Below, piece after piece: positions 1-40,604 of a stretch of 40,604 nt of DNA. Under the pieces are notes generated by a model that was given only the letters and a program-made list of their open reading frames with translations, did not search any database and had not been told where the DNA came from. Every line of letters starts with the position of its first letter. The first letter of the stretch is position 1. Both the position numbers and the translations under genes were made by a program. The stretch covers positions 1 through 40,604 of the forward strand of contig JAQGLR010000309.1 of the NCBI GenBank assembly GCA_028292765.1, written 5' to 3'. The stretch is from Massilia sp. GTDB taxonomy: Bacteria > Pseudomonadota > Gammaproteobacteria > Burkholderiales > Burkholderiaceae_D.

Positions 1-2
1 TT

Positions 3-863
3 ACAGGCGCCTCGCGAGAGGTCCTGCAGGACGAAATACGGCCGTGGGTTGAGGCATTCCTCACACAGAGGGGGCTGAGGTTAGCCGAGGCCAAGACCAA
101 GATCGTGCACATCGACGAAGGGTTTGACTTCCTTGGGTGGAATTTTCGGAAGTATGTCTACAAGGACTCGAAGAAACTGCTAATCAAGCCAAGTAAAAAG
201 AACGTGAAAGCGTTCTACGAAAAGCTGAGGAACATCATCGGCGACAACCTCACGGTGACTCACGAGGAACTGATCCGCATGCTGAACCCGGTTCTGGGGG
301 GATGGGCGCGGTATCACACTTCAGCCGTGGCGAAGCAAACGTTCTCGCGCATGGATTCGCTGTTGTACTGGCGGCTGTGGCGATGGGCGAAGCGTAGGCA
401 CCCGATGAAAAATTCGTCTTTCGTCAGCGAGAAGTACTGGCGGGCGGAGGGCAATCGAAATTGGGTGTTCGCATGTGACGTAACAAAGGAAGATGGCAAA
501 AAGAGCACGATGGCTCTGTACTCGCTTGCGAGCACACCCATCGAGCGGCACAAGAAAATCATGGGGGAGTACAACCCCTATGACCCAGCTTGGGAGAAGT
601 ACGGAGAGTCGCTACGGCAGGAACGCATGAAGAGCAAGATGCGTTACCGAAAGGAGTGGACCCGACTGTACGCCGACCAAGGTGGCAAGTGTGCGGTATG
701 CGGATATGAGATGGACGTCGATACTGGCTGGCACGATCACCATATAGAGTACCGTATGTGTGGCGGTTCAGACAGCTTGGCAAATCGAGTATTATTGCAC
801 CCTGATTGTCATGCTCAAGTGCATAGCCAAAAGTTGCAAGTAGTTAAGCCGGTTCCTGAATAG
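3..863 (+). CDS. ltrA: Group II intron-encoded reverse transcriptase/maturase, C-terminal part with HNH endonuclease domain (5' truncated by window edge)
   Basis: Reading frame is open from the window start (TGASREVLQDEIRPWVEAFL...AKTKIVHIDEGFDFLGWNFRKY); maturase domain X-like region; terminal HNH CAVCGYEM...HDHHIEYRMCGG...LLHPDCHAQVH. Confidence 0.93.
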   Translation, partial: TGASREVLQDEIRPWVEAFLTQRGLRLAEAKTKIVHIDEGFDFLGWNFRKYVYKDSKKLLIKPSKKNVKAFYEKLRNIIGDNLTVTHEELIRMLNPVLGGWARYHTSAVAKQTFSRMDSLLYWRLWRWAKRRHPMKNSSFVSEKYWRAEGNRNWVFACDVTKEDGKKSTMALYSLASTPIERHKKIMGEYNPYDPAWEKYGESLRQERMKSKMRYRKEWTRLYADQGGKCAVCGYEMDVDTGWHDHHIEYRMCGGSDSLANRVLLHPDCHAQVHSQKLQVVKPVPE

Positions 864-880
864 GAACTTTTATTTTGCTC

Positions 881-955
881 GAGCCGTGTGCTTCGAAAGT
901 CGCATGCACGGTTCCACGGGGAGGGGGTTCCAGTAATGGGGCCTCCTTACCCTAC
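881..955 (+). ncRNA. Group II intron 3' end: domain V (881-914), domain VI and 3' splice boundary near 955
   Basis: 34-nt gagccgtgtgcttcgaaagtcgcatgcacggttc matches the domain V pattern (GAGCCG...GAAA...CGGTTC), 17 nt after the IEP stop; followed by a G-rich/C-rich domain VI arm and a terminal ...CCCTAC (AY end). Confidence 0.85.
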
Positions 956-994
956 ATCCAAAAAATCGCCCTTTATGGTGCAGCCACAGATCCC

Positions 995-3220
995 ATGAGC
1001 TGGTTTACGGCCCTACCATTCCCGCGGCGGCGGGCGTTTGCCTTGTCCGCCCTCGTCACCGTGGCCTCGGGGCCTTTGCATGCGCAGCTCGCGCCTGCCA
1101 CGCCTCCCGCCGACGAACAAGACCTCCCGATTACCGTGCGGGCCGAGGAGATCGACGGCCGTCCGGACCGCGAGATCAATCTCAACCGCAACGTCGAGAT
1201 CACGCGCGGCCAGTCGAAGCTCATTGCCGACACCGCCTGCTACCGCCTCGTCGAAGACGAAGTGACGGCCAGCGGCAACGTGCAGATGTGGCGTTTCGGC
1301 GACCGCTACCAGGGCGATTCGCTGCAGATGAACCTGTCGACCCAGCGCGGCTGGGTGCTCAATCCGCAGTACAAGCTGCAGCTGAATAACGCCCAGGGCC
1401 GCGCCGACCGCATCGACTTCCTCGGCCAGGACCAGGCACTCGTGCGGGACGGCACCTACAGCACCTGCGAAGGGCCGAACCCCGACTGGTACCTGAAATC
1501 GAGCACGCTGCGCCTCGATTCGGGCCGCGACGTCGGCACCGCCGGCAAGACCGTCATCTATTTCAAGGACGTGCCGATCCTGGCCACGCCCGGGATGTCG
1601 TTCTCGCTCTCGGGCCAGCGCCGCTCGGGCTGGCTGCCGCCCACGATCGGCTTCGGCTCGAAGGGCGATTCCGAAGTCATGCTGCCGTATTACTTTAATA
1701 TTGCCCCGAACCGCGATTTGACGGTGTTTCCGCGCCTGATGTTCGACCGCGGCCTGCAACTGGGCGCCACCGCGCGCTATATCGGCGAAACCGCGCGCGG
1801 GCCGTATGGCGGCGAGACCCACGCCGAATTCCTGCGCAACGACCGCGTCACGAAAACCGACCGCTGGCTGGTCAACTCCCTCCACAACCAGACGCTGGCG
1901 CCGGGCTGGACCTACGGCTGGAATGCCAACGGGGCGTCGGACGACGAATACCCGAGCGACTTCTCGCGCACGGTGTCCACCAGCGCCGAGCGCCAGCTGG
2001 TGCGCGAGCTGTACACGAACTACGCCACCCCGTACTGGAACCTGACGGCGCGCGCCCAGAATTACCAGATCTTGCAGGAACCGGCGGCGGTGACCAATCC
2101 GGCGCTGGCGATCCCGCGGCCGTATGCGCGCTTGCCGCAGGTCCTGTTCCATGCCGGCCGTTACGACGTGAAGGGCTTCGACTGGGCGATCGACGCCGAC
2201 GCGACGCGCTTCGACCACCCGAGCTTTGACAGCGGCAGCCGCCTGGTGGCCGTGCCGCAGATCAGTTATCCGTGGATCCGCCCGGGTTACTACGTCACCC
2301 CGAAGCTGATGGTGCACGCGACCAAATATGCGATGGACACCAATGCGCGCGGCCCGACCAGCCTGTCGCGCACGCTGCCGATCTTCTCGGTCGACAGCGG
2401 CATGGTGTTCGAGCGCGAGACGAAGCTGTTCGGCAGCGCCCTGACGCAGACCCTCGAGCCGCGCCTGTTCTACGTCCGCACGCCGTACAAGGACCAGGAC
2501 CAGTTCCCGCTGTTCGACACGGGCGAAGCCGGCTTCAGCTACGCCCAGCTGTTCAGCGAGAACCGCTTCGTCGGACCCGACCGCGTTTCCGACGCCAACC
2601 AGCTGACCGCCTCCCTGGTGTCGCGCTACATCGAGGCCGATGGCGCCGAGCGCCTGCGCCTGGCCTTCGGCCAGCGCCTGTATTTCACCGAGCCGCGCGT
2701 GCAGTTGCCCGGCCGCGTGCAGGACCGCAGGGGGCGCTCCGACCTGCTGCTGGCGGCATCCGGACGCATCATCAATAACTGGAACTTCGACAGCAGCGTA
2801 CAATATGATGCGACCAGCACCAGTTTGTACAGCCAGAGCCACGGCGTGCGCTGGACGCCGGGACCGATGAAAGTGCTCAACGCCGAATACCGCTACGTGC
2901 GCGACAGTTTCCGCAACGTCGACGTCTCGGCGCAGTGGCCGCTGTCGATGCGCTGGTACGGCGTCGGCCGCGTCAGCTATTCGCTGCGCGACCGCCGCCT
3001 GCTCGAGAGCCTGGTCGGGCTCGAGTACAAGGCCGATTGCTGGGTGTTCCGGATGGGCGCGCAGCGCTTCGTCACGGCAGCCCAGACGACCTCGACGCCA
3101 ATGTTCTTCCAGATCGAGCTCAACGGCCTGTCGCGCCTGGGCTTCGGCAACCCGATGGAGTCGTTTTACAAGAGTATTCCCGGCTATACGCGGTTGAACA
3201 GCAACGTCGGCCGTCCCTAA
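995..3220 (+). CDS. lptD: LPS-assembly protein LptD (start chosen at MSWFTALPFPRRRAF; ORF is open to 875)
   Basis: Signal peptide-like N-terminus, OstA-like domain (ITVRAEEIDGRPDREINLNRNVEITRG), long beta-barrel, position upstream of surA. Confidence 0.93.
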   Translation: MSWFTALPFPRRRAFALSALVTVASGPLHAQLAPATPPADEQDLPITVRAEEIDGRPDREINLNRNVEITRGQSKLIADTACYRLVEDEVTASGNVQMWRFGDRYQGDSLQMNLSTQRGWVLNPQYKLQLNNAQGRADRIDFLGQDQALVRDGTYSTCEGPNPDWYLKSSTLRLDSGRDVGTAGKTVIYFKDVPILATPGMSFSLSGQRRSGWLPPTIGFGSKGDSEVMLPYYFNIAPNRDLTVFPRLMFDRGLQLGATARYIGETARGPYGGETHAEFLRNDRVTKTDRWLVNSLHNQTLAPGWTYGWNANGASDDEYPSDFSRTVSTSAERQLVRELYTNYATPYWNLTARAQNYQILQEPAAVTNPALAIPRPYARLPQVLFHAGRYDVKGFDWAIDADATRFDHPSFDSGSRLVAVPQISYPWIRPGYYVTPKLMVHATKYAMDTNARGPTSLSRTLPIFSVDSGMVFERETKLFGSALTQTLEPRLFYVRTPYKDQDQFPLFDTGEAGFSYAQLFSENRFVGPDRVSDANQLTASLVSRYIEADGAERLRLAFGQRLYFTEPRVQLPGRVQDRRGRSDLLLAASGRIINNWNFDSSVQYDATSTSLYSQSHGVRWTPGPMKVLNAEYRYVRDSFRNVDVSAQWPLSMRWYGVGRVSYSLRDRRLLESLVGLEYKADCWVFRMGAQRFVTAAQTTSTPMFFQIELNGLSRLGFGNPMESFYKSIPGYTRLNSNVGRP

Positions 3221-3247
3221 CCGGACCATGGATGATTTTTGACCTGA

Positions 3248-4708
3248 ATGAGTGCCCCCCAGATTATGCGTACTACCCGTTTGCATCACCTTAAGCTCGC
3301 AGCGGCGCTGCTGTGCGCGCTCACTGCCAACGCCGCCGTCGGCCAGGCCGAGACTAAAAAGTCTCCTGCTGCCGCGGCCTCGTCGGCCCCGGTAGCGGCG
3401 CCTTCCAAAGCCCCCTCTCCGGCGAACGCTGCCAATAATCCGGGAAGCGGCTTCCTGCCGCCGGCCTCGAGCAGCGCGAACGTCATCGACTCCATCAAGG
3501 TGGTCGTCAACGACGAAGTCATCACGGCCAACGAGGTGCGCAACCGCGTCGCCCAGATCACTGCCCGCCTGCGCGGCCAGAACGCCCAGCTGCCGGCCCA
3601 GGCCGACCTCGAGCGCCAGGTGACCGAGGCAATGATCGTCGAGCGCGCCCAGCTGCAGCTGGCGCGCGAGATGGGCGTGCGCGTCGACGACCGCCAGCTC
3701 GACGCCGCCATCGGCCGCATCGCCGAGGGCCAGAAGATGACGGTCCAGGAGATGCGCAACCAGATGGAAAAGGAAGGCTTGACCTTCGCCCAGTTCCGCG
3801 AAGAGATCCGCAACGAGATCATGATGCAGCGCCTGCGCGAGCACGAGGTCGACAGCAAGATCCAGGTCTCCGACGCCGAGGTCGACACCTACCTCGCCGC
3901 CGAAAAGGCCGCCGCCGCCGACAAGGTCGAGATGGACCTGTCGCAGATCTTCGTCGGCATCCCGGCGAACGCCACGCCCGAGCAGGTCGCCGCACGCCGT
4001 GCCCGCGCCGACGAAGTGCTGCGCCAGCTGCGCACCGGCGCCGACTTCGCCAAAATCGCCACCACCTATTCCGACGCGCCCGATGCCCTCAAGGGCGGCG
4101 CGATCGGCTGGCGCGAGGTGGACCGCCTGCCGCCGCTGTTCGCCGGCGAGCTGCGCAAACTCAGCTCCGGGCAGGTCACGCCTGTCATCAAGACGAATAC
4201 GGGCTTCTACATCCTCAAGATGGCCGACAAGCGCAACCTGGCAAAGGCGCCCGAGGAGGCCGTGGTGCAGCAAACCCGCGCCCGCCACATCCTGCTCAAG
4301 CCCACGCCGGCGATGCCGGCCGCGGAAGCGAAGCGCAAGCTGGCCGAGCTGAAGGCGAAGATCGAGAGCAAGTCCGCGACCTTCGAAGAACTGGCACGCC
4401 AGAACAGCCAGGACGGCTCGGCCGCCAAGGGTGGCGAGCTCGGCTGGCTGGAGCCCGGCGACCTCGTGCCCGAATTCGAGACCGCGATGAATGCGCTCAA
4501 GCCCGGCCAGGTGTCGGACGTGATCGAGACGCCGTTCGGCTTCCACATCGTTGAAGTACTCGAGCGCAAGAGCCAGGACGTGACGCAGCAAAAGGAACGC
4601 CTGCAGGCACGCCAGGTGATCCGCGAGCGCAAACTCGGCGAAGCCTTCGAGGACTGGGCGCGCGAGGTGCGCGACCGCGCCTACGTCGAGTTCCGCGAGG
4701 AAGGGTAA
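3248..4708 (+). CDS. surA: Periplasmic chaperone / peptidylprolyl isomerase SurA
   Basis: Signal peptide, SurA N-domain ([16 protein letters not shown]) and two parvulin domains (ARHILLKP..., [17 protein letters not shown]); possible alternative start at 3266. Confidence 0.95.
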
Positions 4709-4712
4709 GGTC

Positions 4713-5759
4713 GTGGCGGTGCCGCTCGGCGTGCGCCCGACCCTGGCGCTGACGGTCGGCGAGCCGGCCGGCATCGGCCCCGAGATCGCGATCCGCGCGG
4801 CCTGGGCGCTGCGCGAGGTCGCCAACTGCGTGCTGGTCGGCGATGCGGCCTTCCTGGCGCTCACCGCCAGCCTGGTCGATCCCAACATCCGCCTGGCGGC
4901 GCTGTCGATCCAGGCGCTGAGGAATGGCGGCCTGCCGCACTTCGGCAGTGAACGCATCGCCGTCGTCGACGTGCCGCTCGCCGCGCACGTGGTGCCGGGC
5001 GTACTCGATGCGCAAAACGGCCGCGCCGTGCTGGCCACGCTCGACCTCGCGGTCGAGGGCGTGGGCGCCGGCTGGTTCGACGCCATCGTCACCGCGCCCC
5101 TGCAAAAGAGCACCATCAACGAGGCCGGCATCGCGTTTTCCGGCCATACCGAATACCTGGCCGAAAAGACCGGCACGGCGAAGGTCGTCATGATGCTGGC
5201 CGGGCAACCGGCAAACGGCCAGCCTTATCTCCGGGTGGCGCTGGCCACCACCCACCTGCCCTTGAAGGACGTGCCGGGCGCAATTACCACCGACCTCCTG
5301 GCGCAGGTGCTCGACATCGTCCAGGCCGACTTGCGCACGAAATTCGGCATCGCCGCGCCGCGCATCCTCGTCACCGGGCTGAACCCGCATGCCGGGGAAA
5401 ACGGCTACCTCGGGCGCGAGGAGATCGACGTCATCGAACCCGCCCTGGCGGCGGCGCGCGCGCGCGGCATCGATGCCCGCGGGCCGTATCCGGCCGACAC
5501 CCTGTTCCAGCCGAAATACCTGCAGGACGCCGATTGCGTGCTGGCGATGTACCACGACCAGGGCCTGCCGACCCTCAAGCACGCGACTTTTGGGCGCGGC
5601 ATCAACGTCACGCTCGGCCTGCCGCTGATCCGCACCTCGGTCGATCATGGCACCGCGCTCGACCTGGCCGCGCGCGGCCTCGGCCTCGCCGACTGCGGCA
5701 GCATGGAGGAGGCGATCCGCGCCGCCGTGTCGATGGTGCGGGCCAGTCAATATAATTAA
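4713..5759 (+). CDS. pdxA: 4-hydroxythreonine-4-phosphate dehydrogenase PdxA (GTG start)
   Basis: [32 protein letters not shown]-like ([16 protein letters not shown]), [11 protein letters not shown] motifs; conserved surA-pdxA-rsmA order. Confidence 0.96.
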
Positions 5760-5770
5760 CGAAAGCATCA

Positions 5771-6547
5771 ATGAAACACGTCGCACGCAAGCGCTTCGGC
5801 CAGAACTTCCTGACCGATAAACTCGTCCTCTCGAGCATCATCGAAGCGATCGATCCGCGCCGCGGCGAGACGATGGTCGAGATCGGACCTGGCCTGGCGG
5901 CGATGACGGCGCTGCTGCTCAAGCAACTGGACCACATGCACGTCGTCGAACTCGACCGTGACCTGGTGGCGCGCCTGGAAAAAGCCTACCCGCGCGAAAA
6001 GCTCACCATCCACTCGGGCGACGCGTTGAAATTCGATTACGCATCGATTCCCGTGGCCGAAGGGCAGAAGCTGCGCGTGGTCGGCAACCTGCCGTACAAC
6101 ATCTCGAGCCCGCTGCTGTTCCACCTGGCCGATTTCGCGCACCTGGTCGAGGACCAGCACTTCTGGCTGCAAAAGGAAGTGGTCGAGCGCATGGTGGCCG
6201 AGCCGGGCACCAAGGCCTACGGCCGCCTGTCGGTGATGCTGCAATGGCGCTACGACATGTCGCTGATGTTCATCGTGCCGCCGACCGCCTTCGACCCGCC
6301 GCCGCAGGTCGAATCGGCCATCGTGCGCATGGTCCCGACCCGGAACCAACTCGCCGTCGACGGCCCGACCCTGTCAGCGGTGGTGCAGAAGGCGTTTTCC
6401 CAGCGTCGCAATGTGATCCGCAACTGCGTGGCCGGCATGTTCACCGAAGCGCAGCTGGTCGAGGCCGGCATCGACCCCGGCACCCGCCCGGAAACGGTGA
6501 GCCTCGAGCAGTACGTGGCGCTGGCGAATATCCTCAAGCCGGCCTGA
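5771..6547 (+). CDS. rsmA: 16S rRNA (adenine1518-N6/adenine1519-N6)-dimethyltransferase
   Basis: KRFGQNFL, VEIGPGLAAMT, VVGNLPYNISSPLLFHL, SQRRNVIRN motifs. Confidence 0.96.
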   Translation: MKHVARKRFGQNFLTDKLVLSSIIEAIDPRRGETMVEIGPGLAAMTALLLKQLDHMHVVELDRDLVARLEKAYPREKLTIHSGDALKFDYASIPVAEGQKLRVVGNLPYNISSPLLFHLADFAHLVEDQHFWLQKEVVERMVAEPGTKAYGRLSVMLQWRYDMSLMFIVPPTAFDPPPQVESAIVRMVPTRNQLAVDGPTLSAVVQKAFSQRRNVIRNCVAGMFTEAQLVEAGIDPGTRPETVSLEQYVALANILKPA

Positions 6548-6576
6548 ACGCCGAAAACACGTCGCTGTCAGGCCGC

Positions 6577-6603
6577 GTGATTGAGGCCACCGGCCTCGAT
6601 CAC
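6577..6603. terminator. Hairpin downstream of rsmA
   Basis: gtgattgaggcc-acc-ggcctcgatcac, 12-bp stem with one G-T pair; no T-tract, so the terminator role is weak. Confidence 0.4.
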
Positions 6604-6731
6604 GCCGTGCCGCATTGCACAAGCCGCGCATAACCCCCGCACGACACGGTACATCGCCCGCCAGCGCGCTTCATCGCGCGCTTTTTGCAGTTCGTCGCAA
6701 CCCGATGGAAGGCCCGCGACCCGATTGCTAA

Positions 6732-6799
6732 AGTACTCCCATCGAAAGCCCGAACGCACCATCCCGCCAAGGCGGGGGCAACCAACCGAAGGGAGTACT
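6732..6799 (+). promoter_or_regulatory. Structured 5'UTR with possible RBS sequestration
   Basis: AGTACTCCC (6732-6740) is perfectly complementary to GGGAGTACT (6791-6799), which contains the RBS of the ORF at 6803; inner hairpin CCCGC-CAAG-GCGGG lies between them. Confidence 0.45.
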
Positions 6800-6802
6800 G
6801 AA

Positions 6803-6994
6803 ATGAACGTCCTCAAACACATGGAAGCGCTGTTTGTCATCGCCGCACTGGTCGTTGGCGTCAGCACCTATGCCAGTGCCGAGAGCTACAAGGCCCAGGT
6901 CCGCGCCGATGCGATGGTGTCGGTCGGCAGCGAAAAGATGGCCGTGGTGAAGGTCACCGCGAAGCGCCTCGCGCCGGCAACGAAGCTCGGCTGA
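6803..6994 (+). CDS. Small secreted protein of unknown function (63 aa)
   Basis: RBS gggag 7 nt upstream; MNVLKHMEALFVIAALVVGVSTYASA signal peptide-like N-terminus; short charged mature part. Confidence 0.65.
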   Translation: MNVLKHMEALFVIAALVVGVSTYASAESYKAQVRADAMVSVGSEKMAVVKVTAKRLAPATKLG

Positions 6995-7006
6995 AGCCCG
7001 CAGGCG

Positions 7007-7036
7007 AAAAAAAAGCCCACCGTTGCGGGTGGGCTT
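7007..7036 (-). terminator. Intrinsic terminator for leftward transcription
   Basis: AAGCCCACC (7013-7021)/GGTGGGCTT (7028-7036) stem preceded on + by an A8 run, i.e. a T-tract on the minus strand. Confidence 0.65.
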
Positions 7037-7152
7037 AAATCCAATTCTTTTCTGAGGAGATTTGGAGGAGACAGGTGCATTATGCTGCACTACAGCATAT
7101 TCGTCTAATTTTCTTTCGGAATAGTCGACATTCCTGCGGTGAATATCTGCCT

Positions 7153-7806
7153 CTAGGCATCGGGGCGGCAGGCCACGGCAACCGTGGTCACCGGATCGTC
7201 GCCCATGATCCCCGCGCCATTGCTGACGGTGCAGGTCAGGCCGGCCGGCTTGGTCAGGACGGTGATGCCGAAGGTCTGGCCGTAGGTCACCGGTTGCTGC
7301 AAGGTGAAACTGGTCGCATTGGCCGGCACGGTCACGGTGCCGCCGGTGCTGCCGTTCGTCAACACCAGTTCGCCGCTGGTCAGGCCGGTGACCGTGCCGC
7401 TGATCTGGTTGCTGACCAGTACACAGGAAATGATGGCGTTGATGACGGACAGGCGTCCTGCCGTGTCGGTGTTGCCGCCGTTCTGCCCGCAGATCTGGTG
7501 CGCGGGCGAGGCTTTCACGGTCACGTTATAGGTATCCCCGTAGCCGGCCTGGTTGCGGAACGCGTACTCGACGTTTTTCGGCGTAGGCACGGTCGAACCC
7601 GGCAGCGTTTCATAGCCAGCTGGCGCGACCGTCAGGTCTTCGCCATTGTTCGACAGCACCAGTCCCGGGTGTTCGAGGCCGGTGACGATGCCGCCGATGG
7701 TATAGGACGAGCTGCCGCCGCCGCAGGCGCTCAGGCCGGCGGCCAGCGCCAGGGTCAGCGCGGACAGCGCCAGGGTCGATTTCTTCAAATTAGCCTCCAG
7801 GATCAT
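7153..7806 (-). CDS. Lipoprotein with two repeats of a GGTVxGL-GLVLxNNG type domain
   Basis: MILEANLKKSTLALSALTLALAAGLSACGGG lipobox (LSAC); internal repeats IGGIVTGLEHPGLVLSNNGEDLTV and ISGTVTGLTSGELVLTNGSTGGTV; start overlaps the stop of the upstream gene (ATGA). Confidence 0.75.
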   Translation of the reverse strand: MILEANLKKSTLALSALTLALAAGLSACGGGSSSYTIGGIVTGLEHPGLVLSNNGEDLTVAPAGYETLPGSTVPTPKNVEYAFRNQAGYGDTYNVTVKASPAHQICGQNGGNTDTAGRLSVINAIISCVLVSNQISGTVTGLTSGELVLTNGSTGGTVTVPANATSFTLQQPVTYGQTFGITVLTKPAGLTCTVSNGAGIMGDDPVTTVAVACRPDA

Positions 7807-8393
7807 GGGGTGCAACGCACGACGATGTTCGCGACATTGCCTGCTTGCATCGTGCCGGTGCCGTTCTCCACGGCACAATTCGGTCCGACTTCGCCCTGCT
7901 TGGGCGGCAGCACGGTCACGCCATAGGGCGATTCTTCCGATACCGGGGCCATCTGGAAAGTCGTGGCGTTCGGCGCGATCTCGATACGATCGGTGCCGTT
8001 GACAAGCACGAGGCCGGTTCTGTTGCCCAGTCCGACGATCGTGCCACCCAGGGTCCACTTGCGGATCGTGCAGGTGACCAGGACATTGGAGACATTGAAG
8101 ACGGCCCGGCCAGTGGCGTTGGCGACCACGCAGCCGCCCGGTTCGACGTTGGCAGGAACGCTTTTCACCTCGACGAAATAGCGGTCGTCGGTTTGCACCA
8201 GGTCCTTGAACAGGAAGCTGCCGGACTGATTGACGGCGAGGTCGGAGCCGCCATTGTTCGTCAGCACCAGGCCCGGCTTGGTGACACCGATAGCCTGGCC
8301 GCCGATGTATATGTCGCCATCACCGCCGCCGCAGGCGGACAGGCTCAGCGCGCATGCCAGCGCGATGCCGGCGCGCAGGGGGGAACGAATCAT
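7803..8393 (-). CDS. Lipoprotein paralogue of the downstream gene, two repeats of the same domain
   Basis: MIRSPLRAGIALACALSLSACGGG lipobox; repeats IGGQAIGVTKPGLVLTNNGGSDLAV and LGGTIVGLGNRTGLVLVNGTDRIEI; RBS ggag upstream (alternative start 8396). Confidence 0.75.
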   Translation of the reverse strand: MIRSPLRAGIALACALSLSACGGGDGDIYIGGQAIGVTKPGLVLTNNGGSDLAVNQSGSFLFKDLVQTDDRYFVEVKSVPANVEPGGCVVANATGRAVFNVSNVLVTCTIRKWTLGGTIVGLGNRTGLVLVNGTDRIEIAPNATTFQMAPVSEESPYGVTVLPPKQGEVGPNCAVENGTGTMQAGNVANIVVRCTP

Positions 8394-8542
8394 CATTTCT
8401 CCAAATAAAAAGGGAAGGGGCTGGCGCGCAACCGGATGCGCCACGCCGCACGGTAGAGGTTTGCCCATCATTTTAGAGCATTTGACAAGCCCCGGGCTCA
8501 TTGCGCTTTGTATCACGCTGTAACGATAGAAGATAAAGACCC

Positions 8543-8583
8543 CGCGCTATCGGGCCCCGCCGTGGGCGGGGCACGATAGCGCG
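8543..8583. repeat. Long inverted repeat in a divergent intergenic region
   Basis: cgcgctatcgggccccgc (8543-8560) against gcggggcacgatagcgcg (8566-8583), one mismatch, 5-nt loop. Confidence 0.6.
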
Positions 8584-8640
8584 ATTGCATTTCCCCGCTG
8601 GCCTCGCTATCCTTGGTCGGCCCCCATTCATGCGCGAACG

Positions 8641-9357
8641 ATGACGCCCACCTACCGCCGCCCCTGGCCCAAAGCCGTCCTGTTCGACCTGGACGATACC
8701 CTGTGGCCGATCGCACCCGTGATCCTGCAGGCCGAGCAGACCCTGTTCGCGTGGCTTGCCGACAACGTACCGCGGGTGGCGGCACGCTTCACCATCGACA
8801 GCCTGCGCCAGGCCCGTCTCGAACTGCTGGCGCGCAAACCCGAGTTCCAGATCGACCTCGGCGCCTTGCGCCGTGCCGGCCTGATCGCCGCCTTCGAGCA
8901 GGCCGGCGAGGACGCGGCCAAGGTGGAGCAGGCCATGACGGAATTCTTCGCCGCGCGCAACGCCGTGGTTCCCTACGACGACGTGCTGCCGGGCCTGTTG
9001 CGGCTGAAGGGGCGCGTGCTGATCGGTTCGGTTACCAACGGCAACGCCGATTTGCAGACGATCGGCCTCGCCCACCACTTCCACGCCTCGGTGTCGGCGC
9101 CGGCCTTCGGGCGCGCAAAACCCGACCCGTCGATCTTCCACGCCGCCCTCGAGGCACTCGGCGTCGCGCCTCACGAGGCGGTCTACGTCGGCGACGACCT
9201 GATCCTGGACGTGCAGGGCGCCCAGCGCGCCGGGTTGCGCGCGGTGTGGATGAACCGCAGCGCCAGCCGGCGCGACCTGGAAGAGGGCGTCCAGCCGGAC
9301 GCGACCGTCGCCGATTTAGACGGTTTGCTGGCCTGGCTCAAACGCGAACACGCTTGA
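8641..9357 (+). CDS. HAD family hydrolase
   Basis: VLFDLDDTLWP, GSVTNGNADLQ, FGRAKPDPSIF, VYVGDDLILDVQGAQRAG: all HAD motifs present. Confidence 0.92.
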   Translation: MTPTYRRPWPKAVLFDLDDTLWPIAPVILQAEQTLFAWLADNVPRVAARFTIDSLRQARLELLARKPEFQIDLGALRRAGLIAAFEQAGEDAAKVEQAMTEFFAARNAVVPYDDVLPGLLRLKGRVLIGSVTNGNADLQTIGLAHHFHASVSAPAFGRAKPDPSIFHAALEALGVAPHEAVYVGDDLILDVQGAQRAGLRAVWMNRSASRRDLEEGVQPDATVADLDGLLAWLKREHA

Positions 9358-9459
9358 GAGCGTCTAACAAAATCCCCATGGCGGCGTTGCGTCGTCTCGC
9401 CGTACTAGCGTACTGTCTTCGACAATGCGCCTTGCCCTGAGGATTTTGTTAGACGCTCT
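9357..9459. repeat. 103-bp intergenic palindromic element with perfect 19-bp terminal inverted repeats
   Basis: agagcgtctaacaaaatcc (9357-9375) and ggattttgttagacgctct (9441-9459); interior partly self-complementary; first base is the last base of the HAD stop codon. Confidence 0.85.
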
Positions 9460-9521
9460 ACGCCCACAGGGTCGGGCGAACGTGCATAATAGGTACAGAA
9501 CATTCTGCCGCTTGCCTTCCC

Positions 9522-10544
9522 ATGCATCTTGAACCCCGTGCCCAAACCCTCCTGAAAGCCCTGGTCGAGCGCTATATCGCCGACGGCCAGCCGGTCGGGT
9601 CGCGCGCGCTCTCGAAGATCTCCGGCCTCGACCTGTCCCCGGCCACGATCCGCAACATCATGGCCGACCTCGAGGAAATGGGCTATGTCGCCAGCCCGCA
9701 CACCTCGGCCGGCCGCGTGCCCACGCCGCGCGGCTACCGGCTGTTCGTCGACACCTTGCTGACGGTGCAGCACATCGATGGCCAGCACGGGGTCAGTCCC
9801 GAGCACATGCGCCTGTCCGCCCAGCAACCGCAGAAGCTCATCGCCAACGCGGCGCAGATGTTATCGTCATTGACCCAGTTCGCCGGCGTGGTGCAGAGCC
9901 CGCGCCGCGAGTCGGTGTTCCAGCAGATCGAATTCCTGCGCCTGTCCGAGCGGCGCATCCTGCTCGTCATCGTCGACCCGCGCGGCGACGTGCAGAACCG
10001 CCTGCTGCTGACCGAGGTCGACTACACGCCGAACCAGTTGGTGCAGTCGGCCAATTACCTGAACCAGAACTTCGCCGGCCTGACCTTCGATGAAGTGCGC
10101 CGGCGCCTGGGCAGCGAGTTGCGCCAGCTGCGCGACGACATCGGCGGCCTGATGCAAACGGCGGTGGAGGCCGGCACCGAGGCCATGGCCGAGCAGGGCG
10201 ACGGCATGGTCATTTCCGGCGAACGCAACCTGCTGTCGGTGTCCGACCTGTCGTCCAACATGAGCTCGCTGCGCCAGATGTTCGAGATGTTCGAGCAGAA
10301 AACCGGGCTGATGCAGCTGCTCGACATGTCGAGCAAGGCCGGCGGCGTGCAGATTTTTATCGGCGGCGAATCGAAACTGGTGCCGATGGACGAAATGAGC
10401 GTGGTGACCGCGCCGTATGAGGTGAACGGCAAGATCGTCGGCACCCTCGGCGTCATCGGACCGACGCGCATGGCCTACGAGCGCGTGATCCCGATCGTCG
10501 ATATCACGGCCAAGCTGCTGTCGAATGCGCTGAGCCATTCCTGA
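9522..10544 (+). CDS. hrcA: Heat-inducible transcription repressor HrcA
   Basis: [27 protein letters not shown] winged helix, [35 protein letters not shown]-terminal [18 protein letters not shown]. Confidence 0.97.
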
Positions 10545-10567
10545 TCGCCCAAGGCCGCGTGGGATAT

Positions 10568-10595
10568 AAAAAATGGCGCCATCGGCGCCATTTTT
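10568..10595. terminator. Bidirectional intrinsic terminator between convergent hrcA and fur
   Basis: aaaaatggcgcc-atc-ggcgccattttt. Confidence 0.85.
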
Positions 10596-10613
10596 CGTTA
10601 AAGCCTGCAGCGA

Positions 10614-11042
10614 TCAATTCCGATGCGGGCAAGCCGGCTTGATGCAATTGCCGTAGATTGCCAGCGCGTGCTCGGCGATCTTGAAGCCGCGCTCGACGGC
10701 GATCTTGTGCTGCCGCGATTCGATTTCCTCGTCGTAGAATTCTTCGACGTGGCCGCAGTCGAGGCAAACCAGGTGGTCGTGGTGCGAACCGGCATTGAGC
10801 TCATAAATGGCCTTGCCGGTTTCGAAGTGGTTGCGGTTGAGCAGGCCGGCCTGCTCGAACTGGGTCAGGACCCGGTAGACGGTCGCCAGGCCGACATCCA
10901 TGTTCTCGGCCAGCAGGATTTTGTAGACGTCTTCCGCCGTCAGGTGCCGCACTTCGCTGTTCTGGAAAATTTCCAGGATCTTCAGGCGCGGCAACGTCGC
11001 CTTCAGGCCGCTAGCCTTCAGGTCGGTCGGATTGTTACTCAT
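10614..11042 (-). CDS. fur: Ferric uptake regulator Fur
   Basis: [61 protein letters not shown]. Confidence 0.96.
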
Positions 11043-11121
11043 GTTTGTTACTCGTAGATGGGCGGAGTGCTTTATGATATAGCGTTTTGGAAGCTCCCGC
11101 TTAATCGTTTTGAGGTTACTT

Positions 11122-11745
11122 ATGCGCGTCATTGATGCCGTTGTCCGTCGTTCCCATGCCCGCGCCGCGCTCGCTGCGGGCCTCGCATGCACGCTGGTCT
11201 TGTCCGGTTGCGCATCCTGGCGCAACCAGACCAAACCGGCCGCGCCGGTGAACACGTCCCCGCAAGCAATGGAAGCCGATGCGAACAAATCGGCCGCGCT
11301 GGCCAATTCCGGTGCGCAAACGACCCAGGTCACCAAGCTGCAAAAGTTCCTGTGGGTGTTCTCGCCTTACCGTCCGGACATCCAGCAAGGCAACTTCGTA
11401 TCCCAGGAAATGCTGACGCAACTGAAAGTGGGCCAGACCCGCGAGCAGGTGCGCTTCCTGCTGGGCACGCCGCTGCTGACCGACATGTTCCACGCCGACC
11501 GCTGGGACTATCCGTTCTATCTGGCGCGCGGCAACGGCGAGCTGACCACCAGCCGCGTCACCGTCTATTTCAAGGATGACGTGGTCGAGCGTTTCGACGG
11601 CGGCAACCTGCCGACCGAGCGCGAATACATCGCGCGCATCGCCGGCCCGATCAAGACCCCGAAAAAGGCGGCGGCCGCCGAAAATACCAAGCCGGCGGCA
11701 GCGCCGTCGGTCGTGCCGGCCACCACCACCACCCAGACCCCTTAA
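11122..11745 (+). CDS. bamE: Outer membrane protein assembly factor BamE (SmpA/OmlA) lipoprotein
   Basis: Lipobox [58 protein letters not shown]. Confidence 0.94.
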
Positions 11746-11763
11746 AATTTCAACAAGCGTCTC

Positions 11764-12585
11764 ATGAAGCAAATGAAAATCGCGGTTGCCGGCGCCAGCG
11801 GGCGCATGGGCCGCATGCTGGTCGAAGCAATCGCCGCCGCGCCCGATGCGCAACTTTCCGGCGCGCTCGACGTGGCCGGTTCTCCCTCCATCGGCCAGGA
11901 CGCCGGCGCCTTTTCGGGCCAGCCGACCGGCGTCGCCATCGAGTCCGACTTGGCGCGCGCGCTGGCGGGCGCCGACTGCCTGATCGACTTCACGCGTCCG
12001 GAAGGCACGCTCGAGCACCTGGCATACTGCGCCGCCAACGGCATTAAAATCGTCATCGGCACCACCGGTTTCGACGACGCGGGCAAGGCGGCGATCGCCG
12101 CCGCCGCCGAAAAAACGGCCGTCGTGTTCGCACCGAACATGAGCGTGGGCGTGAACGTCACCCTGAAACTGCTGGAAATGGCCGCAAAAAGCTTCGCCGA
12201 AGGCTACGACATCGAAATCATCGAAGCGCACCATCGCCACAAGGTCGATGCGCCGTCGGGCACGGCCTTGAAGATGGGCGAAGTGATCGCCGACGCGCTC
12301 GGGCGCGACCTGAAGGACTGCGCCGTGTATGGCCGCGAAGGCGTCACCGGCGAGCGCGATCCCTCGACCATCGGTTTTGCCACCGTGCGCGGCGGCGACA
12401 TCGTGGGCGACCACACCGTGCTGTTCGCCGGCACCGGCGAGCGCATCGAGATCACCCATAAATCGAGCAGCCGCGTCACCTATGCCCACGGCGCCCTGCG
12501 CGGCGCACGCTTCATCGCGGACCGTGCGAATGGCCTGTACGATATGCAGGACGTGCTGGGACTCAAAACGGGACCAAAAGGCTGA
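11764..12585 (+). CDS. dapB: 4-hydroxy-tetrahydrodipicolinate reductase
   Basis: [52 protein letters not shown]. Confidence 0.97.
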
Positions 12586-12587
12586 AT

Positions 12588-12914
12588 ATGGCAATTGCAG
12601 AACTGAATGGCGCGGCCATCGTCGACGAAGCCTCGTTTTATGCCGAGAGCCGCCGCGCGTTCGGCTTTCACACGGCCTCCGGCGACACCATCGACACCTG
12701 GGTCGACTGCCTGAGCTACCTGCGCGACGACGAGAACATGACCAAGTTCCGCCTGCAGCCCGACGAGGTGCTGGAAGTCGTCATCACCGACAGCGGCGCC
12801 CTGCGCGGCCGCCTGCCCGACCTGGTCGACGAAATCATCTTCTGCGTCGGCGGCATCAACGAGCGCTACGAAGATTACGGCGAGAAGCCGGCACTGGAAC
12901 TCGTGCTGCGCTAG
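12588..12914 (+). CDS. Barstar-family-like small protein (putative RNase inhibitor fold)
   Basis: AELNGAAIVDEASFYAESRRAFGFHTASGDTIDTWVDCLSYLRDDE... resembles barstar FGFP-YYG-N-DA--DCL pattern; 2 nt after dapB stop. Confidence 0.55.
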   Translation: MAIAELNGAAIVDEASFYAESRRAFGFHTASGDTIDTWVDCLSYLRDDENMTKFRLQPDEVLEVVITDSGALRGRLPDLVDEIIFCVGGINERYEDYGEKPALELVLR

Positions 12915-12920
12915 TGGGTG

Positions 12921-12990
12921 GGGGCCTCGATAAACCTACTGCGCGTCGTAGGTTCGGCCTGCGATGCTCGCTACGGTTTCTCGAGGCCCC
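12921..12990. repeat. 70-bp intergenic palindromic element
   Basis: ggggcctcga(t)aaacc (12921-12936) and ggttt(c)tcgaggcccc (12975-12990): 16-bp arms with one mismatch. Confidence 0.75.
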
Positions 12991-13029
12991 GTGATGTCAT
13001 GAGCTATTCACTAAAAAAGCCAGCGGCCC

Positions 13030-13055
13030 GTAGGGTGGACTCCCGAGTCCACGCG
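13030..13055. repeat. Short hairpin repeat GTAGGGTGGACTC-CC-GAGTCCACGCG
   Basis: gtggactc/gagtccac perfect 8-bp arms (13035-13052); related copy at 29398. Confidence 0.6.
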
Positions 13056-13139
13056 GATCATGCTTACCTATAACAGCACAGCAGCAGCTCCACCAATCCA
13101 TGCAGGCTTAGCGAGGTAACGGCTCCATCCGCCCAAGTC

Positions 13140-13739
13140 ATGACCGCAGACGATCTTCTTTCCATTTCCCGCTATGTGATGCCTGTCTTGCCGCTGCGGC
13201 CAGCAAGCCTGGGTTTCCTGTTCGGGACGCGCCATGGCGTCGAGGAGTTTTGCCGGGAGACGCATGCGCTGTGGCAGCGCGGGATGTTCGAACGGCTGCT
13301 GGTTTCCGGCGGGGCGACAGCAGGGGAGGCCCGGCCGGAGGCACTTGTCATTGCCGAGCGGCTGGTCGCCCTGGGCGTGCCGGCCTCGATCCTGATCCTG
13401 GAACCTGATGCGACGAACACCGGCGAGAACGTCATTTTCGGCCGCCGCAAGCTAGCCGAGGTAATGGATCTGGCGCAGGTCGAGAGCGTGCTGGTGATCG
13501 GCAAGGTCTGCCCGATGCGGCGTTACCTGATGACGCTGGCGCGACACTGGCCCGGCGTCGAGGTGTCGGCCTGCGCAATCAATTATTTTGGCATGCCGGT
13601 TGAGCGCTGGCACGAGCACGACGAATTCCGCGCGCGCGTTCTCAGCGAGTTCCACAAGATTCCGCACTACCTGGAGCAGGGCTTCCTGCGCGAGCTGGAC
13701 GGGCACCCCCGGTATCCGATGCTGGCCGCCGGTTCATGA
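13140..13739 (+). CDS. YdcF/SanA-like DUF218 family protein
   Basis: Rossmann-type DUF218 pattern: LGFLFGTRHG, RLLVSGGATAGEARPEALVIAERLVALGVPASILILEPDATNTGENVIF. Confidence 0.8.
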   Translation: MTADDLLSISRYVMPVLPLRPASLGFLFGTRHGVEEFCRETHALWQRGMFERLLVSGGATAGEARPEALVIAERLVALGVPASILILEPDATNTGENVIFGRRKLAEVMDLAQVESVLVIGKVCPMRRYLMTLARHWPGVEVSACAINYFGMPVERWHEHDEFRARVLSEFHKIPHYLEQGFLRELDGHPRYPMLAAGS

Positions 13740-14419
13740 GACGGCTCGGCAGGACACTACTGCTGCTGGCCTCGCTGCTGCTGGCCTACCTCGCCCTGGC
13801 GGCTTCGTGGGCGGGGGCATCGACCAACCAGCTGCTCGTGCGACAGCCGGCCGTGCAGGGCATGCCGCTGTCGCCGCGCCAGCAGGGCATCCTGCTCAGG
13901 ATCGAAGACCCGACCTTCTTTTCCCATCATGGACTCAGCCTGGCCGATGGCCAGGGCGTCGCCACGATCTCGTCCGCCGTCGCGCGCGAGTTGCTTCTGT
14001 ACGGACCCGGGCTCGAGGGCTTCGAGGGAATGCTGCAGGGCTTCTACCGCGGTGTATTCGAGTGCTGCAAGAAAATCGACTTCGGCCGCGACGCGATGGC
14101 GCTGGTGCTCGACGCCAGGGTGTCGAAAGAGCGCCAGCTGGCGATCTACGTTGCCAGCATCTACATGGGCCGGCATGAGGGGCAGCAGGTGCGCGGCCTG
14201 GAGGCGGCGGCGCTTGCTTACCTGGGCAAGCCGCTGGACCAGGCCGGCGACGACGAGATGGCGCAACTGGTCACCATGATCCGCGCCCCGAACGCACTGC
14301 ATCCGGTACGCAACCGGGCGGCGTATGAGCTGCGCCTGGCGCGGGTGAGGGCGGTGCTGGCGGGACGCTGCCAGCCGGCGGGCTGGTTCGACACGACTTA
14401 CGCGCATTGCGGCCGCTGA
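13736..14419 (+). CDS. Biosynthetic peptidoglycan transglycosylase-like (divergent GT51) membrane protein
   Basis: N-terminal TM, LRIEDPTFFSHHGLSL (EDxxFxxHxG), QGVATISSAVARELLL, SKERQLAIYVASIYMG; start overlaps upstream stop (ATGA). Confidence 0.75.
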   Translation: MRRLGRTLLLLASLLLAYLALAASWAGASTNQLLVRQPAVQGMPLSPRQQGILLRIEDPTFFSHHGLSLADGQGVATISSAVARELLLYGPGLEGFEGMLQGFYRGVFECCKKIDFGRDAMALVLDARVSKERQLAIYVASIYMGRHEGQQVRGLEAAALAYLGKPLDQAGDDEMAQLVTMIRAPNALHPVRNRAAYELRLARVRAVLAGRCQPAGWFDTTYAHCGR

Positions 14420-14484
14420 AGGGGCGCTCGCCTCGTTCGGCGCATCGGTTCCACACCGCCGCGCTTCGCCGCAGTGCAAGATGA

Positions 14485-17175
<2,691 letters not shown>

Positions 17176-17178
17176 CCC

Positions 17179-17706
17179 ATGCGCGCTTCTACTTCCGCAT
17201 TTTTCCCACGTTTTGCGCGCCTGGTTGGCGCGTTGTTGCTCGCAACAACGCTTGCAGCCTGCGGCTTCCAGCTGCGCGGCTCGAACGGCGCCTACGACAT
17301 GCCGTTCTCCAGCATCTACCTGGCCGTCCCGGACACTTCGCCGCTGGGCAATGAACTCAAGCGCAACCTGCGCGCCAGTGACCGGGTCGTCATCACGCCG
17401 ACGCAGGAAGGCGCGCAGGCCCGCTTCGAGGTGCTGTCGGAAACCCGTAACAAGGCCATCCTGTCGCTGAACAACCTGGGCCGCGTGCGCGAGTACTTGC
17501 TGAGCTATACGCTGGTGTTCCAGGTGCGCGATGCAGCCGGCAAGCTGCTGCTCGGCCCGACCGAGATCACGCTGCGCCGCAACCTGGCCTTCAGCGAGGA
17601 AGTCGTGCTGGCGAAGGAAGGCGAAGAAGCGCTGCTGTACCGCGACATGCAGTCCGACCTGGTGCAGCAGATCATGCGCCGCCTGGCGGCCGTGAAGCCC
17701 CAGTAA
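17179..17706 (+). CDS. lptE: LPS-assembly lipoprotein LptE
   Basis: Lipobox LAACGFQLRGSNGAYDMPFSSIYL, immediately between leuS and holA. Confidence 0.92.
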   Translation: MRASTSAFFPRFARLVGALLLATTLAACGFQLRGSNGAYDMPFSSIYLAVPDTSPLGNELKRNLRASDRVVITPTQEGAQARFEVLSETRNKAILSLNNLGRVREYLLSYTLVFQVRDAAGKLLLGPTEITLRRNLAFSEEVVLAKEGEEALLYRDMQSDLVQQIMRRLAAVKPQ

Positions 17707-17740
17707 GCGCAACAGGAATCATCGATGCCAAGATTTACCC

Positions 17741-18754
17741 ATGCAACTGCGGCCTGAGGCGCTCGAGCCCCATCTGGCAAAGGGGCTCGCGCCGCTGTAC
17801 GTCATCACCAGCGACGAGCACCTGCTGGCGCTGGAGGCGGCCGATAAAATCCGCCGCGCCGCGCGCGCGGCCGGCCACACCGAACGCGACGTATTGAGCG
17901 TCGAGCGCACCTTCAAATGGGGCGAACTGCTGGCGGCGAACCAGGCGCTGTCGCTGTTCGGCGACAAGAAGCTGATCGAACTGCGCATCCCCGGCGGCAA
18001 GCCGGGCAAGGACGGCGGCGCCGCCCTGCAGGCCTACGCCAGGGACCTCAGCCCCGACAACATCACCATCATCACGCTGCCCAGGCTCGACTGGCAAACG
18101 GCGAAAGCCGCGTGGGTGGCCAGCCTGCAGCAGGCCGCCGTGTATATCGAGATCCCCAGCATCGAGCGCGCGCAGCTGCCGGGCTGGATCGGCCAGCGCC
18201 TGGCCGCGCAAGGGCAAAGCGCGGACCGCACGGCGCTCGACTTCATCGCCGACCGGGTGGAAGGCAATCTGCTGGCGGCGCACCAGGAGATCCAGAAGCT
18301 GGGCCTGTTGCACGAGCCGGGCAAGCTGACGTACGAGCAGGTGCAGGACGCGGTGCTGAACGTGGCGCGCTACGACGTGTTCAAGCTGTCGGAAGCGATG
18401 CTGGCCGGCGACCCGTCGCGCCTGGCGCGCATGCTGGAGGGCTTGAAGGGCGAGGGCGAGGCGCTGCCGCTGGTGCTGTGGGCCGTCTCCGAAGAAATCC
18501 GCACGCTGTTAAAATTGAAAGCCGGGATGGCGCAGGGGCGGCCGCTCGGGGCGCTCATGAAGGAATACCGGATCTGGGGACCGCGCGAGCGGATGATGGA
18601 GCCGGCGCTGCGCCGGGTGTCGCTCGCCACCCTGGAAAGCGCGCTGCAGCAGGCGGCGCAGGTGGACAAGATGGTGAAGGGCTTGCGCGCGAAGCAGTTT
18701 GCCGGGGATGCGTGGGACGCGATGTTGCAGCTGGCGTTGAGGGTGGCCGGGTAA
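17741..18754 (+). CDS. holA: DNA polymerase III subunit delta
   Basis: [38 protein letters not shown], HolA-type [54 protein letters not shown]. Confidence 0.95.
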
Positions 18755-18769
18755 CGAAGGTTCGCACGT

Positions 18770-18811
18770 CGAACACGCATTCACGAACACGCATTCACGA
18801 ACAAGCATTCA
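18770..18811. repeat. Tandem repeat, 3 x 14 bp (cgaacacgcattca)
   Basis: 18770-18783, 18784-18797 identical; 18798-18811 differs by one base (cgaacaagcattca). Confidence 0.9.
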
Positions 18812-18845
18812 CCCCGGTCGTTCAACGATAACTGGAACCGACACG

Positions 18846-20111
18846 ATGGACATTACCGACTACATGCACACCCTGGGCCGCAACGCCCGCGCGGCGTCGC
18901 GCGCGATGGCGCGGGCCGATGGCGCCACGCGCAACCGCGCGCTGCTCCTGATCGCCGACGCCATCGAGCGTGACGGCGCCGACCTCTCTGCCGCCAACGA
19001 ACGCGACCTCGACGCCGCCCGCACGGCCGGCCTGGCCCCGGCGCTGCTCGACCGCCTGGCGCTGTCCCCAAGCGCGATCGTCACCATGGTCGACGGCCTG
19101 CGCCAGATCGCCGCGCTGCCCGACCCGATCGGCGAAATCTCGAACATGAAATCCCGGCCGAGCGGCATCCAGGTCGGCCAGATGCGCGTGCCGCTGGGCG
19201 TGATCGGCATCATCTATGAGGCGCGCCCGAACGTGACGGTGGACGCGGCGGGCCTGTGCATCAAGAGCGGCAACGCGGCGATCCTGCGCGGCGGCTCCGA
19301 AGCCATCCACTGCAACCGGGCGCTGGCGAAACTGGTCACCGAAGGCTTGAGGGAGGCCGGCCTGCCGGTCGACGCGGTGCAGGTCGTGGACACGGTCGAC
19401 CGCGCCGCCGTCGGCACGCTCATCACGATGCCGCAATACGTGGACGTGATCGTGCCGCGCGGGGGAAAAGGCCTGATCGCGCGCCTGATCGAGGAAGCGA
19501 CGGTCCCGATGATCAAGCACCTGGACGGCATCTGCCACGTCTACATCGACGACAAGGCCGACCTCGCAAAGGCGCTGCCGATTGCCTTCAACGCCAAATG
19601 CCACCGTTACGGCACCTGCAACACGATGGAAACGCTGCTGGTGGCGCGCGCGGTCGCCCCGGCCGTGCTGCCGCAACTGGCCGCGCTCTATCAAGCCGAA
19701 CAGGTCGAGCTGCGCGCCGACGAGGAGGCGCAGGCGATCCTGGCCGGCTACCCGCACCTGGCGGCAGCCGTCGAGGAAGACTGGAGCACCGAATACCTGG
19801 CGCCCATCCTGGCGGTGAAGGTAGTGGCGGGCATCGAGGAAGCGATGGACCACATCGACCGCTATTCGTCGAAGCACACGGAAGCGATCGTCACCGAAGA
19901 CTACAGCGCGGCCTTGCGTTTCCTGCGCGAGGTGGATTCGGCCTCGGTGATGGTGAACGCCTCGACGCGTTTTGCCGATGGCTTCGAGTATGGCCTGGGC
20001 GCCGAGATCGGCATCTCGAACGACAAGCTGCACGCGCGCGGGCCGGTCGGGCTGGAAGGGCTCACTTCACTCAAGTACGTCGTGTTCGGTCACGGCGAGG
20101 TACGCAACTAA
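18846..20111 (+). CDS. proA: Glutamate-5-semialdehyde dehydrogenase (gamma-glutamyl phosphate reductase)
   Basis: [85 protein letters not shown]. Confidence 0.97.
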
Positions 20112-20149
20112 GCGCAGCTGAACACCAATAAAAACCCACAAGGAACCGC

Positions 20150-20563
20150 ATGTACCTCTGGATCAAAGCCTTCCACATCATCTTCATCGCCTCCTGGTTC
20201 GCCGGCCTGTTCTACCTGCCGCGCATCTACGTCAACCTGGCGCAGGAGACCGAGGGCGCTGCCACCGCGCGCCTGCTCGGCATGGCGCGGCGGCTGTACC
20301 GGTTCACGACGATCCTGGCGCTGCCGGCGGTGCTGCTGGGCCTCTGGCTATGGCTGGGCTTCGACATCAAGGGCGGCTGGCTGCATGCGAAGCTGGCGCT
20401 GGTGGTGCTGGCGATCGGCTACCATCATGCCTGTGGCTCGCTCCTCAAAAAATTCGAGCGCGGCGCGAACGTGCGCAGCCACACGTGGTATCGCTGGTTC
20501 AACGAAGTGCCGGTGGTGTTGCTGGCCTTGATCGTGATCCTGGTGGTGGTGAAGCCGTTCTGA
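20150..20563 (+). CDS. hemJ: HemJ/CopD-like membrane protein (putative protoporphyrinogen oxidase HemJ)
   Basis: MYLWIKAFHIIFIASWFAGLFYLPRIYV, KLALVVLAIGYHHACG, RWFNEVPVVLLALIVILVVVKPF. Confidence 0.85.
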   Translation: MYLWIKAFHIIFIASWFAGLFYLPRIYVNLAQETEGAATARLLGMARRLYRFTTILALPAVLLGLWLWLGFDIKGGWLHAKLALVVLAIGYHHACGSLLKKFERGANVRSHTWYRWFNEVPVVLLALIVILVVVKPF

Positions 20564-20634
20564 ATTCCCATGGCCGCAAGCGGAGGCGCTTGTGGCCACC
20601 ATCTTTTTTTTACTAACGGACAAAGGGTACTCCC

Positions 20635-21852
20635 ATGACCTCCTATTTTTGCCCATGCCCGCGCGGCATGGAAGCGGCGCTTGCCGAAGAAATCGCCGAG
20701 ATCGCAGAGCAGCACAGCAGCACGCTGAAGGTCCACAACCAGGTGCCGGGCGGCGTGCACTGCTCGGGCACGCTCGTCGATTCCTACCGCATCAACCTGC
20801 ACTCGCGCATTGCCTCGCGCGTGCTGATGCGGATGGGCCAGCGCAGCTACTCGACCGAAAACGACATCTACGACCTCGTGCTCGAGCAGCCGTGGGAAGA
20901 CTGGTTCGGCGTCGACCACACGATCCGCGTCGACGTCACCGCCGTCAAGTCGCCTTTGCGCAGCCTCGAATTCACGACGCTCAAGATCAAGGACGCGATC
21001 TGCGACCGCTTCCGCGACCAGTTCAACAAGCGCCCCTCGGTCGACACCCGCGAGCCGGACATGCGCATCGTCGGTTTCCTCGACCAGCGCAACTTCATCA
21101 TCTACCTCGACACCTCGGGCGAAGCGCTGTTCAAGCGCGGCTGGCGCGAGGAGACGGGCGACGCGCCGCTGCGCGAGAACCTGGCGGCCGGCATGCTGCG
21201 CGTGGCGGGCTGGAAGCCGGGCACGCCGCTGTTCGACCCGATGTGCGGTTCGGGCACGATCCTGATCGAGGCCGCGCAAATCGTGCAGGGCATCCCGGCC
21301 GGCGCGCGGCGCCGCTTCGCCTTTGAAAAATTCGCCGATTTCGACCGCGAAGCCTGGCAGGAGATGAAGGCCGCGATCAAGGCAAACCCGCTGCCGCCAG
21401 AGCCCACCATTTTCGGTTCCGACATCTCGGGCGACATGGTCGAGATGACGCGCCATAACCTGAAAATCGCCGGCATCCTGTTCGAGGTGCCGCTCAAGCA
21501 GATCGAGGCGCAGCACGTCAGCCCGCCGGTCGACGGACCGGGCATCCTGCTGACCAACCCGCCGTACGGCGAACGGATCGGCGTGCGCGGCGATAGGGCG
21601 ATGGCGCCGGACGACATGGCGGTGTCGTTCTATTCGGCGCTGGGCACCACGCTCAAGCAGCGTTTCGCCGGCTGGACCGTGTTCCTGTTCACGGCCGACC
21701 TGTCGCTGCCCAAGCTGCTGCGCCTGAAGGAAGCGCGCAAGACGCCGTTCTTCAACGGCGCGCTCGAATGCCGCCTGTTCCGCTTCGACATGGTGGCCGG
21801 CTACAACCGCCGCGAGGAAGCCAAGCCGAAGCCGGGCTTGCCGCAGGACTAA
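20635..21852 (+). CDS. THUMP-domain class I SAM-dependent RNA methyltransferase (RlmL N-terminal/YcbY-like)
   Basis: YFCPCPRGMEAALAEEI, THUMP region, LFDPMCGSGTILIEAA, TNPPYGERIG. Confidence 0.9.
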   Translation: MTSYFCPCPRGMEAALAEEIAEIAEQHSSTLKVHNQVPGGVHCSGTLVDSYRINLHSRIASRVLMRMGQRSYSTENDIYDLVLEQPWEDWFGVDHTIRVDVTAVKSPLRSLEFTTLKIKDAICDRFRDQFNKRPSVDTREPDMRIVGFLDQRNFIIYLDTSGEALFKRGWREETGDAPLRENLAAGMLRVAGWKPGTPLFDPMCGSGTILIEAAQIVQGIPAGARRRFAFEKFADFDREAWQEMKAAIKANPLPPEPTIFGSDISGDMVEMTRHNLKIAGILFEVPLKQIEAQHVSPPVDGPGILLTNPPYGERIGVRGDRAMAPDDMAVSFYSALGTTLKQRFAGWTVFLFTADLSLPKLLRLKEARKTPFFNGALECRLFRFDMVAGYNRREEAKPKPGLPQD

Positions 21853-21857
21853 GCGTA

Positions 21858-23138
21858 ATGCTGCCACCGACCGATCCCGACCTGCTGCCGAAAGACCCCG
21901 TCATCCCGGTGCCGCTGCCGGCGCCGCACAAGATCGTCATGCTGTCGGCCGGTGGGCTGGCGATGCTGCTCGCCGCGCTGGCGATGCTGGGGCCGTTCTC
22001 GATCGACGCCTACCTGCCGGCCTTCCCGCAGATCCAGGCCGACCTGCGCGCCACGTCCCTTGAGGTGCAGCAGACCCTGACCGCCTACATGCTGGCGTTT
22101 TCCGGCATGGTGCTGTGGCACGGCGCGCTGTCGGACGCCTTCGGACGGCGCAACGTGATCCTGGTCGCCCTGGCCGTGTTCGCGATCGGCACCCTGGGCT
22201 GCGCGGCCGCCTCCACCGTGCATTACCTGTGGGTGTTCCGCATCATGCAGGGGGTCTCGGCCGGGGCCGGGGTCGTGGTCGGGCGCGCCATCATCCGCGA
22301 CTTGTATTCCGATGCGCCGGCGGCGCGCTTGCTGTCGATGGTGACGATGATCTTCTCGATCGCGCCGGCCCTGGCGCCCGTGCTGGGTGGCTGGATCGTC
22401 ACCTGGTTCGACTGGCGTGCGATTTTCCTGGCGCTGTGCGGCTATACGGCCGTGCTGGGCTGGGTGTGCTGGAAGCACCTGCCGGAAACCGTGCCTCCGG
22501 GCCAGCGCCAGCCGTTCAACCCGCGCTTCCTGGCGCAGAGCTACAGCGCCATCTTCGGTTCCGTCCTGTTCCACCTGAAGGCCGGCATCACGGCGCTGAA
22601 CTTCGCCGGACTGTTCCTCTACATTACCGCCTCGCCGGTGCTGCTGCCCGTGCACCTGGGGCTCGGTCCGTCGGAATTTGCCTGGTTGTTCGTGCCGACC
22701 GTGAGCGGCATCTTCCTCGGTTCGATGGCCGCCAACCGCATGGCCGGCAAGCAGAGCTTCGCACGCCAGATCTGGATGGGCTTCGGCTTCATGCTCAGCG
22801 CCGTCGCCTTCAACGTCGGCTACCACCTGTTCCAGCCGCCGGCCTTGCCGTGGACGGTGCTGCCGATGTTCGTCTTCACCTTCGGCAGCTCGCTGATTTC
22901 GCCAGGGGCGACGCTGCTCGCGCTCGACCTGTTCCCGCATATCCGCGGCACCGCCGCGTCCTGCCAGTCGTTCATCACGACGCTGCTCGGGGCGATCGTG
23001 GCCGGCGTGATTTCGCCGGCGCTGTCGCATTCGGTGCTGGCGCTGGCCCTGGGCCAGGCCGGTTTCGCCGTGCTCTCGCTGGTGCTGTGGCTGGTTGCCC
23101 GCCAGTACCGCCGGGTCAAGGAGCGCAACGGCGCGTAA
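21858..23138 (+). CDS. Bcr/CflA family multidrug efflux MFS transporter
   Basis: MLGPFSIDAYLPAFPQIQADL, GALSDAFGRRNVIL, RIMQGVSAGAGVVVGRAIIRDL; about 12 TM segments. Confidence 0.9.
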   Translation: MLPPTDPDLLPKDPVIPVPLPAPHKIVMLSAGGLAMLLAALAMLGPFSIDAYLPAFPQIQADLRATSLEVQQTLTAYMLAFSGMVLWHGALSDAFGRRNVILVALAVFAIGTLGCAAASTVHYLWVFRIMQGVSAGAGVVVGRAIIRDLYSDAPAARLLSMVTMIFSIAPALAPVLGGWIVTWFDWRAIFLALCGYTAVLGWVCWKHLPETVPPGQRQPFNPRFLAQSYSAIFGSVLFHLKAGITALNFAGLFLYITASPVLLPVHLGLGPSEFAWLFVPTVSGIFLGSMAANRMAGKQSFARQIWMGFGFMLSAVAFNVGYHLFQPPALPWTVLPMFVFTFGSSLISPGATLLALDLFPHIRGTAASCQSFITTLLGAIVAGVISPALSHSVLALALGQAGFAVLSLVLWLVARQYRRVKERNGA

Positions 23139-23412
23139 GAACACGGGCGAAGCACCTGCCTTATGCATCTCACATAGGTTTTTATACAAAAAACCGTACC
23201 CTGTATGCATCAATTTCCCGGTATAGGACAGACTTTTGATTGAAAGTATTGTTCCTAATCAGAAATGTATATATGCTAAGACGAGTTTTTAACAATGGAA
23301 CAAAGAAAGAAAGCTTTCTCTTTTCCAAAGATTGCTTGAATGTCATGTCGTGGTAGCCCCGCCGGGAGCGCCACCCCGCAACCTTCGTTTAGTGGCGTCC
23401 TCGCTTGAGACA

Positions 23413-25572
23413 ATGCATCAACCAGACCAGGATATCCGCAATCGCCTGCTGATCGCCCGCTTGCCGGCGATGCCGCAGATACTCATCAAGCTGCTCGGGC
23501 ACCTGCAGGCCGACGACCTCGGCATGCCCGAGCTGGCGGCCCTGATCGCGAACGACGCCGGCATCACCGGCAAGCTGCTGGCCGTGGCCAGCAGCTCGGC
23601 CTACCAGCGCAACGGCCGCGGCGCGAACCTCGAGCAGTCGCTCGTTGCGCTCGGCACCGACATGATCAAGACGCTGGTGATCAGCGACTCGGTCTTCCAG
23701 ACTTTCAGCAGCTTCCCGCATTCCGGCAGCACCGACCTGCGCGCCTTCTGGAAGCGCTCGCTGGCAGCCGCCGTGTTCGCGCGCGACATCGCGCGCCGCA
23801 TCGACTATCCGCACCTCGAGGAAGCCTATCTGGCCGGCCTCTTGCACAACGTCGGGCGCCTGGCCCTGCTGGCCACCGCACCGAAGGAATACGCTTTTAA
23901 CTTCACCGCGCGCGACGACGAAGACCTGTGCGCGGTCGAGCAGCGCACGCTGCAGATCACCCACGCCGAAGCCGGCGCCTGGCTGGTCGAGCGCTGGCAG
24001 CTCGACTCCTTCATGGCCGACGCCGTGCTGTACCACCACGAGACGAGCGAGCGCCTGGTGGCGGCGCATCCATTGATCCGCATCGTGCGGACGGCGCACG
24101 TGATGGCCTGCCATGCGGACGACCATCACACACTGCTTGATGCCGCGGCGCTGTGCGGCATCGAGGAGGGCGAACTCGACGCCATGCTGGCATCGGGCGC
24201 GCGCCAGGTCGACAAGGCCGCCGCCCACCTCGGCATCGATCTCGCCGGCGCCGACGACATCCCGACCCCGCCGGCGTATGCCGCGCCGCTGCTGGACCCG
24301 GTCCAGCAGCGCCTGTCGGAAGAGGTGCGCAACCTGGTGCTGGTGTCCGAAGTCGGCCAGACCTTCGCACGCCAGCAGGGAGAAAGCGGCCTGCTCGAAT
24401 CGATGACGCGCTCGGCGCGCATCCTGTTCGATTTCGATAACACCGTGATCCTGCTCGAGAACCCGACCGGACAGACGCTGGTGGGCGCACCCAGTGCGAC
24501 CACGGGACGTATCGCCGAATTCACCATCCCGCTGGTCAAGGGAGGGCGGGTAGCCGAGTCCGTGCACCAGCGGCGCACCGCGTATATCCGGCGCGACGCC
24601 GAAGCCCTCGCCCTGCCCGAGGAGCAGTTGCTGCGCATGCTCGGCACCGAGGGCATGGTCTGCCTGCCCCTGGTCGCGGGCGGGCGTTGCCTCGGCGTGA
24701 TGGTCGGCGGGATCCAGGCGTGGCAGCTCGCCGATTGCCAGAAACGCGAGCGCTTCCTCCAGGCATTCGGCGCCCAGGCCGCGACCGCGCTGGAGACCGC
24801 GCTTTCCGAGCGCGGCAACGCGCGCCGCCAGCTGGCCAGCGTCGCCGAGGAATACCGCGAAGCGTCGCGCCGCGTGGTGCATGAGGTGAACAACCCGCTG
24901 TCGATTATCAAGAATTACCTGAGTGTCCTCGACAGCAAACTCGCGCGCCAGGAGCCGGTCGCCACCGAAATGTCGGTCCTGAACGAAGAGATCGACCGCG
25001 TCGGCCAGCTGATCGGCAGCCTGGCCGAGATCCAGCCGATGAGCACCGGCCCGCGTCCGCTCGACGTGGCCAAGGTCGTCGACGACGTGGTGCGCCTGTT
25101 CCGCGCCGGCCAGTTCGTCCCGGGCAGCGTGCAGATCGCCACCACCATGAACGACGACGCGCGCCTGGTCGAGGGCGAGGCCGACCTGCTCAAGCAGATC
25201 CTGGTGAACCTCGTCAAGAATGCGGTCGAGGCGCTGGGCGAGGTCGGCGGCGGGCGCATCGAGATCGTCAACCGCGGCCATGTCCACCGCGAGCGCAAGC
25301 TGTACCTGGAACTGGCCGTGACCGATACCGGTCCGGGCCTGTCGCCGGAAGTGATGGCCAACCTGTTCTCGGCGGTGCGCAGCACCAAGGAAGGCGCGCA
25401 CCGCGGCCTGGGCCTGTCGATCGTCCACGGCCTCGTGAAGAAGCTGGGTGGCCAGATCGCCTGCCGCAGCGGCCGGGGCGGCACTGCATTCGAAATCCTG
25501 CTGCCGGCCTGGTCCGGCGCCAGCACCAACCCGGCGCCGGCCCTCCCGGCGCGCGCAATCGGTTCAGTATGA
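23413..25572 (+). CDS. HDOD-GAF-histidine kinase (cytoplasmic hybrid sensor; ORF open to 23332)
   Basis: HDOD (RLPAMPQILIKLLGHLQADDLGMPELAALIANDAGITGKLLAVASSSAYQ), GAF-like middle, H-box RRVVHEVNNPLSIIKNYLS, N/G boxes NLVKNAVEAL, VTDTGPGLSPE, GAHRGLGLSIV. Confidence 0.92.
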   Translation: MHQPDQDIRNRLLIARLPAMPQILIKLLGHLQADDLGMPELAALIANDAGITGKLLAVASSSAYQRNGRGANLEQSLVALGTDMIKTLVISDSVFQTFSSFPHSGSTDLRAFWKRSLAAAVFARDIARRIDYPHLEEAYLAGLLHNVGRLALLATAPKEYAFNFTARDDEDLCAVEQRTLQITHAEAGAWLVERWQLDSFMADAVLYHHETSERLVAAHPLIRIVRTAHVMACHADDHHTLLDAAALCGIEEGELDAMLASGARQVDKAAAHLGIDLAGADDIPTPPAYAAPLLDPVQQRLSEEVRNLVLVSEVGQTFARQQGESGLLESMTRSARILFDFDNTVILLENPTGQTLVGAPSATTGRIAEFTIPLVKGGRVAESVHQRRTAYIRRDAEALALPEEQLLRMLGTEGMVCLPLVAGGRCLGVMVGGIQAWQLADCQKRERFLQAFGAQAATALETALSERGNARRQLASVAEEYREASRRVVHEVNNPLSIIKNYLSVLDSKLARQEPVATEMSVLNEEIDRVGQLIGSLAEIQPMSTGPRPLDVAKVVDDVVRLFRAGQFVPGSVQIATTMNDDARLVEGEADLLKQILVNLVKNAVEALGEVGGGRIEIVNRGHVHRERKLYLELAVTDTGPGLSPEVMANLFSAVRSTKEGAHRGLGLSIVHGLVKKLGGQIACRSGRGGTAFEILLPAWSGASTNPAPALPARAIGSV

Positions 25573-25576
25573 GGTC

Positions 25577-27805
25577 ATGATGAACGAGTACAGCGCCAGC
25601 GGCGAACCGGCCGGACATGCCGACTTTGAAGACCAGCCACGCCTGCTGCTCGTCGACGACGAGCCACGCCTGCTGGCTTCCCTCCACGAACTGCTGCGCG
25701 ACCGCGGCTTCCACCTGACCACGGCCAGCTCCGGCGCCGAGGCGATTGCCCACCTGTCGCGCTTCCGTTTCGACCTGGTCCTGCTCGACCTGCGCCTGCC
25801 CGACATCGGCGGCCACGAGATCATGGACTTCATGAACGAGCGCGGGGTCGACGCCGACGTGATCGTGATGAGCGGCGAAGTGGGGATCGAGGCGGCCATC
25901 GGGGCGCTCAAGCGCGGCGCCTACGATTACCTGCGCAAGCCCTACAGCCGCGAGGAGTTGATGAAGACGGTCGGCAACGCGCTCGAGCAGCGGCGCCTGG
26001 CCAGCGCCAACCTGCGCATCGCGAACCAGCTGGAAAACTCCGAGAAGATGTACCGCTACCTGGTCGACAGCTCGCCGGACATCATCTACACGCTCAACCA
26101 CGAAGGCCGCTTCACCTTCGTCAACGACCGCGCGTACCAGTTATTGGGGTTCTCGCGCGATGTGCTGATCGGCAAGCATTATTCGATCCTGGTGCACGAC
26201 GAAGACCTCGAGCGCGCGCGCTATGTCTTCAACGAGCGCCGCGTCGACGAACGCGCCTCGCGCAACGTCGAACTGCGGCTGAAGTGCAGGGGAGCCAGAA
26301 GCAATAGCGGCGAGCGCACCTTCAACAACACCCTGATGACGATTTCGCTGAACTCGATCGGCATGCACGTGCCCGACGGCGAAGTGAGGAAACTCGAGTT
26401 CTTCGGCACCTACGGCGTGGCGCGCGACATCACCGACCGCAAGCGCGCCGAGGAAGTCATCTCCTACCAGGCCTACCACGACATCCTGACCGACCTGCCG
26501 AACCGGATCCTGTTCAAGGACCGCCTGGGCCTGGCCGTGATCCAGGCCAAGCGCAAGCAGACCGAACTGGCCGTGATGTTCATCGACCTGGACCGGTTCA
26601 AGCTCGTGAACGACACGCTTGGCCACGTGAAGGGCGACGAGCTGCTGCAGCAGGCGGCGGTGCGCCTGAAGGACTGCCTGCGCCGCGGCGACACGATCGC
26701 GCGCCAGGGCGGCGACGAATTCACGATCGTGCTGCCCGAGCTGCGCGACCGCGACGACGCGCGCATCATCGCCGACAAGTTTTTGGAGAGCCTGCAGCGT
26801 CCGTTCGACCTCGACGGCCACGAAGTGCACATCTCGGCCTCGATCGGCATTGCGATCTACCCCGGCGACGGCGAGTCGATCGACGAGCTGCTGCGCCATG
26901 CCGACATCGCGATGTACCAGGTGAAAGCCCTGGGCAAGAACGGCCACAGTTTTTATCACGACTCGATGCTCGACGTGTCGCACCAGAAGATCGCGCTGGA
27001 GCAGGCGCTGCGCCGCGCGCTCGAGCACAACGAGCTGGAGATGTATTACCAGCCGCAGATCGACTCCACGAGCGGGCGCATCATCGGCGCCGAAGCGCTG
27101 ATGCGCTGGAACCACCCGACGCGCGGGCTGCTGTCGGCCGGCGAATTCCTGCCCTTCGCCGAAGAGAACGGCCTGATGCTGCCGATATCGGACTGGATGA
27201 TCGGCGCGCTGTGCCGCGACATGCTGCAGTGGAACCTGGCCAGCGGCCAGGAAGTCAAACTGTCGCTGAACCTGTCGCCCCAATACCTCGACCGCGGCGA
27301 CTTCTTCGAGAAGATGCGCGGGGCGCTGGTGCGCTACGGGATTTCGCCGGCCCAGATCGAGGTCGAGATCACCGAGAACATCTGCATCCGCAATCCGCAG
27401 TACGCGATCGAGCAGCTGAACAAGCTGTGCCAGCTCGGCGTGTCGGTGGCGATCGACGACTTCGGCACCGGCTACTCCTCGCTGTCCTACCTGCACCGCT
27501 TCCCGATCCACACGATGAAGATCGACCAGTCCTTCGTGCAGGAGATCCACGACGCGCACGGGCACTACCCGGTGATCCTGGCGATCATCTCGATCGCGCG
27601 CGGCCTGAACCTGAACCTGGTGGCCGAGGGCGTCGAGACGGAGATCCAGGCCGATTACCTGCGCGCCAACGGCTGCGAGACGATGCAGGGCTACCTGTTC
27701 CACCGCCCGATTTCGCTCTCCAGCTTCATTGGCGTGCTGCGTGCGCAGGTACCCGCGAGCGTGGTGGCGCCGCCGGCCCCTGTCGTGCTCGCACTGCGCG
27801 CTTGA
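25577..27805 (+). CDS. Response regulator REC-PAS-GGDEF-EAL protein (start 25577 or 25580)
   Basis: REC (LLLVDDEPRLL, LVLLDLRLPD, YLRKPYS), PAS (YRYLVDSSPDIIYTLNHEGRFTFVN), intact RQGGDEF, intact GAEALMRW, DDFGTGYSSL, KIDQSFV. Confidence 0.96.
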   Translation: MMNEYSASGEPAGHADFEDQPRLLLVDDEPRLLASLHELLRDRGFHLTTASSGAEAIAHLSRFRFDLVLLDLRLPDIGGHEIMDFMNERGVDADVIVMSGEVGIEAAIGALKRGAYDYLRKPYSREELMKTVGNALEQRRLASANLRIANQLENSEKMYRYLVDSSPDIIYTLNHEGRFTFVNDRAYQLLGFSRDVLIGKHYSILVHDEDLERARYVFNERRVDERASRNVELRLKCRGARSNSGERTFNNTLMTISLNSIGMHVPDGEVRKLEFFGTYGVARDITDRKRAEEVISYQAYHDILTDLPNRILFKDRLGLAVIQAKRKQTELAVMFIDLDRFKLVNDTLGHVKGDELLQQAAVRLKDCLRRGDTIARQGGDEFTIVLPELRDRDDARIIADKFLESLQRPFDLDGHEVHISASIGIAIYPGDGESIDELLRHADIAMYQVKALGKNGHSFYHDSMLDVSHQKIALEQALRRALEHNELEMYYQPQIDSTSGRIIGAEALMRWNHPTRGLLSAGEFLPFAEENGLMLPISDWMIGALCRDMLQWNLASGQEVKLSLNLSPQYLDRGDFFEKMRGALVRYGISPAQIEVEITENICIRNPQYAIEQLNKLCQLGVSVAIDDFGTGYSSLSYLHRFPIHTMKIDQSFVQEIHDAHGHYPVILAIISIARGLNLNLVAEGVETEIQADYLRANGCETMQGYLFHRPISLSSFIGVLRAQVPASVVAPPAPVVLALRA

Positions 27806-27814
27806 CCATTCGCC

Positions 27815-29401
27815 ATGCATAGCGCGACCGCGCCCGTTACCGCGCCTGCCACCAGTGAGCGCCACACGGCCGAGTACCTGCGCGTCAAGGGCCTGGCCGA
27901 GCGCGGCATCGCCAGCGCCCAGCACAGCCTGGGTTACATGTACGCCAATGGCGAGGGCGTGCCGCGCGACGAAGCCGTGGCCGTGGCCTGGTACCGCAAG
28001 GCCGCCGGCGCCGGCTTGAGCCACGCCCAGTACAACCTCGGCGTCATGTACCAGAAGGGCCAGGGCGTGGCGCAGGACCAGGCAGAGGCTATTTACTGGT
28101 ACGCCCAGGCGGCCGAACAGGGTTATGCCCCGGCCCAGTACAACCTCGGCTGGCTGTATGCGAAGGGGCAGGGCGTGCAAGCCGACGTCGGGCAGGCGCT
28201 GCACTGGTTCCGCCAGGCGGCCGAACAGGGCGACCCCGGCGCCCAGCACAACCTCGGCATGATGTACGAAGGCGGCAAGGGCGTGGCGCAGGACCTCGAT
28301 GCGGCGCTTGGCTGGTACCGGCGCGCGGCGGACCAGGGCTATGCGCGCGCGCAGTTCGCCCTCGCCCTGCGCTACGACAGCGGCCAGGGCGTCGAGCGCG
28401 ATCCACAGGAAGCGTTGTCCCTGCTCCGCCGCGCGGCGGAGCAGGGACACCCCCCGGCCCAGTTCAACCTGGCGCTGCGCTACGACAAGGGCGAGGACCT
28501 CGAACAGGACAGCCGCCTGGCGATCCACTGGTACGAGCGCGCCGGCGCCCAGGGGCACGCCAGCTCGCAATTCAACCTCGCGCTGATCCTCGACAGCGGC
28601 CATGGCGTGGCGCGCGACGAAGACCAGGCCCTGACCTGGTACCGCCGCGCCGCCGAGCGCGGCCACGCGGGCGCGCAGGACAATCTCGGGCTGCGCTACG
28701 AGCACGGGCAGGGCGTGGAACGCGATCCGGCGCAGGCGGCAAGCTGGTACCGCCAGGCCGCCATCCAGGGTTTGCCGGCGGCGCAGTACCACCTGGCGCA
28801 GCTCCTCGACGCCGGCAGCGGGGTCCCCCACGATCCGGCACAGGCAGTCGAGTGGTACGCCCGTGCGGCCGAGCAGGGCCACCTGCGCGCCCAGTTCGAC
28901 CTCGGCCTGCGCTACGAAAACGGCGTCGGGGTCGAACAGGATACGGCGCGCGCACTGCGCTGGTACTTGCGCGCGGCCGAGCAGGACTACGCGCCGGCGC
29001 AGCACATGGTGGCCACCCTGCTCGACCGCAGCGACGCGGTCGATCCGCTTGAAGCGACCGGGTGGTATCGCAAGGCGGCGGACGCCGGGCATGCGCTGGC
29101 CCAGTTCGCGCTCGGGCTGCGCCATGACAGTGCGCATGGCGCCGAGCGCGATGACGAGGCGGCGCATTTCTGGTACCTGTGCGCCGCGCGCCAGGGGCAT
29201 GCCCGGGCGCAGTTCAACGTCGGGGTGATGTATGCGATGGGGCAGGGCGCCGTGTGCGACCTGGTCGAGGCATACGGGTGGCTGGCGCGGGCGGCGGGTG
29301 CAGGCATTGCGGCGGCGGGGCCGTACCTGAAGCGGGTCACCGGCCGCATGACGGCGGCGCAACTGGCGCAGGTGCGCGGCCTGATGCAGGAGGCGGCGTA
29401 G
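27815..29401 (+). CDS. Sel1/tetratricopeptide-like repeat protein with about 13 Sel1 units
   Basis: Tandem ~36-aa units of type G-xAQ-NLGxxYxxGxGVxxDxxxAxxWYxxAAxQ; no signal peptide. Confidence 0.93.
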   Translation: MHSATAPVTAPATSERHTAEYLRVKGLAERGIASAQHSLGYMYANGEGVPRDEAVAVAWYRKAAGAGLSHAQYNLGVMYQKGQGVAQDQAEAIYWYAQAAEQGYAPAQYNLGWLYAKGQGVQADVGQALHWFRQAAEQGDPGAQHNLGMMYEGGKGVAQDLDAALGWYRRAADQGYARAQFALALRYDSGQGVERDPQEALSLLRRAAEQGHPPAQFNLALRYDKGEDLEQDSRLAIHWYERAGAQGHASSQFNLALILDSGHGVARDEDQALTWYRRAAERGHAGAQDNLGLRYEHGQGVERDPAQAASWYRQAAIQGLPAAQYHLAQLLDAGSGVPHDPAQAVEWYARAAEQGHLRAQFDLGLRYENGVGVEQDTARALRWYLRAAEQDYAPAQHMVATLLDRSDAVDPLEATGWYRKAADAGHALAQFALGLRHDSAHGAERDDEAAHFWYLCAARQGHARAQFNVGVMYAMGQGAVCDLVEAYGWLARAAGAGIAAAGPYLKRVTGRMTAAQLAQVRGLMQEAA

Positions 29402-29425
29402 GGTGGGCGGGTCTCCCGCTCACGC
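29398..29425. repeat. Short hairpin repeat GTAGGGTGGGCGGG-TCT-CCCGCTCACGCG
   Basis: gtgggcggg/cccgctcac arms with one mismatch; shares flanks GTAGGGTGG and CACGCG with 13030; contains the TAG stop of the Sel1 gene. Confidence 0.5.
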
Positions 29426-29523
29426 GTTCAAGCGTCGCATGCATAGCAAAAACCGGACCCCGATCCCGGCACCCCACGGTTAAAATACCGGGCACAACAA
29501 CCACAACGCCCCCCCGGAGATCC

Positions 29524-32310
29524 ATGAACAAACCGCTCATCGCCGCGCTGGCGCTGGCCTTCGCTTCGACCGCCGTGCCGCCCCTGCACGCCACTGCCGC
29601 GGCCCCTGCCACCGCCGCCAAGGCGGGCGCCAAGGCGGTAGAATTCGACCGCAAAGCCTACACGATCAACCACAAGAAATTCGTGCTGCCCAACGGCCTG
29701 ACCCTGGTCGTGCACGAAGACCACAGCGTGCCGGTGGTCGGCGTGAACATGTGGTACCACGTCGGTTCGCGCAACGAAAAGCGCGGCAAGACCGGTTTCG
29801 CCCATCTGTTCGAGCACTTCTTCTTCAACGGCTCCGAGAACTACCCGCACGGCTTCCGCGAGGCGATGGACGACCTCGGCGCGAACAACCGCAACGGCAC
29901 CACCAATACCGACCGCACCAACTTCTTCGAAGACGTGCCGGTGTCGGCGCTGGAGCGCACCCTGTTCCTCGAATCGGACCGCATGGGCTTCCTCGCCAAC
30001 TACATCTCGAAGGAGATGCTCGAGCGCGAGCGCGGCGTGGTGCAGAACGAAAAGCGCCAGGGCGAGAACCAGCCTTACGGCCGCGTGCGCAACGAAATCG
30101 GCGCCAAGATGTACCCGTATTCGCACCCGTATTCGTGGTCGACCATCGGCAGCATGGAAGACCTGTCCGCCGCCTCGCTGGAAGACATCCGCGAGTGGTA
30201 CCGCACCTATTACGGCCCGAACAACGCGGTGATCTCGCTGGCCGGCGACATCACGCCCGAGCGCGCGCTCGAGCTGGTAACGACATACTTCGGCGCGATC
30301 CCGCCGGGCCCACCGCTGCCGCGTACCGAAAAATGGATTCCGACGCTGGACCGCAACATCCGCGACGAGATGGAAGACCATGTGCCGCAGGTACGCATCT
30401 ACCGCAGCTGGCACGTCGCTGCCTGGAAGGACGCCGACACCCCGCGCCTGGCCTTGCTGGCCGAGGTGCTGGCCGGCTCGAAGAGCGCACGCCTGGATAA
30501 ACGCCTGGTCTACGAAAAGGGCCTGGCGACGAACGTCAGCACCCACGTCAACGACGCCGAGCTGGCTGGCACCTTCAATATCGTCGTCACGGTGAAGCCG
30601 GGCGTGGACCCGCTGCAGGTCGAGCGCGAAGTCGACGCCATCGTCGCCGAGATGCTGGAGAAGGGCCCGACCGCCGCCGAACTGGCGCGCGTGAAAACGC
30701 GCACCCTGTCGGACTTCTCGCGCAGCCTGGAGCGCCTGGGCGGCCTGGGCGGACGCTCGGACGTGCTGGCCGAGAGCGTGACCTACGGCGGCTCGCCCGA
30801 CGCGTATCTCACGCGCCTGGAGCAGCTGGCCAACGCCAACGCGGCCGAAGTAAGAGCCGCCGGCAACCGCTGGCTGCGCGCCAATCACTACACGATGACG
30901 GTGCGCCCGTTCGCGAAGCTGGCCGCCGTCAAGTCGACGCTGGACCGCAAGCTGCTCCCAGGCCTGGGCGAGGCGCCGGATGTGGCATTCCCGGCGATGC
31001 AGCGCGCCCAGCTGAAAAACGGGCTGAAAGTGATCCTGCTCGAGCGCCACACGGCGCCGATCGTGAATGCGACGCTGGCGGTCGACGCCGGCGCCGCTTC
31101 CGACACGCTGGCCAAGTCCGGCGCGGCCTCGCTCGCGCTCGACCTGCTCGACAAGGGCACGAAGACGCGCGACGCCTTTGCGCTGTCGGACGCGCTGGAA
31201 AACCTGGGCGCGCGCCTGTCGACCGGCACGGGCGCCGACCAGTCGCTGGTGCGCCTGCAGGCGACGTCAAGCAATCTTGCGCCGTCGCTGGCCATCATGG
31301 CCGACGCCGCGCTGGCGCCAAGCTTCCCGCAAGACCAGTTCACGCTGCAAAAGGGACGCCGCGTGGCCCAGATCGGCCAGGAAAAGGCGCAGCCGGCCAG
31401 CCTCGCGACGCGCCTGGTGCCGGGCCTGCTGTACGGCCAGGAGCACGCCTACGGCAAGCCGGCCAGCGGCAGCACGCAGAGCGTCGAAGGCATCACCCGC
31501 GAAGACCTGGCAGCGTGGCACGCGACCTGGTTCAAACCCGGCAGCGCAACCCTGATCGTCGCCGGCGACACCACGATGGACAAACTGCTGCCGGCGCTGG
31601 AAGCGTCGTTCGGTAAATGGGCCGCAGGTACTGCACCGGCCAAGCAGCTGGCCGCGCCGAACGGTGCGGCGGGCAGGAAGGTCTACCTGATCGACAAGCC
31701 GGACGCGCCGCAATCGACCATCGTCGCCGCGCACCTGTCGCTGCCCTACGGCCAGCCGGAAGACCTGGCGATCGAGCCGGTGATGCACAACTTCGGCGGC
31801 ATCGCGACCTCGCGCCTGAACCGCAACCTGCGCCTGGACAAGCACTGGAGCTACGGCACCAGCGCGCGTCTGACCGAAGTGCGCGGCCAGCGCAGCTTCA
31901 TGACGATCGCGCCGGTCCAGACCGACAAGACGGTCGAGGCGATGCGCGAAGTGGCGAAGGAAGTGAAGGGCGTGGCGGGCGAGCGTCCGCTGGTGGGGCT
32001 TGAATACGAGAGCATCATGCGCAACATGACCTCGCGCCTGGCCGGCCGTTTCGAGACCCTCGGCGCGCTCGAGGGCGCGGCGCTGGCCAGCGTCAACCTG
32101 AACCTGCCGGAAGATTACTGGAGCGGCTATTCGCGCAACCTGAAGGCCCTGACGCCGGCGCAGCTGGGGCAGGCCGCCGGCAAGTTCGTCAAGCCGGGTG
32201 AAGTGACCTGGATGGTGATCGGCGACCTGCGCAAGGTGGAGGCGGGGATTCGTTCGCTGGGCTGGGGCGAGGTGGTGGTGCTGGACCAGGATGGGAAGCC
32301 GGTGCGGTAA
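29524..32310 (+). CDS. M16 family zinc metallopeptidase (two-domain, pitrilysin-like, exported)
   Basis: Signal peptide MNKPLIAALALAFASTAVPPLHA; HLFEHFFFNGS (HxxEH), NEKRQGENQPYGRV; second M16-like domain from FPAMQRAQLKNGLKVILLERHTAPIV. Confidence 0.93.
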   Translation: MNKPLIAALALAFASTAVPPLHATAAAPATAAKAGAKAVEFDRKAYTINHKKFVLPNGLTLVVHEDHSVPVVGVNMWYHVGSRNEKRGKTGFAHLFEHFFFNGSENYPHGFREAMDDLGANNRNGTTNTDRTNFFEDVPVSALERTLFLESDRMGFLANYISKEMLERERGVVQNEKRQGENQPYGRVRNEIGAKMYPYSHPYSWSTIGSMEDLSAASLEDIREWYRTYYGPNNAVISLAGDITPERALELVTTYFGAIPPGPPLPRTEKWIPTLDRNIRDEMEDHVPQVRIYRSWHVAAWKDADTPRLALLAEVLAGSKSARLDKRLVYEKGLATNVSTHVNDAELAGTFNIVVTVKPGVDPLQVEREVDAIVAEMLEKGPTAAELARVKTRTLSDFSRSLERLGGLGGRSDVLAESVTYGGSPDAYLTRLEQLANANAAEVRAAGNRWLRANHYTMTVRPFAKLAAVKSTLDRKLLPGLGEAPDVAFPAMQRAQLKNGLKVILLERHTAPIVNATLAVDAGAASDTLAKSGAASLALDLLDKGTKTRDAFALSDALENLGARLSTGTGADQSLVRLQATSSNLAPSLAIMADAALAPSFPQDQFTLQKGRRVAQIGQEKAQPASLATRLVPGLLYGQEHAYGKPASGSTQSVEGITREDLAAWHATWFKPGSATLIVAGDTTMDKLLPALEASFGKWAAGTAPAKQLAAPNGAAGRKVYLIDKPDAPQSTIVAAHLSLPYGQPEDLAIEPVMHNFGGIATSRLNRNLRLDKHWSYGTSARLTEVRGQRSFMTIAPVQTDKTVEAMREVAKEVKGVAGERPLVGLEYESIMRNMTSRLAGRFETLGALEGAALASVNLNLPEDYWSGYSRNLKALTPAQLGQAAGKFVKPGEVTWMVIGDLRKVEAGIRSLGWGEVVVLDQDGKPVR

Positions 32311-32314
32311 GGGG

Positions 32315-32342
32315 AGCCAGGCCGGGGGAGCCCGGCCTGGCT
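32315..32342. terminator. Hairpin downstream of the M16 gene
   Basis: AGCCAGGCCGGG-ggag-CCCGGCCTGGCT perfect 12-bp stem; no clear T-tract. Confidence 0.6.
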
Positions 32343-32360
32343 GGATCGCCATCGCTTCTA

Positions 32361-32579
32361 TTAGATGAACGGTCCTTGGGAACCCGCATCCCACGTGCCG
32401 GCAGTTGCGACAGCATGATTGCGTAGAACTTTTGCCATCGTCAGCGGGACGACGGTGGTCAGCACCAATGCCAGCAGGATCACGCCGCCGACCCGGTGTT
32501 GGTCGAGCGTCTTGATCAGCTCCATCAGCTTGTCGAACACATGTGTGATCGTCTGTGAAATATCCTTCAGTCTTTTCAT
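32361..32579 (-). CDS. Small single-TM hypothetical protein (ORF open to 32603)
   Basis: MKRLKDISQTITHVFDKLMELIKTLDQHRVGGVILLALVLTTVVPLTMAKVL; palindrome upstream. Confidence 0.45.
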   Translation of the reverse strand: MKRLKDISQTITHVFDKLMELIKTLDQHRVGGVILLALVLTTVVPLTMAKVLRNHAVATAGTWDAGSQGPFI

Positions 32580-32801
32580 TTCGATGCCCCTGCCAAACTG
32601 CATTTACGTCAGAATCGTCAAGTCCGTGAGTTGAAAATGCATTTTCACCAAATGAATGAAAATTCGGGATGGTGAAGCAGCAGACGTTTCGTTTCATGAA
32701 ATACGCATCTCGTATTGAGAAATGTCGTGTTCCTGGCTCGTCAACAGCTTGAGGGCCTTGCACCCGACGACGTGCGCGACGAGCATCTCCCGGCTGGTAT
32801 A

Positions 32802-32821
32802 TACTGTACATCCATACAGTT
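32802..32821. promoter_or_regulatory. Putative LexA/SOS box
   Basis: TACTGTACATCCATACAGTT: CTGT-N8-ACAG core, 16/20 identity to the E. coli consensus TACTGTATATATATACAGTA; overlaps a TATACT -10-like hexamer (32800-32805); 11 bp before the ATG at 32833. Confidence 0.75.
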
Positions 32822-32832
32822 TCGCCACCCCG

Positions 32833-34065
32833 ATGAAACTTTCCGAAAAGCTCGAAATACTGGCGGACGCCGCCAAGTACGACGCCTCCTGCGCCAGCAG
32901 CGGCGCCCCGAAACGTGCTTCCGACGGCAGCGACGGCGGCATCGGCGCCACCACGGGCATGGGCATTTGCCACAGCTACACGCCCGACGGCCGCTGCGTC
33001 TCGCTGCTGAAAATCCTGCTCACCAATTTCTGCGTCTACGACTGCCAGTACTGCGTCAACCGCCGCACCTCGAACGTGCCGCGCGCGCGCTTTTCGGTCG
33101 AGGAAGTGGTCAAGCTGACCCACGATTTTTACCTGCGCAACTACATCGATGGCTTGTTCCTGAGTTCCGGCATCATCCAGTCGAGCGACTACACGATGGA
33201 GCAACTGGTGGCGGTGGCGCGCACGCTGCGCGAAGTGCACAACTTCCGCGGCTATATCCACCTGAAAACCATCCCCGACGCCGACCCGCTGCTCATTGCC
33301 GAGGCCGGCCGTTACGCCGACCGCCTGTCGGTGAACATCGAGCTGCCCACGCACGACAGCGTCAGCCGCCTCGCGCCCGAGAAGAACGTGCACACGATTA
33401 AACTGGCGATGGGTTCGATCCGGCGCAAGCTCGATGAAAAAGCGGAGGAACCGAAGGCGCCCGCCTTTGCCCCGGCCGGGCAGAGCACGCAGATGATCGT
33501 CGGCGCCGACGCCAGCGACGACCAGACCATCCTCAACACCGCCGAGACCCTGTACGGCAGTTATAAACTCAAGCGCGTGTACTACTCGGCCTTCAGCCCG
33601 ATCCCGCAAAGCCCCGACAGCGTGCCCCTGGCACCGCCGCCGCTGCTGCGCGAGCATCGCCTGTACCAGGCCGATTTCCTGCTGCGCAGCTATGGCTTTA
33701 CGGCCGGCGAACTGATGCCGGCCGCCGGCAACCTCGCGCTCGACGTCGACCCGAAGCTGGCCTGGGCGCTGGCCAACCGCGACCACTTCCCGATGGACCT
33801 GAACCGCGCCGAGGAAACGATGATCGCGCGCGTGCCCGGCATCGGCCTGCGCAACGCGAAACGCATCGTCGACCTGCGCCGGCTGCGCCGCATCCGCTGG
33901 GAAGATCTGTCGCGCCTGCGCTGCAGCATGAAAAAGATCGCGCCCTTCGTCGTTACGGCCGACTACAAGCCGGCCCAGGGGCTGGCCAGTTCCGACCTGC
34001 TGCGGCGCCATTTAGGGGCGCCGCAGGAGCAGATGAACCTGTGGCCTGAACTGAAGGCGGCATGA
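32833..34065 (+). CDS. Putative DNA modification/repair radical SAM protein with C-terminal HhH
   Basis: CVYDCQYC radical SAM CxxxCxxC; HhH-like VPGIGLRNAKRIVDLR; overall match to the TIGR03916-type family as recalled. Confidence 0.9.
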   Translation: MKLSEKLEILADAAKYDASCASSGAPKRASDGSDGGIGATTGMGICHSYTPDGRCVSLLKILLTNFCVYDCQYCVNRRTSNVPRARFSVEEVVKLTHDFYLRNYIDGLFLSSGIIQSSDYTMEQLVAVARTLREVHNFRGYIHLKTIPDADPLLIAEAGRYADRLSVNIELPTHDSVSRLAPEKNVHTIKLAMGSIRRKLDEKAEEPKAPAFAPAGQSTQMIVGADASDDQTILNTAETLYGSYKLKRVYYSAFSPIPQSPDSVPLAPPPLLREHRLYQADFLLRSYGFTAGELMPAAGNLALDVDPKLAWALANRDHFPMDLNRAEETMIARVPGIGLRNAKRIVDLRRLRRIRWEDLSRLRCSMKKIAPFVVTADYKPAQGLASSDLLRRHLGAPQEQMNLWPELKAA

Positions 34066-35546
34066 GCGCGGCGGCCAGGGTTGCCGCCGGCCAGCCGCTG
34101 GTGGTCTCCAGCTTTTCCGAGTGGCGCAGCGCCGCGCGCGCGCTCCTGATGCACGGCGTGGCGCCGGAACTGGTCACCTGGAACGAGCGCGCCTCCCTGG
34201 AAGCCGACCTGTTCTCGGGTGCGCCGGACTCTTCATCTTCTTCCGATAATGCACCTGCGGGGACGACCCCCTTGAAACCGGCACCGCCGCATTTGCCACG
34301 CATCCCGCGCGCGCTGATGGACATGCTGCAGTCGGCCGCCTGCTGCCGCGTGCCCGACCGCTGGGCCTTCCTGTACCGCGTGATCTGGCGCTGGCAGCGC
34401 GGCGAGCACGACGTGCAGTCGCCGGCCGATCCTGATGGCGCCAGGCTGCATGGAATGGTGAAAGCGGTGCGTCGCGAGGAGCACGACATGCATGCCTATA
34501 TCCGATTTCGCGAGCGTCCGGCGGATGCCGGCCCGCCGCGCTTCGCCGCCTGGTTCGAGCCGCGCCACGACGTGCTGCCCCAGGTGGCCGAGCATTTCGT
34601 CAAGCGCATGGGGGGCGTCACCTGGATGATCGGCACGCCCGAGGCCAGCGTGATGTGGGACGGCGCCACGCTGCACCACACCGGTCCGCTGATGTCGAGC
34701 GCGGCCGACCTGGAAGACGCCGGCGAGGCCCTCTGGCTGACCTATTACCGCAGTATTTTTAATCCTGCGCGCGTGAATGCCCAGCTGATGCAGAGCCACA
34801 TCCCGTCGCGCTTCTGGAAGAACCTGCCGGAAGGCGCGATCGTCCCCGGCATGGTCAGCAACGCCGAGCTGGGGGCGCGCAGTACCGGCCAGGCCCAGGC
34901 GGTGGGGCGCAAAAGCGGCTTCACGATCCCGATCGCCCCGGCCGACGCCCAGCCCGAGCGCCAGCAGCCCTCGAAACTCGACGAATGCCGGCGCTGTGAA
35001 TTATGGCAGTACGCGACGCAGGCCGTCCCCGGGGAGGGACCGAAGACCGCGCAGATCATGCTGGTGGGCGAGCAGCCGGGCGACCAGGAAGACCTGGCCG
35101 GCAAGGCTTTCGTCGGCCCGGCCGGCAAGCTGCTGGACCGGGTGTTCGAGGCGGCCGATGTCGAGCGCCGCGCGATCTACCTCACCAATGCTGTAAAACA
35201 CTTCAAGTGGGAGCCGCGCGGCAAGCGGCGCCTGCACAAGACACCGGTGCAGCGCGAAATCGACGCCTGCAGTTACTGGCTGGAGAAGGAAGTGGCCACG
35301 GTCAAGCCGACAGTGATCGTGGCGCTCGGCGCCACGGCGCTCAAAGCCGTGCTCGGCAATGGGAGCGCGAAGCTGGGGGAGTCGCTTGGCAAGGCGATCC
35401 TGCACGAGGGGCGCTGGGTCGTCACCGTCTACCACCCGTCCTATATCCTGCGCGTGCCCGACGAGGAGGCCAGGCGCCAGGCGTTCAATGTGATGGTCGA
35501 GGGCTTGAAGCTGGCGAAGGGCTTGCTGGAGCGGCCGCCGGCGTGA
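34062..35546 (+). CDS. DUF4130 (TIGR03915-type) fused to UdgX-type uracil-DNA glycosylase (TIGR03914-type)
   Basis: GEQPGDQED and the UdgX-diagnostic KRRLHKTP loop; C-terminal HPSYILRV; N-terminal FSEWRSAARALL...MGGVTWMIGTP. Overlaps the upstream stop (ATGA). Confidence 0.9.
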   Translation: MSAAARVAAGQPLVVSSFSEWRSAARALLMHGVAPELVTWNERASLEADLFSGAPDSSSSSDNAPAGTTPLKPAPPHLPRIPRALMDMLQSAACCRVPDRWAFLYRVIWRWQRGEHDVQSPADPDGARLHGMVKAVRREEHDMHAYIRFRERPADAGPPRFAAWFEPRHDVLPQVAEHFVKRMGGVTWMIGTPEASVMWDGATLHHTGPLMSSAADLEDAGEALWLTYYRSIFNPARVNAQLMQSHIPSRFWKNLPEGAIVPGMVSNAELGARSTGQAQAVGRKSGFTIPIAPADAQPERQQPSKLDECRRCELWQYATQAVPGEGPKTAQIMLVGEQPGDQEDLAGKAFVGPAGKLLDRVFEAADVERRAIYLTNAVKHFKWEPRGKRRLHKTPVQREIDACSYWLEKEVATVKPTVIVALGATALKAVLGNGSAKLGESLGKAILHEGRWVVTVYHPSYILRVPDEEARRQAFNVMVEGLKLAKGLLERPPA

Positions 35547-35571
35547 ATGTTTCGTACCCCATTCGTACCCG

Positions 35572-36759
35572 TTAGCGCCCCGGCGCCACCGCCACGTCGA
35601 ACCGCACCATATCCCCGGCACTGACTTGTCTCGCCGCCGAGGGCGGCGTCACGGTCCCGATCGCGAACCCCGGCTGCACCTGCACGATGCCCAGGGTCCC
35701 GACCGGCGTCTCGACGGTTCCCAGCGGCGCCAGGGGATCGGCCCCGTACACCTGCTGGCGCGGATCAACCCGGTAGATCACGAGCTGGTCGCCCGGCGTC
35801 ACCGACGAGGTACTGCCGGCATCGATGAAGATCCGCTCGCCCTGCACCTGCACCACCCGCGCCATGAAGGGCAGGGGGGCGAGGTCGAGCATGATGCCGG
35901 CGATGCCTTCGTCGAGTGCGCGCAGGATCGCGCCGCCAAACGGCGTTTGTGCGAAGCCGGCGCTGCCGAAGGGCTTGTCGCGGCCGACGCGCTGCGATCC
36001 AACCTGTTCCACGCTGGCCCTGCGGCGTGCCAGCAGTACGCCGGTCAGGCCATCGTGCACGAAAAATTCGATCTCGATGCGGCGCGCGTCCCTGGCGATC
36101 AAACCGTACAAGGCCGGCTTCCCGAACTTGCTGGCGTCGACGATCTCGCCCGAAATCACGAACTGGCTCTCGTGCATCGATGCCAGGCGGCGTACGGCGG
36201 CCGTGTCCGCGCTCGGTCCGCTGGTGCCGGGAGAAATCACGTACGGGCTGCTCTTGCCGAGGAATTTGCCGGTGCCCGTCATGCGGCGCAGCAGTTCCTG
36301 CGGCAGGCGGGTGGCGATGTCGTCGATGTCGTCGAGCTGGGGCGAGCGGCGCACGTGGAAGGGCGTGACGACGATTTTTTTCTTGTAGCCGAGGTTGACG
36401 CTGCCGCTAGGGCGCGCTTCCTCTTCCTGCACCGCGATGCGTACATGCAGCATCGGGCCGGATTGCCACTCGCGCACGACGCTGTAGCGGTCGAATTCGG
36501 CAGTCGGCTGGACGCGGCTGCTTTCATACGCGCCGCGAAGGCCGGCGCCCGCGCCGGCCGCGACATCGACCCGCGCGCCAGTGCGCAGGCCGAGCTGCTC
36601 GAGCGCATCCTTGATCGCAAGCTGGCGCGCACGCGCCACGCCGCCGTCGGCGATTGCGGCCACACCCTCGGCCTCGATCGGCGCGGCATGCACCGGCTTG
36701 GCGAGCGCAAGCAGCAGCGCCAGCAGGGTGACGCAGGAAAACTTACATTTACTGAGCAT
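35572..36759 (-). CDS. Flagellar assembly protein T-like (FlgT, H-ring) protein
   Basis: MLSKCKFSCVTLLALLLALAKPVHA signal; IEAEGVAAIADGGVARARQLAIKDALEQL; middle domain KKKIVVTPFHVRRSPQLDDIDDIATRLPQELLRRM; C-terminal SH3-like domain. Confidence 0.78.
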   Translation of the reverse strand: MLSKCKFSCVTLLALLLALAKPVHAAPIEAEGVAAIADGGVARARQLAIKDALEQLGLRTGARVDVAAGAGAGLRGAYESSRVQPTAEFDRYSVVREWQSGPMLHVRIAVQEEEARPSGSVNLGYKKKIVVTPFHVRRSPQLDDIDDIATRLPQELLRRMTGTGKFLGKSSPYVISPGTSGPSADTAAVRRLASMHESQFVISGEIVDASKFGKPALYGLIARDARRIEIEFFVHDGLTGVLLARRRASVEQVGSQRVGRDKPFGSAGFAQTPFGGAILRALDEGIAGIMLDLAPLPFMARVVQVQGERIFIDAGSTSSVTPGDQLVIYRVDPRQQVYGADPLAPLGTVETPVGTLGIVQVQPGFAIGTVTPPSAARQVSAGDMVRFDVAVAPGR

Positions 36760-37285
36760 GGTAGAACGAGGCGCCATAGCCCGCGCCGGGACCGGCGCCG
36801 CCCACCATGGCGTGGACGTTCCTCGCCACTGCCGGGGCAGTGCGGCGCGATTGCGCCTGGGACCGGGCCGCATTGGTGTCGAAGTCCATCTCCACGGTCG
36901 TCTCGAAAGTACCGTCTTCGCGCTGGGCGACGTTGGTCACGCGCGCGCCACGGATGAAGGCGTCGATATACACCTTGAAACTATCGTCTTTCAGCGCCAG
37001 CGAGGCCACCGTGCTGCCGCCTTCGATGCGCAGGCCATAGACCTGCTCGGCCATGGTACGGTAGGCGTCCAGGCGCGATGCGCGCATCGCCAGCAGCTTG
37101 CGCTGGGCCGGCGAGACGCGGTCGCACTGGCCAACGCAGACGGTATTGTTGACGGCGGCATAGCCGGTGGCGTCCAGGGTGACGATGACGGGCTGTGCGG
37201 CGGCCTGTCGGGCAGGCAGGTGCGCGGTGCCGCAGGCGGAGAGCAGCGAGGCGCAGGCAAGGGCGAGGACAGCGACGAGTTTCAT
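36749..37285 (-). CDS. LPP20/FlgP-like lipoprotein
   Basis: Lipobox [65 protein letters not shown] (LPP20 pattern); overlaps the FlgT-like start by 11 bp. Confidence 0.8.
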   Translation of the reverse strand: MKLVAVLALACASLLSACGTAHLPARQAAAQPVIVTLDATGYAAVNNTVCVGQCDRVSPAQRKLLAMRASRLDAYRTMAEQVYGLRIEGGSTVASLALKDDSFKVYIDAFIRGARVTNVAQREDGTFETTVEMDFDTNAARSQAQSRRTAPAVARNVHAMVGGAGPGAGYGASFYHAQ

Positions 37286-37388
37286 GACGGATCCGGTAAG
37301 AATGCTGGGCGCGAAAGGCGCGGTATCAGTCAGGATAACGGCCGCTGCGCGCGAATCTTGATGGATGCAGGGAAATATTTACCTCAAA

Positions 37389-37419
37389 CAGCCGCGAATT
37401 TGCTGCACATTCGCGGCTG
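37389..37419 (-). terminator. Hairpin downstream of the VOC gene
   Basis: CAGCCGCGAAT-N9-ATTCGCGGCTG perfect 11-bp stem, followed on the minus strand by TTTGAGGTAAATATTT. Confidence 0.6.
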
Positions 37420-37444
37420 GATTGACGCAGTGACAAGCTGGCCA

Positions 37445-37796
37445 TCAGGAAGAGGACAGCACGAACTGGTTACCGTCCGGATCTTTCATGATGGCGAACT
37501 CGCCCCAGGGCTGCTTTTGCGGCGGGGATACGAACTCGACGCCACGGCTTGACAGCTGACGGTAAGTCGCGTCGACATCGTCGCAGGCCAGCGAGCCGTT
37601 GAAGGCGCTGCCGATGCGGTCTTCCTGTCCATCCGGCGTGAACAGCACGAAGCGCGTTTCGGAAGAGCCGACGCGCAGCTCGATCCAGCGCGGCTTGCCG
37701 AAGGGCTGGTCGGTGATGACGCGAAAGCCGAGCTTTTCGGTATGGAAAGCGAGCGCGACGTCCTGGTCGCGGGTCGGGATGCGCTTCTTGTAACAT
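37445..37796 (-). pseudogene. VOC (glyoxalase/bleomycin resistance) family protein, apparent frameshift near the start codon
   Basis: Conserved frame reads ...RIPTRDQDVALAFHTEKLGFRVITDQPFGKPRWIELRVGSSETRFVLFTPDGQED...FAIMKDPDGNQFVLSSS, but the only upstream ATG (37796) is out of frame by one base. Confidence 0.6.
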
Positions 37797-37879
37797 CTTG
37801 TTTCTTGCTAATGGTTGCTTATACCGCTTAACGGAAAGACAATGCCCTTCAGTAACTAACCAGAAGAAGGAATGTCACG

Positions 37880-38905
37880 ATGTTCAAGCGCGTATTGCCT
37901 GCCCTGACCCTGTGTTTCCTGAGCGCGTACGCGTCGGCGCAGGAAGCCCCTGCCGCGCCACAAACCGCACCCGCCGTGCCGACGCTCGAGGATGGCGAAC
38001 CGGTCCCGCAAACCGTCCTCGTCTCCGGCAGCCGCCCGGGGCCGGGGCTGTGGAAAGTGTCGAAGGGCGAGCATGTGCTCTGGGTATTCGGCACCTATTC
38101 GCCGCTTCCGGCGCAGATGGAATGGCGCTCGAGCAAGGTCGAGAAGATCATCGCGACTTCCCAGGAATACCTGAAGCCGCCGGGTGTCTCGATCGGGGGA
38201 GGCTGGAGCGCCGTGACTGCGCTGCCCTTCCTGATCGGCATCAAGAAGAATCCGGACGGTGCCGAGCTGAAGGACGTGCTGCCGCCGGAGGTGTACGCGC
38301 GCTGGCAGCCTTTGAGGGAAAAATATTTCAGCAACGACAGCGGCGTCGAGCGCGAGCGCCCCACCTTCGCCGCCGGGGAGCTGTACAGCCGTGCGCTGAG
38401 GCAGGCCGGCCTCTCGAAAGGCAACGAGGTGCAAATAAAGATCGGGAAGCTGGCGGAAAAGCACAAGCTCAAGTTCACGGATGTGACTTATCACGTCGCC
38501 ATCAAAGACCCCGGCAAGGCGGCGCGCGAATTCAAGAAGTCGCCAATGGACGACGCGCCTTGCCTGATGAAAACCATCGAAAGCCTCGACACCGACGTCG
38601 ACGTGATGCGTGCCCACGCCAATGCCTGGGCGGTAGGCGACCTGGACGAAATCCGCAAGCTGAACTTCGATGACCGGGCCAACGCCTGCATCCACGCATT
38701 GAGCACGGGCTCGCTCGGAAAGAATCAGCCTGAACTGAAAACCGCGCGCGAAACCGCCCTTGCCCGCTGGGTCGAGGCCGCCGAGAAGGCGCTCGCCACC
38801 AACGCGAGCACCTTTACCGTCGTGCCCATCAAGGAAATCCTCAATCCAAGGGGCGTGATTGCCACGCTGCAGGGCAAGGGCTATACGGTCGAGCCGCCGA
38901 AGTAA
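37880..38905 (+). CDS. TraB/GumN family exported protein
   Basis: Signal peptide MFKRVLPALTLCFLSAYASAQ; GLWKVSKGEHVLWVFGTYSPLPAQMEWRSSKVEKII GumN-like N-terminus. Confidence 0.85.
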   Translation: MFKRVLPALTLCFLSAYASAQEAPAAPQTAPAVPTLEDGEPVPQTVLVSGSRPGPGLWKVSKGEHVLWVFGTYSPLPAQMEWRSSKVEKIIATSQEYLKPPGVSIGGGWSAVTALPFLIGIKKNPDGAELKDVLPPEVYARWQPLREKYFSNDSGVERERPTFAAGELYSRALRQAGLSKGNEVQIKIGKLAEKHKLKFTDVTYHVAIKDPGKAAREFKKSPMDDAPCLMKTIESLDTDVDVMRAHANAWAVGDLDEIRKLNFDDRANACIHALSTGSLGKNQPELKTARETALARWVEAAEKALATNASTFTVVPIKEILNPRGVIATLQGKGYTVEPPK

Positions 38906-39000
38906 GGGCAGACCTTGCCCACAGGCTGCTGCCCGGACGGTCGATGCAATGTTGTCACTGCCGGGCAAAACCGCGTAGAATGCGCAGTGTCCGCAGCATC

Positions 39001-39074
39001 GCGGGTGTAGCTCAATGGTAGAGCAGAAGCTTCCCAAGCTTACGACGAGGGTTCGATTCCCTTCACCCGCTCCA
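39001..39074 (+). tRNA. tRNA-Gly (anticodon CCC), CCA encoded
   Basis: GCGGGTG/CACCCGC acceptor, GGTTCGATTCC T-loop, TTCCCAA anticodon loop, terminal TCCA. Confidence 0.95.
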
Positions 39075-39116
39075 GTTGCCCAGCAACTGTGCCTGTTCTT
39101 CTTCCGTATTCCCCAA

Positions 39117-39413
39117 TTACCGTTCCGCCTGGCGCCGCTTCGGCACCGCACTCACGACCATGCCCATCGGCCGCAAGAGCTTTTCCGCGGTGGCGAGCGT
39201 CGGACTCGATTCTTCCCGCTCGATATCCTGCAAGGTCCGTGCCGATACCCCGCACAACTTCGCATACTCGGCGATGGTCAGGCGCAGTGCGGTACGGATT
39301 TTGCGGACGACCGCCGGTATCGGCAGCCAAGGATCAGCCGCCAGTTCGTCCACCAGTGTGCGGTGTGCTTCTAGCGCCTCGGCGGGCGTCAAGGGTTTGA
39401 AGCGTTTATCCAT
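39117..39413 (-). CDS. XRE/HipB-like helix-turn-helix regulator
   Basis: IRTALRLTIAEYAKLCGVSARTLQDIEREESSPTLATAEKLLRPMG: HTH-3 pattern. Confidence 0.82.
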   Translation of the reverse strand: MDKRFKPLTPAEALEAHRTLVDELAADPWLPIPAVVRKIRTALRLTIAEYAKLCGVSARTLQDIEREESSPTLATAEKLLRPMGMVVSAVPKRRQAER

Positions 39414-39515
39414 CTAGAGCGTCCATATGCACAGGATAGTATCGGTAATGCCAAGTAAAATACCGGCAATGATGATAGAAGAACGTGCGAATAGATGTTC
39501 CAGATCTAAAGAGCC

Positions 39516-39806
39516 CTAAAACGGCAACAGTTCGTCTTTCCCCGGTGGCGGCACGGCCAGGTCGATCTCGCGCAGCGCCAGCGTCTCCAGTTGCAGCAAT
39601 GCGAGCAACCGTCCGGTCTGGAACGGGGCCCAGGCCCGGAAGCCGTTCGGCTCGATCGACACGAGCATCACCGGGCGGGCAGGGAAGTGCGTTGACACTT
39701 TCTTCCAGAGCGGCTCGGCAGCACCCTTCAAGGTATAGCGCGGGTCGACGATCGCGACGAGGACGGGCGATCCATGCGGCGCGAATTCCGTAATCTGCAC
39801 CCGCAT
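39516..39806 (-). CDS. Hypothetical protein (96 aa) coupled to the S24 repressor
   Basis: MRVQITEFAPHGSPVLVAIVDPRYTLKGAAEPLWKK...; start overlaps the S24 stop (TGATG). Confidence 0.65.
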   Translation of the reverse strand: MRVQITEFAPHGSPVLVAIVDPRYTLKGAAEPLWKKVSTHFPARPVMLVSIEPNGFRAWAPFQTGRLLALLQLETLALREIDLAVPPPGKDELLPF

Positions 39807-40528
39807 CAAATCCGGTCGCTTTCCTTGCGCACGACACGGCCAATGATGAGGCAGCCGTCACCCTCGCAGGCGCGGCGGTAATAGCTACGCTGGTCCGGGT
39901 TGTCGGAGGCCAGCCACCAGCGGCCGCCGTCTTTCTGCATCCGCTTGACGACCGGTTCGCCATTGAAGTTTACGGCGAACACTTCGCCGACCACCGGCTT
40001 CCTGTCGGCGGTATTGATCACGACAATATCGTCCTCGTACAGCGTCGGCTCCATGCTCTGGCCCTTGATGAGGATCGCGATGAGATTGGCTGGGTTGAGC
40101 CCCTTGCGTTCGATCCAGTCGCGACGCATGCCGACGGTGCCGCCGTCGTGATGCTCGGGCTCGGTCTGGAAGCCGGTGACGCCGGCGGAAAGGCGCAGCT
40201 TCACCATGGGCACCTGGACGAAAGCCTCGTCATTGGCGTCAAGAATCTCGACGCGCATCGCGCCCGGGATCAGGGCCTCGGGGTTCGATCCCTGCAGGCC
40301 GGCGATGATCGCCGGCGGCAGGCTTTTACCGGTGACCTTGGCGATGGCAAGCAATTGCTGGAGGTTCGGGCTGTGCTTTTCGGTCTCCCAATGCGAGATG
40401 TTCGCCTTGGTATGGCCGCGCGCCGTCCCCAGCGCGAACGCCAGTTTCGTCCCGAGCGCTTCCCCCGATAACCCGGCATCTTTCCTGGCCTCTCTCAGCC
40501 AGTTGGCAATCATTGTCTTGAGTTCCAT
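39806..40528 (-). CDS. CI/LexA-like XRE-S24 self-cleaving repressor
   Basis: N-terminal HTH (ALGTARGHTKANISHWETEKHSPNLQQLLAIAKVTG), cleavage-type LSAG, catalytic GQSMEPTL Ser and VVKRM Lys. Confidence 0.92.
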   Translation of the reverse strand: MELKTMIANWLREARKDAGLSGEALGTKLAFALGTARGHTKANISHWETEKHSPNLQQLLAIAKVTGKSLPPAIIAGLQGSNPEALIPGAMRVEILDANDEAFVQVPMVKLRLSAGVTGFQTEPEHHDGGTVGMRRDWIERKGLNPANLIAILIKGQSMEPTLYEDDIVVINTADRKPVVGEVFAVNFNGEPVVKRMQKDGGRWWLASDNPDQRSYYRRACEGDGCLIIGRVVRKESDRI

Positions 40529-40537
40529 GGCGCAAGT

Positions 40538-40602
40538 GTATAGGAAGCGGCACGCGGTTGTATAGAAAAACTTGACCGTAAAGTATAGAATACCTATACT
40601 TT
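40538..40602. promoter_or_regulatory. Operator region with repeated GTATAG half-sites and a rightward sigma70-like promoter
   Basis: GTATAG at 40538, 40560 and 40583; perfect IR AAAGTATAG-AATAC-CTATACTTT (40580-40602); TTGACC (40572-40577)-17 bp-TATACT (40595-40600). Confidence 0.7.
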
Positions 40603-40604
40603 GT

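Follow-up and report, generated by a model that had tools for sequence, protein, structure and literature searches.

The right end of the analysed stretch of Massilia sp. DNA (the window, 40,604 nucleotides) holds a repressor gene, a small partner gene named ORF2 and, next to the repressor start, an operator array with a promoter that reads out of the window (Table 1). The repressor matches the profiles of Pfam Peptidase_S24 (E=5.8e-19) and HTH_3 as well as phrog_4, a transcriptional repressor family (E=4e-39). It has the composition of an S24/LexA-type protein, namely an N-terminal HTH and a C-terminal S24 peptidase with an A-G site and catalytic Ser and Lys residues. The autocleavage signature proposed in the first-pass annotation is borne out by A115-G116, S158 and K195. 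These residues are invariant in the alignment of the repressor relatives, and residues 145-212 align with LexA chains; RecA-dependent autocleavage would be expected of such a protein. The best match of the repressor in phage records is CI of Variovorax phage VarioGold (55% over the C-terminal half), and no match to the holin described below or to ORF2 was obtained in these records.

Table 1. Positions of the features discussed (window numbering unless L003 is named)
Feature	Position	Strand	Remarks
tRNA-Gly (CCC)	39001..39074	+	Flanks the module on the left here, in two relatives and, next to a different holin, in another genus
ORF2, 96 aa	39516..39806	minus	ATG overlaps repressor stop (TGATG); conserved C-terminal Pro-Phe
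S24-type repressor (predicted self-cleaving), 240 aa	39806..40528	minus	HTH 11-70, peptidase 112-233
Repressor catalytic Lys195	39944-39946	minus	Signature residue
Repressor catalytic Ser158	40055-40057	minus	Signature residue
Repressor predicted cleavage site A115-G116	40181-40186	minus	Signature residues
Possible weak repressor promoter TATACA-16-TATACA	40537..40564	minus	Consensus match only; ends 8 nt before ATG
Putative operator O1	40538..40554	.	GTATAG-gaagc-GGCACG; adjoins repressor start; right arm degenerate
Putative operator O2	40560..40576	.	GTATAG-aaaaa-CTTGAC; right arm within -35 box
Putative operator O3	40583..40599	.	GTATAG-aatac-CTATAC, perfect; right arm provides -10 box
Holin promoter TTGACC-17-TATACT	40572..40600	+	Reads out of window; TTGACC 40572-40577, TATACT 40595-40600
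Overlap stretch, C103 and C208	40147..40604 = L003 3702-4159	.	96% identity
Holin gene, 76 aa	L003 3411-3641	minus	

The three GTATAG half-sites that had been pointed out in the first-pass annotation start 22 and 23 bp apart and form a conserved, cI-like tandem array. The perfect 9-bp inverted repeat is located at O3 (40580-40602) and reads AAAGTATAG (40580-40588), N5 and CTATACTTT (40594-40602), and the divergent promoter leaving the window, a good one, is present under the operator array. In dinucleotide-preserving shuffles of the 76-bp region three GTATAG were found in 0 of 20,000 cases, so this array cannot be put down to chance; a 9-bp repeat of whatever sequence, its arms 5 bp apart, appeared in 2 of 20,000. 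Since its right arm is degenerate, O1 is only a half-site in the window; it is a perfect palindrome in the relatives L088-L091. The possible promoter of the repressor lies 8 nt from the ATG and no Shine-Dalgarno sequence was seen at the start of the gene, which suggests that the repressor mRNA is nearly leaderless.

The last position of the window is also the end of its contig (C103), in a genome of 520 contigs that is 85% complete. The absent side is supplied by a strain-variant contig of the same assembly (C208, locus L003; 4,159 bp), which overlaps the last 458 bp of the window and continues rightwards. From this overlap and from synteny we infer that the two contigs join, and the join appears sound since L034 and L035 have a gene order identical to that of L003 without an assembly break. 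The operator half-sites are unchanged between the two copies, whereas the surrounding bases differ. On L003 the promoter is followed, with no terminator in between, by the gene of a 76-aa holin and then by genes for an aldo/keto reductase, a DUF6064 protein, an AstE/AspA-like protein (opposite strand) and trmB, as called with a simple codon-usage caller. Neither an endolysin nor a phage operon was found beyond the edge on this contig.

The 76-aa protein matches two PHROG holin families, phrog_4237 (E=2.9e-10) and phrog_20 (E=2.6e-8). Against the Pfam HP1 and P21 holins it remains just under the cut-off (27.7 bits versus 28.8 for PF16080), and one of its Massilia relatives exceeds that of PF16082. 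A model of moderate confidence, made on the L084 copy (Massilia sp. Leaf139), has two helices (5-21 and 24-73) and a charged C-terminal extension. Small size, two membrane helices, a charged C-terminal tail and the profile match are what is found in holins of the P21/HP1 type, and the protein is predicted to permeabilise membranes.

The module recurs in the genus. With the full-length repressor counted at E<1e-115, 32 of 62 congeneric genomes carry it, and in 27 of these the holin is directly divergent; none of the 27 pairs has internal stops. Four others (G024, G032, G033 and G385) have a 136-aa phrog_1024 protein with four transmembrane helices in the place of the holin, and the remaining one has an insertion of about 16 kb. 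Moreover, more distant repressors stand opposite a holin of the same family as the 76-aa protein in G006, G010, G019 and G302. The modules occupy several chromosomal sites among housekeeping genes, and their named carriers include M. timonae, M. aurea, M. arenae, M. kyonggiensis and M. rhizosphaerae.

The operator layout is kept along with the genes. Three tandem operators at steps of 22-24 bp, with O2 and O3 fused to the -35 and -10 boxes, are conserved in the cassette loci that were retrieved, O1 being partly decayed in some of them and the -35 hexamer weak in some. The operators of groups A, B and D are GTATAG-N5-CTATAC; the repressors of group C share the common peptidase domain but have a different HTH, and their operator is GTTTAG-N4-CTAAAC in the same layout. 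This co-change with the DNA-binding domain supports the view that the putative operators are specific for their repressor, which is predicted to bind O1-O3. In the whole genome of the window GTATAG-N5-CTATAC exists at this one site, and the perfect palindrome was found at the module only in 17 carriers (G000 and 16 more) and in 0 of 16 congeners without this repressor group. With one locus per genome, this is a single-target switch, and the SOS-type regulon that had been offered as one possibility in the first-pass annotation is not supported.

Effectors have been exchanged. Non-homologous membrane proteins found behind related repressors are the phrog_1024 protein, a LydA-type holin (PF16083, E=6.8e-11), which sits behind a cro-like gene, and a phrog_2359 holin, a weak match (E=7.7e-4). 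At the tRNA-Gly/trmB-recQ site of genus g36, the repressor and ORF2 are accompanied by the cro-like gene and the LydA-type holin in place of the 76-aa-type holin. The phrog_1024 protein, annotated in PHROGs as of unknown function, is a four-helix membrane protein of 136-143 aa that replaces the holin in L041, L043, L044, L134 and L135, and may represent a holin family that has so far escaped recognition.

ORF2, which falls within the coordinates given in the first-pass annotation but received no comment there, could not be assigned to any family of Pfam, PHROGs, NCBIfam or PADLOC. Its model is a small alpha/beta fold with no significant structural match in PDB or viral models, and PADLOC gave nothing convincing. 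It adjoins the repressor across Oxalobacteraceae, prophages included, and was not found in the other members of the order that were sampled. Apparent relatives outside Oxalobacteraceae (E about 1e-4) were rejected, being short stretches of long frames that resemble response-regulator receiver segments. The idea that the small ORF belongs to an imuA-imuB/SRAP mutasome was likewise discarded, as no such profile match was obtained. The C-terminal Pro-Phe is present in 47 of 49 distinct ORF2 sequences, mostly preceded by acidic residues, and the SSB of the window's genome ends in DMDDDIPF; it could be guessed that ORF2 mimics the SSB tail. The modules of the M. aurea type and of G027 showed no ORF2, which is therefore not essential.

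The origin of the module is illuminated by Massilia sp. Root335 (G384; L150 1-20000 and L151 1-2812), where the repressor, ORF2, operators and FtsH-side flank of the module enclose about 16 kb. This cluster contains small regulators as well as tail genes, among them those for a tail-terminator-like protein, the tail tube, a chaperone and a 1435-aa tape measure, together with the lysis genes for a holin, an endolysin and an Rz spanin. Genes for a head, a terminase or an integrase were not seen. Tail and lysis genes under a repressor, in a cluster where no head genes were seen, make it F-type-tailocin-like by gene content. By the module of the window there are no tail genes, and no relatives of the cluster endolysin or tail gene that were tested exist elsewhere in that genome. 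The Root335 layout is likely the parental arrangement of the solitary-holin module, gain rather than loss of the cluster being the alternative. To account for the solitary state, the holin tree requires five changes, at least three of them forced by supported branches, but the alignment has few columns and the count of independent origins is soft because of it. A protein of 175-195 aa with a CxxCxGxG zinc-ribbon-like motif also adjoins the repressor (L151 1007-1594, L152 7279-7806 and L159 10677-11225) and is possibly the antiterminator or activator of the cluster.

We consider it probable that the module is a dedicated DNA-damage switch with the solitary holin as its single target, derived from a prophage or tailocin. 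This reading is based on the gene order, the signature residues, the operator layout and its co-change with the repressor, the private operator, the recurrence in the genus and the Root335 site. In the undamaged cell a repressor dimer on O1-O3 would hide the -35 and -10 boxes of the holin promoter and would probably tune its own promoter. RecA, probably the trigger, would as filaments cause the repressor to self-cleave at A115-G116 through Ser158/Lys195, upon which the holin promoter would open. The two-helix holin could then produce inner-membrane lesions by which the damaged cell would kill itself, lyse or become depolarised; without an endolysin the holin may kill without lysis. The benefit may lie in altruistic death, in setting free cell content or public goods, in abortive infection or in dormancy as with TisB.

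That last outcome can be taken as an explanation of its own, in which an SOS-triggered, endolysin-less holin depolarises the membrane and yields tolerant cells, like TisB in E. coli. The resemblance to P21-type holins (pinholins) and the absent endolysin agree with this; nevertheless holins usually trigger irreversibly, and we regard it as rather unlikely. With TisB/istR-1, the SOS-induced membrane toxin of E. coli, the module shares a small membrane protein that is expected after DNA damage, but control there is by LexA and an antisense RNA, whereas Massilia has a private S24 repressor and a holin-family protein (PMC11449926 and general knowledge).

The module could also be the decaying remnant of a prophage or tailocin, with no current function and kept since loss of the repressor frees a toxic holin. 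The Root335 cluster, tailocin-like and located at the same site, and the holin without an endolysin point in this direction, as does the pattern of constraint. Median dN/dS by group is about 0.09-0.17 for the repressor, 0.19-0.47 for ORF2 and 0.06-0.57 for the holin, so that the repressor is under strong purifying selection while the constraint on the holin is weaker and variable; the former may in part reflect addiction rather than benefit, as repressor loss would free the holin. However, about half of the congeneric genomes have the module in an intact form, and at several chromosomal sites, with operators kept and effectors exchanged. Moreover, a useless toxic leftover should mostly lose its holin first, whereas four genomes carry another membrane protein instead. 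We therefore hold decay to be quite unlikely.

In the lambda cI/OR region three tandem operators lie between divergent promoters, with the promoter boxes inside the operators, and the repressor has a Ser/Lys self-cleavage signature. The module resembles it in its tandem operators, the boxes within them, the probably leaderless repressor mRNA and the Ser/Lys signature, but it has no cro opposite and no phage, the divergent gene being that of the holin. The lysogeny switch of a complete prophage or mobile island, proposed in the first-pass annotation with phage genes expected to the right, is very improbable and, provided that the L003 join is right, is refuted here: although the repressor family and operator layout are cI-like and more distant repressors reside in apparent real prophages (L045, L050-L053 and L157/L158), what follows the divergent promoter is a single holin and then housekeeping genes up to trmB-recQ, with no cro, excisionase, integrase, polymerase, head or tail genes on L003 or its syntenic relatives. 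Ordinary housekeeping genes downstream had been named as an observation against the proposed switch; such genes do follow, but this applies only by half, because the first gene downstream is a phage lysis gene.

There are few bacteria in which self-lysis through domesticated phage repressors has been well documented (Alp and pyocins in P. aeruginosa), and what looks like a far simpler version, a single repressor acting on a single holin promoter, recurs through the genus Massilia. Alp consists of a damage-cleaved repressor and a self-lysis set with a putative holin and is thought to be prophage-derived; AlpR controls AlpA, an antiterminator that activates the four genes alpBCDE (PMC7969949, PMC8609362). 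The Massilia module is similar in its chromosomal location, and probably in its derivation from a prophage, its holin output, the cleavage of its repressor upon damage and self-lysis. It differs in having its operators directly on the holin promoter, without an AlpA-like gene or a leader terminator, the holin being the first gene after the promoter on L003. In addition, it has a single effector plus ORF2 instead of the four-gene cassette, one gene being followed by the aldo/keto reductase. Since these two defining features of Alp are missing, the module would work like Alp without being a member of it. Where PrtR-PrtN controls R/F pyocins and other tailocins, activated RecA leads to cleavage of PrtR, of which there is an uncleavable variant (PrtR S162A), and the lysis genes lie within the tailocin cluster (PMC8609362). 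Root335, with repressor, tail, holin, endolysin and spanin genes and no head genes, resembles this PrtR-PrtN arrangement (PMC8609362), but most Massilia modules are without tail genes and endolysin, and repression would be direct and not via an activator.

In the open-access literature no paper was found on tailocins in Massilia, or on holin, prophage and SOS in this genus. No description of an orphan or solitary holin was found there either, apart from a comment that phages seldom have a lysis system made up of a holin alone. More broadly, and as a possibility rather than an expectation, Oxalobacteraceae may carry a distinct class of repeatedly evolved chromosomal suicide or dormancy modules made of a self-cleaving repressor, ORF2 as a new partner protein that couples the switch to SSB-binding proteins through its SSB-like C-terminal tail, an exchangeable holin, and an HTH and operators that are swapped together. 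If true, this would be a modular 'damage in, hole out' device, linking DNA damage to the membrane and kept by selection. The recurrence through the genus, together with the tailocin-like cluster that one genome carries at this site and with genera that have other holins, makes the shrinkage of phage weapons into death switches, and the selection on them, open to testing. Tests are possible in cultivable strains, and the two-gene system can be rebuilt in E. coli.

Some related observations concern the neighbourhood and the wider family. In Pseudoduganella and Massilia (L104, L110-L112 and L115) a related S24 repressor is divergent from contractile-tail baseplate genes (Baseplate_J, Tail_P2_I), in a run led by phrog_17923 and phrog_1072 proteins, possibly an R-type tailocin. 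Between tRNA-Gly and ORF2 the window encodes a 98-aa XRE-type HTH protein (39117-39413, minus strand; HTH_3 E=1.7e-10), antitoxin-like and with no toxin partner evident. The interval from tRNA-Gly(CCC) to trmB-recQ (window 39001 to the end of L003; L131, L132 and L145) is shared by two genera as a site for these modules, their holins being unrelated, and may be an old integration hot spot.
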